Assembly: GCA_020342235.1 (NCBI GenBank) | Contig: CP073214.1 | Span: forward strand, 1,178,001 to 1,242,000 | DNA length: 64,000 nt | Origin: Saccharomycopsis phalli | Taxonomy: Eukaryota > Ascomycota > Saccharomycetes > Ascoideales > Saccharomycopsidaceae | Direction: 5' to 3' | Shown here: positions 1 to 64,000 of the stretch, piece after piece | How positions within the stretch are numbered: position 1 is the stretch's first letter | Layout: each line of letters starts with the position of its first letter | The notes under the pieces: model-generated | What the model saw: only the letters and a program-made list of their open reading frames with translations | Databases searched by the model: none | What the model was told of the DNA's origin: nothing | Made by a program: the position numbers and the translations under genes

Positions 1-256
1 GGTACGATTCACCAGTATTGTAGCAATCAGGCACGACAATTGTATTGATTTGCCACCCTGGGTTTTCGTAATTTATCAATGCGTCGATAATATCAGACCA
101 GGATTCCTTGTTGGTGTCGATGCCATGCGCAAACAATAGATTAAAGCTCGGGAGATTCGTCAAATTTTGGTTCTGATATTTGTTGTAGATTATGGTATAA
201 TTTTCCCCGGTATTTCTTTTACCAGTCTGTATGTGTTCTTTAGTTAGTGTGAACAT
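1..256 (-). CDS. Alpha/beta-hydrolase-like protein, 5' part only (runs off window start)
   Basis: An open frame starts at ATG 254-256 and runs to the window edge without a stop, giving 85 residues. The middle reads NLLFAHGIDTNKESW, which matches the strand-then-HG oxyanion segment near the N-terminus of alpha/beta hydrolases. The following INTIVVPDCYNTGES resembles the fungal peroxisomal lipase-type hydrolases (Lpx1-like). The catalytic Ser, Asp and His and any C-terminal peroxisomal signal lie outside the window, so activity and location cannot be judged. A TATATAA lies about 60 bases upstream on the minus strand. The family assignment rests on a short segment and is moderate. Confidence 0.6.
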   Translation of the reverse strand, partial: MFTLTKEHIQTGKRNTGENYTIIYNKYQNQNLTNLPSFNLLFAHGIDTNKESWSDIIDALINYENPGWQINTIVVPDCYNTGESY

Positions 257-756
257 CTTGTCGAAAAGCCACTAGATGCCGATGATTTCTATTGAACATG
301 CATCGAATAGCCGGCTTATATATGTTACATCCCTCAGCCTCATACCAAACATACCTAAGCCTTTATACCAAACATACATCAGCCTTTATACCAAACCTAT
401 CCAAGCCTTTGGACCAAATCTCTCTTAGCCATTATACTAAGTCTCTCTTAGTCATTATACTAGATTGCTCTTAGCCTCTCTACCCAATCTTCCTCGGCTT
501 ATACCAAATCTTCCTCAGATTATACGCAAAATCCCCATCTAAAATAAAATGCTATTTATACTCCTTCCGATTAAAGTCTCAGTGTAACGTAAAGAATGTA
601 TTGTAGAAACACTATACATCCCCGCAGCTGAGTATCCCTGTATGACTTATAACTGAATACTACAAACAAGAGGTCACTAACTTTAAACCAGTCTTTGAAA
701 TATTTACTTTGGCTTGCTCTGATCACTGATATACCCGCAACTTTACCTACTACAAA
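257..756. other. Intergenic region between hydrolase and GIY-YIG protein
   Basis: About 500 bases with no supported gene. The half next to the hydrolase is its presumed promoter (TATATAA near 317-323, minus strand). It is followed by a 22-23-base tandem array at 338-518, listed separately. A 60-codon plus-strand frame here lies inside the repeat and is not supported. Confidence 0.6.
338..518. repeat. Tandem array, 22-23-base unit, about 8 copies
   Basis: Successive units of the type CCTTTATACCAAACATAC.. begin near 338, 360, 383, 406, 429, 452, 475 and 498. They diverge gradually toward CCATTATACTAAGTCTCTC-type units. The array is AT-rich and has no coding logic. It sits about 80 bases upstream of the hydrolase start, so it may lie in its 5' control region. 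Confidence 0.75.
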
Positions 757-1596
757 TCATTTCAGACTTCCAACCACATTATAACAAATCTTGTCAACCA
801 AGTAAAATATGCTCACCAACTTTTCACGGGGGACCAAAAACCATTCTCTATGAATCTTTCGACCATGTACAATACTGGAACAGTTATCGCAGTACAACTC
901 CACTTTTCCATAGTGGGCTCGAATAGTCAGGTGTATAGTCTTCTCGACCTCAGGTAAGTTCCTTGCACAATAGAACCCACTACTATTAAATTTGAAACAC
1001 TTTAGTTGCGCATGGTCAAGTCTCTCCTTATTTCCAATATTCATCAACAATTTCTTGGAATTCTCCTTCAAATTTAGTCCGCGAAACAAACTCAGCAACG
1101 AGGTATCGCTGCTCTTCCTCAATACATCAGGCTCGATGATCGTAATGTCATGATTACACTGGTCTCTCCACTGATTTATGCGCTTCTCTACTTGGTTTGT
1201 GGTTAGTCCAATTTTGACCAAAATAAAATTTCTGGGGTTGAAGTTCTCCCATTGGCTCTCCCCGACTTGTATGCGAAGCCAGTCGGCCTGCTTCGGTGAC
1301 TTCAACAAAAGGTGAGTAAGCGTATATATATAAATATATCCCAGGTCATCCTTTCGTAATTCATTTCCTGGTTTATAATTCGGATTCGAAGAAAGGTGTA
1401 TTTTATAAGTAGCACCCGAAGGGCTAGGCTTGCTCGTATGGTTAATAGGTTTGTTTGGTTTGTTGGGCTTTGGACTTGGCGCATTTCCTATTGGTTCGTT
1501 GCCGTCTTGGTTTATATGCAAATGGCAATATTCCCCCAGGTTAATCGTTTTCTTACAGCGCACTCCTACTTTGGTGATGCCATGACACTGTGTCAT
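757..1596 (-). CDS. T5orf172/GIY-YIG-like domain protein
   Basis: The 279-residue frame begins with a Cys/His signature (MTQC-HGITKVGVRCK-17-..YCHLH, residues 1-27). This short putative metal-binding motif often accompanies fungal T5orf172 proteins. A basic, proline-rich linker follows. A GIY-YIG-superfamily segment comes next: GYIYIYTL near residue 87, then FILVKIGLTTNQVEKRINQW near residue 125. T5orf172 proteins (DUF1766 group) occur in fungi and large DNA viruses, and their substrate is mostly unknown. The start is the only ATG before the Cys motif. Function is unassigned; a DNA- or RNA-associated role is inference only. Confidence 0.75.
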   Translation of the reverse strand: MTQCHGITKVGVRCKKTINLGEYCHLHINQDGNEPIGNAPSPKPNKPNKPINHTSKPSPSGATYKIHLSSNPNYKPGNELRKDDLGYIYIYTLTHLLLKSPKQADWLRIQVGESQWENFNPRNFILVKIGLTTNQVEKRINQWRDQCNHDITIIEPDVLRKSSDTSLLSLFRGLNLKENSKKLLMNIGNKERLDHAQLKCFKFNSSGFYCARNLPEVEKTIHLTIRAHYGKVELYCDNCSSIVHGRKIHREWFLVPREKLVSIFYLVDKICYNVVGSLK

Positions 1597-1885
1597 TGAA
1601 TGAAAGCCTTCATGAGAGTTGATCTAGGTTTACGCAGGTCACATGCCACCTAGATGAGGGAAACAAAAGACATAGCAACTAGAATACGAGTCGATAGGAT
1701 GGTCAATATATATTCGTAGATTTGTTACAAGAGTATGTATTTGTGTCGCAAGCAGCTTCAGGTTTATGTATAGAACTCGTCAAACCGAAGTTGACTTGGA
1801 GATGCAGGGAGAAGATCAGCAAGAATTATTTCAACATGCCTAGCTACATATAGACGATAATCATTTATTCCTATTTTAACATAAC

Positions 1886-3178
1886 TTAAGTATTCATATA
1901 AGTACTTGGGTCAACGCCCTCATCTGGGAACTCACTGATCTTGACATCAAATCTTTCTTGAATTTTAGCCAACATCTTCTCATCGTCCTCACTACTGACA
2001 AAACTAATAGCCAAACCCTTGGTTCCGAATCTTCCTGCTCTTCCAACTCTGTGCAAATATTGGTCAGCATCACCTGGCAAATCATAGTTGATAGCCAAGT
2101 TGATTCTTTCAATATCAATACCGCGTCCAAAAACATCAGTCGACACACAGATTCTCTTGTTGAACTCCTTAAAAGACTTGTATCTGTTGATACGTTCCTC
2201 TTGTGGCATCTGGGAGTGAACAGCAATAGATGGGAAGTTGCACGAGCACAACAACTCGTTCAACTCGATTGCTCGGGAAGTGGACTTGACAAAGATAATA
2301 ACTTGGTTAAACTCTAAATTGTCTAATAAATCACTGAGCTTTCTGTTCTTCTCCTTCTCAGAGACCTTGGCATAGTATTGTTGCAAACCATGAAGGGTCA
2401 ATTTCGTCTCGTCGTCGACATAAATCTCCAATGGGTTCTGCATGAATTTCTTGCAAATTGGTCGGATATCCGCTGACAATGTGGCACTAAACATCATCAC
2501 CTGCTTCTGGTGTGGCGTTAATTTGAAAACCTCTTGAATGTCTCTTCTCATGTCGACACTTTCCAAAACTTTATCACACTCATCAATAATAAAGTTCTTG
2601 ATGTTATTCACACGAAGATACTTGTCACGCACCAAAGCCTTCAATCTTCCTGGAGTGGCAACTACAATGTGTGGGCAGGTGTCTTTGTTCTTGAGCTTCT
2701 CGTAGTCCTTTTTAATGTCAGTTCCTCCATAAAATACCTCAGTGCGGATTTCTGGATTGTACTTGGAGAATCTAGAATACTCGTTTCTGATTTGGTAAGC
2801 CAATTCTCTAGTGTGACAGATAACCAAGGTAGAGACCTCGCCGTCAATTGGTTCCAATTGCTGCAATGAGGATAAGACAAACACTGCAGTCTTACCCAAA
2901 CCAGACTTGGCTTGACAAAGAACATCAGTACCTAAAATCGATTGTGGGATACAAACTTGCTGAACCTCCGAGGGATGCTCAAAACCACAGTCAACAATGG
3001 CTCTCAAAAGCTCTGGCTTTAACAAAAAGTCCTTAAATCCTGTGGCGTGAATACCGGCATAGGACCCTTTCTTGTCAGCCTCTTCATTGGTACCATTGCC
3101 AGTTTTGCTTTCGGTTTTTTGGGTAATTTCTTCCGAGTCAGAATACTCTAAAAGATCTTCTTCTCCTTCGTGAGACAT
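1886..3178 (-). CDS. SUB2: DECD-box RNA helicase Sub2 (UAP56), mRNA export and splicing
   Basis: 430 residues, against 446 in baker's yeast. The N-terminus [17 protein letters not shown] matches Sub2 residue for residue over its conserved part and fixes the start at 3176-3178. Walker A is AKSGLGKT (90-97), motif II is the DECD variant ([10 protein letters not shown]), motif III is SAT, and motif VI is [10 protein letters not shown] near the C-terminus. Sub2 is the nuclear ATPase that loads the mRNA export factor Yra1 within TREX and acts in spliceosome assembly. The frame stays open upstream for 105 more codons, through the leader and the neighbouring tRNA; that extension is not real. Confidence 0.97.
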
Positions 3179-3408
3179 GTTGTTATGTTGCTGCTGCGAT
3201 AAACAAGACACGAAACTGGTGGAAAATTTCAAAACAAATGGACAACCGAGTACGGGCGGGTAAACACAGCCAGCCTGTTGCGCTAAGCCAATGGCAAATT
3301 TAGACCATGTTTTCATGGTAAGAATGCTAATATAAACTACATTAAAATTTATATTATATTTAGCATTGTTTATAATATACACAAAACACAAAAAGAAAAA
3401 AAATATAA

Positions 3409-3499
3409 CGATACAGACAGGATTCGAACCTGCGAGGCAAATGCCAGCGCCTAACAAATTTCTCTGTGGGCGGCGCCTTAACCACTCGGCCACTGTATC
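3409..3499 (-). tRNA. tRNA-Ser, probably anticodon CAG with a short intron
   Basis: The minus strand folds as a class II tRNA. The acceptor is GATACAG/CTGTATC, the D-arm GCC..GGC, and the variable arm GGC-ATTT-GCC. The T-arm is GCAGG-TTCGAAT-CCTGT, and the discriminator is G73. G73 plus a long variable arm is the serine pattern in yeasts (Leu has A73). The anticodon stem pairs CGCC with GGCG. The 5' loop reads C-A-CAG-A, followed by a possible 10-base intron (GAAATTTGTT) before A38, with TTG able to pair with CAG. No alternative register gives a U33 anticodon loop. A T-run follows the 3' end as a Pol III terminator. tRNA-Ser is firm; the anticodon and intron are my best reading. Confidence 0.85.
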
Positions 3500-3812
3500 T
3501 CCTCTAAAAACTTATTTATTTTGACATGTATATAATGGACATCTTGACAAAAGAAAAATTTACTCAGTGTGTCAAGATGCTTTCAACAATAATACAATAG
3601 ATGGGAAACTTAATACTAATTAAAGTACACGTGATTGATGAATGACTTGAGCGAATTTCCAGGTGCATGGAAAGGTAAATAATTAAAATCAAAGCCGCCC
3701 TCAATTATGAACCATCAAATTAAAGAATACGAAATCACGGCATGCGGAACTGGTCTTGGTAAACCACTGAATATTTAATTCGCTATACTGATTGAGTGTA
3801 CATAATGGAAGC
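3500..3812. other. Intergenic, between tRNA-Ser and the 3' end of MTQ2
   Basis: About 310 AT-rich bases with no supported ORF. It holds the 5' flank of the tRNA and the presumed terminator of MTQ2. An ACACGTGA E-box-like element lies near 3627-3634. Nothing else recognisable is seen. Confidence 0.5.
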
Positions 3813-4496
3813 TTAATTAGTCGTTGAGTGCCTTTGGAATCGCCAGACGCTTAGTACCTCCCAGCCGGCTTTTCTTTCAAACACACATTTGATATCCCAA
3901 TGTTGTTGATACTTTGATATCACGCTGTGTGGATTATTCCGGGCGCAGAAGAGAATGTAAGCGATTCCAATGTCGCTGAGCGTGGTTGGTAACAGATCAA
4001 GAACCTTGTATGTTGTCTCCATGCCATCTTTCCCCCCGCAAAGAGCCATGTCTATCAAGGTATCATAATCCGATTGAGAGGGTATGCCTGGGACCTGCTC
4101 ACTGGGGACATACGGCGGGTTAAATAGTAGCAAATCGATCTTGTTGGCCATGATTGGGGATGTTAAATTACAGAGAAGCAGGTCGACTATAACGGTTTCA
4201 GAAGAGTGTGGACGATTCAACTTGTTTGTGCACAACGATGCCAGGCAGGCATAGCCATTGATGTCGGTGGCAAGGTATATGGCATTGTTGCCAAGGATAT
4301 TTCTCTGGATAAATGTGGTCAAGAGACCTGAACCAGTGCCGATTTCCACGGCAAGTGGGATTGTGCGGGCGAAATGCTGCTTCAAATAACTGGTCTGGTT
4401 CTCAAATGTGTCCATGAGCACAAATGTGTCTTCGGAAGGCTCGTATACTTTTTCGTAGTCCACATTGTACTGAGGAGTAGGAAACATTGGAGGCAT
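3813..4496 (-). CDS. MTQ2: eRF1 glutamine methyltransferase catalytic subunit Mtq2
   Basis: A HemK-type class I S-adenosylmethionine-dependent methyltransferase. In yeast it works with Trm112 to methylate the GGQ glutamine of release factor eRF1. Starting at the ATG of MPPMFPTPQY gives 227 residues, against 221 in baker's yeast. The family-typical N-terminus follows (DYEKVYEPSEDTF). The SAM loop is EIGTGSGLL (51-59) and the substrate-glutamine motif is NPPY (126-129). An in-frame ATG at 4572-4574 would add 26 unconserved residues and almost abut the divergent RUB1 start. A further ATG three codons downstream (4485-4487) is also possible. Confidence 0.93.
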   Translation of the reverse strand: MPPMFPTPQYNVDYEKVYEPSEDTFVLMDTFENQTSYLKQHFARTIPLAVEIGTGSGLLTTFIQRNILGNNAIYLATDINGYACLASLCTNKLNRPHSSETVIVDLLLCNLTSPIMANKIDLLLFNPPYVPSEQVPGIPSQSDYDTLIDMALCGGKDGMETTYKVLDLLPTTLSDIGIAYILFCARNNPHSVISKYQQHWDIKCVFERKAGWEVLSVWRFQRHSTTN

Positions 4497-4582
4497 TATG
4501 AGGATGGAGAATGCAAAGTATGCGCGCCTACCCGGACGTTTGCACATTGTATCTTTACAAGAGCTGGGCATCATTGAGAATA

Positions 4583-4873
4583 ATGGCTATTGGAATTATA
4601 ATTGAGGTGAGTAGTTCCGGGGGATGAAAGAAGGAGGTACTAACACGATAGGCACTCACAGGAAAGAAGTTCAACTTGACTGTTGAGCCGACTGATACTA
4701 TTGAGCAGGTTAAGGAGTACTTGGAAGAGAAGGAAGGCATCCCTCCGGCACAGCAAAACCTTCTCTTTAATACCAAATTGTTGGGAGTGAACTCGACGGT
4801 TGAGGAGTGTGGCATTTCGGAGGGGTCGACTGTTCACTTGATTTTAAACTTGAAAGGCGGGTCGCGCCGTTGA
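4583..4873 (+). CDS. RUB1: Ubiquitin-like modifier Rub1 (NEDD8 ortholog), two exons
   Basis: Exon 1 is 4583-4606 and encodes only MAIGIIIE. The intron is 4607-4651 (45 nt, GTGAGT donor, TACTAAC at 4638-4644, acceptor ending GATAG). Exon 2 is 4652-4873 and starts ALTGKKFNLTVEPTD. The spliced protein has 81 residues and lines up with NEDD8 (..KTLTGKE.., EEKEGIPPxQQ). It ends LKGG-SRR, so the last three residues must be removed to expose the conjugating Gly-Gly. The role is to modify cullins and so tune SCF-type ligases. The gene is divergent from MTQ2. Without splicing, the frame lacks an ATG and the first beta strand. Confidence 0.93.
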
Positions 4874-4954
4874 GACTGACTACATAGCTGGTACAAAAGT
4901 GTATTGTTAAATAAATATTAGTATCAATATAGCATTTCATCATTTCTCCGTCCT

Positions 4955-7696
4955 TTACACATATGCCAACATCTGCCGGACCTTGGTGCGCACGTCGTAG
5001 AATAATTTACATGGATGGCCCTCGATCACCAAGTCGCCAGAGCTGATTTTCCGGATGCATATGATGTTGTCGATGATCAACGCACCGTCGCCGACAAACT
5101 CTGCCCGATGATCCTCGCTGCCGTTGTACATTTCCTTGAGCTCTGCCAATTTGATGTCACCAATGGCCAATGGTGTGTTTGTAATGGCTAACATCTGGCT
5201 CTCGTTTACTGGGACGAGTCCAAATCCTTCCTTGAGCTGTCGGTCGACTTCGGTGTTGTCGACTTCGGTGTTGTCGGGTTTGGTCTCGTCCTCCATATCC
5301 ACGTCGTTGTCGAGCAATGGCTCTAGTTCATTTTTGACCTGTGCGTCTTTTTCCTTTTCTTTCGTCTTTTCTTCATTCTCCTCCTCCTCCTTCTTCTCCT
5401 CCTTCTTCTCCTTCTTCTCCTTCTTCTCCTTCTTCTCCTCCTTCTTCTCCTCCTCCTTCTTCTCCTCCTTCTTCTTCTCCTCCTTCTTCTCCTCCTTCTC
5501 CTTCTTCTTCTCCTCAATACTCTTAATCTCATCCCGGCGCACCAACCGCCCCATGACATGGGCAATAGTATACCCACCAGTAATCTTCTGCCACTTCAAG
5601 CTGTTGCTCAAGTCATCATCTAGCAACACCTCGTAGCTCGTGATCTCACTGCCAATGTCAATCACTTGGTTATCCTTCACCTCCACAAGATCAAACAACT
5701 TATTGTTGCTGGCACCTCGCCGGTTGCTGATTATACTATTCAACTGGTTGTACACAATGCCAAAGTTCCGCGAGTCAGTCAAATCGTTCATGAGAAGCAA
5801 CTTGCGTGGCTTCAACGTGGGAATGATCCGGCAAAAGGACCGCACATCCACCAACCCCGCCAACTCGACATACGCCAAGCCGCACTTGGCCAACTTCAGA
5901 ACAGTGATGGCAATCTGCTTCCGAGGCTGGTGCAACGCGTTCATCTCCACCATCTCTTCGTCGTCCTTCTTCTTCTTGGTCAACTTCTTGCCCGTCAACG
6001 CATCAAAACTCCGCTTCTCGCCAATATTGCTGCTCCCTCCAGGGCCACCTTCGCCGCCCTCAAATACGCCGTCCCGCAGCTGGAAATCCTTGACGTTGAT
6101 CACCTCTCCATAGTCGTCAAACTTCATGCGCTTCACCACAAACGGGAACATCCGATTCTTGCCCTTGGCAGTGCGTACGTCGATATCCAACGGCAAGTTC
6201 TCCTTTAGGTTCTCCTCGTTCTCCTTGTTGACTTTCTTCACCTTTTCAGCCCGCTTGTGTGCGTCCTCATCCTCCTCAGCAGCCTCCTCCTCATCCTCCT
6301 CATCCTCGTCTTCATCGTCGCTGTTGAGAATCCCCTCTGAGGTAATCTTCAAGATATCCTCGTCGTTGGTTTCGGCGTCCACTTTCCGCTCCAACTGCTG
6401 CGTCAACTTCTTCTCTTCCTCCCGCTGCTGCTTCACCTTCTTGGTATACTCTTCAAGCTCGCTCTTGCTGAGCGGCTCTTCCTTAAACGTGCCCACGTTC
6501 AATTTCTGCTCATATGGCACAGGGCACCCGTCTTCGGCCTTGCCGTTGTTCCGTTTCGCCGCCTCCTTCTCCCAGTATTGGTACAATTGGTGGCCGAGAG
6601 TACCTCGTTCGGCCTTTTCCGTGAGCAACACCGTAGTGGTTACGTCGTTGCAGAGCCGCATAAAAGCCTCAAACGCCACCGAGCCTTTCTCAAGGCCCTC
6701 GTCGCAGCAAAACACCACTTTCGACCCAGGGTACTGCGACAACTCGGTATAGTTGATCACAGTGACAGTCGACGCCTCAAACGGCACTTTGCCTCTAACT
6801 TGCCACTCCTTTGTCACGGCAGGCGACATCCACTCGAGCATGCTGCCAGCATACGTCAATGCTCGTGTGCCGGTGCGAGCAATTAGAAACACCTGATACG
6901 GCAAGCTCCGCAAATGGTCGTCGATCAAGTGCACCAACTCAAGCAAACGGCTTCCAAGCAGCACCGGTAGAAGAACCGTGCCCGAGTTCTGTAGCGTCGC
7001 GTTCACAAGCCCAAGAAACTTCTCCACACGCTTGTTGTAGCCCATGTTGCTGCCCACCATTGAGCTGGTGATAAACACGCTTGGTCGCAAATACGCGCTT
7101 CCACCAGACCCTTCGCCGTCCCCCAACATCCGGGCCCCATCCAAGTACGAGTCTCTCGAGTGGTTCCATGCTGGCGCATACACAACCCGCTCAGCATCCT
7201 TCAGAAGAATCCAAATCACCCCGCCAAGAGTGTGGCCTGCAGCCATGGCTGTGATGGTCAAACGGTCGAATTTCCCGCGGAGAGTCGTCGACTGCGAGTG
7301 CTTGAGTACGCTGATCCGGTCAAAGGCATTCTCAATGTCCGAGACCTCGAGCCGGTGGTGCTTCACTGGGCCCGCAACCCCACCAGCCCTATACATTTCT
7401 ATGGTGGTCACACGGCCCAAACTGGTCACTGGCGCGGTGCTGTACACTGGAATCGACCGCACAACAGGACAGGTCTTGTAGAGGTACGCATACGCGCCCA
7501 TAAACGCCATTGTAGGATGGGACAATAAGATCAAGTCCACCGACGACATGATAGACTCCAAGTGTGACAAATCAGAGTGCACGTCCCATCCTGGGTCTGC
7601 AAGAATACGAATTGAGTCATCAAAACAGAGGAGCAGAGCCCGGATCGCGGCATGATCTAGTTGATCAGGTGGAACCAACGATGTGAATGCAAACAT
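4955..7696 (-). CDS. CFT2: Cleavage and polyadenylation factor subunit Cft2 (CPSF100)
   Basis: A 913-residue protein of the metallo-beta-lactamase/beta-CASP family, against 859 in baker's yeast. It is part of the CPF complex that cuts and polyadenylates pre-mRNA 3' ends. The N-terminus (DPGWD, LLSHPTMAFMGAYAYLY) and the beta-CASP region (AGHTLGGVIW near 150) match Cft2/CPSF100. The canonical HxHxDH zinc motif is replaced (SHPTMA), as in the catalytically inert CPSF100 group. Two low-complexity stretches stand out: an acidic one (DDEDEDEEDEEEAAEEDED) and a Lys/Glu run of about 60 residues encoded at 5370-5520. It shares a 100-base divergent promoter with APC2. Confidence 0.95.
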   Translation of the reverse strand: MFAFTSLVPPDQLDHAAIRALLLCFDDSIRILADPGWDVHSDLSHLESIMSSVDLILLSHPTMAFMGAYAYLYKTCPVVRSIPVYSTAPVTSLGRVTTIEMYRAGGVAGPVKHHRLEVSDIENAFDRISVLKHSQSTTLRGKFDRLTITAMAAGHTLGGVIWILLKDAERVVYAPAWNHSRDSYLDGARMLGDGEGSGGSAYLRPSVFITSSMVGSNMGYNKRVEKFLGLVNATLQNSGTVLLPVLLGSRLLELVHLIDDHLRSLPYQVFLIARTGTRALTYAGSMLEWMSPAVTKEWQVRGKVPFEASTVTVINYTELSQYPGSKVVFCCDEGLEKGSVAFEAFMRLCNDVTTTVLLTEKAERGTLGHQLYQYWEKEAAKRNNGKAEDGCPVPYEQKLNVGTFKEEPLSKSELEEYTKKVKQQREEEKKLTQQLERKVDAETNDEDILKITSEGILNSDDEDEDEEDEEEAAEEDEDAHKRAEKVKKVNKENEENLKENLPLDIDVRTAKGKNRMFPFVVKRMKFDDYGEVINVKDFQLRDGVFEGGEGGPGGSSNIGEKRSFDALTGKKLTKKKKDDEEMVEMNALHQPRKQIAITVLKLAKCGLAYVELAGLVDVRSFCRIIPTLKPRKLLLMNDLTDSRNFGIVYNQLNSIISNRRGASNNKLFDLVEVKDNQVIDIGSEITSYEVLLDDDLSNSLKWQKITGGYTIAHVMGRLVRRDEIKSIEEKKKEKEEKKEEKKKEEKKEEEKKEEKKEKKEKKEKKEEKKEEEENEEKTKEKEKDAQVKNELEPLLDNDVDMEDETKPDNTEVDNTEVDRQLKEGFGLVPVNESQMLAITNTPLAIGDIKLAELKEMYNGSEDHRAEFVGDGALIIDNIICIRKISSGDLVIEGHPCKLFYDVRTKVRQMLAYV
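5365..5525 (-). repeat. Triplet-rich Lys/Glu coding tract in CFT2
   Basis: Nearly pure AAG/GAG/GAA codons on the minus strand, seen as CTTCTCCTC runs on plus, encode alternating blocks of K and E. The polypurine/polypyrimidine asymmetry makes every frame look open on both strands, which produces several false ORFs here. Length is likely to vary between strains through slippage. Confidence 0.85.
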
Positions 7697-7741
7697 GTCA
7701 AAGCCATGAGCCTTGAATTTTCACACTTGACCTAGTTGTGT

Positions 7742-7751
7742 GTCACGTGAC
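7742..7751. promoter_or_regulatory. GTCACGTGAC palindrome in the CFT2/APC2 divergent promoter
   Basis: A perfect 10-base palindrome with a CACGTG core, 45 bases from each start codon. This is the classical Cbf1-type bHLH site. Similar TCACGTG elements lie in other short promoters of this window (33457, 51704, 53817). Binding is inferred from the motif only. Confidence 0.55.
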
Positions 7752-7796
7752 TAAAAGGTAGATTTGCCAGTGTTTGAGAGTGTGCAGGTCTTGAGC

Positions 7797-9998
7797 ATGC
7801 TTGATACGGAGGATCACGCCAGCCGAAATCAACTCACCAAGGAGGATTTTGACTTTGTGTTTTCGGAAGCCCCGTTGAGTATTGGGCGGCACACGCTCAC
7901 CGACTGGGACATTGCCGTCCAATGGCTCAAGAATTTCACAGTTGGAGACCCGGTCAGCAGTCAAGTCAAGATCGCCTTGAAGAGTCTTCTGGAGTATGAG
8001 ACTCAGTTGGTCGCCTTGTTTGTCCAGCGAATGCGCCGCACGTTTGTTGACTCTGTTGCCGCCGAGCTCCAGTATCGTTGTTCGGAATATGTCAATGTCC
8101 TGGAGACTATTCGCATCATCGATGCCATGGTTCGTGCTCGGCAACAGTACTACGCAATGCTCCAGCACTTGGACGCCGACAACAAGGTCATAGTAGTTCG
8201 CGGCGCATACAATGCCATGTGCCGTCTAACATTGGGCCTCGATAATTTGCGCAACGGCTCGGGAGACAGGTTTGTCGACAACTTGAAATACTTGATTGCC
8301 CCATGCTTGTACGATGACCGCCGGTTCCACGAGTTGCAGCAGTGGCTCAATGCATTGTGCGACGCTGGGATTGCAGCCGAATTGGACCATGTTATTGTCT
8401 TTGTTACAAAACAATATGTCCGCGAGTACATGTGGAGCATGTTTGCCGGTAAGTGGGACCCAGTGTTGCCGCACGTACCGGAATTTCTCCAGACCAAGGT
8501 ATTTCCAAAGTTGGTGCAGTGCTACGGCTTGCTTGGGAACATCAAAGACACCAGCATAATGCTCCTGGACCTCCAGCTGATCGCCAGAGACGAACTTGTT
8601 GAGCTCCGGATCTCAGAGCTACTTGCCATGGTCAGAGACTACCCACAGTCTGCCGTTGCCTTGGAGGAACTCAAAACCTGTCTTGTGACATCGGAGCAGC
8701 GCAGTTTTCTCATCAAGAGGTTTGGCGACGCTGTGGACTCTGGGGTGTTGCACCCGGGAATCAACACCGTCGACATAATCTCATTCTACATCTCTATGAT
8801 CCGCTCGTTGTTAATCATCGACCCGCGAGGGGTCATTCTTGACAAGGTCGGTCGGCTGACCAGAAAGTATCTCCGTGACAAGAGCGATACCATCAAGTAT
8901 ATCGTCCAGGGCCTCTTGGACGCAAGCCCTGACAGTGAGTTGTACGCGTTGGCTGAGCAGCTTCGTGCCGGAAAGTACTCCAACTGTGAGCTGCTGCTAG
9001 ACGAGTTGCTGTGGGTCCCTGACCCAATCGACGCATTGCCCGACTTCAAGCGCAACAAGGTCGGCGACATCATCGAGTCGGTCATCTCCTTGTTTGACTC
9101 CAAGGACCACTTCTTTGGCGAGTTCTTCAAGTACTTCTCGCAGAAGCTCATTGACGCAGACAATTACCACATCGAGGACGTGGTGTCGAAGTTGGTGTTG
9201 TTGAAGCAGAAGTTCGGCACCAGTGCCGAGTTCGACAGCTTGGACGTCATGGTTCGCGACGTCATCGAGTCGCAGCTGATTGATCTGAAAATTCACTTCC
9301 AGTCCGAGTCGGACGCGCACTTCAACCGGTTCCACTCCACCATTGTCTCATACTTGTTTTGGCCCAACGACCTTATTGGCGATACAAAGGCCGCGACATT
9401 TAAACTCCCAGACGAAATACAGCAGCATTTCAACATGTACTCAGAGGCCTATTCTACAATCAAGTCGGGCCGTATGATCGAGCCGTTGGAGTTGGGGAAG
9501 GTGAAGTTGGAGTTGGAGTTGAAGGACCGCACTTTGGAGTTTACTGTCCTGCCGCTTCTTGCCTCAGTGATATTGTTATTCGACAACGAGACCGACGGAC
9601 TCTCCAAGGAAGAAGTCTGCCAAAAGTTGACTGTGAGCGAGCAAAAGGGACTAAAGTGCTTGAACCACTGGCAGAAGCAGGGGATATTGGAGCTCAGGCA
9701 GGACCGATATTACGTGTTGGAGGAGGAAAAGAAGACGCGCAACTTCCAAGACGACGACCCAGGAGAGGAAAAGGATGCCGACAAGTTTGCGAAAATGGGC
9801 GCATACTTGCCGTTTATCAAGGGAATGCTTACCAATTTGGGCACAATGAATGTCCAGAAAATACAGGGTTTTTTGCAAATGGTGGTACCAAAAGGATTGA
9901 ATTTGAGTTGCACAGAGAAGGAATTGGATGAATATTTGAAATATTTAGTTGAAGAAGAGGTCTTGGAAGTGGCGGGGGATATGTACAAGTTGAGTTAG
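7797..9998 (+). CDS. APC2: Anaphase-promoting complex cullin subunit Apc2
   Basis: 733 residues from the first ATG (7797-7799); the baker's yeast protein has 853. The C-terminal third holds the cullin-homology region (YSTIKSGRMIEPLELGKVKLELEL, then LTVSEQKGLKCLNHWQKQGIL). The last 70 residues match the Apc2 C-terminal winged-helix domain (FIKGMLTNLGTMNVQKIQGF, EKELDEYLKYLVEEE). In the nucleus Apc2 binds the RING subunit Apc11 to form the catalytic core of the APC/C, which ubiquitinates securin and mitotic cyclins. The N-terminal repeats are poorly conserved, as usual. No ATG lies further upstream in this frame. Confidence 0.92.
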   Translation: MLDTEDHASRNQLTKEDFDFVFSEAPLSIGRHTLTDWDIAVQWLKNFTVGDPVSSQVKIALKSLLEYETQLVALFVQRMRRTFVDSVAAELQYRCSEYVNVLETIRIIDAMVRARQQYYAMLQHLDADNKVIVVRGAYNAMCRLTLGLDNLRNGSGDRFVDNLKYLIAPCLYDDRRFHELQQWLNALCDAGIAAELDHVIVFVTKQYVREYMWSMFAGKWDPVLPHVPEFLQTKVFPKLVQCYGLLGNIKDTSIMLLDLQLIARDELVELRISELLAMVRDYPQSAVALEELKTCLVTSEQRSFLIKRFGDAVDSGVLHPGINTVDIISFYISMIRSLLIIDPRGVILDKVGRLTRKYLRDKSDTIKYIVQGLLDASPDSELYALAEQLRAGKYSNCELLLDELLWVPDPIDALPDFKRNKVGDIIESVISLFDSKDHFFGEFFKYFSQKLIDADNYHIEDVVSKLVLLKQKFGTSAEFDSLDVMVRDVIESQLIDLKIHFQSESDAHFNRFHSTIVSYLFWPNDLIGDTKAATFKLPDEIQQHFNMYSEAYSTIKSGRMIEPLELGKVKLELELKDRTLEFTVLPLLASVILLFDNETDGLSKEEVCQKLTVSEQKGLKCLNHWQKQGILELRQDRYYVLEEEKKTRNFQDDDPGEEKDADKFAKMGAYLPFIKGMLTNLGTMNVQKIQGFLQMVVPKGLNLSCTEKELDEYLKYLVEEEVLEVAGDMYKLS

Positions 9999-10879
9999 TC
10001 GACTCTTTGTGGTGCTTTGTATAGTTTATTAATTGCATGAATGGTTTTCGTTTGTATGGGCATTTTACTCGATACCAACTTGAAGGTTGAACTTGTAATG
10101 AGGCAAGTTTAAAGCCTTTTATGTGAATGTTTTTTGTGATTTCAAGATACATGGTGTGGGATGAAACTGTGAGTTTGGTGAGTTTTGTCGAATCTGGATC
10201 TGTTTAATTCACATTTTTTGTATAATAAATGTACGCACTTGGTGGTTATATAAAGATTTTTGATGTTTGATATTTTTCAACATTGTATATTTTTCAACAT
10301 GCACTTGTATATTCCTTTGCTTTTACACCATTGTTTCATGGGTAGAACCAACTTTGGTTCAATCAGTAATGAGTGATGCTACGAATCCCGTGTCTGATGG
10401 GATTAATTCAGTTTAATTGATGCTTAATTATACAATGAAGCACCGTAGTACCATGGAAATATTGGGCATTGGTAAACCTTCTCGATGCAGCTGACTTTTA
10501 AAGTGAATCTGGTATATTTTTCCCAATTAATTTAATCTTGATACTTCTAACTTTATAATTTATTATATTTTAGTCTATTAATTTACTTGTACATTTCCAT
10601 GACATTGGCATTGTTGAACTCAGCTCAATACTTGCATCAACACCTTCAGCCCAACAGGAAGTCGCACAGAGTAGGGAAGTCGCACAGAATATGGAAGCCC
10701 CACACAGTAGGGAAGCCCCACCGGATCAAAACCGTCAAACAATATCCAGAAACTCGCCCAATCATGCTCAGGGTCCCCTAGAGCCTCTATCCACTTACCC
10801 GGCTTCCCAACACATTTTTGTTGGCTCATCTCATCTCAAGAAAAAATCAAATTTGTCAAATCCACACCAGATTAATACC
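9999..10879. other. Intergenic region, APC2 3' flank and FAS2 promoter
   Basis: About 880 AT-rich bases with no supported gene. The last 200 bases are open in the FAS2 frame, including an ATG at 10691, but they show no homology and contain a short tandem repeat (10657-10730). The length suits a strongly expressed gene's promoter. I could not recognise a specific activator site. Confidence 0.5.
10657..10732. repeat. Imperfect ~19-base tandem repeat upstream of FAS2
   Basis: Four imperfect units of GGAAGTCGCACAGAGTAG-type sequence; the later ones read GGAAGCCCCACACAGTAG. They lie 150-220 bases upstream of the FAS2 start, in the probable 5' leader or promoter. Confidence 0.65.
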
Positions 10880-13800
10880 ATGCGTGCCGAAGTTGAACAA
10901 GAACTTGCACATATCTTAGTCACTGAGTTATTGTCATACCAATTTGCCTCTCCTGTTAGATGGATTGAGACTCAAGATGTCATCTTGAAGGACTACAAAG
11001 CCGAGCGGATCATTGAAATTGGTCCTTCTCCTACCTTGGTGGGAATGGCCAAGCGTACTTTGAGCAAGTACGAGGCGTTTGACCAAGCTTTGAACATCAA
11101 CAGAGAGTTGCTCAGTTACTCCAACGACAAGGACTCGATCTACTATGCTTCTAACGAAGAGGCCAAGCCAAAGGCTTCTTCCAAGGCCAAGAGCGCACCA
11201 GCACCAGCAGCAGCAGCCCCAGCACCAGTTGCGGCCCCTGTTGCTGCACCAGTTGCTGCACCAGCTGCTGCTGGACCAGCCAGTGCTGTTGCTGACGAGG
11301 GTATCAAGGCCGGGTACTTGATTCAGATTCTTGTTGCTCACAAGTTGAAGAAGGCCCCATCTGAGGTGCCAATGAATAAGACCATTAAGGACTTGGTGAA
11401 TGGAAAGTCGACTGTGCAAAACGAAATCTTGGGTGACTTGGGCAAGGAGTTTGGTGCTACCCCAGAGAAGCCAGAAGAGACTCCATTGCAGGAGTTGGCC
11501 GAAGGGTTCCAAGAGTCTTTTAGTGGACAATTGGGCAAGACTTCCTCCACGTTGGTTTCGAAGTTTCTCTCGTCAAAGATGCCTGGTGGATTTGGTGCTA
11601 GTGTCGCCAAGAAGTACTTGGAGACCAAGTTTGGCTTGGGTCCTTTGAGACAAGACGCTGTGTTAATCACTGCAGTGGCCCACGAGCCGGCAAACAGACT
11701 TGCCAGCGAGGCCGAGGCCAAGGCGTTTTTGGACGATGCTGCAGGAAAGTACGCCCAGGCTACTGGAATCACGTTAGGTGCTCCTGCTGCCGCTGCTGCC
11801 GCTCCTGCGTTTGCTGCTGCCGCACCAGTTGGAGGTGGGGCTCCTGCACCTATCCCAGACGAGCCAGTCAAGGCTAAGTTGTTGTTGCACGTATTGGTTG
11901 CCAACAAGTTGAAGAAGCCTCTTGACCAAGTGTCGCTCTCCAAGTCTATCAAGGACTTGGTGAATGGAAAGTCGACCGTTCAGAACGAAATCTTGGGTGA
12001 CTTGGGCAAGGAGTTTGGTGCTACTCCAGAGAAACCAGAAGAGACTCCATTGCAAGAGTTGGCCGAAGGGTTCCAAGAGTCATTCAGCGGCCAGTTGGGT
12101 AAGACCTCCAGTGGGTTGATCAACAAGTTGTTTGCTGCCAAGTTTCCTGGTGGATACAGCATCTCCAAGGCCCGAAGCTACTTGGAGAGCACATATGGCT
12201 TGGGAAGTGGCCGTCAAGATGGTGTTTTCTTGATTGCCTTGTCCAATGAGCCGGCTGGCCGGTTGGCAGGCGAACCAGAGGCCAAGGCTTTCTTGGACGA
12301 GTCTGCCACAAAGTACGCCCAGGAAGCTGGCATTTCGCTCAACCAAGGCGGAGCTGTTGCTGGAGCTGTTGCCGGTGGCCCGGTTATGGACCAGGCAGCT
12401 TTGGATGCCATCACCAAGGACCAAAAGTTCATGGCCAAGCAACACTTGCAAATCCTTGCACGGTACTTGGACATTGACTTGAAGACCGGCGAGAAGGAGT
12501 CGATCAAGCAAAAGAAGTTGAACGAGATCTTGCAATCCGAGTTGGACTTCCTCAGCGAGGAATTGGGCGAGACGTTCATTGAGGGCATCAAGCCATCGTT
12601 CTCGGAGAAGAAGGCCAGAGTGTACGACTCGTCATGGGCATGGGCCAGACAGGACGTCTTGTCAATGTACTACGAGATCATCTTTGGTAACTTGAGTGAC
12701 CGGAACATTGACCGGGACATTATCAGCAAGTGTCTCAGCATCATGAACCGTGCCAATCCTAACTTGGTCAAGTTCATGGAGTACTTCATCAACGTTGTTG
12801 TCACCGAGAAGGCCAAGGACAGCAAGAACAGCAAGAACTACGAGTTGGCCAAGACTTTGGGCGGTGAGTTGATCCGCAACTGTAAGCAGGTGCTCAACTT
12901 GGACCCAGTGTTCAAGGACGTCAGATACCCTACTGGTCCAAAGACTAAGGTCACAGACAAGGGTGAAATCGTTTATGAGGAGGTGCGCCGTGATAACATC
13001 CGCACATTGGAGAGCTACATCAGAAATGTTGCCTTGGGAAGCGACTTGACCAGAAAGTCGGGCACTGCCCCTGCTGGTGACTCTGAGGAGTACTCTGTCA
13101 TTGACGACGACGAAGGCTATGACAGTGCTTCAGACGAAGTGGCATCCTTGTCTTCCTACTCTTCCATCTCTAACCCAGTTTCTAAGACCATCCCATACGA
13201 CAGAAATCCATTTTTGTTTGTTCAAAAGAAGACCAGCACCGGAGAGTGGGTTTTCGACCACACATTGACCAGCAACTACTTGAATTCTTTAGAGTCGATG
13301 GCCGTCAATGGTGCGAACTTCAACAAGACTGTTTTGTTGACTGGTGCAGGTAGAGGCAGTATTGGAAGCGAGATCTTAAAGGGCTTGTTGCAAGGTGGTG
13401 CCACTGTTATTGTCACGACTTCGAGATACTCTTTGAAGGTCACCCAGTTCTTCCAAGACATTTACAGATTGTGTGGAAGCAAGGGCTCGAAGTTGATTTT
13501 GGTGCCTTTCAACCAGGGCTCCCAAAAGGACTGTAAGAACTTGATTGACTTCATCTACGGAAACTTGAACTTGGACTTGGACGCTATTATCCCATTCGGT
13601 GCCATCCCGGAACAAGGTATCACTGCTGCTCTGATTGACTCCAAGTCCGAGTTGGCCCACAGAATTATGTTGACCAACGTTTTCAGACTCTTGGGTGATG
13701 TCAAGCGTGCCAAGGAGGCCCGTGGAATCACCACCAGACCTGCTCAATTATTGCTTCCAATGTCACCAAACCACGGTTTGTTTGGTAACGACGGTTTGTA

Positions 13801-16800
13801 TGCCGAGAGTAAGATCGGTTTGGAGACATTGTTGAACAAATGGGACAGTGAGGACTGGAGCAGCTACATTACTATCTGTGGTGCAGTCATTGGCTGGACC
13901 AGAGGTACGGGTTTGATGGCAGTTTCCAACATTGTTGCCGAGAAGATCGAGTCTTATGGTGTCCGGACATTCAGTCAGCAGGAAATGGCATTCAACTTGT
14001 TAGGTTTATTAACCGACACCATCAGCATCAAGTGTGAGGAGTTCTCGTTGAAGGTTGACTTGAATGGTGGATTTGAGAAGTTGGCCAACTTGAAGGAGAT
14101 CAACATCAACAGCAGAGAGAAGTTGATGGAGGAGTCTGCCGTCAAGAGACAGGTTGCCATTGAGACTGCGTTGGATCACAAGTCTGTCTATGGTACTGAT
14201 GCCGAGTACAAGAAGCGAACCATTAACCCAAGAGCCAACGACAAGTATCTGTTCCCAGGTTTGAAGTCGTATGAGGAGATCAAGAAGTTGTCCCCAGATA
14301 TTGAAGGGTTGGTCAACTTGAAGAACGTCATTGTGGTAACTGGTTTTGGTGAGGTTAATCCACACGGAAGTGCCGAGACCAGATGGGAGATTGAGTCTAC
14401 TGGTGAATTCTCCTTGGAGGGTTGTATTTACTTGGCCAGTATCATGGGGTACATCAAGTTTGACTCCAAAAACAGTTGCTGGGTTGACATCAAAACTAAC
14501 AAGCCTGTTGAGGAGAGTTCTGTCAAGAAGTTGTATGAGGAGACTATCTTGGAACACACTGGTATTAGATTGATTGAGCCAGAATTGTTTGATGGCTATG
14601 ATCCAGCCAACAAGCAATTCATCCAGGAGGTTATCTTGCAGCACGACTTGGAGGCCTTTGAAGCCTCTGAGGAGGACGCTTTGCACTTTAAGCAAGAGCA
14701 CAAGGAGAACTGTGAGATCTACCCATTGGGCGAATCAGGTGAGTATAGTGTGCTCATGAAGCAGGGTGCCAAATTGTACATTCCAAAGGCCCTTAAATTC
14801 GACCGATTGGTTGCTGGTCAAATTCCAACTGGATGGGATGCCAAGAAGTACGGTATCTCACAGGATATTGTTGACCAGGTTGACCCTATCACTCTTTACA
14901 ACTTGGTCTCCACCATCAGTGCATTCAGCAAGTCTGGTATCAAGGATCCTTATGAGTTGTACAAGTACATCCACGTCTCGGAGATTGGTATCTGTACCGG
15001 ATCTGGTATGGGAGGTGTCAGTGCTCTCAGAGGAATGTTCAAGGACCGGTTCATGGAACAACCTGTGCAGAATGATATCTTGCAAGAGTCTTTCATCAAC
15101 ACCATGTCTGCTTGGGTCAATATGTTGCTCTTGTCTGGCTCGGGTCCTATCAAAACCCCTGTTGGAGCTTGTGCCACCAGTATTGAGTCTGTTGATGTAG
15201 GTGTCGAGACTATTCTCAGTGGTAAGGCTAAGATCTGTTTGGTTGGTGGGTACGATGATTTCCAAGAGGAAGGATCATACGAATTCGCAAACATGAAGGC
15301 TACTAGTGACAGCATTGAGGAGTTGGCTGCTGGACGTACTCCTTCTGAGATGTCCAGACCATGTACTTCTACCAGAAACGGTTTCATGGAGTCCCAAGGT
15401 GCTGGTGTGCAAATAATCATGACTGCTGAGTTGGCCTTACAAATGGGATTGCCAATCTACGGTATTGTCGGTATGGCTGCCACTGCTTCTGACAAGATTG
15501 GCAAGTCTGTTCCTGCTCCAGGACAGGGATTGTTGACTGTTGCTAAAGAGAGCCATGTTGGAAACAGCAGCAGCTTGATCTTGAACCCAAGTTACAGAAA
15601 GCGCCAATTGAACAGACGTGTCAAGGCCATTTCCCAGACCTTGGAGGAGGAGATTGAGGAAATCACCTTGTCTTCCGAAGAGGACAAGGAGGGCTTGATT
15701 GAGGAGGCCAAGAAGTTGAGTGAGACTCAGATCAAGGAGGCCCAAAGATTCTTTGGTAACGATTTCTTCAAGGAGGACCCACGTATCTCTCCAATCAGAG
15801 GTTCCTTGGCGGTATTTGGCTTGTCTGTTGATGATGTCTCTGTTGCCTCCTTCCACGGTACCTCGACCAAGGCCAACGATAAGAACGAGAGTGACGTCAT
15901 TCACAACATTCTTAAGCACTTGGGCAGAAGCGAGGGTAATCCAATCTTCTCCATCTTCCAGAAATACCTCACTGGTCATCCAAAGGGTGCCGCTGGTGCC
16001 TGGATGTTGGATGGTTTGATCCAGTCCTTGAACTCTGGTATTGTCCCAGGAAACAGAAACTTGGACAACTGTGCCTCGGAGTTGGAACAGTTCTCCAATA
16101 TCTTGTACACTAGTGAAACCATCAAGACCGATGGATTGAAGGCTGGTTTTGTCACCTCCTTTGGATTTGGTCAAAAGGGTGGTTTTGCCTTGGTCATTCA
16201 CCCAGACTACTTGTATGCTGCCTTGAGTGAGAAGCAGTATGTCGAGTATGTTGACAAGGTCCTGACTAGAGAGAGACAGGCATACTCAAACTACCACGAG
16301 TCGTTGGTCAACAACAGCTTGTTTGAGGAGAAGTCCCATGCCCCATACACTGCTGAGATTGAGCAGAAGGTGTACTTGGACCCATTGATCCGAGTCACCA
16401 AGGGCAAGGAAGGATTGGAGTACAACAAGAAGGATATCCAAGTAAATGGATATTTGCCAGAGAATACCAGTGACACCTTGAAACTGTTAACCTCGGGACA
16501 AAAGAATGTCGGTGTTGATGTTGAGCAGCTTGGTTCGATCAACATCACCAACGAGACTTTCCTTGAGAGAAACTTCACCCCAGAAGAGATTAAGTACTGT
16601 CAACTGAGCAGTTCTCCACAGAGCTCGTTCACTGGTACTTGGTCTGCCAAGGAGGCTGTGTTCAAATCCTTGCAGGTTACTTCATTGGGCGGAGGAGCTC
16701 CATTGAAGGATATTGAGATTGTTCGTGAGAATGGAATTCCAAAGGTCAAGTTGGCTGGTGTTGCCAAGACCAAGGCTGACGAAAAGGGCATTAAGAATGT

Positions 16801-16858
16801 CAAGGTCAGTATCAGCCATGACGATGTTCAAGCCGTTGCAGTTGCCATTGCTGAGTAA
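10880..16858 (+). CDS. FAS2: Fatty acid synthase alpha subunit with two tandem ACP domains
   Basis: 1992 residues, against 1887 in baker's yeast. The cytosolic type I synthase alpha chain carries the ACP, ketoreductase, ketosynthase and phosphopantetheine-transferase activities. The start MRAEVEQELAHIL matches Fas2 exactly in position. Order: malonyl/palmitoyl-transferase tail (1-110), Ala/Pro linker, ACP1 (about 139-300, carrier Ser177 in NGKS), Ala-rich linker, ACP2 (about 327-488, Ser365), dimer/structural region. The ketoreductase follows (LLTGAGRGSIGSE), then the ketosynthase (GACATS, Cys1431) and the C-terminal transferase (VGVDVE..WSAKEAVFKSL). ACP duplication is not found in the standard yeast enzyme. 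A structural stretch near 700-760 is about 60 residues shorter than in baker's yeast. CTG codons 918, 1124, 1795 and 1909 sit at polar positions. Confidence 0.97.
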   Translation: MRAEVEQELAHILVTELLSYQFASPVRWIETQDVILKDYKAERIIEIGPSPTLVGMAKRTLSKYEAFDQALNINRELLSYSNDKDSIYYASNEEAKPKASSKAKSAPAPAAAAPAPVAAPVAAPVAAPAAAGPASAVADEGIKAGYLIQILVAHKLKKAPSEVPMNKTIKDLVNGKSTVQNEILGDLGKEFGATPEKPEETPLQELAEGFQESFSGQLGKTSSTLVSKFLSSKMPGGFGASVAKKYLETKFGLGPLRQDAVLITAVAHEPANRLASEAEAKAFLDDAAGKYAQATGITLGAPAAAAAAPAFAAAAPVGGGAPAPIPDEPVKAKLLLHVLVANKLKKPLDQVSLSKSIKDLVNGKSTVQNEILGDLGKEFGATPEKPEETPLQELAEGFQESFSGQLGKTSSGLINKLFAAKFPGGYSISKARSYLESTYGLGSGRQDGVFLIALSNEPAGRLAGEPEAKAFLDESATKYAQEAGISLNQGGAVAGAVAGGPVMDQAALDAITKDQKFMAKQHLQILARYLDIDLKTGEKESIKQKKLNEILQSELDFLSEELGETFIEGIKPSFSEKKARVYDSSWAWARQDVLSMYYEIIFGNLSDRNIDRDIISKCLSIMNRANPNLVKFMEYFINVVVTEKAKDSKNSKNYELAKTLGGELIRNCKQVLNLDPVFKDVRYPTGPKTKVTDKGEIVYEEVRRDNIRTLESYIRNVALGSDLTRKSGTAPAGDSEEYSVIDDDEGYDSASDEVASLSSYSSISNPVSKTIPYDRNPFLFVQKKTSTGEWVFDHTLTSNYLNSLESMAVNGANFNKTVLLTGAGRGSIGSEILKGLLQGGATVIVTTSRYSLKVTQFFQDIYRLCGSKGSKLILVPFNQGSQKDCKNLIDFIYGNLNLDLDAIIPFGAIPEQGITAALIDSKSELAHRIMLTNVFRLLGDVKRAKEARGITTRPAQLLLPMSPNHGLFGNDGLYAESKIGLETLLNKWDSEDWSSYITICGAVIGWTRGTGLMAVSNIVAEKIESYGVRTFSQQEMAFNLLGLLTDTISIKCEEFSLKVDLNGGFEKLANLKEININSREKLMEESAVKRQVAIETALDHKSVYGTDAEYKKRTINPRANDKYLFPGLKSYEEIKKLSPDIEGLVNLKNVIVVTGFGEVNPHGSAETRWEIESTGEFSLEGCIYLASIMGYIKFDSKNSCWVDIKTNKPVEESSVKKLYEETILEHTGIRLIEPELFDGYDPANKQFIQEVILQHDLEAFEASEEDALHFKQEHKENCEIYPLGESGEYSVLMKQGAKLYIPKALKFDRLVAGQIPTGWDAKKYGISQDIVDQVDPITLYNLVSTISAFSKSGIKDPYELYKYIHVSEIGICTGSGMGGVSALRGMFKDRFMEQPVQNDILQESFINTMSAWVNMLLLSGSGPIKTPVGACATSIESVDVGVETILSGKAKICLVGGYDDFQEEGSYEFANMKATSDSIEELAAGRTPSEMSRPCTSTRNGFMESQGAGVQIIMTAELALQMGLPIYGIVGMAATASDKIGKSVPAPGQGLLTVAKESHVGNSSSLILNPSYRKRQLNRRVKAISQTLEEEIEEITLSSEEDKEGLIEEAKKLSETQIKEAQRFFGNDFFKEDPRISPIRGSLAVFGLSVDDVSVASFHGTSTKANDKNESDVIHNILKHLGRSEGNPIFSIFQKYLTGHPKGAAGAWMLDGLIQSLNSGIVPGNRNLDNCASELEQFSNILYTSETIKTDGLKAGFVTSFGFGQKGGFALVIHPDYLYAALSEKQYVEYVDKVLTRERQAYSNYHESLVNNSLFEEKSHAPYTAEIEQKVYLDPLIRVTKGKEGLEYNKKDIQVNGYLPENTSDTLKLLTSGQKNVGVDVEQLGSINITNETFLERNFTPEEIKYCQLSSSPQSSFTGTWSAKEAVFKSLQVTSLGGGAPLKDIEIVRENGIPKVKLAGVAKTKADEKGIKNVKVSISHDDVQAVAVAIAE
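11294..11779 (+). repeat. First ACP-domain copy inside FAS2
   Basis: Encodes residues about 139-300 of the alpha subunit. The 4'-phosphopantetheine attachment site is Ser177 in VNGKSTVQ, the position equivalent to Ser180 of baker's yeast. The outer helices diverge from copy 2. The core from KDLVNGKS to LGKTSS (54 residues) is identical in protein sequence to copy 2. Confidence 0.92.
11858..12343 (+). repeat. Second ACP-domain copy inside FAS2
   Basis: Encodes residues about 327-488, with attachment Ser365 placed 188 codons after Ser177. Its first helix (DEPVKAKLLLHVLVANKLKK) is closer to the baker's yeast ACP than copy 1 is. The 162-base core differs from copy 1 at 14 of 54 codons, all synonymously. 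Confidence 0.92.
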
Positions 16859-16937
16859 GTAGTTTGATTTTATAAACGTTTCTAGTATAATCTACGTAGT
16901 GAGTATTCTACATTACTATTACCACATGTCACATTAA

Positions 16938-19079
16938 TTATACGCCCAGTCTGAATACCCCCTTACCGCCATTTCTCATTTGAATAGTCTCATGCTTTTC
17001 CAAAACATACAATGCATGGTTCAACCCATCCAATGTGTACCCTTTGCCGTCAATAAACTCCTTTTTCAAAGTATTGTAACTAGTACTCCATCCCATTGGC
17101 AATCTACGTTTCAATTCTTGCTCAATCAGCCGCACCTCCTTCACCAAATCAGCACGGATGTTACTACCCTCATTCACCGCGTTCATGGTAGAAGCCCTGA
17201 ACAATCTAATCGCTTCGTCCACATGCTGCTCAGTAGCCACTGGCGACAAGTGAAGCTTGGCAATACTCTCTGAGATTCTCACAATGGCTTCCAACTGTCT
17301 GATTGTAATAGGGATCGACGATCTCTCGTTCCTCTGCTGCTCGCCGGTATGCACCTGCTTTCTAATCTCAATAAAGTAGGACGATAGTTTCTCAGCCGCC
17401 TCTTCGGACAAACGCGGCGCACATTTTAAGCGACAGTAGTTGATGTACTTGCGCATTTTGTCCATGTCATATTCACCCATGACAGCAGTTTGCGTGTTTT
17501 TGCCCGTGTGTATATCCAACACATGAGCAGCAATCTCCATGTCACGCTTCTCATTGTGCTCGTCCTTGACAATGAAGATCATGTCAAATCTCGACAAAAT
17601 TGTCGTCTGGAAATCGATGTTTTCACCAGGCAGCTTCATGTCATCATATCGGCCGAAAATAGGATTTGCTGCCGCCAACACCGAAGTTCTACTGTTAAGA
17701 ATCGTGGTGATTCCCGCCTTGGCAATACTAATGGTTTGCTGCTCCATAGCTTCGTGGATAGCCACTCTGTCTTCATCTCTCATTTTGTCAAATTCGTCAA
17801 TGCATACAATTCCACCATCGGCCAACACCATGGCACCTCCTTCAAGATAAAATTCCCGTGTCATTGGATCACGCTGCACCGACGCAGTCAAACCTGCTGC
17901 AGATGATCCTTTACCAGAGGTGTACACGGAAACCGGAGCAACCTTTTCAGAGAACTTCAACAACTGCGACTTGGCAGTACCTGGGTCTCCCAACAATAGC
18001 ACGTTAATATCACCTCTCAATCTTAAGCCGTCCGGCAAGATCTTCTTACTACCACCCATCAAAAGACATAAAATGGCCTTCTTGATATCCACGTTGCCGA
18101 AAATGGCAGGGGCAATCGAGCTCGAGAACTTTTCATAAATTTGCGGGTCCCTCGACATCTTGATGAATTCTTCCTCCTCCTCAGGACTAAATATATTATT
18201 AACCTCATTGTCATTCTCGCTGCTGATCCCCAATACCCTGATGTATGCATTTCTAATAGCCACCGCAGAAGACTTGGCCTTGTGCTGCTGATAGATCGAA
18301 TATATCCCAGTGATCGTGACACGACTACCTGGCTTTACTTGATTGGTGAGATGTCTATCGCACGATATAGTAATATGCCGAGGCATCTCGCCCACGGGAA
18401 CGTGCTCATGTGATTCCTGCAACTTCAAAATCTGATGGTCCATAAACTGTGACTTGGAGTGCACAATGATATATGGATCAGGCGGACATTTCAATTTATC
18501 GCTTCCTGGCTGCTCCGGTGCCTCGCATCTATTAGGCAACTGTAAACTACCGAAACCAGAGTTCACCTGCAATCTCATGGTGTGTTTACAGTTTCGACAC
18601 ATGATCTGCACACTGGTAGCTTTGGACAGCAATACCGAGGCGGAAATAATTATCCCGGGAACACGGACAATCCGCGAGATGTTCCCCGAGTCCAAGTCTC
18701 TTATGGATATTTGCTGGTCGTTCGAATAAAGAATTAATTGGCACTGGACATTCATTATATCGTCCTTCAAGTAGGCAATGGTCTTGGCAGCATCAGAAAT
18801 AGCAGATTCAAATAAAGGAACCATAAGCGCCGGATCGTCTGTCAACTTCTGGTTGAGTTCCTCGTTGTACCGAATTAAATCATCCGACTTGACCCGCAAG
18901 TATGGCTGGTTAATAAGAAGGTTCTCCCTCAATTGGTCTCTGTATAAGAAACTGGAATTTTCCCTATACTCTAATATAAACGTCTTGAACGCCTTGATAA
19001 TATCAGAGTTAGTTTCCTCCGTGGCATCTTCGCCTGCAAGAACCCGTGCAGTATAAACATCATTTCTATCAAACGACAT
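16938..19079 (-). CDS. MCM5: MCM helicase subunit Mcm5 (Cdc46)
   Basis: 713 residues from [14 protein letters not shown], which matches the start of yeast Mcm5 (775). It is one of six subunits of the replicative helicase loaded at origins. Visible: the N-terminal zinc site (MCRNCKH ... LPNRC ... LKC), Walker A GDPGTAKS, Walker B CIDEFDKM, the arginine finger SRFD, and a C-terminal winged helix ([17 protein letters not shown]). The frame continues 44 codons upstream through unconserved sequence, so the later ATG is used. It is convergent with FAS2 and divergent from ATG17, with an MCB box between them. Confidence 0.97.
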
Positions 19080-19119
19080 TGGGAGATTTGTACAATGAAA
19101 AAATTCACGTTGGGAAATA

Positions 19120-19125
19120 ACGCGT
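19120..19125. promoter_or_regulatory. MCB box (ACGCGT) upstream of MCM5
   Basis: ACGCGT followed by CGCG, 41 bases upstream of the MCM5 start codon and about 90 from ATG17. MCB elements bind the MBF complex and drive G1/S transcription of replication genes in yeasts, which fits MCM5. The site is inside the short shared promoter, so ATG17 could also feel it. Confidence 0.6.
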
Positions 19126-19217
19126 CGCGCAAGGTGCAGGGATGCAGGTGGTGCAAGGGTGTTAGTACCCAATGGAGCTGTCACCGATGAGATGCTTATC
19201 ATGGTCATCACAGTTCA

Positions 19218-20711
19218 ATGAACCATGTTACATTGACTGAACTCAAAAAATGGCATGACCACTCAGTACAGTGCCTTAGCGATAGTAAGCAAATCGCTAC
19301 ACTGACTGCTGATGTGTTGAAGCAATTGAAAACTATTTTGGACAGCAACAACATGTTGATTTTGCGGATTAATTATTTGATTGGATATTTGAAGGACCAG
19401 ATAGGGTTGATGAATCAGATATCCAAGGGCTTGAAAGAGTTTAACAAGAGGTACCAGGACAAGTTTGTGAAAAATATAAATTACTTGAACCAGCTCATGA
19501 GCCAGTTGAATCAGGAGTTGACAGACTTGAATAATATAAAGATCGACCAAGGGATTGTGGGAGTATTCACACAGGTGGGCAAACCAGAAGTTGATACCCA
19601 AGATTCACAGGGAAAAGAATCAGAAAAGAAACCAAATTCCCTATCACTTTATTCACTTCTTTCGCTTGATGAGTTTCTCAAGTGTCAGCAAAATTTAGAG
19701 GTCTTGAATGAGAGCTTTACCCACCTCAACAACTATCTCAGCAACAACCAGATCAACTTTTTTGAAATAAATTTGATAAATTTCAACAACTATTTCCAGA
19801 ATTTGTTGAATCAATATAATAATATCATCAAGTACTTTTATAGCGACTTGACCGAGTTGAACTTGTATGGTAACGACAATAAGTTGTCAATCAACAGTAA
19901 CGAAAAATACTCTTTGCTTATCAATTATTACGAAAATGAAATGACTTCATTGTTGACGAGTCTAACACATCATTATGACCAATGTAACGAGGGTATTCTT
20001 TTATATGAAAAGAAGAGATTTGACCAATTGAAATTACTAGCCCCAATATTGGCAAATGACTCTCTCGAGGCACACAGTGTGGTGAAGGACATTGAAATGT
20101 TGTATTTAAAGATTCATAAAGTGTTTTTAAACAATAACTTGACAAATTTAATGACCAACTTGACCAGCATTTTCAACGATCTTATCGTGAATAATTTCAT
20201 TCTAGGTGACTTTCTTAAAAAGACAAACCACGACTTAAAAATAGAGTCGAGCTTGAGCCAGTTGAATCGTATGAACTTTAATTTCCTAAAGAGCTACTTG
20301 AATATTCAGGATGAACAGGATGTCATTAACTTGGACTTGAAAGAGAATATAGACGTCATTAAGAATTATTTAGTGTTTTTGAGAAGCTTCAAGGTCAGCT
20401 ATTTCAAGTTTGTCTTGGAGATCAATCGAAAGGCCCAACTCAATAAGAAAATTCAAAAGCTCATTTCTAATTTTGTCAATAAATTGAATGAGATGGAGGC
20501 AGAGGAGAGTGAGGATTATAAAAATTTTGAAGAATTTCTACCAAGTCACATCTATAATATAATAAAAGGTAAGAACAAAAAGAGAGTGCCCAATGTGGAG
20601 ATTATTTCACAGTTTGAAGAACTTCCTGAATTGGATGACGAAACATTAAAAGGTGCCATGGAAGGAATGAAAATACATGATTCAATCACTAATACTGGGA
20701 GTTTGAAATAA
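19218..20711 (+). CDS. ATG17: Autophagy scaffold protein Atg17
   Basis: 497 residues, against 417 in baker's yeast, predicted almost wholly helical and coiled coil. The best matches to Atg17 are the segment MTSLLTSLTHHYDQC..EGILLYEKK (yeast: MNSLTQHFDKTLLLQDKK) and the C-terminal FLPSHIYNII (yeast: YLPETIW). The N-terminal ILRINYLIGYLKDQIGLMNQI also fits the family. Atg17 dimerises as a crescent with Atg29-Atg31 and recruits Atg1-Atg13 to the pre-autophagosomal site on starvation. The extra length is Asn/Leu-rich loops. The family is divergent, so this is confident but not certain. Confidence 0.85.
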   Translation: MNHVTLTELKKWHDHSVQCLSDSKQIATLTADVLKQLKTILDSNNMLILRINYLIGYLKDQIGLMNQISKGLKEFNKRYQDKFVKNINYLNQLMSQLNQELTDLNNIKIDQGIVGVFTQVGKPEVDTQDSQGKESEKKPNSLSLYSLLSLDEFLKCQQNLEVLNESFTHLNNYLSNNQINFFEINLINFNNYFQNLLNQYNNIIKYFYSDLTELNLYGNDNKLSINSNEKYSLLINYYENEMTSLLTSLTHHYDQCNEGILLYEKKRFDQLKLLAPILANDSLEAHSVVKDIEMLYLKIHKVFLNNNLTNLMTNLTSIFNDLIVNNFILGDFLKKTNHDLKIESSLSQLNRMNFNFLKSYLNIQDEQDVINLDLKENIDVIKNYLVFLRSFKVSYFKFVLEINRKAQLNKKIQKLISNFVNKLNEMEAEESEDYKNFEEFLPSHIYNIIKGKNKKRVPNVEIISQFEELPELDDETLKGAMEGMKIHDSITNTGSLK

Positions 20712-21003
20712 AGAATCTGTGTTATTCACGACTTTTAAGTATTTACTGCTGAGCCCAGGACTTGTACAAGAGGTCTAGACGTATCGCAAGAATGGTGGAT
20801 GAAGTATCTTTAAACACATCATAATATATTATAATTCTATGCATTTATTTCTTCTTTGGGACCGTATGATAGAAACACATTATAGAGGTGAGCGTATTGT
20901 GGCTAAGCAACTTGTGGAATTTCTACATGGTTGCATGATATTATAACGTAATTAGTATATGTGTATATTGTAAATTAATCCTCGTTCTTGTTGGCCAGTG
21001 TTG
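20712..21003. other. Intergenic, between convergent ATG17 and C2H2 regulator
   Basis: About 290 AT-rich bases, the terminators of two convergent genes. No ORF, repeat or RNA gene is recognised. Confidence 0.5.
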
Positions 21004-23151
21004 CTAATCTTGTTGAATGCCTATCTTGCCAAGGCTTCTTTCAATACAGTGTTTAAACAACTGAACAAACTCCTGAGCCAATTCCCAGCGATAGTCGGCC
21101 ATAGATTCAATAACTAGCCTTAGAAGACCCACGACGTTCTTCTTATCGGGTATCAATGTCAAATGTCTCGACTGCAAGTTCAGAATCCGGTTGAACTCGG
21201 TGGCATTGACAGCATGATGGTGCATCTTGAGACTAGCTGCCATTGAAAGCAGACTTTTGATCCGTTGGAGGTATGTGACGCCGTCTTCCATTTCGGGAAT
21301 CAATTCTGCTGCTAGGTTATCCTTTGGAAATGACAATTGCTCTGCGCCCTCGGTAGAGAAGACAAATGCCCAGACAGTCAACGCAGCAATGAACAACAGA
21401 TAACAGCGTTCCTTCATGGGGTCTGTGATGCAACTGAATCCACCAGGCGTCAAGTACAACTCAAACAAGTAGAAGTACGCGTGTATCACCAGGAGTTTCT
21501 TGTTGGCTGCCCACTGGTTAACCCTGGCTTGTGCTACTTCGTAGTCAATGGGGTTTGCTCTGACGTTCATTCTGAGTTTGGCACCGGCATATATTACCAA
21601 GTCGTAGTGGTTTATTCTCATGCAAATGTGTGCAATATGATATGCCGGAAACTTGCATTTTTGGTCCTGGAAGTACTTGCTGGCCTTGGTGTTGATGGAG
21701 GCAGATTCGCTACTGCAACAACCTTCCATGTTGTCATGCACTAGAAAGTCCAAGATGTAGTCGAAATAGTCCTTCCAGGCATCACCTTCCTCCCATCCAA
21801 GTGCAGTGGTTTGCAAGTCACCTTGCTGAAGCTGATATATGATTGCTAGTAGCCCTGAGAGAAGAATCTTCTTTCCAAAGACGCCCGCCAGAACAAGTTT
21901 ATTTTTTAAAAGATTACGGAGCTGCTTGAGAAACGGTGTCGGTCGAGCATCACTAGATTCAGTGGCTTGCCATAGACTCTCGTCACACGGCATGGGTAGC
22001 TGTATTTGATAAGCATATAGCATGCCCAAGTGACCGAAAATTAATGCGTGTGTCAGATCAATGTAAAATGCCATGAGAGTCGCTCTGTTCAAGGACTCGC
22101 ATTCGATCCATTGCTCCCACATCTCATCATCACCTACGACGTTGGGCTTCACTGGATTACCACCAAGGGTCGGTGTTCGACGGAGGATCTGGATGATAGT
22201 GGCCTGATGAAGGTAGTTGCGCTCATGTAAGGTTCGCGAGGAAAAGCTCTTTTCGTAATATCCTAGAATAAGCAAACTCTGAATCACCCATGTCTTTGCT
22301 GGGAACTCAATATCCCTCAGCTCAAACAACTTCCAACGAATCGGCACACAGATTGAGTCGGCCAATTTGTCTGGGTCTCTTAGAAACTGTTTCTCAGAAC
22401 AGTGCAGCAACCCGGCACCTAGCATAATCATAGAAAGAACTAGTAAGCCCGGGGCCTCGTTTGGATTGAATGAAGGCTGGTGGAGAAACGGATACTGTAC
22501 ATGAAACAACGACCAATAAATGTCTAAGCAGTGCTCAAAGGCATGCACAGAAGCATCTGGAAGATTTACCAAGTCAGGAATAATACCAATGAGTAATTGG
22601 AATGTGTGGTGATCGATAACTTGGCTGTGCGACTCCAAGGGCTTGTACAAACCATTGATTGACTTGGGCATGGTGTACATGTTGGAGTGGAGAATATTGT
22701 AATTCAGAATATCAGCATCCAAATTAAAGTCATCCAACTGGATGTTTATCCAGTTGTTGAGTATCGGTGACGTTGGAATAGACCCAATACTCGGATGATT
22801 GTTTGTATTTTGATTGATCTCCGTCAGTACGGTATGGCTATGGTGCTTGGTGGTGATCTGCGGCTCAACCTGGAATGACAAGGTGCTCATGCCTTTAAAC
22901 TCTTTATTCTTGGAAGATTTCAATTCAAAGATTCGGAGCTGTTCTTGCTTTTGCATTTTCCGCTCATGGCGTTTCTGATGCCGATCCTTTAGATCACTTC
23001 TTACAAATGTCTTTGAGCAATTGGGCCACAGACACTTATATATTACCGAAGGATTATGGTTTAATTTATGACGAGTTAAATGCTCGGTCCGCGTGAAGGT
23101 CTTGTTACAGCCCTCATAGTCACATACGAACCGACCATTTTTTGGCGACAT
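21004..23151 (-). CDS. C2H2 zinc-finger transcription factor with fungal regulator domain
   Basis: 715 residues. Two N-terminal fingers in tandem: CDYEGC..HLTRHKLNH (about 10-32) and CLWPNC..LKDRHQKRH (about 40-62), then a basic stretch. Residues 170-600 form a helical middle region like the fungal-specific transcription factor domain (HQPSFNPNEAPGLLVLSMIMLGAG; ILGYYEKSFSSRTLHERNYLH). This architecture matches the Rsf2/Tda9/YPR022C group of yeast regulators and the related Adr1-type family. I cannot assign an exact ortholog, and its target genes are unknown. The start ATG is seven codons before the first finger and divergent from BUD13, 79 bases away. Confidence 0.85.
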   Translation of the reverse strand: MSPKNGRFVCDYEGCNKTFTRTEHLTRHKLNHNPSVIYKCLWPNCSKTFVRSDLKDRHQKRHERKMQKQEQLRIFELKSSKNKEFKGMSTLSFQVEPQITTKHHSHTVLTEINQNTNNHPSIGSIPTSPILNNWINIQLDDFNLDADILNYNILHSNMYTMPKSINGLYKPLESHSQVIDHHTFQLLIGIIPDLVNLPDASVHAFEHCLDIYWSLFHVQYPFLHQPSFNPNEAPGLLVLSMIMLGAGLLHCSEKQFLRDPDKLADSICVPIRWKLFELRDIEFPAKTWVIQSLLILGYYEKSFSSRTLHERNYLHQATIIQILRRTPTLGGNPVKPNVVGDDEMWEQWIECESLNRATLMAFYIDLTHALIFGHLGMLYAYQIQLPMPCDESLWQATESSDARPTPFLKQLRNLLKNKLVLAGVFGKKILLSGLLAIIYQLQQGDLQTTALGWEEGDAWKDYFDYILDFLVHDNMEGCCSSESASINTKASKYFQDQKCKFPAYHIAHICMRINHYDLVIYAGAKLRMNVRANPIDYEVAQARVNQWAANKKLLVIHAYFYLFELYLTPGGFSCITDPMKERCYLLFIAALTVWAFVFSTEGAEQLSFPKDNLAAELIPEMEDGVTYLQRIKSLLSMAASLKMHHHAVNATEFNRILNLQSRHLTLIPDKKNVVGLLRLVIESMADYRWELAQEFVQLFKHCIERSLGKIGIQQD

Positions 23152-23229
23152 GATGTTGTGCTTGTATTTTTAATCTGGAGTAATTAACCGGGACACCCAG
23201 AAAAAAGCTGACAGGATCTTTAATACTAC

Positions 23230-23808
23230 ATGAGCCTCGAGAAGTATCTTAGCAAGAACTACGGATTAAAAAGTAAAACAAACAAGAAAAAATTAAAGAA
23301 ATTAAAGGATACCAAGAAAGTAACAAAAGATATACAGGAGAAACCCCAGCTTGAGGTTACAGAAACTAGCCAGCCCTCGACCATCTTCAGAAATGAAAAG
23401 GGTCAAATCATAGATATAAACGATCACTTGAGCCAGCAAGCTAATAAGGAGCGCCAGTTGGAATTGAAGAAACTACAAAAAAACTACAGCGAGTTGGATA
23501 GCATAAAAAACCAGGAGCTCCAAGAGAGCTTGAGCAATGCAAAGTCACAAAAGGTTAATGTTACCAGTGATGACGTCCAATTGAATCAAGAGCGGCGGCA
23601 GCATGTATTTGAGGATGATCCACTTTTGATGTTTGAGAAGAAAGAGACCGTTGCCAAGGTTAATGTCAGTAAGACTGGGCGAAAATTATACAACGGGGTA
23701 CCACCCCCTAATAGATTTAACATTGTTCCAGGATATAGATGGGATGGTATAGACCGGAGCAATGGATTTGAATTAAAGTGGTTTGATAAGCAGTATGAAA
23801 GAAATTAG
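23230..23808 (+). CDS. BUD13: Pre-mRNA splicing factor Bud13 (Cwc26), RES complex
   Basis: 192 residues, against 266 in baker's yeast. The C-terminus carries the Bud13/Cwc26 hallmark: PPPNRFNIVPGYRWDGIDRS, then NGFELKWF. The N-terminus MSLEKYLSKNYG and a Lys-rich helix are also typical. Bud13 joins Snu17 and Pml1 in the RES complex, which binds the activated spliceosome and helps splicing and nuclear retention of unspliced RNA. Several genes in this window have short introns that would depend on such factors. The middle charged helix is shorter than usual. Confidence 0.93.
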   Translation: MSLEKYLSKNYGLKSKTNKKKLKKLKDTKKVTKDIQEKPQLEVTETSQPSTIFRNEKGQIIDINDHLSQQANKERQLELKKLQKNYSELDSIKNQELQESLSNAKSQKVNVTSDDVQLNQERRQHVFEDDPLLMFEKKETVAKVNVSKTGRKLYNGVPPPNRFNIVPGYRWDGIDRSNGFELKWFDKQYERN

Positions 23809-24641
23809 CCAAGGATATTAGCCAATTTCAAGACGATTATGCTCATGGTATGCCGATGACATGCTCTACTAGATTTGGTGTCATTGACTTGGTATAATCA
23901 AAAGTATTGGCATTAGAATAATCTTTGGACTTGTATGGTTGTGGTATTAAGTTAATTGGCTTGATCATTCAATCATAGCAACAATTTTAGTTCTTGGCTT
24001 GTTTACCCATTGGAATGCCTAATAATGATAAATAAGCCACTAGACCATTAGTTGATCTATAATTCTAAAGCATCCAGACAAACAATTTAGAATTAGTCCT
24101 GTAATACAGAGGAGCAATGTGTTGTTGCGTTACGCTTTCTGAATATTAACTGAAAGCCTACATAGATTTAGCATTAATATGACGATACAAAACAATAATC
24201 ATAAACGATCCACATCAGCTAATAAGATTGCGATAGTCTTTTGAGATTGCTAATATTGTCTAATAATACCTTGATTCCTGTTCTCGGCATTGGAGTCCTG
24301 AAAGTACCAATGCAGTGCATCCAGACACCTCTTAATGACTGGTGTTTGGAAGTATGGCATGGTTACGGTGCACTGAGTTACTTCTTTGTGATTTTGTGAT
24401 TCTGTGATTCTGTGGTTTGAGGTTTTCCGTTTCTGTGACGCTCATTTGTGGCTGACCCCACCCATCGCATCCGAACACCAATTCATGTCTATGTTTGGAT
24501 GCTAAGTCAGCCACTCATTACAAGTTACTCTTGTGGTGCTTACACTAAATAGCCCTCAGAATCATTCTTTTCCATCTAATTTACTACAAATTTAATCCGA
24601 AATACTGTACACTCAATATCTTCATTTTTTTTCTTGCGCTT
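23809..24641. other. Intergenic region between BUD13 and XRN1 3' ends
   Basis: About 830 AT-rich bases between two convergent genes, longer than terminators need. It holds a short run of TGATTCTGTG-like repeats near 24389-24420. No ORF with family resemblance is seen, and I could not recognise a structured RNA. A non-coding RNA here cannot be excluded. Confidence 0.45.
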
Positions 24642-27600
24642 TCATTGACTTCCGCCTCTTCCTCTTCCTCTTCCTCTTCCTCTCCCCCTTCCTCTTCCTC
24701 TACCTCTACCACGTCCTCTACCACGTCCTCCTTCTCCATAAGAGCTGTCTTCCGTTTTCAAAGCACCCATACCTTGTAGCAACCCCTTTAATTCGGTCGT
24801 AGCCTCGGCAGTTTCTTGAAAATTAGGCGGCGGAATAGAATTTGGAGGTGGGGCAGCCATGAATTGCGGAACTGCAAATGGCGCTGGTGGAGCCGCGGTG
24901 TCGTTATAAACTCCGTTCATGATAGCAGAATAAACCTCTTGTGCTGCTTTATCAGAATCAATATTTCTACTAGAAGCAGAAATAACGGGAGCAGTAGCTT
25001 TATCAGGCACATCTTCCAGCTTGTTCTCCTTCTTCAATAAACTAAGTAATTTCTTAGAAGCATCCACCCCCTTATCAGTGGCCTGACTTTCATCACCAGT
25101 CACATGCTTGCTCTTATTAGATGAAGCAACTTTGTCCTTACTTTTTTCAGACTTCTGTAGTGACTTTGGTTGAGACTTTGATTGAAATTTCTGCTGGGGC
25201 TTTGGGACCCTGTTTTGGGATCGTGCCTTCTTCACCTGAGAGGATTTATTGCTATGATAAATCAATTGCTTGTTTGTCAAGTTCAAAAAACCGTCGGTTT
25301 GCACAGTCAACCCTCTCGAGGTAGTCAATCTACCACCCAAGTTATTTCCATTGATCAATGGCAGGTCGAATACCACATTTAAGCTCACCTTATCCATATC
25401 AACGTTAATGCCAACAATAGTACCCTTACTGAACAATGGGATCTTGCCATTGCCATTGACGTTCACAACTCTGTCTCCAACATCGAATTTTTGTTTCTTC
25501 AAAATTGGCCCACAATTGCTATTATCCAAGATAGCATCTACTGGGACAGATCTCAATTTGTAGACAATTTCTTCGTGCTTCTCCGCAGTATACTTGATGA
25601 AGTATGACTCAATATCCAAGATATCAGATCTGTTAAGCGATTCACTGTTCAAACCAGTGGTGTTAAAGCGGGCCTTTTTGACCTGCAAGTAGTCAAGCAA
25701 GACGTTTAATTTGTTGTCCAATCTAAGTGGGTCAGCAACCTCAGGGTACAAGTCCTGAATATTGATGTACTGGACATTGTTCTTTGTTTGCAAGATCAAG
25801 TTCTTGAAGAATGAAGGAAACATATTGCGGTATTCCTCAATTAAGTTCACAGCCAAGGTCGAGTACATCCAACCAAATGGACCTCTATTGGCGTATCCCA
25901 ATACCTTCAATTTCTTAGCCTCAAACTTCAAGTCCAAGCCAATATTGACCTTCTTTCCCTTGACATTTTCAATTATCCAGGATGACGCCAACTTCGACAA
26001 AAACAATGGATGAATATGTAGTTTCTGACACACTTCTTTGGACGAAAAGTACTTCAAGGCAAATTTCTCGCGTCTTGCCTTCTCAACACCGATTGAAGGT
26101 TCTTCTCCTTTGACAACCTTGCCCAATTGGATTACCAAATCGTTGTTTTTATGGTCTAACACAACAGCCTCATATCCATACGCAATATCTCCCAAGAAGG
26201 TGACTTTCTTGTTGATTGGAAATTCTTGCGCCACTGGACGAGGCGATCTTTCAATAAATCTTGGATCCTTGTTCACCACATCCTTGACCACCAATTGTAA
26301 AGGATACACTTCTGTGTTTTTGGAGTATGTCTTCACGTATCCGCCCTTATTGTTTCTAATCAAGCCGTTTGTAGAAGCTGTAGTTAAGATATATTCAACT
26401 TTACCAATATTGATTCCTTTGCTGGTATGGTAAGTTCGGTTCATTGATCTTCCAGTGTCCTTGAACTCCTTAATTTCTTCTTCTGTCAATATATCTTTGG
26501 CGGATTTCGTGTACTTAAAGCTACCGTCGCTAATACTCACGACTCTGGCTTCCTTCAAGAAAGGCCACGAAACATAAACATTTTTGCCCAAGAAGTTACT
26601 AATTACTTCTTCTGTGGTCAAGCCATCATACTGATTTGCAATGGTCACAAGCATTGACTCAGATCTAGAAGGTTGGTTGAAAATAACTAATCCAGCAAGT
26701 TCTAATTGACTGCCGTGGGAAATAGTTTCCATGGTAGGGAACCCAGCAAGAGCTTCTGCACCAGTTTTGACACCCTTGCACAAGACGTTAAGATTGGACT
26801 CTGCAGTCAAGTTCTCACTATAATCACCAGCTATTTGGCCCGGTAACAAGAACTCCAATTCGACACAGTGGTCAGCTAATAAATCTCCAAAAGATTTTGG
26901 TAATGAGGACTTGTACAAAGTGCTGGCCTGTGGATTAAATTTGAATGTCAAGTCGACAGCAAACGAATTTCTTCTCTTTTCTTCATCTGTCAATGATGCT
27001 TCATATGGCTTCATTGCCTCCACTAATCGCTTTTCGTCAACAAAGTTCAATTTAAGAACATATTCCCACTCTGCTGTCTTGCCGTTTTTATCAACCTCAA
27101 CCTCGTTTGGATAAAAGTCAATAATTGGCGAGTTAGGATCAAGCATCAAGGGTCTAAGGACCTTAGGCAACAATTGGTTGGATCTGGCAGGCAAGACACC
27201 CATGAGCTGCTGTAAAGGAAAAAAAGGTTTGTCCTTTGGGAACGTGACTTCAAAGTCGTCAGTAATCCGTTTGCCAATATCAGAGATTCTTGGAGCAAAG
27301 TGGTATTTATAGTACCAACTCCAGGATGGACATCCCTTGTAGTAGTAATACAACACCCATTGCAATCCCTGGAGGTAGTTGTAAGTCAACTCATCAAACT
27401 TGTCTGTATCATTCAAGTTAAAGCCAAACTTGGTGTCGTAGTACTTGTTCTTCCATTTGATGAAGGTTCTATCTTGCAAGTAACTGGTCAAGTTACTGAA
27501 CTCATCATCCTTGTCATCCTTCAATAACTGCTGAAGCTCTTCCTTGGTGACTTTACCAAAGCTCTCAGCATACTTCTCCACTAATTCGTGGGAATGGGCT

Positions 27601-29219
27601 ACTCTAGCATCGTACTCCTCATTGGTTTCGTGATGGTCGATTCCCAGAACATCCAATTTCAAAGTGATGGTGTCGTTTTGGACAATAAGCAAGTCGAAAT
27701 CATAAGCTACTTGCTTTAAGAACTCGAACTCTATGGTCTGGTTGTTTTCCACCAACTTCCGCGAAATCTCCAATGCAGGAATGTCCTCCTCATCTAGGTG
27801 GTCGATATCCATCTTCTTGTTATACATATTGATCAACCAAGGCTCGATGAAAGTGAAAATTTTGGTAAAGGATCCTTGATTTAATTTCTGAAACTCCTTA
27901 AGCTTGTCAACCTCTACATCTTCGGTCAACTTATCGAACAAGTTCAGGGACTTTTCCTTTTTAATTGCGTCCAACTGTTGTTGAGTTGCTCTACCAGAGG
28001 CTTTTGCTTGGTTAGCCAAACGGCGTTTCTTCAACTCAATCAACTTTTTCTTGTTCTCAGAGATCAAGGAGAAGTTGTCCAACTTTTGGTTAAAGTACTC
28101 AACATCAACGTTTCCATTGGTAAAATTCTCATACTCAAAGAACGACAAGTAGTCCAACCAGACCTTGAATCTCAGGAAGTTGATTTTTCCGTTGTCGTTG
28201 AGATACCCGTCGGAGTTTAAAAGAAATTTTTTAAAAGTCTTCAATAATAATGGGAACGCACCCTTGTTGATATGCAAATCAGGTAAGTTTGGTAAGAAGT
28301 CGTTTCCAAGGACATACAAGATGAGAATAAAGTCATCCAAGAGCCGTTCAAAGTTATAGTTGAACTTCAAGAGGTTCTGCAAGTCCAGGAACTCCAATTC
28401 CAAGTACTCCCGCACTAAACTCAAGTGCAACAAGTAGAACTTCTCGTCCTCAAGGTTTTTCAACGTTGCGCCGCCCTTCTTATCCTTTGATTGTGGACCG
28501 AATGTCACCTCTTCTCTCAAAAGTGCAAAATGTGGGTCGTGGGTCACCAACCCCAACATGATCAAGTCAGCATCCAACCCATAAATACAATGTCTCAAGT
28601 TGGCGTCGTACCCTGGCTGATTCTTCATGGTCCGGATGTACTTCATGATTTTGTGTTCACCCTCTCCTGGGACTTCGTGCCCGGAGAAAATCACCTCAAT
28701 ATTCTGCCATTTGGCGTCACTGGTTACCTTCTTGTGTATGAAAAATTTCAAGTGCTTTGTCAAACGCGCCATAAACTCTGTGCCTGGTGTGATACTGTTG
28801 CTGTCAAACAACTGTCCAGAGCTCTTATTCTCGCTTTCAACGCCCAGGAGGTCCTCTTTCTCCTGTTGCTCCTTGCGCAACTTCTCTGCTTCCAAAGCAG
28901 TTCGAAAACGTCTGCTTCTCTGCTGGTTCATTTTAGCTCGAGGCGCAACGCCGTCAATAGCCATATAAAATGTTTTCTTTGGTTTGATTGTGTTGAACAA
29001 ATGATCTATGTACGCGAATATCGAGGTGTACATTTTGTCGTCGCTAATAAGATCCGTCATGTCGTCGTAATCTTGACCATTGGAATGCGTGCAGTTGTGC
29101 AAGATCGAGTTCATATCAAGGTACAAATTGTCAAACTCGGGGATTGCATCCTCGTCGATTAACTTTGAAATTAATGGCCATCTCTCTGAGATAAACCGAA
29201 AAAATTTAGGAACTCCCAT
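24642..29219 (-). CDS. XRN1: Cytoplasmic 5'-3' exoribonuclease Xrn1 (Kem1)
   Basis: 1525 residues, against 1528 in baker's yeast. The start MGVPKFFRFISERWP is the universal Xrn N-terminus, so the preceding 33 open codons are excluded. Catalytic acidic motifs are present: LYLDMNSILHNC, the basic RRSRRFR.., GEGEHKIMKYIR, YGLDADLIMLGL, and GNDFLPNLP. Middle Xrn1 domains (PAZ/Tudor, winged helix, SH3-like) cover about 700-1150. The enzyme degrades decapped mRNA in the cytoplasm and P-bodies. The disordered C-terminus has Lys/Ser- and Pro-rich parts and ends in about ten Arg-Gly repeats before GSQ, an RNA-binding or methylated-arginine style tail. Confidence 0.98.
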   Translation of the reverse strand: MGVPKFFRFISERWPLISKLIDEDAIPEFDNLYLDMNSILHNCTHSNGQDYDDMTDLISDDKMYTSIFAYIDHLFNTIKPKKTFYMAIDGVAPRAKMNQQRSRRFRTALEAEKLRKEQQEKEDLLGVESENKSSGQLFDSNSITPGTEFMARLTKHLKFFIHKKVTSDAKWQNIEVIFSGHEVPGEGEHKIMKYIRTMKNQPGYDANLRHCIYGLDADLIMLGLVTHDPHFALLREEVTFGPQSKDKKGGATLKNLEDEKFYLLHLSLVREYLELEFLDLQNLLKFNYNFERLLDDFILILYVLGNDFLPNLPDLHINKGAFPLLLKTFKKFLLNSDGYLNDNGKINFLRFKVWLDYLSFFEYENFTNGNVDVEYFNQKLDNFSLISENKKKLIELKKRRLANQAKASGRATQQQLDAIKKEKSLNLFDKLTEDVEVDKLKEFQKLNQGSFTKIFTFIEPWLINMYNKKMDIDHLDEEDIPALEISRKLVENNQTIEFEFLKQVAYDFDLLIVQNDTITLKLDVLGIDHHETNEEYDARVAHSHELVEKYAESFGKVTKEELQQLLKDDKDDEFSNLTSYLQDRTFIKWKNKYYDTKFGFNLNDTDKFDELTYNYLQGLQWVLYYYYKGCPSWSWYYKYHFAPRISDIGKRITDDFEVTFPKDKPFFPLQQLMGVLPARSNQLLPKVLRPLMLDPNSPIIDFYPNEVEVDKNGKTAEWEYVLKLNFVDEKRLVEAMKPYEASLTDEEKRRNSFAVDLTFKFNPQASTLYKSSLPKSFGDLLADHCVELEFLLPGQIAGDYSENLTAESNLNVLCKGVKTGAEALAGFPTMETISHGSQLELAGLVIFNQPSRSESMLVTIANQYDGLTTEEVISNFLGKNVYVSWPFLKEARVVSISDGSFKYTKSAKDILTEEEIKEFKDTGRSMNRTYHTSKGINIGKVEYILTTASTNGLIRNNKGGYVKTYSKNTEVYPLQLVVKDVVNKDPRFIERSPRPVAQEFPINKKVTFLGDIAYGYEAVVLDHKNNDLVIQLGKVVKGEEPSIGVEKARREKFALKYFSSKEVCQKLHIHPLFLSKLASSWIIENVKGKKVNIGLDLKFEAKKLKVLGYANRGPFGWMYSTLAVNLIEEYRNMFPSFFKNLILQTKNNVQYINIQDLYPEVADPLRLDNKLNVLLDYLQVKKARFNTTGLNSESLNRSDILDIESYFIKYTAEKHEEIVYKLRSVPVDAILDNSNCGPILKKQKFDVGDRVVNVNGNGKIPLFSKGTIVGINVDMDKVSLNVVFDLPLINGNNLGGRLTTSRGLTVQTDGFLNLTNKQLIYHSNKSSQVKKARSQNRVPKPQQKFQSKSQPKSLQKSEKSKDKVASSNKSKHVTGDESQATDKGVDASKKLLSLLKKENKLEDVPDKATAPVISASSRNIDSDKAAQEVYSAIMNGVYNDTAAPPAPFAVPQFMAAPPPNSIPPPNFQETAEATTELKGLLQGMGALKTEDSSYGEGGRGRGRGRGRGRGRGRGRGRGRGRGGSQ
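24650..24735 (-). repeat. Hexanucleotide repeat coding the RG tail of XRN1
   Basis: Plus strand shows repeated CCTCTTCCTCTTC-type sequence, i.e. GG(A/T)AGA.. on minus, encoding Arg-Gly pairs at the extreme C-terminus. Units vary at the third codon positions, so the array is not brand new, but its length may vary. Confidence 0.8.
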
Positions 29220-29383
29220 TGTGTGTTTCGGTGTACGGTGTTTGTTTGAAATTATCAACGAGGAATATAGGCCGGGTAAGTTACCAGGTATGAACCTACA
29301 TGTGCTCGATGAAGCCAATATATATTACATTTATGCAATTTAAATCAAATCATGCTATAGTATAGTGCCTAGCCAATGTAACT

Positions 29384-31351
29384 CTACTTGTTAGCGGCGT
29401 AATATTTCTGGAACTGCTGGTAAATTCCGTAATTGAACTGGTCAAAGTTAGGGTTAATGTCTCTAAACAAGTCCATGGTTTGAGCAGTTTTGTTCCAGTA
29501 TGTACCAGTACAGTCCAAGTTGTTAAAGTTGGTGTTCATAGTGGTGTTGCTGACCCCGGTTATCGAGTCATTGCTCACACTTTTCTTTGAAATTAGCCCA
29601 ATTGCCGCATTGGAGGTCCATTCAAAAGGAACCAACTTCTGCAACAACTCGTACGAAGCCAAAGTGAAGCCAAACTGTGGAGATGATCGGAACACCCGAG
29701 CTGGTCCACCTTTGAAAAATGCCGACAATCCCTCTTCCTTCAAAATGACCTTTGCTGCGTGCGTGATACCCTTGTACTGAACATCACCTTTTTTCGCTTC
29801 CAACTGCAAACGAGTCTTGATAACGTCACATGGAGTAGTCAAATACGCTGCTGGCATGCCGGCAATGGCACCTGCGCCGAGCAATTGCAAGGTGGAGACG
29901 TTATCACTTGACGGATTGCTGCTAGTCAAGTTGTTCTTTTTGATGAAGTACTGCTTCAAATGCGCGTAAGTAGGGAAGTAGATCAGAGAGAATGGCACGT
30001 CACGGAGCAAGCAAGCCCCGACACCCTTGTACAATCCACGGAGTCCCAACTCATTGACAATCTGAATAGCAGTCTTCTTGACAAACATCTCACCGTGGGC
30101 ATTTAGCTTGCCAATCATCTGGCCCTGGATTTGCAAACGAATCTTGACGATTTCCAAGGGGTTAGTGAAGATGACCTGGGCACCACCAGCACAACTTCCG
30201 GCCAAGATTTCAGCAGAGAGTGGGATTTCGCCCGTCTTCTTGTTGACACTCATGCCTCTGACCAAGTCGTTCATGGTCAATTTAATGGCCTTTTCCGGGG
30301 CAATTCCAACCAATTGCGGCACAAGTCCAGAGTACAATTTCCATGGACCCTCCCGAGCAATGATCTTGGCAAAGCAGTCAAACGAGTTCTTATACATCAT
30401 AGGCTGTCCGGCAACGGCATTCCGCTGTGCCTGGATACGAGTCTTCACCAAGTCAATTGGGTAGACCATAGTGGCGCCAATTGCACCAGAAACTGCACCA
30501 AGCCCAAAATGGTAGATTGACTCGAACAACGCAGAAACACCAGTGTGTTCTGCAACAGCAGCCGCCACAGATTTTTGTGGTGGCGGCACGACAACAATGC
30601 CTGCGGATCCAGCCGTAGTCTCCACATAGTCGTTAAGCAAGTTTGTTTCATAGTCTGTGAGAACGTTGGTTTGCTTGTGAGCCAAGTAGTCCTTGAAAGT
30701 GCCGCTTGACTTATTGTAGCCAGTCACCAACAGGTCGAGCACATAGTATTTGTTGAGCAAGTTGCTAATTTGCTTGACGTCATTTTTGGTGTATTCCTCT
30801 TGATCCAACAAAAAGTTGAGAAACTGCTGGTTCACGTGATGCAGATACACGTTGTTGATAAACCTGGTGACATCGTCACGCTTCAATGACTTTGCATTTT
30901 CCAAAAAGTTTGCCACCTTGTCGTGGTTCAACTCGTTGATAATCAAGTTTGCCAAGTCACGGTAGTCAATGTGTGGCTCCTCAAGATGGCTATTTATCAA
31001 CTTGTTGATCTTCAGCCAGTTGATTTCCTGGTTCTCGGCAAACTTGTCCAAGTTCTCAAGGGTGCTTGTAAATTGCTCGACCTTGAGCTTTTCGGAGCCG
31101 AAAAAGTTGAACTTGTTGAAAAACTTCCAAATCAACTTGAACTGGGAGTCGTCCTCATTGAACACCTTCATAAAGTTGAGCCAGTCACTCTTGTTGATGT
31201 ATCCCTTGAAATTTTCGTCGGCAATTAAGAAAAACAATCCGTAATCCTTCTTGTCGCCATTGAGCTCGTTGAAGAGCTCCACAAACTTGTCGTATGACAA
31301 GCGGGACGAACTGTCGGAATACTGGTTGAATATCGCCTCTAAGTTTGACAT
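29384..31351 (-). CDS. AGC1: Calcium-regulated mitochondrial aspartate-glutamate carrier
   Basis: 655 residues with the aralar/citrin plan. An N-terminal half has degenerate EF-hand-like helices ([35 protein letters not shown]). Three mitochondrial carrier repeats follow, with signatures [24 protein letters not shown] and [13 protein letters not shown]. It should exchange matrix aspartate for cytosolic glutamate across the inner membrane and so support the malate-aspartate shuttle. Baker's yeast Agc1 has a different N-terminus; the citrin-like form is usual in other fungi. The C-terminal 80 residues after repeat 3 match the citrin C-terminal helix region only loosely. Calcium-binding loops look incomplete. 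Confidence 0.88.
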
Positions 31352-32437
31352 GTTGTTTCTTTTTTTTTCTATAAATAACTAGTACTGTTCAAATGTATTG
31401 ATAGTCAGCCTAATAGCTCATATTAATTCTCCACAAAGAAAACTAGTCAAAAGGCTAATTTTAGAAACTTGACAAGACAGATTGAAAACCTGGTTTTAAT
31501 ATCTTTATATATGTGGAGGGAAAAATTTTTAAGGTTACGTTAGGCGCAGAAAAAAAGAAATGTGTGGGGTAATTCAACCGTGTCTCTCCGATTGTTGATT
31601 TCTAAAATAATGTGTGCCGTTGGGAATTCCCAATACGGAAGTCCACTGTTGCCTATATATAGCTACATTTTCTATATAACACTTTGCAGCGGATCCTGGC
31701 CCGGCGTAATATATGGTCCTGAGATGTTGCTCTTGATTTGTTTAACACATGTACAACCATTGGTAGCATATGATCGGAATTAGTTACTACATACAACTTG
31801 TGTGAGTCAAAAAGCGTGCAGCCAGAAATCGGCTGCAGGGTCGAATAGAGATGATGACAAGGCGCCGACGGCACATTTGCTGACCCGTATGTCATTGGTT
31901 TACGTAATTGCCGCTGACATATTCTATACTTTCCCACTATTTTGTTGCCAGTTTGAGTTTTAAAGGGTGTCGTTATCGTCGCTCAACTCCAGAGATGGCC
32001 TTAATTTAAAGTTGCTTCAACAACATGAAATTGCATTCTCCGACTCTACACAACAGTGATATCAAACTCGTGGCTTGTTATACCAGTCGGAATTTAATTA
32101 TTAGCAATTAAGCCCGGGCTTGGCTATCTTTGGACTGCTCGTAGCAACCCGTCGTCACGAAAATCCCGTGATGCCACATGTATGTTTGACTCTTCTCCCG
32201 AAGTCTACACCTCTGTATTCTTACGCCTTCCGATTTTTTTTTCCACATTCCTACGCCTTCCGATTTCTACACATTCCTATACCTGGCTATTTCCTACACC
32301 TTCCCTTTTCGTACACTTTGCAGTGCTTCCGTTTCCAAAATTTTAACCCAGATAAATTTTTCAAATGTCTACAGTCATACTACCATGTGGAAATTTTTTT
32401 TTTTTTTTCGCTTATTACGCTTGCTACCTAGGATATT
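31352..32437. other. Intergenic region upstream of AGC1, 3' of acidic orphan
   Basis: About 1.1 kb with no supported gene. The part near 31352 is the AGC1 promoter (T-rich run at 31356-31370). Around 32190-32330 there is a pyrimidine-rich stretch with repeated ACATTCCTACGCCTTCCGA-like units (three to four imperfect copies). Frames of 70-100 codons here have no family resemblance. I see no tRNA. Confidence 0.5.
32190..32330. repeat. Imperfect CCTTCC-type repeats
   Basis: TACGCCTTCCGATTT occurs twice (about 32222 and 32253), with degenerate neighbours TACACCTTCCC and CACATTCCTA. The spacing is roughly 25-30 bases. Coding potential is absent. Confidence 0.55.
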
Positions 32438-33040
32438 TCAGTCCCTTGCACCTTCAGCGACTCCTTCACTTAATTGGGATTTTTCTGGAGCAGCATCTTT
32501 ACTCGGAACGACCGCATCTTTTACTTCTTCGTCTTTGGCGTTGTTTACCTTCTTGCCTGCCACTGGTTCCTCTTGCGCATCTTCCCCTTCCTCCGGTCCA
32601 ACTTCTTTCCTCTGCTTCACTTCCTCAAACGGCTTAAAGTGATAATACTCGTCTTCTTTCTCTGTATCATGCTTTTCCTCCTTATCCACCGCCTCTTCGC
32701 TATACTTCTTCACCGGCGAAACGTTGCTGTAATTAAACACAAACGACTCCCGCTCTGACAAAACGCTTTCGGTTGAGCCTTCCTCCTTCTTTTTTAATTT
32801 TCTCTTTTTGTTGAATTCAATTAGTTCCAACTGACTACTATCAAAGCTGTCCTCCTCCTCCGCCATAATCTCCTGCTGCTTGCGCTTTAACGTGATGGTT
32901 TGGTTTTCAATTATTTTGGTCTTGCTATTCACACTGGTTGTTACTGTAACATTGCTGAGCGACACTGAGGAATTGCATTTAACATTGTTTAATTGTTTAA
33001 TGAAATTCATGTATTCCTCATGTATCTCTACATCGGACAT
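32438..33040 (-). CDS. Acidic, Lys/Glu-rich protein of unknown function
   Basis: 200 residues with a clear ATG (33038-33040) and a stop. The N-terminal 55 residues look most structured (MSDVEIHEEYMNFIKQLNNV, then Ser/Thr/Asn-rich). A basic patch follows (FNKKRKLKKKEEG, a possible nuclear signal near 76-90). The C-terminal half is disordered and acidic. I do not recognise the family. It has no neighbours in an obvious pathway and lies 490 bases upstream of, and divergent to, RPT6. A real gene is likely from the length and strong codon bias toward GAA/GAG/AAG, but low complexity weakens that argument. Confidence 0.6.
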   Translation of the reverse strand: MSDVEIHEEYMNFIKQLNNVKCNSSVSLSNVTVTTSVNSKTKIIENQTITLKRKQQEIMAEEEDSFDSSQLELIEFNKKRKLKKKEEGSTESVLSERESFVFNYSNVSPVKKYSEEAVDKEEKHDTEKEDEYYHFKPFEEVKQRKEVGPEEGEDAQEEPVAGKKVNNAKDEEVKDAVVPSKDAAPEKSQLSEGVAEGARD

Positions 33041-33456
33041 TGGTCTTTCTTAAACTTTTCTTCTCTGTACATCAGGGCTGCGAACCAATAGGTCCTGAAG
33101 TGGCCTGGCAAGTCTGGCAATTGTTTTCGAAAATTCGCCGGTTTTTCCTAAAGAATCGCCAAATTCTACAAGTAACATTGTGTATTTTTTTTTTACCAAT
33201 TGGGTCATACAATTGGCTTAGTGCCAATTGTTATAGGTATGTTTTTTTACCCCAGTCGGGTTCTCAAATTAAGGATCGGCAGCCGTAAATTTCCGATGAT
33301 AAACATAAACAACTAACTAGTGGTTGTGGCAGTGTTTTGGTAGTACCCAACTTACGATTCAAACGAAGTTAGTAATAGTACCAAGCCAGTTCTCCGACAA
33401 CGTCACCTGGACTCGTCATGTGCTGCTACCACTCATGGGCTCAATATACTTGTTCA

Positions 33457-33466
33457 ATCACGTGAC
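33457..33466. promoter_or_regulatory. ATCACGTGAC E-box upstream of RPT6
   Basis: CACGTG core about 60 bases upstream of the RPT6 start. It matches the Cbf1-type element seen at 7742. Function is inferred. Confidence 0.45.
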
Positions 33467-33500
33467 AGGTAGCCCGGTCGAGTGCTGACTTTTCAGGTAT

Positions 33501-33509
33501 AGTGGCAAA
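33501..33509 (+). promoter_or_regulatory. PACE-like proteasome element (AGTGGCAAA)
   Basis: Eight of nine bases match the Rpn4 site GGTGGCAAA that controls proteasome genes in baker's yeast. It lies 18 bases before the start codon of RPT6, a proteasome gene. That is closer than usual, so it may be coincidental or sit in the leader. Candida-clade Rpn4 sites differ somewhat from the Saccharomyces consensus. Confidence 0.45.
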
Positions 33510-33527
33510 TTGCAACACTACTACACA

Positions 33528-34730
33528 ATGGCTACTGCTACTCCACATTATGGCGGTATCAAGCCGTTCTTTGTGCAGAAGATTCAGGACCGGCAATTGG
33601 AGATTGAGGAGAAGACACACAATCTTCGTAGACTCGAGGCGGTACGCAACTTGCTCAACACCAATGTACGATCGTTGAAAGATGAACTCAAGTTGTTACA
33701 AGAGCCTAGTTCGTATGTCGGGGAGGTTGTGAAAGTAATGTCGCTGAACCAGGTGTTGGTGAAAATACATCCAGAGGGCAAATATGTTGTAAACATTGCG
33801 CTGTCAATTGACATTAAGCAGATTAAGCCGTCGATCCGGGTGTGTCTCAAGTCTGACAGCTACACGTTGCACCAGATACTCCCAAACAAGGTCGACCCAC
33901 TTGTGTCGTTGATGATGGTGGAGAAAGTGCCAGACAGTACATATGACATGATTGGAGGCTTGGACACGCAAATCAAGGAAATCAAAGAGGTGATTGAGTT
34001 GCCGGTGAAGCACCCAGAGTTGTTTGAGAGTTTGGGTATCCAGCAGCCAAAGGGTGTGATATTGTATGGTCCGCCAGGAACCGGGAAGACGCTTTTGGCG
34101 CGAGCAGTTGCGCATCATACCGAGTGCAAGTTCATTCGAGTGAGTGGCTCGGAGTTGGTGCAGAAGTACATTGGTGAGGGAAGCAGAATGGTGCGGGAGC
34201 TTTTCATAATGGCCCGGGAGCATGCGCCGTCGATCATCTTTATGGATGAAATCGACTCGATCGGCTCGTCGCGAGTCGAAGGCGGGGGGTCTGGCAGCGG
34301 CGATTCCGAGGTGCAGCGCACAATGTTGGAGCTCTTGAACCAGTTGGATGGGTTCGAGTCGTCCAAGAACATCAAGATCATCATGGCTACGAACCGGTTG
34401 GACATTTTGGATCCGGCGTTGCTCCGGCCCGGGCGAATTGACCGGAAGATTGAGTTTCCGCCGCCAACTGTGGTGGCCCGCACGGATATTTTGAAGATCC
34501 ACTCGCGGTCGATGAACTTGACCCGGGGCATTGACTTGCGGAAGATCGCCGAGAAGATGAACGGGTGTTCTGGAGCTGACGTCAAGGGAGTGTGTACCGA
34601 GGCCGGCATGTACGCGTTGCGGGAGCGGCGTATCCACGTGACCCAGGAGGACTTTGAGTTGGCCGTGGCCAAGGTGATGGCGCGGCACGACGACAATACT
34701 ACGGTGTCGCTTGCCAAGTTGTTTAAGTAG
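33528..34730 (+). CDS. RPT6: 26S proteasome regulatory ATPase Rpt6 (Sug1)
   Basis: 400 residues, against 405 in baker's yeast. N-terminal coiled coil ([20 protein letters not shown]), OB-fold, then the AAA domain: Walker A GPPGTGKT (181-188), Walker [13 protein letters not shown], arginine fingers in [10 protein letters not shown]. The C-terminal segment ([18 protein letters not shown]) and the ending AKLFK are diagnostic of Rpt6. It unfolds substrates as part of the base ring. The start is [10 protein letters not shown] at 33528; six upstream codons are open but unconserved. CTG codons 73 and 92 align with Asp/Lys in other species, which supports serine decoding. Confidence 0.97.
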
Positions 34731-34765
34731 AAGTATGTATGTTGCATATATATATTACCTGTTGT

Positions 34766-34841
34766 AAAGAGGAAGGGGAGGAGGAAGAGGAGGGAGAGGG
34801 AGAGGAAGAGGAAGGGGAAGAGGAGGAAGAGGAAGAAAGGG
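34766..34841 (+). repeat. 76-base polypurine tract
   Basis: Only A and G over about 76 bases, made of GGA/AGG/GAA mixtures, 36 bases after the RPT6 stop. Such tracts can form triplex structures. No coding role is seen. Confidence 0.85.
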
Positions 34842-34864
34842 TTGCCCTAATAATCTAATTACCA

Positions 34865-35113
34865 TCTGGCTCCCAGGAATGGACTTGGTTAGACCATTCC
34901 TTGCCACGACATCACCGCATTTCTCATGACTTTTTATCATTGTAAAGATATCAATTGCACTCCTTGAAACTTTGTCTTTAAACTTGCATTTTGACCAGTC
35001 TCCCAGTCGAACGCAATGGACTTGGCAAGACCATTCCCTCAGACAGGAAATTACATCATACATTCTTTATATCTAGTCAGACCATTCTGGAATAGTCTAG
35101 CAAATATATTTTA
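34865..35113 (+). repeat. Dispersed repeat A, copy 1
   Basis: Related along its length to the reverse complement of 60284-60545. The best-conserved core is GCATTTCTCATGA..TTTTTATCATTGTAAAGAT, then TTGTCTTTAAA.TTGCATTTTG. Imperfect palindromes of the form ATGG-A-CTTG..CAAG-A-CCAT mark both sides of the core (34876-34900 and 35015-35035). The shared part ends with AATATATTTTAGCTATT. No coding capacity; class unknown. Confidence 0.75.
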
Positions 35114-35232
35114 GCTATTCACCACTCGTATTAGCTACTATTCACCACACGTATTAGCTACTATCCATCACCTGCAATATTACCCGGCCGCAGTGCCCAT
35201 GGAAGCTGCAATTTGCCTGGGTTCAAGAGTAG

Positions 35233-35769
35233 ATGTCGTTTCTCTTCAACGTGGGGGAACCCCGGGCTGTGGATCAGGTGGTGGAGCCCGACTCGGATGG
35301 GCTGGTGGATGTTCCGGTGGAAGAGCCGGTGGAAGAGCGGCCGTCGCAAGTGGCGACGATCATTCTGGACGTGCTTGATCTTGTTGGGTTTGTCATTATC
35401 CCCGCGATTATACTTCGGGTGTTGCGCAACTTTGTCAACTTTGTCACCTTCTCCAGCGACTCGGTGCGCGACTTGAGCGTGTTTGTGGGCGTTCCTGCCG
35501 AGCAGCTCGCTGAGATCCAGGCAGGGACGCTAATCTCCAAGTTTTCAAAGTCGCTTTTGGAGTGCTACCCCTGGGCCTCGGCGCACCCGCGGGTGTTGAA
35601 GCTGGCAACGGTGGTGGTGTACGTTGCGTATGCGCTTGGGAGCACAATGTATGTGTTGCTCAGCTTTGCATTCTACTTCTTCTGCCTGGTGCCGTTGGTT
35701 GCGCGCAAGTGGTACCAGTTGCAGAAGTTTGCTACACAGGCCTTGTCCGAGAGTAACGGGGTGTTTTGA
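35233..35769 (+). CDS. Small membrane protein of unknown function
   Basis: 178 residues. An acidic N-terminal 40 residues precede two hydrophobic regions: ILDVLDLVGFVIIPAIILRV (about 44-66) and a longer stretch at about 124-158 (VVVYVAYALG, MYVLLSFAFYFFCLVPLV). The latter may be a hairpin or a single long helix. Between them is a soluble loop (SDSVRDLSVFVGVPAEQLAE). No signal peptide is evident. I do not recognise the family. The stop lies only five bases from the stop of the convergent MCA1, so their 3' UTRs must overlap. Hydrophobic pattern and length make a real gene likely. Confidence 0.7.
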   Translation: MSFLFNVGEPRAVDQVVEPDSDGLVDVPVEEPVEERPSQVATIILDVLDLVGFVIIPAIILRVLRNFVNFVTFSSDSVRDLSVFVGVPAEQLAEIQAGTLISKFSKSLLECYPWASAHPRVLKLATVVVYVAYALGSTMYVLLSFAFYFFCLVPLVARKWYQLQKFATQALSESNGVF

Positions 35770-35774
35770 GTATA

Positions 35775-37523
35775 TTAAAAGATAAACTTGTACTGCACGT
35801 CGATTGGGTGCGAGCTACACAACTGCGGCTTCTGGGAGTACTTCCCGCTCAAGACCTCGCGGGTGTTTTGGAGCAAACTCAAGTACGACTGCTGCTTGCC
35901 ACTGTTCATCACCTTGATGAACGCATACGACATGGCACCAGTGGCCGCTCCGCCCTCAGACGCGTCCGCCGACGTCTGGTCGTCCTTGCAGCCGGACAAC
36001 ATGAGCACGTCCGCAGGACTCGTCTTGGTCTGCTTGGTCTTTTGCAACGCACTGTTGTTGTTACCCTCCATGAACGTGCCTACGGCGTCAAACGCCTTGG
36101 TAATCGCCCCAAGGGTGTTCCCGCTCATGTATGACGTCACCGCGCTGAGAAGCCCCTCGCCGGCCTCTGCAGCCACGTTCGGCTCCTTCTCCACCCCCTT
36201 GGTGGAGTACGTGTATGGCAAGTCGAGAATCGACCCAGAGTGGCAGCAATCAAACAACGCAGTCAACCGGCAGCCCGGTGGTAACGTCTTCACCATGATG
36301 TCGTGCATGATGTCGTCGATGATCTCGCCGGCCTTTTCAAAGTCCATTGGGTAGATACATTCGTCCATACCGTCGTATTCGTCTCCATCCTGGTCCTCGA
36401 CCTGACCTCCGTGGCCCGAGTAGTGGAAGAACAACGAGTCGCCCTGCTGGGCTCCCTTGACAAGCCACTTCATTGCGTCCAAGATGTTCTGTCGCTTCGG
36501 CAACGCACGTGCGTTGGTCTGGTCGTCAGTGAGAATGACAATGTCGTTCTTTTGGTACCCGTGCGACTGCAAGAACTTGCTCACGTTGTTCACATCGTTA
36601 ATACACCCGCGCAACTGGTTCTTTGTCCCAATGTAGTTGATGCCAATCAACAACGCCTTGCGCTTTCCGGTACACGTCGAGTACTGGTAGTTGTACCCTT
36701 GCACCTGACTCGAAAACTGGTGTGGCCCGGAAGTAGGCGCAACCACATTCTGCGCCTCGTGGATCCGCACATCGTGGTCGTTTTCTTGGAAAACAGAAAC
36801 CGTGTTGGCCTGCTCAGAAACCTGTTCCTGTGTCCATCCTGGCGGTGGACCGTTGGGCCGTTGGAACATCCCCGAGCCAAGCGAGCCGTACTCAGAGTAA
36901 TTGTGTGGCTGGTTCGATTGGCTCACGTTGCCCTCGCTGAACGACGGCGGTGGGCCTTGTGGTCGGTCATAGGTTGCGTGCGACATCTCGTGCTTTGCCC
37001 CGGAATTGATACGTCCACTGCCATAGTTTCCATACTCGTCATTTCTGCTTCCATGTTCATCGTTTCGGTTTCCGTACTCGTCGTCCCTGTTTTCGTGTCT
37101 GTTTTCATGTCTCTGTTCATGTTTTTTCTCATGTCTCCCATGGCCTTCCTCTTGACTATAATTTTCATGGCCATAATTTTCATGGCCATAATTTTCTTGT
37201 CTACCATAGTTTTCTTGTCTACCATAGTTTTCTTGTCTTCCGTAATTTTCTTGTCTTCCGTAATTTTCTTGTCTTCCGTAATTCTCTTGTCTTCCGTAAT
37301 TCTCTTGTCTTCCGTAATTCTCTTGTTGTCCATAATTCTCTTGTTGTCCATACCCTTGGTTACCATAGCCTTGTCCTTGGTTTTGGCCATAGCCTCCCGC
37401 CGATTGACCACCATAAGTGGCACCCCCTTGTCCAGGGTACCCACGTTGTTGTTGTTGTCGACGACGCTCATCGTCGTCATTGCCTCCATAAGAAGGTGGT
37501 GCTCCACTAGGTCTATTCCACAT
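35775..37523 (-). CDS. MCA1: Metacaspase Mca1 (Yca1)
   Basis: 582 residues, against 432 in baker's yeast. The C-terminal caspase-like domain has RKALLIGINYIGT, the catalytic His in FHYSGHGGQVEDQDGDE and the catalytic Cys in LTALFDCCHSGS. Metacaspases cleave after Arg/Lys, need calcium, and act in proteostasis of aggregates and in stress-related death. The N-terminal 230 residues are prion-like: GYGQ-rich, then nine hexapeptides (Q/R)QENYG, then His/Arg/Asp-rich degenerate repeats. That expansion explains the extra length. The start is MWNRPSGAPPSYGG; upstream open codons show no homology. It converges on the orphan membrane protein. Confidence 0.96.
   Translation of the reverse strand: MWNRPSGAPPSYGGNDDDERRRQQQQRGYPGQGGATYGGQSAGGYGQNQGQGYGNQGYGQQENYGQQENYGRQENYGRQENYGRQENYGRQENYGRQENYGRQENYGRQENYGHENYGHENYSQEEGHGRHEKKHEQRHENRHENRDDEYGNRNDEHGSRNDEYGNYGSGRINSGAKHEMSHATYDRPQGPPPSFSEGNVSQSNQPHNYSEYGSLGSGMFQRPNGPPPGWTQEQVSEQANTVSVFQENDHDVRIHEAQNVVAPTSGPHQFSSQVQGYNYQYSTCTGKRKALLIGINYIGTKNQLRGCINDVNNVSKFLQSHGYQKNDIVILTDDQTNARALPKRQNILDAMKWLVKGAQQGDSLFFHYSGHGGQVEDQDGDEYDGMDECIYPMDFEKAGEIIDDIMHDIMVKTLPPGCRLTALFDCCHSGSILDLPYTYSTKGVEKEPNVAAEAGEGLLSAVTSYMSGNTLGAITKAFDAVGTFMEGNNNSALQKTKQTKTSPADVLMLSGCKDDQTSADASEGGAATGAMSYAFIKVMNSGKQQSYLSLLQNTREVLSGKYSQKPQLCSSHPIDVQYKFIF
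37192..37353 (-). repeat. 18-base tandem repeat coding (Q/R)QENYG in MCA1
   Basis: Nine consecutive 18-base units encode QQENYG (2) and RQENYG (7), followed by degenerate HENYG units. Adjacent units are nearly identical in DNA and differ in blocks (CTACCATAG versus CTTCCGTAA), showing stepwise unit duplication. All changes keep the frame. Confidence 0.9.
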
Positions 37524-38286
37524 GTCTGAAAAGCAACCTTGCCTCGGTGAAATATATACTGGAGACCGTGTTACCCTGTCGCAACCGCAAGATCTCCTTA
37601 CTGGCACTTGCATTGTTTCTAGTTCGGCACTGGTATTCAGGATAAATAATAATAATAATATTTATTTAAGGCTATAGCTATACTAGGCTCCCAGGGGAGA
37701 TTTATACTTCGCCGTCTATGACTAAGGACGGTGCTGCTATATAGTCGTCGAAAGAAAACTCTGCAACAGAGATAAAAAACTTTCGACCAGAGCTTGTAAA
37801 TATGTAAGATAATGAGCATTGGAAGGGCAATGAGTTTTTCGCCTAGATCTTTGGAGGTAACTTTAGCCACCCCCTCCCCAAGGTACTAATTCGGTAGCCC
37901 TCTATTCAGGATAAATATACATAAATATTCAGGATATATTCAGGATAAATATTCATATAAATATCCATATAAATATCCATATAAATATTCACGATAATAC
38001 TATCCAGGTGTAGATGCTTCAGAATATAAACATCTAGTCACCCAAGACATGCTGTCGTAATACTCGACACACTGCTCAATTACCTACAATTGCCAAACAT
38101 TACACCCACCAACTAATCGTGCAAATCACACAGCAACCCATATAACATAAAATGACAAAATTAAACTACTAAATGCCACTGACTAGGTAACGCGCAACTG
38201 GGTAATGCCATGCATGTATTGCCACTACCAAATTTTTCTGCACATGAGCCCTGCCTGTTCTAGCATCTTCCAAAAAAAGTTTATAT
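37524..38286. other. Intergenic between MCA1 and MDJ1, with repeat B
   Basis: 760 bases with divergent promoters at its ends. It contains repeat B (37641-37902) and an AT-rich run of ATAAATATTCA/ATATCC units (37905-38000). No supported gene; a 77-codon minus-strand frame lies inside repeat B and is not supported. Confidence 0.55.
37641..37902 (+). repeat. Dispersed repeat B, copy 1 (about 260 bases, ATA/AAT-repeat end)
   Basis: Starts at an AATAATAAT run, then ATTTAAGGCTATAGCTATAC, GGAGATTTATACTTCGCCGT, AGAAAACTCTGCAACAGAG, and ends GGTACTA....GTAGCCCTC. The reverse complement of 61018-61260 shares all of these blocks in order. A weaker copy lies at 60588-60780. Read in the reverse direction it is a 250-base unit with a simple-repeat 3' tail, like a SINE, but I see no reading frame or clear Pol III boxes. 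Confidence 0.75.
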
Positions 38287-39693
38287 ATGGCAGTAGTCCT
38301 GACGATGTACCCTATGATAAAACCTAGGTTCACTCATTTTTTACCTCGGCCCAATGCAACGTTCCGTGTTACCAGGACACGTGCAAACTTGCGATGGTTT
38401 CACAGCTCCAGCTTAAACTACAAAGTCTCTGATCCATATAAGATCTTGGGCGTGGACAAGAGTGCGAGCGGGTCCCAGATCAAAAAGGCATACTATAAGC
38501 TAGCTAAACAGTACCATCCAGACGTCAACAAGGACGAAGGCGCAGATAAAAAGTTCCACGATATCCAGGACGCCTATGAGATATTGAGCAATAGCGAAAA
38601 GAAGGCCCAGTATGACCAGTATGGCTCCAGTGCGTTTGACCAAAGTGGCAACTTCAACCCAGGAGCAGGGAATCCGTTTGGAGGCGGCTTTGGCGGCTTT
38701 AGTGGCTTTTCCGGTGGCTCCTCAGGCGGGAATCCATTTGGCGATATAAATTTTGAGGATTTATTCGGCGCGGCTTTTGGCGGAGGCCGTGGCCAGCCAG
38801 GAAACGGCGGAAGATCCAGTGTCGCTGAGTACGTAGGAAGCAACATTGAGCTCTTGCAGACCATCAGCTTGAAGGACGCAGTGTTTGGCAAGAAGACAAA
38901 GGTCAATTACAGCGCCTTGGATACATGCAGCACATGTACAGGATCTGGGTTGAAACCTGGCAAGGAAAAATCCACCTGTGGTGCTTGTCACGGGACCGGC
39001 CAACGGGTGCAGTTCATGCAGGGCGGCTTCCAAATGGCTTCAACGTGTAACAAGTGTGGTGGTTCCGGAGTGGTTATCTCCAACGACGCTGCATGCGGTA
39101 CCTGTCATGGGGAAGGTGTCAGACAGGTCTCCAAATCCACAGAGATTGATCTTCCAGCCGGACTCTCTGATGGGGTGCGGATCAAGATTCATGGCGAAGG
39201 AGACGAACCAATGATCACCAAGTCGCCCAACGTCAAAACCTACAAGGGTGACTTGTTACTTAGAGTGCGGGTCAAGCCGGATCCAAACTTTACAGTCGCT
39301 GGTAAGGACTTGATCTACAAGGCGAAGATCCCATTCACTACAGCTATTTTAGGTGGGGTTATTGAGGTGCCTACAATTGACGGAGATAATGTGCGTCTTA
39401 AAGTGCCTAGCGGAACTAACAACGACAAGGTGATCACAATGGCAGACAAGGGTATCCCTCGGAGCGGCAATGTGAAAAAGAGAGGGAACATGCAAGTGCA
39501 GTTTGAGGTCAAGATCCCTAAACCAACAAACGACACCCAGGTTGCCATCTTGGAAGCTCTTGCGGATAGCTTCTCAGATACAACTGCCACACGGACACAT
39601 CCATTGAACAGCGACCCGCCAGAAACCAGACCCCAGGCCACCGAGAGCACGTTTGATAAAATCAAAAACTTCTTGAAGCACAAGCGGGAATAG
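38287..39693 (+). CDS. MDJ1: Mitochondrial Hsp40 co-chaperone Mdj1
   Basis: 468 residues. A basic, Arg-rich and acid-free N-terminus (to about 50; LRWFHSSSLNY) is a mitochondrial presequence. The J-domain follows (DPYKILGVDKSASGSQIK.. with HPD in YHPDVNKD), then a Gly/Phe region, four zinc repeats (CSTCTGSG, CGACHGTG, CNKCGGSG, CGTCHGEG) and the C-terminal substrate-binding domain. It stimulates the matrix Hsp70 Ssc1 in folding and mtDNA maintenance. In-frame ATGs at codons 7 and 10 are alternative starts, and all keep a presequence. A short C-terminal tail (DKIKNFLKHKRE) ends the protein. Confidence 0.95.
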   Translation: MAVVLTMYPMIKPRFTHFLPRPNATFRVTRTRANLRWFHSSSLNYKVSDPYKILGVDKSASGSQIKKAYYKLAKQYHPDVNKDEGADKKFHDIQDAYEILSNSEKKAQYDQYGSSAFDQSGNFNPGAGNPFGGGFGGFSGFSGGSSGGNPFGDINFEDLFGAAFGGGRGQPGNGGRSSVAEYVGSNIELLQTISLKDAVFGKKTKVNYSALDTCSTCTGSGLKPGKEKSTCGACHGTGQRVQFMQGGFQMASTCNKCGGSGVVISNDAACGTCHGEGVRQVSKSTEIDLPAGLSDGVRIKIHGEGDEPMITKSPNVKTYKGDLLLRVRVKPDPNFTVAGKDLIYKAKIPFTTAILGGVIEVPTIDGDNVRLKVPSGTNNDKVITMADKGIPRSGNVKKRGNMQVQFEVKIPKPTNDTQVAILEALADSFSDTTATRTHPLNSDPPETRPQATESTFDKIKNFLKHKRE

Positions 39694-39814
39694 GCGCGCC
39701 AGGGCGAGTCATATTGTATATAAGCGACTAAATTTGTATATTCATTGAGCATTGTAGACACGGGAAATACCATATACCTCAAAGGCCCGCCTTATATTGT
39801 TCCATATCTTCCCC

Positions 39815-42800
39815 TTAATTCCCATCCTTTTTAGTCTTTCTATTGTAATAACTGATAAAGCTTTTGATGCTCACTCTGAACTTGCGGAAATTCTTGCTGT
39901 TCAAGGCAACCTCCATCTCCTTGAGCACCTTGTATTTCTCCTGCTCGCTCACCGTGTCCAATGGTAAATCACTGATGGCATAGTCCATCCACAACTTGAT
40001 CAAGTTCCCGGCATTGTTCGCGTCAATCAAAAACACCAACTTGGCCAACTTCACAATCAAATCATACGCCTCATACTGGGCGTCTACCGGAAACCGAAAT
40101 ACCAACCCCTTGAAAATTATATTAAACAACAACAACCCATTACTCTCTGCATGGTTCCCGGAAACGAAAAAAGCAGCAATCTTCTCGCGAATCGCAAGCG
40201 GCGTTGCCTGATGCATTGATACCGGCGGTACCTCATTTCCCCAGGAAATAAAGTCAACCAAGTAGCGGACTATGTTAAGGAGCGGATCAAACTTGTCCAA
40301 ATTCAATCCCAAAATGGCAATTTGAAACCCATGTTGAGCCAAGGACGATGAGTTATCAAGCTCTCCAATGAACTTGAATGGGAAATACGTAATAATTTCG
40401 TCCAACATCCTGAAAAAATCCTCCACTTTATCCTCCACTGTAATAAGCTGGTTAATAACTTCCTTTCTCACAAGCTCAACCTCCTGCTTGTCTGAGGTCT
40501 GGTTGGTGAGCAATTTCCCCACATCGACTCCACTCAAATTGGAATTGATCCAACCAATAAATAACTCTCCTTGTAACTTGGCAAACTCGTATACAACCTG
40601 CTTGACCTCTTCGGTGACAAACTCGTCGTCGTTAAAAATGCGAATAATTATTCCCGTGATCCACAAGTAGCAGCCAAATTTTGTGCTCTTGTACCCCTCA
40701 TTAACCAAGTTGATAATTCTAGTCAATATCGGAAGCAAAAACGTGGTGAAGTTCTCTATCAGCACACGAATGAACTTTACCAACCGCTCGCTCACCTTGA
40801 AGTTTAACTTGAAGTTGTTAAACAACTGCTCAAGTATAGGAAAGATCTCCACAATTAAGTTTGCAATCTTGCACTGACTGGAGTCATAGTCCCATGGAGA
40901 CAAGACTGAAATAAGGACCGTGACCAACTCTATTTTGTCAGCAATAACCTTAAACAATTGGTCATCGTTGGACGAGTTGATGTGCCCTGCGTTCTCATTG
41001 AACGCGTTTAATTCCTTCAATGTTGGTTCTATGAACAATTTGGCATAGTTATACTGTTCGTCCTCAGATTTCTGGGCGTTGATAATGTTGCCAAACCCAT
41101 CAGTGATCTCGTAAAGACTGGTCAAGTCTAAGGAAGCACTGTTACGGATCAGAAGGTAGAACTCATAAAAGTCGTTCAAATATGGACTGAGCTTCTTGGA
41201 GCAGTCCTGGCAGAAGTACATCAATGAGTTGGACGATGCAGTAAGAATTTCCTTCTGAATCTCCGACAAATTGCTGATATTGACCAACTGGCTCAAGTTC
41301 AGGATGATAAAGTCCAACTGCGGCTTCATGTATGAGTCGTGGAAGTATGTGTACTGTGTGTATCTGCCAAACAACAATATAGTAGCGTAACGGATCTTTC
41401 CGTACTTTAACAACTGGCTATCGTTGCTGATTGACTGTAATAATAACTCAAAAACGTTGTTTAATACCGGGGAATTGTTCTGGTTTTGCACTTGCACCGC
41501 CATGGAGCGCATACAAAAGAGCGAAGCCTCGATGGACTGCCAGTGAACAGTTCCGGAGCTGTTAATCAAGGCCTGTATCTGATCGAATGGAATCTCCAAT
41601 GCCTTTTCTGGGCCGATTATCGCACAGCACTCTTTCAAGATATCACCCATGTCATATCGAAAGTCCTTGAACTTCTCCTCGGACTCAACGTCACCATCAA
41701 ACAATTCCTTTGTAGTCTGGTTGAAGTTGTTTACGTCTTCAGAAACCGGGTACTTTAACTGTTCGGTGATGACCTCCACGAGTCTATGGAACACAGGCAT
41801 GAACATCTCCTTTTGTTTACCAAGAGATCTGGAGGTCAAGAGTTCGGCACTCATGTACCAGAAATTAAATGTGCACTTTATGACGGCCAAGTCTTCCTTG
41901 AATTCGCAGCACTTGAGGAGAATCTCAATCAATTCTTTGAAGAACTCGGGGTTGTTGATGATCAGGCTATTCCAGGACTCGCCAATCTCGACAAACAAAC
42001 GGGTTAACCCATTGACAATCTCAAAGCTATCAAAGTGATTGAATAGCAACGGCTTTAACTTAATGAGTTCGGTGTACAAGTTTGAGATAATGTCCAAATT
42101 CTCGAGGTCACGGGTCTCTTGGATTATGCTAATGAGCACCTCGATGGACAACTCAAAGTTTTCCTCATTGATGAGATTGGTGAATATTAACAGGTACAAT
42201 GTAGAGTTGGCCAAGATCTTGGTGATCAAGAATTCAGGCACCCACGAATTGAGGCAGCCCAACACCGAGGCACTAATGTTCTTGTCGGCATTTCCTGCCA
42301 ATTCCGTTAAGAGATTAAGGACTCTGGACTTGTTACGGTTTATTAGCACGTCTGTCCGATCAGAAAACTGCTTATCAGTGAGTGGGATCTTGATCATGTC
42401 ACTGCACTCTTCAGGCACAAACTTCAAAAACTGCAACAAAGTGCTGATGTACTTGTCGGCCAGTCCCAGTTTCGCCTGGTCCTCAAAGATTGCAATGATG
42501 TCGTTGATCGGGTCCTTCCACTCCATGGACTGGAGCGCCAAGCTCACTAGAGCCAAGTTGAGGTGAGTGACTATAAGTTTAATGCCAGCTTCGGTATAGA
42601 GCATGACCAATTTAAGCAACGACTGTCTCAAATCATCAATGTTATTACCTGGAACCTGAGCCAAGTTGAAATTAATCTTTGCACGCAAGGTCTGAGACGC
42701 AAAGAGCTTGCACTGGAGATCATACTTATCAGTTTGGTCGCTTAGGATGTCATGACAGATATTCCATGCGTTCTCCGAGAGACGGAATTGCTGTAGGTAT

Positions 42801-42883
42801 TCATTAGCCGCCTGATACGACTCGTAATCTGAGTTCGAAAACATTGCGGCTATCGCATTCTGTAGTTGCCCAATGGGGTCCAT
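39815..42883 (-). CDS. MTR10: Karyopherin Mtr10 (transportin-3 type importin)
   Basis: 1022 residues, against 972 in baker's yeast. HEAT-repeat helices run throughout. The N-terminal importin-beta-like region matches Mtr10 (AWNICHDILSDQ, FASQTLRAKINFNLAQ, TRLFVEIGESW, FKDFRYDMGDILKECCA, SSNSLMYFCQDCSKKL). The C-terminal KNFRKFRVSIKSFISYYNRK is typical as well. Mtr10 imports the mRNA-binding SR-like protein Npl3 and takes part in tRNA nuclear reimport, acting with Ran-GTP. The start is the ATG of MDPIGQLQNAIA. It is divergent from RRP5 with 125 bases between starts. Confidence 0.95.
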   Translation of the reverse strand: MDPIGQLQNAIAAMFSNSDYESYQAANEYLQQFRLSENAWNICHDILSDQTDKYDLQCKLFASQTLRAKINFNLAQVPGNNIDDLRQSLLKLVMLYTEAGIKLIVTHLNLALVSLALQSMEWKDPINDIIAIFEDQAKLGLADKYISTLLQFLKFVPEECSDMIKIPLTDKQFSDRTDVLINRNKSRVLNLLTELAGNADKNISASVLGCLNSWVPEFLITKILANSTLYLLIFTNLINEENFELSIEVLISIIQETRDLENLDIISNLYTELIKLKPLLFNHFDSFEIVNGLTRLFVEIGESWNSLIINNPEFFKELIEILLKCCEFKEDLAVIKCTFNFWYMSAELLTSRSLGKQKEMFMPVFHRLVEVITEQLKYPVSEDVNNFNQTTKELFDGDVESEEKFKDFRYDMGDILKECCAIIGPEKALEIPFDQIQALINSSGTVHWQSIEASLFCMRSMAVQVQNQNNSPVLNNVFELLLQSISNDSQLLKYGKIRYATILLFGRYTQYTYFHDSYMKPQLDFIILNLSQLVNISNLSEIQKEILTASSNSLMYFCQDCSKKLSPYLNDFYEFYLLIRNSASLDLTSLYEITDGFGNIINAQKSEDEQYNYAKLFIEPTLKELNAFNENAGHINSSNDDQLFKVIADKIELVTVLISVLSPWDYDSSQCKIANLIVEIFPILEQLFNNFKLNFKVSERLVKFIRVLIENFTTFLLPILTRIINLVNEGYKSTKFGCYLWITGIIIRIFNDDEFVTEEVKQVVYEFAKLQGELFIGWINSNLSGVDVGKLLTNQTSDKQEVELVRKEVINQLITVEDKVEDFFRMLDEIITYFPFKFIGELDNSSSLAQHGFQIAILGLNLDKFDPLLNIVRYLVDFISWGNEVPPVSMHQATPLAIREKIAAFFVSGNHAESNGLLLFNIIFKGLVFRFPVDAQYEAYDLIVKLAKLVFLIDANNAGNLIKLWMDYAISDLPLDTVSEQEKYKVLKEMEVALNSKNFRKFRVSIKSFISYYNRKTKKDGN

Positions 42884-42966
42884 TTCGTTCCACACAAGTT
42901 GTCGTTTGGAAAACTTTGTATCACCGGTTGCGCGCCCCCGCCAGGTTGCGTGCCCTGGGTGAAGGC

Positions 42967-42985
42967 CGATGAGAAAAAAAATTTT
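42967..42985 (+). promoter_or_regulatory. PAC box followed by RRPE before RRP5
   Basis: CGATGAG (42967-42973) matches the PAC core and AAAAATTTT (42977-42985) the RRPE core, three bases apart and about 24 bases before the RRP5 start. These two motifs together are the hallmark of ribosome-biogenesis (Ribi) promoters in yeasts. The close fit to RRP5's role supports both calls. The divergent MTR10 shares this region. Confidence 0.7.
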
Positions 42986-43008
42986 TTGTAGTGGACCAGA
43001 GATTATCC

Positions 43009-46000
43009 ATGTCTGCCCAAAAGAGAAAGTTAGATGAGGTGACGCCTTCTGTGTTGAAGAGCAGCGACGTATCGTTTCCTAGAGGTGGGGGTAGTGCCTT
43101 GACTGCTTTGGAGATCAAAGAGGTTGGAAACCAGGCAGCTAGGGACGTGTTGTTCGAGACCAAAGAAGATGGCGCACCAAAGAAGAAGAAGAAGGTCGGT
43201 AAAAAGAAGGGCAATGTAGAAGAAGAGGTCAAGGATGCTGGGATTAGCATAGATCACTTGTCATTTAAAAACTGTTTGGTCGGTAGCGTTTTGTTGGGAC
43301 AAGTGATTGAAATTAACAAGACGGACATTGCATTGGCATTAAACGACAACCTTGTTGGGTATGTACCAATCACCAACATCTCGAGTGAGATAAGTCAGCA
43401 GATTGAGGAGTTTGAAGACGAAGAAGAAGATCAGTCCGACGAAGTCCCAGATATATCAAAATTGGTCCGGGCAGGTCAATGGTTGAGAGCCGTGGTGGTC
43501 AATCCTCAAAATGCTGCAAAAAAGAAGCGGATTGAGTTGAGCATCGAGCCTTCAGTTGTCAATGAGAGTCTTGAGAAGGACGACTTTGTAATTGGGCAGA
43601 CTGTTCAAGCATCGGTCAAAAGTGTGGAGGACCATGGTGTGGTTTTGAATATTGGCAAGCCAGACGTGACTGGGTTCTTGTCTAAAAAGGAATTGACTGG
43701 AGCTGGGTACGATATGGACGAGTTGGTGGTGGGTGGAGTTTTCTTTTTGAGCATCAACAAGAAACCTAGCAATGCACGGGTTGTAAACCTTGGGTTCAAG
43801 AAGCAGAATGTGTCTGTCGACAAGATCTCCTCGGTTGAAGCAGTTATCGCAGGAAACTACATGGAGGCAATTGTCAATGAAGTCACGGGAAATGGAGTGT
43901 CGTGTAAAGTTTTTGGAACCATCAATGCCTCGTTGAATTTGCCAAATTTGGGTGTGTATACTGAGGCTGCGTTGAAAGACAGATATGCCATTGGAAGTAA
44001 GGTCAAAGCCACTGCTACTGCCTCGATTTTTGTGGGTGGAGAGAAGAAGCTTTTGCTCAGCTTATTGGACCACAGTGCAACCTTGGACAGAGCCAAGTAC
44101 GGAGATATTGTCGAGGCCAAGGTTCAGGCTACTGATAAGGAGTATGCGTATGTGGATTTTGGCGCAGAGATATTTGGCCAGGTCCACCGGTCGAAAATGG
44201 CAGAGCAGGCTGTTATTGGAAAGGTGTACAAGTCTAGGGTAGTTGGGTTCAACGATGTGGACAGTTTGTATGTGTTGACCACCGACAGCAAAGTCATTGC
44301 TCAGAAGTATCTCCGGCCACAGGACATTCCTGTTGGTGAGTTGATAGACGGAGTCATTGATACTGTTTCTGCTGCAAAGGGAGTGGAGTTGACGATCTAC
44401 GACGGCAGCTTCAGAGTGCGTGTGCTTCCACAACACATTAGTGACATTAAGCTCGTATATCCTGAGCGGAAGTTTAAAAAGGGTGGCAAGTGTAAGGTAC
44501 GGATCTTGAAAGTGTACAACGGCAAGATCTTTGGTACATTGAAAAAGACATTGGTCAACAACGACAACAAATTCTTAATGGACTATGCGGATATTGCAGT
44601 TGGTGACCGCGCTTCTGGTACCGTTGAAAAGATCTTTCCAAACGGTGCAATTGTGAGTTTCTTTGCCGATGTCCGGGGCTTTTTGCCAAAATCTGAAATT
44701 AGCGAGACGTTTGTCAAGAACCCGCAAGATTACTTGAAGCTTGGCCACACCATCAATATCTATGTCAAGAATGTCAGCCCTGAGACCAGTAAAATGACCG
44801 TCAGTTGCAAGAGCAATACTGTCAAGGATAATGAGAAATTCAAGCACTTGGCCGTAGGTAACGTCATCAAAGTCACGGTTGTGGAGAAGCTGAAGGATTC
44901 GATCGTAGTGGAGGATGAGAACCAGGTCAAGGGAGTGATTGCTTCTGGCCACTTGAGTGACGGGAATTTTGAGCAAAATCGCCAAAAGCTCAAGTCCGTC
45001 AAGTTGAAGGATGAAATCGAGGCATTGATCCTCGACAAGGACAAGAAGAAAAGCTTATTAATATTGACCGCCAAAAAGTCGATGATTGCTGATAGCAAGA
45101 AGGGCAAGTTGGTTCATACATTTGCCGACATTGAGAAGCTGGGAAGCCAGCCGCTTCATGGGTACATCAAGAGCATCACTGACAAGGGTTTGTTTGTTGG
45201 ATTTGCTGGGAAGTTGACTGGGTTGATTTTAACCAAGTACGCTTTGAAACTGAAAACCCATGACTTGAACAAGAGCTACACTGTGCACCAGTCCATTGAA
45301 TGTTATATTTTGCGGGTCGACAACGAGAATGAACGGTTCTTGTTGCAATTGGGCAACAAGAGTACTAACAAGAATATTTCCGCCAATGACTTGAACTACA
45401 AGCTCGAGATTGGAGAAACTGTCCCTGGGAAAGTTCGATCTGTCAAGGATAACTTCCTTATTGTTGAATTGGTTCAAAAGAAACTTGGGTTTTGTTTCAT
45501 TACAGATGCCTTGACCGATTATGACTTGAAGTTGGACGAAGTGTACAAGCCAGGTCAGGTGGTACAAGCTAAGATTTTGTCGATTGATGCTAGTACCCAC
45601 AAGTTCAACATTTCCTTGCGAGGAGATGAACCTGCCAAGGACAGAGTGATCGACAGCATTGAGGATATAAAACAGGGAGATATTGTTAGAGGATACGTCA
45701 AAAATGTAAACGATAAGGGTGTGTATTTGGCGTTGAATGCTGACCTTTACGGATTGGTTCGTGTGAGTGACTTGAGTGATCAATTTTTGAAAAACTGGAG
45801 AGATTACTTCAAGGTGCACAACGTGTGCAAAGGACGTATTTTGTCAGTCAAGGGAGAAGGAAGAATCTTAATCACGTTAAAAGAGTCTCAGTTGCATGGT
45901 GAATTGAAACTAACAAAGACACTTGAGGCTATTGAAGTTGGAGAAATATATGATGGTAGTGTTCGGTCAGTCACTGATTTTGGTGTGTTTGTGACTTTGG

Positions 46001-47310
46001 ACGACACACACAATGTTTCCGGATTATGTCACAAGAATGAGATTTCCGATAACAAGGACATTGGGGACTTGAGCAAATTGTTTGGAGAGGGAGATAAAGT
46101 CAAGGTGAAAATTTTGAAAAAGAATATGAACAAGAGACAGTTGTCCTTGGGAATGAAGGCTTCGTATTTTAGAGACGAAGACGTTGAATCTGAAAAGGAG
46201 GATGTGGAGATGGAAGATGCTGAAAATAGTGAGGAGGAGGATGACGATGATGATGATGAATTAGCCGACGCCTTTGAAAATGAAAGTGCCGGGGAAGAGG
46301 AAGAGGCTGATGAGGAGGAAGAAGAAGAAGAAAAGGAGGAAGGATTATCTGTTTCTAATGGACTTAGTACGAATGGGTTTGATTGGACAGCCAGTATCCT
46401 TGAGCAAATTGACGACAACGAGTCGGAAGAGGAAGAAGAGGATGTGTTGCTGGAAAAACCAAACAAAAAACAGACCAAGAAGGCTGTGATAGACAAGACT
46501 ATAGAATTAAACACCAAGTCACCACAGTCTGTTCAAGACTTTGAACGATTATTGGTGGGAGAGCCAAACTCTTCTGTCTTGTGGATGAACTACATGTCAT
46601 TCCAGTTGCAGTTGAATGAGATTGAAAAGGCAAGAGAGATTGGAGAACGTGCCTTGAAGACTATCAACTACCGCGAAGAGCAAGAGAAGTCTAACATATG
46701 GATAGCGTTGTTGAATTTGGAAAACACGTTTGGTACAAAGGACACGTTGGAGGAGCAGTTTAAAAAAGCATGTCAATACATGGACTCATTAACTATGCAT
46801 CAAAAATTGGCGGGCATTTACATCTTATCCAGCAAGAACCAGGAGGCTGAGGAATTATACAAAGTCATGACCAAGAAGTTCAACAAGGAGATTTCAGTAT
46901 GGATTAACTTTGGGAAGTTCTATTTGGAGAACAAGGAGAATGACTCGGCACATGAATTGTTGGCCAAGTCGCTTAAGTCCTTACCTAAGTTCCAGCACAT
47001 TGAAATTGTCAAGAAGTTTGCTCAGATGGAATTCAAGTATGGTGTCCCTGAGCAAGGTAGATCATTGTTTGAGGGCTTGATTTCCGATGCACCAAAGAGA
47101 TTTGACTTGTGGAACGTATATATCGACCAAGAGATCAAATTGAATGAGAAGGAGAAGGTTGAGCAATTGTTTGAGCGATTGGTAACCAAAAAATTGAACA
47201 ACAAACAAAAGAAGTTCTTCTTTACTAAGTGGTTGAAATTTGAGGAAGATCAAAATGATACCAAGGCTTGTGACTATGTGAAGGCTAAGGCTGTATCCTT
47301 GGCAAAATAA
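43009..47310 (+). CDS. RRP5: Ribosome biogenesis factor Rrp5
   Basis: 1433 residues, about 300 fewer than the baker's yeast protein (1729). The N-terminus has the family motif VSFPRGGGSALTALE. The long first part is a chain of S1 RNA-binding repeats (for example VGSVLLGQVIEINKTDIALA; GSVRSVTDFGVFVTLDDTHN). Then comes an acidic stretch (about 1060-1120) and a C-terminal run of HAT/TPR-like helices (SVLWMNYMSFQLQLNEIEKAREIGERAL). Rrp5 works in the nucleolus in pre-rRNA cleavage for both ribosomal subunits. The start is the first ATG in this frame. The size difference suggests one or more S1 repeats are missing or shorter. Confidence 0.95.
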   Translation: MSAQKRKLDEVTPSVLKSSDVSFPRGGGSALTALEIKEVGNQAARDVLFETKEDGAPKKKKKVGKKKGNVEEEVKDAGISIDHLSFKNCLVGSVLLGQVIEINKTDIALALNDNLVGYVPITNISSEISQQIEEFEDEEEDQSDEVPDISKLVRAGQWLRAVVVNPQNAAKKKRIELSIEPSVVNESLEKDDFVIGQTVQASVKSVEDHGVVLNIGKPDVTGFLSKKELTGAGYDMDELVVGGVFFLSINKKPSNARVVNLGFKKQNVSVDKISSVEAVIAGNYMEAIVNEVTGNGVSCKVFGTINASLNLPNLGVYTEAALKDRYAIGSKVKATATASIFVGGEKKLLLSLLDHSATLDRAKYGDIVEAKVQATDKEYAYVDFGAEIFGQVHRSKMAEQAVIGKVYKSRVVGFNDVDSLYVLTTDSKVIAQKYLRPQDIPVGELIDGVIDTVSAAKGVELTIYDGSFRVRVLPQHISDIKLVYPERKFKKGGKCKVRILKVYNGKIFGTLKKTLVNNDNKFLMDYADIAVGDRASGTVEKIFPNGAIVSFFADVRGFLPKSEISETFVKNPQDYLKLGHTINIYVKNVSPETSKMTVSCKSNTVKDNEKFKHLAVGNVIKVTVVEKLKDSIVVEDENQVKGVIASGHLSDGNFEQNRQKLKSVKLKDEIEALILDKDKKKSLLILTAKKSMIADSKKGKLVHTFADIEKLGSQPLHGYIKSITDKGLFVGFAGKLTGLILTKYALKLKTHDLNKSYTVHQSIECYILRVDNENERFLLQLGNKSTNKNISANDLNYKLEIGETVPGKVRSVKDNFLIVELVQKKLGFCFITDALTDYDLKLDEVYKPGQVVQAKILSIDASTHKFNISLRGDEPAKDRVIDSIEDIKQGDIVRGYVKNVNDKGVYLALNADLYGLVRVSDLSDQFLKNWRDYFKVHNVCKGRILSVKGEGRILITLKESQLHGELKLTKTLEAIEVGEIYDGSVRSVTDFGVFVTLDDTHNVSGLCHKNEISDNKDIGDLSKLFGEGDKVKVKILKKNMNKRQLSLGMKASYFRDEDVESEKEDVEMEDAENSEEEDDDDDDELADAFENESAGEEEEADEEEEEEEKEEGLSVSNGLSTNGFDWTASILEQIDDNESEEEEEDVLLEKPNKKQTKKAVIDKTIELNTKSPQSVQDFERLLVGEPNSSVLWMNYMSFQLQLNEIEKAREIGERALKTINYREEQEKSNIWIALLNLENTFGTKDTLEEQFKKACQYMDSLTMHQKLAGIYILSSKNQEAEELYKVMTKKFNKEISVWINFGKFYLENKENDSAHELLAKSLKSLPKFQHIEIVKKFAQMEFKYGVPEQGRSLFEGLISDAPKRFDLWNVYIDQEIKLNEKEKVEQLFERLVTKKLNNKQKKFFFTKWLKFEEDQNDTKACDYVKAKAVSLAK

Positions 47311-47387
47311 TCTGTTGATAGATATAGATGACTGTAATAATGTACTTGATAATATTTAACTACAGTTGTATAACTGGAAATGAAGAA

Positions 47388-48755
47388 TTAGCATATTAGC
47401 ACTATATTTTTGGCTATTTCAGCACCAAATAGTCTAATTAGGTTAATTTTATATTCGGTGATCATAGAATCGTCAGAGTAAACCATGGTTGAAATCTCAT
47501 GTAGGCTTATTATCTTGTCGGTAATTAACTTTTCTACTTGCTTGATTGAAAGTGTTCCGAAGGAAACCAATGGAAACCCATCATCACAAAAGACTTCTTT
47601 AGAATTGTCAAAGTATACATTCTTATCAAACTTGCTGTGGACGTCTAGCTTCAACTTTTGACAACTTTCGGAATAATCTTGCGCAAATTGTGCTTCAAAT
47701 AGCTGTTTTGCGATATTATTTAGCGTACCATGCGGGACTTTGGATTCTGGGTACGAAATGTTCATATTTGGCTCGATATTTTCCATCTGGTACAGCAATA
47801 TCAAGGGCTCAGTATTGGTGATCAAATCATTATCCTCCAAGTAGCTCAACGGCACGAATCTATTGGAATAAATGTCAAGGATTTCGCCGCCGAATTTCTT
47901 TTTGTACTTCATTTTACTGTTATTTTCAATATAGTAGCCCAAGTAGTAATGCGGCTTGTCCAACTTGTATGTTAGTATCATATCCTTCAAGGCAGAAAAG
48001 GTACCCAAGCTTAATTTTGCATAGTCAGGGTCCCAGAAAAAATACACTGATGATATTAGATTTGGCAAGATGTCAATTACTGACACTGCTACTAGTTTGC
48101 CAGACATGTAGTAGCACTCGTGGAACGCTCCTTGGATACTTGAGGTGACGTCAGAATTGTACCAATTATTTAATTGCTCCAAATCCACGGCCTCGAGGCT
48201 CTGGTTCAAGGGGTTATCACATAGAAACCTTGTAAACTGCGATTCGGTCACATCCTTCTCCTCATCGTTATGAATGATCGTTTGGTACCTCTTGTACAAT
48301 GCAAATTTCTCTTGTGAGAATGAGGCCAATTCAAACCTACATTCAAACTCGGTGGATTTCTGGAGATTGAGGATCGACTCACATAAATCAAACGAGTTCT
48401 TTGGGTTCTGCAAGTCTGCCTTTAGGTAATTGGCCACTTTGTTCACACAACGCTTCTGCTCTTTTGTGGGTTTGTAATATCCCCCATTTAACTCATAACT
48501 CGTTCTTATAGTATAATACTGACAGCAATTACGCAACAAATCATGGCGATACAAGAACTTGCCTGAGCGTCTATAACCTTTGTTTATCAAGATTTCATAG
48601 TAGGCAGGGGTACAGTACAACAACTCCATGCCAACAGTGGTTGATGGTACCAACTCGTGGTGATTTGGTTTATCCTCAATATGGCAATATCCACACGTAT
48701 AACTTGAAAATACGTGTGGACCACTGCATACCATTTCAACGACCTTGGTTGTCAT
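47388..48755 (-). CDS. ATE1: Arginyl-tRNA-protein transferase Ate1
   Basis: 455 residues from MTTKVVEMVCSG, against 503 in baker's yeast. N-terminal Cys cluster (YTCGYCHIED, then RNCCQYYTIRTSYEL), preceded by the family motif GYRRSGKFLYRHD. The C-terminal acyltransferase domain has RFLCDNPL, HECYYMSGKLVAVSVIDILP and SSVYFFWDPDYAKLSLGTFSAL. It adds arginine to N-terminal Asp, Glu or oxidised Cys and so creates Arg/N-degron substrates. An upstream in-frame ATG at 48846-48848 would add 31 unconserved residues. Its 3' end converges on RRP5, 77 bases away. Confidence 0.95.
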   Translation of the reverse strand: MTTKVVEMVCSGPHVFSSYTCGYCHIEDKPNHHELVPSTTVGMELLYCTPAYYEILINKGYRRSGKFLYRHDLLRNCCQYYTIRTSYELNGGYYKPTKEQKRCVNKVANYLKADLQNPKNSFDLCESILNLQKSTEFECRFELASFSQEKFALYKRYQTIIHNDEEKDVTESQFTRFLCDNPLNQSLEAVDLEQLNNWYNSDVTSSIQGAFHECYYMSGKLVAVSVIDILPNLISSVYFFWDPDYAKLSLGTFSALKDMILTYKLDKPHYYLGYYIENNSKMKYKKKFGGEILDIYSNRFVPLSYLEDNDLITNTEPLILLYQMENIEPNMNISYPESKVPHGTLNNIAKQLFEAQFAQDYSESCQKLKLDVHSKFDKNVYFDNSKEVFCDDGFPLVSFGTLSIKQVEKLITDKIISLHEISTMVYSDDSMITEYKINLIRLFGAEIAKNIVLIC

Positions 48756-49057
48756 CCTTTTGATAGATGGAGTCGAGTAAAAAATAATGGTAATGCGTGG
48801 AGAATAACCACGGTGAGACTGCACGACATTTATGGCACTAGGAGACAATGTATTGGTGTTATTATGTTAATTATTGTGCCAGGCTGATTATTATATATAT
48901 ATATTACTTTTATATGTCATTTGCTTCCTGTACCTCCTTGCCTTCACGGGGTGAATTGACCCCATGCTCTTCGTTTGGTTGGAGAGGTTACCTACAATCA
49001 TCACTATTATACAATGCACTGTTTATAAATTATTTCCTATGTAGGAATGATATCTAA

Positions 49058-50785
49058 TCAAAAGTTGACGTCCTTACTTGCAAACGAAATATCCTTATTG
49101 GTTAATACCTCGTCCAAGACCCCGGCAGCCGCAGCTACCAAACCCAAAAACGGTCTGGAAGGCTCCAAGACCTTGGACAAATACTCTGGGTGGTATTGAG
49201 CAGCAACGTAGTATGGGTGCTTTTCGTCGCGCAACTCCAAGATCTCCATACGAACATTATTTTCGTCCTTACCGACAAACAGTAACCCCTTGGCTTCGAT
49301 CTTGTCAACCAACAGAGGGTTGACCTCATATCTATGACGGTGTCTCTCAAGGATCTCTTCTTGGTTACCGTACAATTGTCTGATTTTACTCCATTCGGTA
49401 CCTGGCTGGAATCTTGTAGGTCTCAAACCAAGACGCATGGTGCCTCCCAACTTGTCCTTGTCGATTTCTGGCATGTACACAATCGCCGAGTGTTCGTTGC
49501 TCAATCCGTCAATGAATTCCTGTGAATTGGCGTCCTTGACTCCCAAGACATTTCTGGTAAACTCAATCACAGCCACCTGCAATCCAAGACAGACTCCAAG
49601 GTACGGAACGTTGTTGACCCGGACATAGTTTGCAGCGGCAATCATTCCCTCAATTCCACGCGATCCAAATCCACCTGGAACCAAGACCCCGTTAGCTTGT
49701 TTGATCTTGGCCCAGGCATCGTCTCTGGCTTTTTCGTCGGCATCATGTTCCAAGTCGGTGGACTCCACCCACAAAAGCTCCAACTTGCGCTTCAAACGCA
49801 TCAGCGAGTGTTCCAAGCTCTTAATCACAGACAAGTAACTGTCGTGCAAGTTGGTGTACTTGCCGACAATTGCAATTGTGACAACCTCGTACGACTTGTC
49901 AATGGTGTCACACATATCGGACCATTGCTTCATGAGAACCTTGCCTGAGGCAATTCGCTCGGATCCAACGTCGCACAACTTGAGTCTCCGGGTTAAAAAC
50001 CCACCAAGGTTCTGCTCCTTCAACAACAATGGCACGTGGTAGGTACTGTTCAAGTCATGCACACCAAGAACATGGTCCGGGGTAACGTGGCAGAACATTG
50101 AGATTTTCGACATGGTGGTGTCCTCCAATTCTTTCGAGCAACGGCACGCAATAAGGTCCGGAGTCAATCCAAGGGAACGCAAGTCCTTGATCGCAGCTTG
50201 TGTTGGCTTGGTCTTTTGCTCGCCATGAATGACTGGCACCAACGACACATGTGCCAACGCAAAATTGTCGTGGCCCACGCGGAATTGAAACTGTCGCAAT
50301 GCCTCAATGAAAGGGGCACTCTCAATGTCACCAACAGTACCACCCAACTCGACAATACAAACGTCTGGAACTTCTCCCGAGCCGTCAACTGGCAATCGCG
50401 CGGTCCGCTCGATCCAGTCTTGTATCTCGTTGGTGAGATGCGGCACAATTTGCACTGTCTTCCCCAAGTAGTCACCTCGTCTTTCCTTCTCAAGTACCCG
50501 TTGGTACACTTTTCCGGTGGTGATGTTGTGGTCCTTTGTTAGCGACACACTGAGATACCGCTCGTAGTTACCCAAGTCCAAGTCACATTCAGCACCATCG
50601 TCAAGGGTAAACACTTCACCGTGCTCCAATGGCGACATAGTACCAGCATCGATATTCATATATGGATCGATTTTGATAGAAGTAACCCGATACCCAAGAG
50701 ACTTGAGCAAAAGCCCGGTGGAAGATGCAAATATCCCCTTTCCAATTCCGCTGATGACACCTCCAGACACGACAACGTACTTCAT
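49058..50785 (-). CDS. URA7: CTP synthase
   Basis: 575 residues, against 579 for Ura7/Ura8 in baker's yeast. It converts UTP plus glutamine to CTP. The N-terminal synthetase domain begins MKYVVVSGGVISGIGKG (ATP loop), with KIDPYMNIDAGTMSP and GGTVGDIES further on. The C-terminal glutaminase domain has the catalytic Cys in PYLGVCLGLQVA and His-Glu in AAQYHPEYLSK. The start is exactly conserved, and the 17 open codons upstream are leader. It feeds phospholipid and nucleic acid synthesis, and its enzymes form filaments on starvation. I cannot tell Ura7 from Ura8; a single gene is usual in this clade. Confidence 0.96.
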   Translation of the reverse strand: MKYVVVSGGVISGIGKGIFASSTGLLLKSLGYRVTSIKIDPYMNIDAGTMSPLEHGEVFTLDDGAECDLDLGNYERYLSVSLTKDHNITTGKVYQRVLEKERRGDYLGKTVQIVPHLTNEIQDWIERTARLPVDGSGEVPDVCIVELGGTVGDIESAPFIEALRQFQFRVGHDNFALAHVSLVPVIHGEQKTKPTQAAIKDLRSLGLTPDLIACRCSKELEDTTMSKISMFCHVTPDHVLGVHDLNSTYHVPLLLKEQNLGGFLTRRLKLCDVGSERIASGKVLMKQWSDMCDTIDKSYEVVTIAIVGKYTNLHDSYLSVIKSLEHSLMRLKRKLELLWVESTDLEHDADEKARDDAWAKIKQANGVLVPGGFGSRGIEGMIAAANYVRVNNVPYLGVCLGLQVAVIEFTRNVLGVKDANSQEFIDGLSNEHSAIVYMPEIDKDKLGGTMRLGLRPTRFQPGTEWSKIRQLYGNQEEILERHRHRYEVNPLLVDKIEAKGLLFVGKDENNVRMEILELRDEKHPYYVAAQYHPEYLSKVLEPSRPFLGLVAAAAGVLDEVLTNKDISFASKDVNF

Positions 50786-51345
50786 GTTGTGAATGATGTA
50801 AAAAAATCTAGGCATCTGAAAAAAAATTTCAGTCATCGCACAAGGCCGGGTAAGCGATGTGTAGGGGACACTTGCTCAACTGCTAGTAATAACAAGAGTC
50901 AAAAAAGGGCGTTGATGGTTTGATTTTATTGTAGTCTTGATGGGAGAATCTCTCTCAATAACTCAGTCTTTAGATTACGTGTGATTTAAACATATGTTTA
51001 TTATCACTTTTTCAGTCATTCCATGCCTCTCAATATATTCACCACCTCATATTCCATCACTCATATATTCACCACCTTATATTCCTTCGCTCATATATTC
51101 ATTACTTTATATTCCATCGCTCATATATTCACCACCTCATATTCCATCACTCAATCATTGACCCAATTTCAACCCCGGCAAAGTCTATTTTCACACCTTC
51201 ATTTTGGTACCTGCCACCATAAGCAGTCTCACTAGAAGCCAGCTTAGACACTCAACACAATATCTACACACCATAGATACTAATATTAATGTACATTATT
51301 TCTCCCCGCGTCTCGTCCATTGGACTATCCACCATCTTCTGCTAA
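50786..51345. other. Intergenic between URA7 and SME1, with 30-base tandem array
   Basis: 560 bases. The URA7 promoter is on the left; A-runs lie at 50817-50826. A perfect-register 30-base array (51031-51150) lies toward the 3' side of SME1. No gene is seen. Confidence 0.55.
51031..51150. repeat. Tandem array, 30-base unit, four copies
   Basis: Units start at 51031, 51061, 51091 and 51121 and read TCATATATTCACCACCTCAT.. with one to four changes each. The outer two (CACCTCAT..CCATCAC) match best. Length is exactly 4 x 30 with no indel. It is open in one plus-strand frame only because of the period. Confidence 0.9.
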
Positions 51346-51658
51346 TCATCCGTCTAAACTGCTAATCAAACTGATATTATCACCCTTCAACAATATCCGT
51401 CCAAGAGTCGTTCTCTTGTCGCTGGCCAAGTCAATTTCAACTGCGTCTCCCACAACAATGTTCATAAACTCGTCAAACCCACAAATCTTCCCCTGGATTC
51501 TAGAGCTGTTTTGCTCATACAACCATATTTGCACCTTTGCTTGCTGCTGAAAAAACTTGAAAAGCAAGCTAACCGGCATTAACGGCTACATTGTTAGTAT
51601 AAAAATAATCCTCAAACACCAAATACAAACTTACCATCTTCTGCTGCGTACTGGCCAT
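51346..51658 (-). CDS. SME1: Sm core protein E (SmE), two exons
   Basis: Exon 1 is 51635-51658 and encodes MASTQQKM. The intron is 51586-51634 (49 nt; GTAAGT donor, TACTAAC branch site, acceptor AATGTAG). Exon 2 is 51346-51585, starting PLMPVSLLFKFFQQQ. The spliced protein has 87 residues, close to SmE in other species. Sm1 motif: KVQIWLYEQNSSRIQGKICGFDEFMN; Sm2: GRILLKGDNISLI. SmE is one of seven proteins ringing the U1, U2, U4 and U5 snRNAs. The start used without splicing would lose ten residues, including the conserved QKM. It follows RVS167 on the same strand by 80 bases. Confidence 0.93.
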
Positions 51659-51703
51659 GTTATACACCTCTGTGATGCTCAAAATTTACCAGAAAAATCC
51701 ACA

Positions 51704-51713
51704 GTCACGTGAT
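51704..51713. promoter_or_regulatory. GTCACGTGAT E-box upstream of SME1
   Basis: CACGTG core in the 80-base gap between RVS167 stop and SME1 start, about 50 bases before SME1's ATG. Same motif type as at 7742, 33457 and 53817. Confidence 0.45.
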
Positions 51714-51738
51714 ATTCTACAGTGTAAGAATCTATTGT

Positions 51739-53067
51739 TTATTGGTTCAACTGAACATAATTGCCTGGGAAGACGCCTTGTTGACCGTTGGCAACACCCG
51801 TCCACCATCCGTTTTGATCAGGTGTGCGTTCAACGATTTGGATAACTGTCCCTGCGGTAAATGAAAGATCGCCCTCAGCCGTGGCAGCATAATCATACAA
51901 TGCAGTACAATACTCGAGAGCTGGTGCACCACCAATTGCTGCTCGAGGAACTGCTGCCAGTACTGGAGTCTGTTGAGCTTGGGCCGGCTGTTGGTATGCT
52001 GTTTGAACTGGCTGAGCAGTTTGGTTGGGCAATTGGAATTGTGGAGCTTGGCCGGTTGAGTAAGCTGGAGGAGCGCTCATTGTTCCACCAGTAGTTTGGG
52101 AAGCAAAATTCGTGGTGGTGCCAGCGGAATACAACGGCAAAGGTTCTTGTTCCGTCGCACCAGCAGCAGGAGGTGTCGAGGATTTTGCAAATCGTTTCTT
52201 TGTCATTTCAAGTTTGTTCTTTGCGTGGTTGGTCTTGAAGTGACATATTCCGATTGCATCCGTCAACTCCTCGACGTTGCCTCGCTTGGCAGCAAAGTTC
52301 TGCATGAGGTCGCCCGATATGTTGAAGTATGGGATCTTCAACTCCTCCATGCGAGTGTGTAATGTGTAAAAAATGTTCAACTGCATATAGTAGAACGAGA
52401 CAAACAACGGCTTGATAAACTCTGCCTGCAAGTGGAATAACACAGGCAATTCCTTCACACAAATCTCGTTATAGTAGTCGTACTCCTGTTGGGCAACCTC
52501 CACGTTGGACTGGTACTTGTACAACTTCTCCTCATCCTTCGCAGACCGTTCTCCCTTCTTGCCTTCCACCTTCTTCACACTGCCAGTGTGTCTGTCCAAG
52601 TCAAGCTTCTTGTGGTTTCTCTTGGTGATCATTTTTCGTATAGACGTAATCACCTTCAACAACTCCTTAGACGGAGCAATTATTCGTTCCTCAATCAACT
52701 CCAAATCAGGGGCCAACGACGCTTTAATCTCGGTCACCAATGCTCGGTACGCTTCACAAGCTTCAATACCCTGTGGGTTGTCTTCTTGTATCGTCGCATT
52801 AGGGTCAGAGGCCTTCCCTGTGATTGGCTTGTAAATCTCCTCAACTCCCTTGGAAAATTCAATCTGGTGGTCCAACAACCCATTCACGGCAGTAAAATAC
52901 TTGTCAGCCTCCTCAGAAAGCCGTTTTGTCTCGGTCTCAAGTTCCTTGAACCGCCGCTCCGCGTCCACAAACACCGGGTCCTCTTCTACTTTGGTCCCCA
53001 TGTTAAACTTGTGCTTCAACATGGTAGGAGCACGGGTGACTCCTTTGGTGAATCCCTTAAAACTCAT
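51739..53067 (-). CDS. RVS167: Amphiphysin-like BAR-SH3 protein Rvs167
   Basis: 442 residues, against 482 in baker's yeast. N-terminal BAR domain ([20 protein letters not shown] to about 260), then an Ala/Gln/Pro-rich linker ([24 protein letters not shown]) and a C-terminal SH3 ([39 protein letters not shown]). With Rvs161 it forms a membrane-bending heterodimer that helps scission of endocytic vesicles at actin patches. The start is the second in-frame ATG, matching the family N-terminus. Nothing is unusual except the shortened linker. Confidence 0.96.
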
Positions 53068-53364
53068 GGCCAATATAGTCAATCGTTAATTAAAATATTG
53101 ACCAAGTGTAGGTTAGTCGCTCTATTAATTAGGCGTGTAATATGTCTAGCAATTGCCACTTGGACCCACAGTTTCAAATTTCCAATACCGACTAAGACAC
53201 GGTCATGTGACTATGTTGTATAGCCCATTTCATGACATGAACGGCTGTACATTTCGCAGTGTCGTCACGCAACAAGTACTTGACAATCGAGGAAAATTCC
53301 TTTGGATTTAAACACATGCAAAAATTATTTAACAATATATTAAGTAAATTGCTGCAAAAATATA

Positions 53365-53438
53365 CGACCTCGGAGAGGATCGAACTCTCGATCTTGCGAT
53401 TAACAGTCGCACGCCTTAACCAGCTTGGCCACGAAGTC
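53365..53438 (-). tRNA. tRNA-Asn (anticodon GTT)
   Basis: The minus strand gives GACTTCG..CGAGGTC acceptor pairing, D-arm GCCAAGCTGGTTAAGGC, anticodon arm TGCGACTGTTAATCGCA with GTT in the loop, T-arm GAGAGTTCGATCCTCTC and discriminator G. It is close to baker's yeast tRNA-Asn and has no intron. A TTTTT run follows at the 3' side. Total 74 bases. Confidence 0.97.
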
Positions 53439-53857
53439 GCTTGTTAGTGACATTTTTTAGGTAGATATCTAAACAAAGGCACAAAAAATTTGAATAAATA
53501 TTCTCTAATAGGATTAGACACGTAATAGAACAGACGATAATTGACACAGACAATTAACGTCAACAAGACTGAAGTCCTCAGACCGACTGTATAAGAAACC
53601 AGTTTGCCATTAAATCAGAAAAGCCAGTCTCTAAACATAGGTTACAATGATAACTAGAACTTAGTACAGTACTGACTGTATTACAAGTCTGTTACACATT
53701 GAGGCTTTCACACCATGCCATCCAATTTTCACAGTAATTGTTCAATTCTTTAACACGCTTACTCTGAAAACAGTGACTCTTTTCTATTGAGAAACAATCC
53801 TAGGATATGTAATTTGGTCACGTGAGTTGGGCGATGCGGAATATGGGGAAGTAATGA
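53439..53857. other. Intergenic between tRNA-Asn and the transporter
   Basis: 420 AT-rich bases. It contains the tRNA 5' flank and the transporter promoter, with GTCACGTGAG at 53817-53826, 31 bases before the start. tRNA flanks are frequent insertion sites in yeasts, but I see no recognisable element here. Confidence 0.5.
53817..53826. promoter_or_regulatory. GTCACGTGAG E-box upstream of the transporter
   Basis: CACGTG core 31 bases before the first ATG of the sugar/inositol-type transporter. Inositol transporter genes in baker's yeast use bHLH (Ino2/Ino4) sites with a CATGTG core, so a bHLH site is plausible, but this exact core is the Cbf1 type. Confidence 0.4.
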
Positions 53858-55432
53858 ATGGAGACTTGGCTGACAATGAAGAACCGAGATACTTTTCATG
53901 GGGATGAGATAGGTCGTGAGAATGAATCAAATATGTTAATTCCTCCTCATAATATATTATTCTCGGATGGGTGCACACTGTCAACCTCAGTGAATGGGTC
54001 TGGCGATATCGAGGAGACAAAGATAGGGCTATTTTCTGTTTTCATAGTTTGTGCAGTGGCTATTGGGGGAGTCTTGTTTGGATTTGATACTGCCATCATT
54101 TCAAGTTGTCTAGTGTTTGTGGGTAACGATTTGGGGCATCAGCTTAGTGCTATTGAGATGGAAGTGATAACGTCAGTGACGTCAGTAACAGCACTTTTGG
54201 GGTCTATTTGTGCAGGGTATTTGTCAGACAAGTATGGAAGACGCAAAGTGCTTATATGGTGCTGTTTTATTTTTGTTATTTCCGCAATCGAGATGGGTGT
54301 TTCCAACTCAGTGATACAGTTGGTGGCTGGTAGAGCTCTTGTTGGAATCGCGGTGGGAGGAGCTAGTATGATAGTTCCGGTCTTCATTGCTGAAGTATCG
54401 CCTTCGAAAATCCGAGGACTGCTTCTTGCTGTTAATTCTTTATGTACGACTGGTGGGCAGTTGGTGGCATATCTTCTCGCCAACAGTTTGAAGAATACAA
54501 CCAATAACTGGAGGTACTCATTCTATATTAGTGGGATTCCTCCGGTGTTATTCTTGGCAATTGTAAAGTTTGTTCCTGAGTCTCCACGGTTTGATATTAT
54601 TCAAGGAAACTTGGGTGCTGCTGTGCATTCCTTGTCCAAGATTTATCCATATGCTGATATTGCACAAGTCAAGAGCAAAGTGGCCTTGATTCAGTCTGAT
54701 ATCCACGGCTCACGCGAATTATACAGGGTATCGTTTTGGAAGGTTATTTCAAGCAAGAAAAGCACGCAAAATGCCCTTATTGTCGGTTGTATTCTCATGG
54801 CAATCCAACAGTGTTGTGGGTTCAACGCATTTATGTATTACTCGGCTGCAATTTTTAAAGAGTTGGGGTACCAGGATCCTATCTTTGCTTCTATATCTAT
54901 TGCACTCACCAATTTTCTCTTTAGTCTTGTTCCTTTGTATCTCTTGGATAAAATCGGCCGAAGAATGACGCTTCTTAGGACCACCTGGCTTATGGGAATT
55001 GCCTTAGCTTGTGCTTCTGGGGCGTATTTTTTTTCTGATGGAAAAGGTTTGATTAATATTTTCTTATTGGCCTCTATAATACTCTTTGTTGCTAGTTATG
55101 CTTCCGGCCTAGGCACCGTTCCATGGTCACTGGTGGAATTTCTTCCTTTGGAAGCAAGAGCAATTGGCGGAACTATAATTACTTGTTGCAATTGGTCTAC
55201 AAACTTTGTGATATCTCTCACGTACTTGAGCTTAATGGATTTCCTCGGTCCGAGTCTTACGTTTGCGTTATTTGCTGGTATCTGTCTAGCTTCCTGGGTA
55301 TGGATATGGCGAAATTATCCGGATGTCAGTGGGATACCGTTGGAACAAATTAGTAAAATTTTTGAGGATGGTGTAGATGTGAAAATGGCGGATCAAATGA
55401 AGGCTGCATTTTCCAATGGGTTGGCAGCATAA
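53858..55432 (+). CDS. MFS sugar/myo-inositol-type transporter
   Basis: 524 residues with about 12 membrane helices starting near residue 55. Family signatures: GGVLFGFDTAIIS (helix 1), GYLSDKYGRRKVL (loop 2-3), VPVFIAEVSPSKIRG (helix 4-5), VPESPRF (loop 6-7), QQCCGFNAFMYYSAAIF (helix 7), LDKIGRRMTLL (loop 8-9). Helix 7 and the GG(Q)LVAY segment suit the myo-inositol/Itr branch better than hexose carriers, but I cannot assign the substrate. The N-terminal 50 residues are cytosolic. Next ATGs at codons 7 and 26 are possible starts. The heme peroxidase follows on the same strand, 81 bases away. Confidence 0.88.
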   Translation: METWLTMKNRDTFHGDEIGRENESNMLIPPHNILFSDGCTLSTSVNGSGDIEETKIGLFSVFIVCAVAIGGVLFGFDTAIISSCLVFVGNDLGHQLSAIEMEVITSVTSVTALLGSICAGYLSDKYGRRKVLIWCCFIFVISAIEMGVSNSVIQLVAGRALVGIAVGGASMIVPVFIAEVSPSKIRGLLLAVNSLCTTGGQLVAYLLANSLKNTTNNWRYSFYISGIPPVLFLAIVKFVPESPRFDIIQGNLGAAVHSLSKIYPYADIAQVKSKVALIQSDIHGSRELYRVSFWKVISSKKSTQNALIVGCILMAIQQCCGFNAFMYYSAAIFKELGYQDPIFASISIALTNFLFSLVPLYLLDKIGRRMTLLRTTWLMGIALACASGAYFFSDGKGLINIFLLASIILFVASYASGLGTVPWSLVEFLPLEARAIGGTIITCCNWSTNFVISLTYLSLMDFLGPSLTFALFAGICLASWVWIWRNYPDVSGIPLEQISKIFEDGVDVKMADQMKAAFSNGLAA

Positions 55433-55513
55433 CTGATCTGCGATGTACAGGGTACACAAAAGGAGTGTTTATATATTCCTGTTTTTTCTGGACTTTGTAT
55501 TTTCTTTAATATA

Positions 55514-57244
55514 ATGATTGATATGATATTTAGTTACGTTATTAAGTTGTGGCTACTTCCTAATATTTTGGTAATTATGTTTACCGACTGGATAGTCAGT
55601 GATTGCAAGGCTTTGTATAGGATGGTGGTCTGGGTAATTGGGAAGCTGATACATGTTGTTCCATGTATTCTAGCTCAGTTTGGGTTGATTGAATACCCAC
55701 CAGTGCGTCATATTATTGAGTATCGAAAAGCGAAATTAAAGGATGAGCCCATGTTTATCCGTCGTCAGTGGTTAAAATTAACCATGCAAATTGATTTAGC
55801 GCGGATGGTTGTATCACGAAATTTCATGCGAATCGAGAAAGAAGTCAATTCAGGCGCAAATGCTGTATCTAGGAGAATTGAATTGCTATCATTGTCTTGG
55901 GTGATTTCTGGGATTATTCATGCTACAATTACTGAGCATGGAAATCAAAAGAAGGTGCAGGAGCCAGTTCTTCGGCAATACAATCTACCTACTTTGCGAA
56001 CAAAGAGAGAAAGTTCATCGGCCACCAGAAGTAGTATTCTTGGATTCAATACTCTTTCAAAGACCGTTGTAGAGATTTCGCCGTTGCGAGAATCGAATCA
56101 TGACTGGGAAGACCAGAAGACAAGGATTGAAGGAGTTCAAGTGACAGAGTCGGACAAGGAAAACATTGAGGAATATAATGAAGAGAAATTGGAAGAAAAT
56201 ATTGAAGAAAACATCGAGGTTCTTTCAAGTGTAACTATCAATTCTAATGAGGCAAGCCGAAGTAATTTCAGAGCTTTAACAGGGGAAAAATCATTTATTG
56301 GCAAATTGAAATTCAGTGGGCTAAAATCTGGCAAGAAAAAAGAAGATCCAGAAGTCTTGTATTTTAGTAAAGCTGGAGATTATGACGCTATCAAGAAAAT
56401 GATTGGCGAGATATTAGTGAATAAAAATTATGAAGATGGGTCTTTTGCACCAGTGGTTTTGCGACTATCCTGGCATTGTTGTGCCACTTATGATAAATCC
56501 ACAGGCCAAGGAGGATCAAACGGCGGAACCATGAGGTAAGAATTTTTTTTTTTGTTTTTGTTTTTTTTTTAATATTTTACTAACAATTGATTTGTTCCTG
56601 AATTGACAGATCCTGGCAATACTGGGCTTGAAGTTGGAAGGTTATTGTTGGAGCCAGTCAAGCAGCGGTTTCCTTGGATCAGCTATGCTGATTTGTATAC
56701 CTTGGGAGGAGTTGTGGCTATTGAATCAATGGATGGGCCTGTAGTGGAATGGAAGCCTGGGCGAATTGATTGTTCAGACTTGAAGCTTGTCCCAAAGAAT
56801 GGCCGATTACCTGTAGGGTCGAAAGATGCAAGCCATATCAAGGAGGTATTTTACAGAATGGGATTTAATGATCAAGAGTTGGTTGCATTAATTGGGGCGC
56901 ATACTGTGGGCCGAACACACAAGAAGAATTCAGGTTGGGAAGGGAAGTGGACGGATAATCCAATCAAGTTTGACAATGCGTTTTTCAAAGACTTGTTGAG
57001 CCGGAGCTGGGTCCAGGGGACTGTTCCTGAAACTGGGAATGAGCAGTTTTATGATAGTGAAAACCGGGAAGTGATGATGTTGAATACCGACATGGAGTTG
57101 ATAAAGGAGGCGAGTTTTGTCAAATGGGTTAAGATATACGCGGAAGATGAGCTGAGGTTTTTTGATGATTTTGCAAGAGCATTTGCCAAGTTGCTAGAGT
57201 TGGGGATTGTCCGAGACGCAAACGGAGCTGTGGTTAGAAGCTGA
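55514..57244 (+). CDS. Heme peroxidase with long N-terminal extension; frame conflict at intron
   Basis: Two pieces of a cytochrome-c-peroxidase-like enzyme. Exon 1 (55514-56535) holds a 275-residue extension with two hydrophobic stretches (LWLLPNILVIMF; VVWVIGKLIHVVPCILAQFG), then the distal site VLRLSWHCCATYDKS (Arg, Trp, His all present). Exon 2 (56610-57244) has DPGNTGLEVGR, the proximal LIGAHTVGRTH and a Trp191-like WEGKW. Between them is a canonical intron (GTAAGA, TACTAAC at 56578-56584, CAG). Joining at these sites does not keep the frame: exon 1 ends after two bases of a codon, while exon 2 needs one. About six residues usual here (FKKEFN in baker's yeast) are also missing. Either the gene is damaged, the donor is unusual, or the sequence has an error. 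Confidence 0.6.
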
Positions 57245-57357
57245 GTAGGTTAATCAAGTGCAGCACTGAAACTTGTAGAATGTATGCGGCATGCATGTTG
57301 ACGCAACAAGTCTTCTCCTTGTTGAACAAGAGATTCGTGTAGATTGAAGGGGACGCG

Positions 57358-58941
57358 ATGGTTCTAGACTCTAGTGAGTTGAAGCTGTTGTTTGTCAAGT
57401 GGTTGGAAGAGGCGGAGAAGGATGCCATTCTGAAAAACTCCAAGGCGATGTTTGGGTTGACCAAGGCGCTTTATAAATTGAAGAACCACGAGGAGCCGAT
57501 TACCAAGCCCAGCGATTTGATGAAGATCCAATATCTAGGTCCCAAGACCACTGGGAATTTAACAAAGCGATTGAAGGAGTATTGTCGGGCAGAAGGGGCA
57601 GCAGTTCCTGAAGGGTTTCAGACGCCATACAAGAAACGAGGTCCAGAGGGAAGCAGTCAAGATACGCCGGTGAAGAAGCGGAAACGGGTTACGAAAAAGA
57701 AGTATGTACCTGCGAAGCGATCTGGTGGGTATGCGATCTTGATTGCGCTCTATTTATATGACAAGCAGCTAGCGGGGATGATCAAGGAGGATATAGTGCG
57801 GCGAGCGGGCCAGTTTTGCGACAAGAGCTTTTCGAGCAACCCGAGCACGAATCAGTTTTATTCTGCGTGGAATTCGTGCAAGACGCTAATGGGCAACGAC
57901 TTGGTGAGTTCCTTTGGGCGACCTTTGCACTACCGGTTGACTGAGACTGGGGTTGAGTTGGCGAAGATTTTGGCGACGATGGAAGGGGTGGTTGTTTCGC
58001 GTGCCCCGGATATAATTGAGGCGCTGCGAAGCACGCGGGAGGAGACCAGATTCAAAGGCACGACGTACAGTGAGTGGAAAGCGGAGGAGTATGAGGTGGT
58101 GGTGATTATGGACAATCGAGAGGTGCGGTCAGTGTCTGAGCGGGAGTTTTTCACGGAGAAGTTGTCGCAAATGGGGATTAAAGTGGATAGTAGGCCGTTG
58201 GCAGTGGGAGATGCGCTCTGGATTGCACGGCACAAGGATAGTGGAGAGGAGTTGGTGCTTGATTACATCATTGAGCGGAAGCGGATGGACGATCTAGTGG
58301 AGTCGATCAAGACGGGTCGGCTTGGAGAGCAAAAGACGCGGCTTGGAAAAACGGGGATCAGTCACAAGTTTCTTGTGGTGGAGGAAACAGCTGGGGCCGA
58401 AGCACAGGGATTTGGCGATGCGGTTGAGACGACAATGACGTATATTATGGTGAAGGATCGGTTCTACGTGGAGCGGACCAAGGATCACGAGGGCACGGTG
58501 AAGTTTTTGCACGCGTTGACGGAGCAAGTCAAGGCGTCGGTTTGTGGGCGGAGGTTGATTATGGTGAAGCCACGAGACTTGAGGACGCAGGAGGACTATG
58601 GGAATGTGGTGGAGGAATTTAGGGAGGAGTTCCAAGCGACGTGCGGGATGTCGTTTGGCAGTTTCCAGGCGATGCTCAGCAAGAGCCAGCTCACTACAGT
58701 GAAGGAAGTCTATGTGAAGATGTTGATGACGATAAAAGGAGTCAGTCTAGAAAAGGCGTTGGTGATCCAGAAGAGCTACCCGACGCCCAAGCGGTTGATC
58801 GAGGCGTACCTGAGCTTGACCGACGAGCGAGCCAAGAAGCAGCTCGTGCGGGACATGAGTGTGAACGAGGTGGGCAGAAAGAGCATTGGTCCAAAGATCA
58901 GCGAAAGGGTGTATGAGAGCTGGGGAAGGATGGGCTACTAG
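57358..58941 (+). CDS. MUS81: Structure-selective endonuclease Mus81
   Basis: 527 residues, against 632 in baker's yeast. N-terminal helix-hairpin-helix (NSKAMFGLTKALYKLKNHEEPI; IQYLGPKTTGNLTKRL), a basic linker with likely nuclear signal (KKRKRVTKKKY), a winged helix (GGYAILIALY), then the XPF-type nuclease: VVIMDNREVRS and the catalytic IIERKRMDDLVESI. A C-terminal hairpin region ends the protein (MLMTIKGVSLEKALVIQK). With Mms4/Eme1 it cuts branched DNA at stalled forks and recombination intermediates. The C-terminus converges on RPB7 with 10 bases between stops. Confidence 0.96.
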   Translation: MVLDSSELKLLFVKWLEEAEKDAILKNSKAMFGLTKALYKLKNHEEPITKPSDLMKIQYLGPKTTGNLTKRLKEYCRAEGAAVPEGFQTPYKKRGPEGSSQDTPVKKRKRVTKKKYVPAKRSGGYAILIALYLYDKQLAGMIKEDIVRRAGQFCDKSFSSNPSTNQFYSAWNSCKTLMGNDLVSSFGRPLHYRLTETGVELAKILATMEGVVVSRAPDIIEALRSTREETRFKGTTYSEWKAEEYEVVVIMDNREVRSVSEREFFTEKLSQMGIKVDSRPLAVGDALWIARHKDSGEELVLDYIIERKRMDDLVESIKTGRLGEQKTRLGKTGISHKFLVVEETAGAEAQGFGDAVETTMTYIMVKDRFYVERTKDHEGTVKFLHALTEQVKASVCGRRLIMVKPRDLRTQEDYGNVVEEFREEFQATCGMSFGSFQAMLSKSQLTTVKEVYVKMLMTIKGVSLEKALVIQKSYPTPKRLIEAYLSLTDERAKKQLVRDMSVNEVGRKSIGPKISERVYESWGRMGY

Positions 58942-58951
58942 TTTCCCTCGC

Positions 58952-59467
58952 TCACAATGCGCCCAAATAGTCCTCCTTGATGCTGCCAATGGCATAGATC
59001 TCGTTCACGTCGGTGCGCGTGCCGACAATTTTCAACCGGATGCTGCTTCCCTTGGTGATCTGCTGGTCTTCCGACTCATACGCCGGCGGATTCGAGTTTG
59101 GACTAAACTCCATGTCGCCAGGGACAAGGTGCTTGGAGATAAACACCGACAATGGTCCGGCGTCCGCCAACACCCCCATTGGCGTGACTTGGCTCACCAC
59201 TGCATCCATGACCTCGCCCTTGAAGGGCTTCCAGACAACAGCACGGTACTTGACCTCGAATTCCGCGGCTCCTGTGGTGGGAATGACCTTACCCTTGCCG
59301 ACGTCGATCTTCATGGAGTCGAGCACACAGACAATGTAGCCAAATTGGCCGGTGCACGTTCCCTCTACATCGGTCAAGAGCTTGTTTCTCAAGAACTGGT
59401 TCATCTGCGGCCCAAAATAGGACGGGTGCAACTCCAAGCTTAGCGATAAATCCTTGATGAAGAACAT
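58952..59467 (-). CDS. RPB7: RNA polymerase II subunit Rpb7
   Basis: 171 residues, the same length as in baker's yeast. N-terminal RNP-like half ([39 protein letters not shown]), then an S1/OB-fold ([23 protein letters not shown]). The C-terminal [11 protein letters not shown] is diagnostic. Rpb7 pairs with Rpb4 in the stalk of Pol II, near the RNA exit. The window also encodes Rpb2, so two Pol II subunits lie within 5 kb. It is divergent from MRPL23, with about 100 bases between starts. Confidence 0.98.
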
Positions 59468-59564
59468 GCTGCTGGCTTACGCGCAGGGCGACTTTTCAAA
59501 TGGCATGCGCGGTGTCCGGGTGTGAAAAATGCCCAGACGTTTGCAGCCAGAGATTGCAGCACCA

Positions 59565-60032
59565 ATGTCGCTGAAGATTGGAAGAACGGGAATCGCATTT
59601 GCCCGGTTGTGGCATCATGTCGACGTCGCCAAGGAGCCCCGGACGCTTGGAAGACTCGCATCGTCCATTGCCGTGAGTCTCATGGGCAAACACAAGCCAG
59701 TGTACCACGAGTCGATGGACTGTGGTGATTATGTCGTGGTGACAAACTGTGCCCACATCAAGGTCACCGGCAACAAGTTGCAGCAGAAGGAGTACTGGTC
59801 GCACAGCAACAAGCCGGGCCAGTTGAAGTTGGTGCCAATGGAGCGGTTTGCCGACAACAAAGGGTATGCCGAGGTGCTAAGAAAAGCCGTTAGCGGGATG
59901 TTGCCAAAGAACCGGTTGCGGAAGGTGCGCTTGGCGCGGTTGAAGGTGTTTGAGGATAGCGAGCATCCATATGGGCAGAATTTCACTGGAAGATGGCAGG
60001 ACCAAGAGCAGGTGCAGGGGCTTCAAAAGTAG
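59565..60032 (+). CDS. MRPL23: Mitochondrial ribosomal protein uL13m (Mrpl23)
   Basis: 155 residues from [21 protein letters not shown], which matches baker's yeast Mrpl23 at the start. uL13 signature: [19 protein letters not shown], then [14 protein letters not shown] and [21 protein letters not shown]. It is a component of the mitochondrial large ribosomal subunit. An upstream ATG at 59529 adds twelve residues ([12 protein letters not shown]), which could serve as a short presequence. The family normally begins at the later one and has no cleaved presequence, so I chose that. Confidence 0.95.
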
Positions 60033-60078
60033 GCCAGGTACCTATAGGTATTAAACTAGAAAACCTGTATATAATCGC

Positions 60079-60218
60079 AACTGCGTATAAATCGTCACAA
60101 TGTAGTGTAGAAATCAACTGCGTATAAATCGTCACAATGTAGAGTAGAAATCAACTACGTATAAATCGTCACAATGTAGAGTAGAAATCAACTACGTATA
60201 AATCGTCACAATGTACAG
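60079..60218. repeat. Tandem array, 37-base unit, about 3.8 copies
   Basis: Units begin at 60079, 60116, 60153 and 60190 with AACTGCGTATAAATCGTCAC. Successive units differ by one to three bases (AACTGC/AACTAC, TAGTG/TAGAG). It starts about 47 bases after the MRPL23 stop. Confidence 0.9.
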
Positions 60219-60283
60219 TGTCTGTATATAAATCACACATTGCGTGTAATACAACAACTAGGATACGCGTTGGAAAATAGCTA

Positions 60284-60545
60284 AAATATATTCACTCGAC
60301 TATTCTTTGAATAGTCTGGCTATTTATATCTAAAGGTAGACACATTCTTGGTCCAAGGCAATGGACTAGCCAAGCCCATTCTCTTTGACTAGGAAATTGG
60401 GCCAAAATGCAAATTTTAAAGACAATAAACAAAGAAAAGATTCAAGGAGAACAATTAAGATCTTTACAATGATAAAAAATCATGAGAAATGCGGTATGGT
60501 GGAGAGGAAATGGACTTGGCTATACCATTTCCTGAGCCAAACTGA
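60284..60545 (-). repeat. Dispersed repeat A, copy 2 (inverted relative to copy 1)
   Basis: The reverse complement shares ordered blocks with 34865-35113. Palindromes of the ATGG-CTTG/CAAG-CCAT type occur at 60359-60381 and 60506-60532, again bracketing the core. Overall identity is perhaps 70-75% by eye, with small indels, so the copies are old. Confidence 0.72.
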
Positions 60546-60587
60546 CGGTGAATAGATTTTTAGGACCCTTTTCTTTATTACCCTGTG

Positions 60588-60780
60588 TATAATAATATTT
60601 ATCAAGGCTATAGATATACGTCTCCAAAGATGTATACTTTGCTGTCTACGACCAAACGGCCATGTTGCCGATAGAAACCAACAGAATGAAACCTTTAACC
60701 TACGTTGTGAATATGCAGAATCGACGCAGGCCCGATTAACATGGCAATTCCTTGATTAGCTGTTCTTGGGCTCAAAAGGA
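60588..60780 (+). repeat. Dispersed repeat B, diverged copy
   Basis: Same orientation as 37641-37902. Shared blocks: ATAATAATATTTAT.AAGGCTATAG, TATACTT.GC.GTCTA.GAC, and GAATATG. Later parts are hard to align. It forms an inverted pair with the copy at 61018-61260. Confidence 0.6.
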
Positions 60781-60799
60781 CACTGTATATAAATCACAA

Positions 60800-61010
60800 C
60801 TGGGTATGGAAATTATCTCATACATATAGAAATTATCTCACAATGCATTGTATTCTGTATAGAAATCTCACAAACCTATAGAAATTACACAGCTACCTAT
60901 AGAATTACACAGCTACCTATAGAATTACACCTATGAAACCATCTCACAATGTACTGTATTCTGTATAGAAGCTATCTCACACCTATAGAAATCACTGTGT
61001 ATAGAAATCA
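60800..61010. repeat. Degenerate short tandem array (CCTATAGAAATTACAC type)
   Basis: Units of 17-20 bases, such as TATAGAAATTATCTCACA and CCTATAGAATTACACAGCTA, repeat irregularly. Another patch of the same type lies at 61385-61570. Copies drift in length, so the period is not fixed. Confidence 0.7.
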
Positions 61011-61017
61011 TTTGTTA

Positions 61018-61260
61018 GGAGGGCTACTGTGCTAGTACCCTGGAGTGGCTCAAGTCACCTACGACCTAGGAAAAGTTCATTGCTTCTCCAATGTCCATTT
61101 ACATATTCACTAGCTCTAGCCAAAAGTTTACATCTCTGTTGCAGAGTTTTCTTTTGACGACTATATAGCCGTCCTTGGTCTTTGACGGCAAAGTATAAAT
61201 CTCCTCTGAGTGCCTAGTATAGATATAGCCTTGAATAATAATAATAATAATAATAATAAT
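61018..61260 (-). repeat. Dispersed repeat B, inverted copy with (AAT)n tail
   Basis: The reverse complement of 37641-37902 in block order. The plus strand starts GAGGGCTACTGTGCTAGTACC, includes CTCTGTTGCAGAGTTTTCTTTTGACGAC (blocks) and ends GCCTTG followed by (AAT)9 at 61233-61260. A fragment of its start (CCGTGCTAGTACTGAGG) recurs near 61311. Confidence 0.75.
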
Positions 61261-61384
61261 TATAGAAATCATTTCAACTGCGTATAGAAGTGACAATCCT
61301 ACGACAGATTACCGTGCTAGTACTGAGGCGAAAGCTCAGTCTGTCATAGCCTTGCATAAAATACAATACTGCGTATAAATCATC

Positions 61385-61570
61385 TCACAACTACCTATAT
61401 AAATCAATTCACAATGTACAGTATTTTGTATAGAAACTATCAAACACCTATAGAAATTATACTTATAGAAATCACACCTATAGAAATTACACTATAGAAA
61501 TCACACCTAGAGAAATTACACCTGTAGAAATTACACTATAGAAATCACACCTAGAGAAATCACGCCGGCA
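61385..61570. repeat. Second CCTATAGAAATCAC-type tandem array
   Basis: About ten units of 15-18 bases (CACCTATAGAAATTA, CACACCTAGAGAAATTA, CACCTGTAGAAATTA). It reaches to about 20 bases before the RPB2 stop codon, so it lies in that gene's terminator or 3' UTR. Confidence 0.75.
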
Positions 61571-61589
61571 GAGAACCACAACTCAAACA

Positions 61590-64000
61590 TCATCTCACAC
61601 TCAACGTACTATGATCAGTATACATTCTAGGCGTAATATTCATGGCCATCAACTCCTGAAACAACAACTTCGCCGCATATGGAATCTGAATCTGGTAAAT
61701 GTTCGTCTTGTTCTTACAAGCACGACACTCAAACTGGTTCTTCTTCAAGTTGGCAATCACACTCATGAGCCCACAGATACCACACACGTGCACGCGGAAC
61801 GCGTCCGAGGCCTCCATGAGCCGCTCGCGAAGGAAGGACGATGTGCCGTGGGCAATCATGCAGTCACGCTCCATCTCCCCGAACCGCAAGCCACCGTCAC
61901 GCGATCTACCTTCGACTGGCTGTCTGGTAAGCACCTGGAGCGGACCACGTGCCCGGGCGTGGATTTTGTCGTCGACCATGTGACGCAAACGCTGGTAGTA
62001 CGTTGGTCCAAAGAAGCACTGTGCCATGATCTTGCGGCCTGTGTGACCATGGTAGAGCAATTCGAATCCACGGGACTGGTAGCCGTGCAGCTTGAGGAGC
62101 TCTGAGATTGCTTCGACGGTGACGTCGGTGAATGGCGAGGCGTCGCCCTCGAGGCCGGTTAAGGAGGACAACTTTGAGAGCAAGCACTCGATCAAGTGGG
62201 CGACCGTCATACGGGATGGGATGGCGTGGGGATTGATGACCAAGTCCGGCACGATTCCCTCGGCGGTGAAGGGCATGTCTTCGTGGCGATATGTGATACC
62301 GATTGTTCCCTTTTGGCCGTGTCTGGAGGCGAACTTGTCGCCAATCTGGGGCACCTTGGTGGTACGCATACGGACCTTGCTAAACTTCAAGCCCTCCAGG
62401 TTGATGGTGAGAAGCACCTGGTCGACGATTCCGTTTTCCGTGATACGGAGCGTGGTGGAAGCGTCACGCTTGGTGTGGAACTTTGTCCGCTGGCCCAACT
62501 CCTCGTTGTTTGGCGGGATTGGCGCGGTCTTGCCAATGATGACGTCGCCTCCCGAGACCCGTACCCCAGGGGCAATAAGGCCGTCCTCGTCCAACTTCTC
62601 GTAGGTGCCCTGTTTCAAGCGGAGGGTGTTGCTGCGGAGAGGCTTTTCAAACTCCTCGACAAAGTTCATGCCCTCACGGCGCTCCTGGTCCATGTAGGAG
62701 CGGAAAAAGAGCGAGCGGAACAAGCCACGGTCGATGGAGGACTGGTTCATGATCACCGAGTCCTCCTGGTTGTACCCCGAGTAGCACAAGATCGCGACGA
62801 TGGCGTTCTGTCCTGCCGGCAACTCGCGGAACTTGAGGTACTCCATCGACCGGGTGGTGGCAAGCGGTTTCTGTGGGTAGTACAAGATGTTGGCCATGGT
62901 GTCCATGCGGACGCTGTAGTTGGTCAAAAACACCCCCATGGCCTGCTTACCCATGGCCGACTGGTAGGTGTTCCGAGGCGACTGGTTGTGGTCTGGGAAT
63001 GGGATGATTGAGGCTGCGACTCCGAGGATCATCGATGGGTGGATCTCGCAGTGGGTCCAAGTCTTGTTTCCCGCTCCATGGCGGATCTTGATACGCTGTG
63101 CCGGGTCGACGATCTGGTTATTGTCGGCGTCGCCTGAGGATTCGAGATCCTCAGGGGTCATGGCGATCATGGTGGTTTCCTCCTCCTCGGCATCGATGTA
63201 CTCGATGATGCCGTTGTTGACGAGCGACGTCCAAGTGAAATCCTCTGGGTCGTCGTCGTCATCATAGGTGCCGTCCAAACGCGCCTGAGTGTCCATCAAC
63301 GCGTTGATGTGACGTTTCTCCAAGCGCAAACGACCGTCGTCAACGACAAACAACGGCCGGTACACGCGGCCTGCGTCGGTGCAGATCTTGAACTCCTTCT
63401 CGCGCACGTTCCGCACAATCGACACCTCGGGCGAGATGTCGCCCTTGCGACGCAATCCCCGGAGCGCCTCGTCGATGATGCTGGCGTCCTTCTGTACCCC
63501 GACCCACACTCCGTTGACAAAGATCCGCGTGCTCGTGGTGTCCTTGTGCGGCACATAGTCCTCGAGCGGGTCCATGCCCCACTCCTCGAGATACTCAACA
63601 ATGGCGTCCGAGGCAGACCCGACGGAAATACACGTCATCAACGACAAGTTCTTGACAAGCCCACACGCCTGGCCCTCGGGGGTCTCTGCGGGACACACAA
63701 GGCCCCAGTGAGAGTTGTGCAACTGTCGCGGCTTGGCGATCTTGCCGTCACGGCCAATTGGAGTGTTGGTTCGGCGGAGATGCGACAACGTCGACGAGTA
63801 TGTGTAACGATTCAACACCTGGGACACGCCAGCCTTGGAGGACATGGCCTTCTTCTGCTCGCCCCAATTGCCTGTGGCCAACGAGTAGCGCAAGCCGTCG
63901 GTGATGGTCGACGGACGGATGGCCAACGAGAGGTTGAAGTCACGGTTGTTCTCGACACACCGCTGCATGTACCGGGTGATGTCCTTCTTCAACTTGCCAA
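61590..64000 (-). CDS. RPB2: RNA polymerase II second-largest subunit Rpb2 (C-terminal two thirds)
   Basis: About 802 residues are present; the N-terminus lies beyond the window end, and the frame is open to the last base. Conserved: the lobe/fork region ([40 protein letters not shown]), the hybrid-binding region ([31 protein letters not shown]), and the clamp with its zinc site ([13 protein letters not shown]). The end is [20 protein letters not shown], as in baker's yeast, with a slightly longer tail. Rpb2 forms half of the active centre of Pol II. GC content here is higher than in the neighbouring repeats, as expected for a highly expressed gene. Confidence 0.98.

What the first reader, a model, noticed from the sequence alone, without database searches (positions are those of the whole stretch)
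11294..12343. FAS2 encodes two tandem acyl carrier protein domains
The alpha subunit carries two complete ACP domains, with phosphopantetheine sites Ser177 and Ser365 (188 codons apart), joined by Ala/Pro-rich linkers. The standard yeast fatty acid synthase has one ACP per alpha chain. Two ACPs per alpha chain are known in the basidiomycete Rhodosporidium toruloides. Finding it in an ascomycete with a baker's-yeast-like gene suggests an independent duplication. A dodecamer would then hold twelve ACPs instead of six, which could change flux, chain length or accessory acylation.
Basis: partly seen in the sequence, partly recalled or inferred. Interest (0 to 1): 0.88.

Follow-up and report, generated by a model that had tools for sequence, protein, structure and literature searches.

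The report
Yeast fatty-acid synthase with doubled carrier
A budding yeast related to Saccharomycopsis builds its fatty-acid synthase with two carrier domains per chain instead of one; the doubling is real and shared with its sampled relatives, and it looks like another case of a known but little-studied arrangement rather than a new kind of machine.

Summary
FAS2 (10880-16858, +) carries two full-length fungal ACP domains (PF18325) with GKST serines at residues 177 and 365; the genome search found no other such domain. It is not an assembly artefact: outside one tract the copies differ at 40% of bases, and the two closest relatives have the same pair. The organism is not in the Candida CTG clade: its FAS2 groups with Saccharomycopsis crataegensis, then Ascoidea (CUG-Ser2 clade), and its CTG codons face Ser in 6 of 10 cells and Leu in none. 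The duplication predates the three sampled Saccharomycopsis-like species and is separate from those in Rhodotorula-type yeasts and in one Pichia-clade yeast. Two further details: only in this species, a 55-residue tract (serine site to helix IV) is identical in both copies, consistent with gene conversion; and the three species lack the segment that by position is DM2, a module whose deletion costs S. cerevisiae FAS about two thirds of its activity. Most likely both ACPs work and raise carrier concentration. Duplicated ACPs in certain fungal FAS are in print: a new member of a known kind.

The parts
10880..16858 (+). FAS2, fatty acid synthase alpha subunit, 1992 aa, two ACPs
   Evidence: Open frame, Pfam domains, homologues over the full length
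10880..11149 (+). MPT C-terminal part, residues 1-90 (boundary approximate)
   Evidence: Alignment with yeast FAS2 proteins; 84-92% identical among the three relatives
11150..11293 (+). Ala/Pro-rich tether 1, residues 91-138
   Evidence: Sequence and alignment
11294..11782 (+). ACP1, residues 139-301, Ser177 at nt 11408-11410
   Evidence: PF18325 and a home-made ACP HMM
11384..11548 (+). Homogenised tract, copy 1, residues 169-223
   Evidence: 55 identical residues, 89.7% DNA identity with copy 2
11783..11857 (+). Inter-ACP linker, 25 residues, Ala/Pro/Gly-rich
11858..12349 (+). ACP2, residues 327-490, Ser365 at nt 11972-11974
   Evidence: PF18325 and a home-made ACP HMM
11948..12112 (+). Homogenised tract, copy 2, residues 357-411
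12350..12394 (+). C-terminal tether, residues 491-505 (end approximate)
   Evidence: Alignment
12413..13042 (+). FAS_I_H helical domain, residues 512-721
   Evidence: PF18314
13058..13129 (+). Site of the missing segment that by position is DM2, replaced by a short acidic stretch
   Evidence: Alignment; no HMM match above noise
13325..13903 (+). Ketoreductase region, residues 816-1008
   Evidence: PF00106, 24.3 bits, below its cut-off of 26.6
14813..16063 (+). Ketoacyl synthase region, best Pfam stretches at residues 1312-1517 and 1639-1728
   Evidence: PF00109 and PF02801
16508..16738 (+). Phosphopantetheine transferase domain, residues 1877-1953
   Evidence: PF01648

Best explanation
This is the alpha subunit (FAS2) of an Ascomycota-type fungal fatty acid synthase in a Saccharomycopsis-like yeast, in which one ACP plus one linker was duplicated head to tail. 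Shown: both copies are full length, keep the GKST serine and the GDLGKEFG helix II motif, and are about as well conserved between species as the catalytic domains. Inferred: the chain's own PPT domain loads both serines; both ACPs sit in series on one chain tethered at both ends inside the barrel chamber (six per chamber, twelve per barrel); they act in parallel and raise the local carrier concentration rather than changing product length. Inferred: gene conversion or an equivalent exchange made the functional tract, from the serine site through helix IV, identical in this species, while the rest of the copies drifted apart. The same lineage lacks the segment that by position is DM2.
For: Two full-length PF18325 matches and none found elsewhere in the genome. 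The same pair in S. crataegensis P0001 and an unnamed SRA assembly P0002. ACP1s group with ACP1s (98/93) and ACP2s with ACP2s (100/100). Between the three species ACP1 is 75-84% and ACP2 76-84% identical, against KS 81-86%, helical domain 78-85% and PPT 71-80%, so neither copy looks to be decaying. GDLGKEFG, the GX2GX3G motif needed for acyl-chain sequestration in yeast ACP (PMC8683515, abstract and passages), is intact in both. The identical run of 55 residues is reached in 0 of 100,000 shuffles; the longest run in P0001 is 13 and in P0002 12. In PUFA synthases ACP number raises yield without changing the product profile (PMC5067506, abstract and passages).
Against: No biochemical data: modification of both serines, place in the chamber and flux are unmeasured. 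The PUFA synthase comparison concerns another kind of megasynthase. Within a species the copies are 61-67% identical, about as far apart as each is from the S. cerevisiae ACP (64-71%), which leaves room for specialisation. The shuffle test treats residues as independent, and eight single-ACP species also conserve this core more than the rest (mean 0.82 against 0.69), so part of the identity is ordinary selection. Yeast Thr216, important for C12 sequestration, is Ser in both copies, as in C. albicans. No structure model was obtained.
Confidence: 0.8

Rival explanations
1. Division of labour: both ACPs are active but specialised, for example by reaching different active sites from their different tether positions or by handling different steps.
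For: The copies have stayed distinct since before the three species split (98/93 and 100/100) and are only 61-67% identical within a species.
Against: The tract from the serine through helix IV is identical in the window, which argues against different docking faces there; no functional data.
Confidence: 0.15
2. Compensation: the second ACP was kept because it offsets a loss of synthase activity caused by the missing DM2 segment, or the other way round.
For: Both changes are shared by all 3 sampled species and absent from Ascoidea. Deleting DM2 in S. cerevisiae lowers activity from 2953 to 1069 mU/mg with assembly intact (PMC6972935, passages).
Against: P0022 has two ACPs with the segment; P0047 and P0032 have one ACP and no significant match. 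The order of the two events is unknown, and other long-branch changes in this lineage are many (stem 0.63).
Confidence: 0.12
3. Passenger: only one ACP is loaded and used; the other is a spacer.
For: In principle one ACP suffices, as in single-ACP yeasts.
Against: Both serines and both full folds are kept in 3 of 3 species, with similar conservation.
Confidence: 0.07
4. Assembly or annotation artefact: the second copy is not in the genome.
For: A nearly identical tract of 165 bases exists between the copies.
Against: The flanks of the copies are 60% identical at the DNA level and two separately assembled relatives have orthologous copies.
Confidence: 0.01

Closest known systems
FAS2 of Saccharomycopsis crataegensis (P0001, 1995 aa)
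   Same: Two ACPs, copy by copy orthologous, similar linkers, same missing segment, 77% identity over the whole length
   Different: Its two ACP cores are 79% identical over 52 columns, against 98% in the window
Rhodotorula (Rhodosporidium) toruloides FAS alpha (P0134) and similar basidiomycete yeasts
   Same: Two full ACPs in tandem, 27-residue Ala/Pro/Gly linker, period 191; two ACPs in print (PMC12014800, passage)
   Different: Another subunit split (2928 aa with beta-type domains); separate duplication, its ACPs with those of three relatives form their own clade (100/100); DM2 segment weakly matched
Unnamed Pichia-clade FAS2 (P0022, 26 member sequences)
   Same: Ascomycota-type alpha with two ACPs and a 25-residue linker
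   Different: Copies 90% identical and sister to each other (100/96): a separate, younger duplication; DM2 segment present
Saccharomyces cerevisiae FAS2 (P0003; PDB 2uv8)
   Same: Same domains in the same order; 58% identity over the best-aligned 84% of the query
   Different: One ACP; DM2 segment present
PUFA synthases with tandem ACPs (Schizochytrium OrfA, Shewanella PfaA)
   Same: Several ACPs in series on one chain; their number controls yield (PMC5067506)
   Different: Another kind of megasynthase with more ACPs (nine and four natively)

Membership tests
Ascomycota-type fungal FAS alpha subunit | C-terminal part of MPT, then ACP, helical domain, KR, KS and PPT on one chain | tested here: met
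   Pfam ACP, FAS_I_H, KS and PPT in order over their cut-offs, KR below its cut-off; matches yeast FAS alpha chains
Ascomycota-type fungal FAS alpha subunit | A separate beta-subunit gene | tested here: met
   One PF17951 match in the genome, in a 2045-aa frame on contig C1, FAS2 being on C3; its other domains were not scanned
Ascomycota-type fungal FAS alpha subunit | One ACP per alpha chain (usual state) | tested here: not met
   Two ACPs; exceptions are already in print
Ascomycota-type fungal FAS alpha subunit | DM2 segment between the helical domain and KR | tested here: not met
   No match in the window, P0001 or P0002. In all 20 of 225 proteins have none at 1e-3, of which several are fragments and 5 just miss it. 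DM2 is not uniform across the family (PMC6972935, passage)
Fungal FAS with duplicated ACPs | Two complete fungal-type ACPs in tandem on one chain | tested here: met
Fungal FAS with duplicated ACPs | Both ACPs phosphopantetheinylated and in use | not testable with these tools
   Serine and helix II motif intact in both; needs mass spectrometry
   Groups with P0001 and P0002 (100), then Ascoidea (100), apart from the Ser1 rows
CUG-Ser2 clade (Ascoidea, Saccharomycopsis) | Position in the tree and CUG read as Ser | tested here: met
   Tree; the five CTG codons face Ser in 6 of 10 cells of P0001 and P0002, Leu in 0 of 10. One gene only; the tRNA-Ser(CAG) gene was not looked for

The most novel reading that the evidence does not exclude
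In the Saccharomycopsis lineage the fatty acid synthase was rebuilt in two linked steps, loss of the barrel-stabilising DM2 and gain of a second ACP, now partly specialised, whose acyl-carrying tract is kept in step by gene conversion. That would be a natural experiment on how carrier number trades off against barrel rigidity in a closed-chamber megasynthase.
Probability: 0.15. Interest if true: 0.65.

Novelty: new member of a known kind. Interest (0 to 1): 0.4.

Why it matters
Fungal FAS is a reference system for substrate shuttling in a closed chamber, and whether the number of carriers limits its rate is open. An Ascomycota-type enzyme with a natural second ACP, 58% identical to the S. cerevisiae chain over most of its length, could be tested in FAS-null yeast, more directly than the differently split Rhodotorula enzyme. 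Repeated origin (Saccharomycopsis, a Pichia-clade yeast, basidiomycete yeasts, and hits labelled chytrid, oomycete and diplonemid) suggests that tandem ACPs are useful or easily tolerated.

Tried and rejected
Assembly duplication: rejected; the flanks of the copies are 60% identical and relatives share the pair. CTG-clade placement: rejected. A general link between DM2 loss and a second ACP: not supported, since P0022 has two ACPs with the segment, while P0047 and P0032 have one ACP without a significant match. Order of the duplication and the Ascoidea split: unresolved; the tree puts Ascoidea's single ACP with the ACP1s (97/89), but a tree holding the six Saccharomycopsis-type ACPs together is not rejected (p-AU 0.331). 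Species name: not settled; S. schoenii is unlikely, as its genome is 33.9% GC (PMC13148404, abstract and passages) against 45.0% here (42-49% in each of eight 8-kb bins). Papers on Saccharomycopsis with 'FAS2': the top one concerns FLO/ALS-like adhesins and holds no 'fatty acid'. Two regular-expression comparisons of the DM2 region failed for many proteins and were replaced by an alignment and an HMM; 14 of the 225 proteins scanned with that HMM were its own seeds. The ACP HMM used for the counts was seeded with 7 of the fetched proteins. A structure model was asked for seven times and never obtained.

Full report
WHAT IS THERE. The window lies at G000:C3:1178001-1242000 of a genome held as 14,148,124 bases in 8 contigs. 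FAS2 is one uninterrupted frame; homologues place the start at MRAEVEQ, nt 10880, giving 1992 residues. Pfam finds the fungal ACP twice, then the helical domain, KS and PPT; the reductase domain scores 24.3 bits, below its cut-off of 26.6. The genome search with PF18325 gives 2 matches, 233.3 and 227.1 bits, both in this frame. The serines are Ser177 (nt 11408) and Ser365 (nt 11972), 188 codons apart.

IT IS NOT AN ARTEFACT. Outside one tract the copies are 60.0% (left) and 60.3% (right) identical at the DNA level. The two best-scoring proteins in the protein search (120 listed of 2328 hits, 7999 candidates scored), Saccharomycopsis crataegensis P0001 (77%, 1995 aa) and an unnamed SRA assembly P0002 (74%, 2000 aa), carry the same two ACPs. 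Copy by copy they are orthologous: ACP1 with ACP1 75-84%, ACP2 with ACP2 76-84%, cross comparisons between species 61-65%.

WHOSE IT IS. In a tree of 45 hand-chosen FAS2 proteins built from the part after the last ACP, the window groups with P0001 and P0002 (support 100), then with Ascoidea rubescens (100), apart from the Candida-type rows. NCBI files S. crataegensis under Ascoideales, Saccharomycopsidaceae. The five CTG codons face Ser in 6 of 10 cells of the two relatives, Gln in 2, Ala in 1, Asn in 1 and Leu in none, whereas TTG faces Leu in 257 cells, with 12 Met the next most frequent. That fits the CUG-Ser2 clade, which contains only Ascoidea and Saccharomycopsis (PMC5951914, passages). 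So 'CTG clade' is wrong, and a standard-code reading probably gives five wrong residues, none in the ACPs. S. schoenii is an unlikely source (33.9% GC; window 45.0%). The species itself is not settled.

HOW OLD. Ascoidea has one ACP. The ACP1s of the three Saccharomycopsis-like species form a clade (98/93), as do their ACP2s (100/100), so the duplication predates these species. The tree draws Ascoidea's single ACP with the ACP1s (97/89), which would mean duplication before that split and a later loss; but holding the six ACPs together costs 3.50 log-likelihood units (p-AU 0.331), so the order is open.

HOW COMMON. Among 225 proteins (the window's own and those listed by three searches, two of which were aimed at the double region and so enrich for it) 24 have two ACPs. 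They are the window and two relatives; the unnamed Pichia-clade P0022; nine proteins named after Rhodotorula, Sporobolomyces, Rhodosporidiobolus or Phenoliferia (Microbotryomycetes, a class name I recall); hits labelled Entophlyctis luteolus, Phytophthora cactorum, Diplonema papillatum and Deltaproteobacteria; and seven without an organism name. P0022's ACPs are 90% identical and sister to each other (100/96), inside relatives with one ACP; the ACPs of the four Microbotryomycetes put in the tree form one clade (100/100). With the Saccharomycopsis pair this means at least three separate duplications in Dikarya, unless exchange between copies has hidden older ones. The inter-ACP linker is 23-32 residues in 23 of 24 and 44 in P0191, so the unit duplicated looks like one ACP plus one tether. 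My serine pattern matched both copies in 19 of 24; the other five (P0147, P0164, P0191, P0201, P0209) were not examined further.

A HOMOGENISED TRACT. In the window 55 consecutive residues (169-223 and 357-411) are identical, with 89.7% DNA identity and 15 codon differences, all synonymous; 0 of 100,000 shuffles of the matched positions give such a run. The longest run in P0001 is 13 and in P0002 12. Eight single-ACP species compared in pairs also conserve this core more than the rest (mean 0.82 against 0.69, highest pair 0.92), so selection explains part of it but hardly 0.98 beside 0.53 outside. Gene conversion or an equivalent exchange is the best reading; with no DNA from relatives the donor copy could not be told. 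By my alignment the tract is about residues 172-226 of the S. cerevisiae protein: Ser180, helix II with the GX2GX3G motif, and helices III-IV; the structural subdomain begins at 220 (PMC8683515, abstract and passages). The part that carries the acyl chain was made the same while the structural subdomain drifted.

A SECOND LINEAGE-SPECIFIC CHANGE. Between the helical domain and KR, a segment conserved in most other yeasts and filamentous fungi compared, probably helical by my reading, is missing in the three Saccharomycopsis-like proteins and replaced by a short acidic stretch. From GPKT to the EVASL/EIASL motif they have 72-75 residues, four other yeasts 111-124. An HMM of the segment gives no match at 1e-3 in 20 of 225 proteins; several of these are fragments and 5 just miss the limit. 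Its place between DM1 and KR makes it DM2 (inferred). Deleting DM2 from yeast FAS leaves assembly intact but lowers activity from 2953 to 1069 mU/mg and lowers stability (PMC6972935, passages). The two changes need not be linked: P0022 has two ACPs with the segment, and P0047 (Wickerhamiella sorbophila) and P0032 have one ACP without a significant match.

MECHANISM. Shown: two intact, conserved ACPs in series with flexible-looking tethers. Inferred: both are loaded by the chain's PPT, both face the chamber, and together they raise carrier concentration. By analogy: in PUFA synthases yield follows ACP number with unchanged product profile (PMC5067506, abstract and passages), and a benefit of multiple ACPs was suggested for fungal FAS (PMC5496573, passage). 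Division of labour and compensation for the DM2 loss remain possible.

NOVELTY. [quoted passage not shown] R. toruloides is a named case (PMC12014800, passage). Searches for Saccharomycopsis with fatty acid synthase and acyl carrier protein, and with FAS2, listed 4 and 8 papers; no title or abstract start shown describes a double ACP, and only one of them was opened (PMC6277891, passages), where FAS means adhesins. Wider searches on tandem or double ACPs likewise listed none for an ascomycete yeast, judged by titles and abstract starts. The library lacks most subscription papers, including the R. toruloides cryo-EM paper, so earlier mention is possible. I file it as a new member of a known kind, with two details of its own.

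Noticed in passing
P0022 (Pichia-clade FAS2, 2008 aa): An unnamed Pichia-clade yeast has a much younger tandem ACP (copies 90% identical), a second, independent case in ascomycete yeasts.
   Followed up: partly
P0199, P0201, P0142, P0209: Fungal-type FAS proteins labelled Entophlyctis luteolus, Phytophthora cactorum, Diplonema papillatum, and one eukprot transcript also carry two ACPs; the labels were not checked and contamination is not excluded.
   Followed up: no
P0047 (Wickerhamiella sorbophila) and P0032 (unnamed): The DM2 segment gives no significant match in these one-ACP enzymes either, so it may have been lost more than once.
   Followed up: partly
window 10657-10726: About four 18-base tandem units lie upstream of the FAS2 start; the first in-frame ATG (10691), which I do not take as the start, is inside them.
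   Followed up: no
window 757-58938: Ten further open frames scanned with Pfam look like ordinary yeast genes: APC2 cullin, CPSF100-like, ATG17-like, DEAD helicase, DnaJ, MUS81-like, sugar transporter, mitochondrial carrier, fungal transcription factor, and a T5orf172/MUG113 protein.
   Followed up: partly
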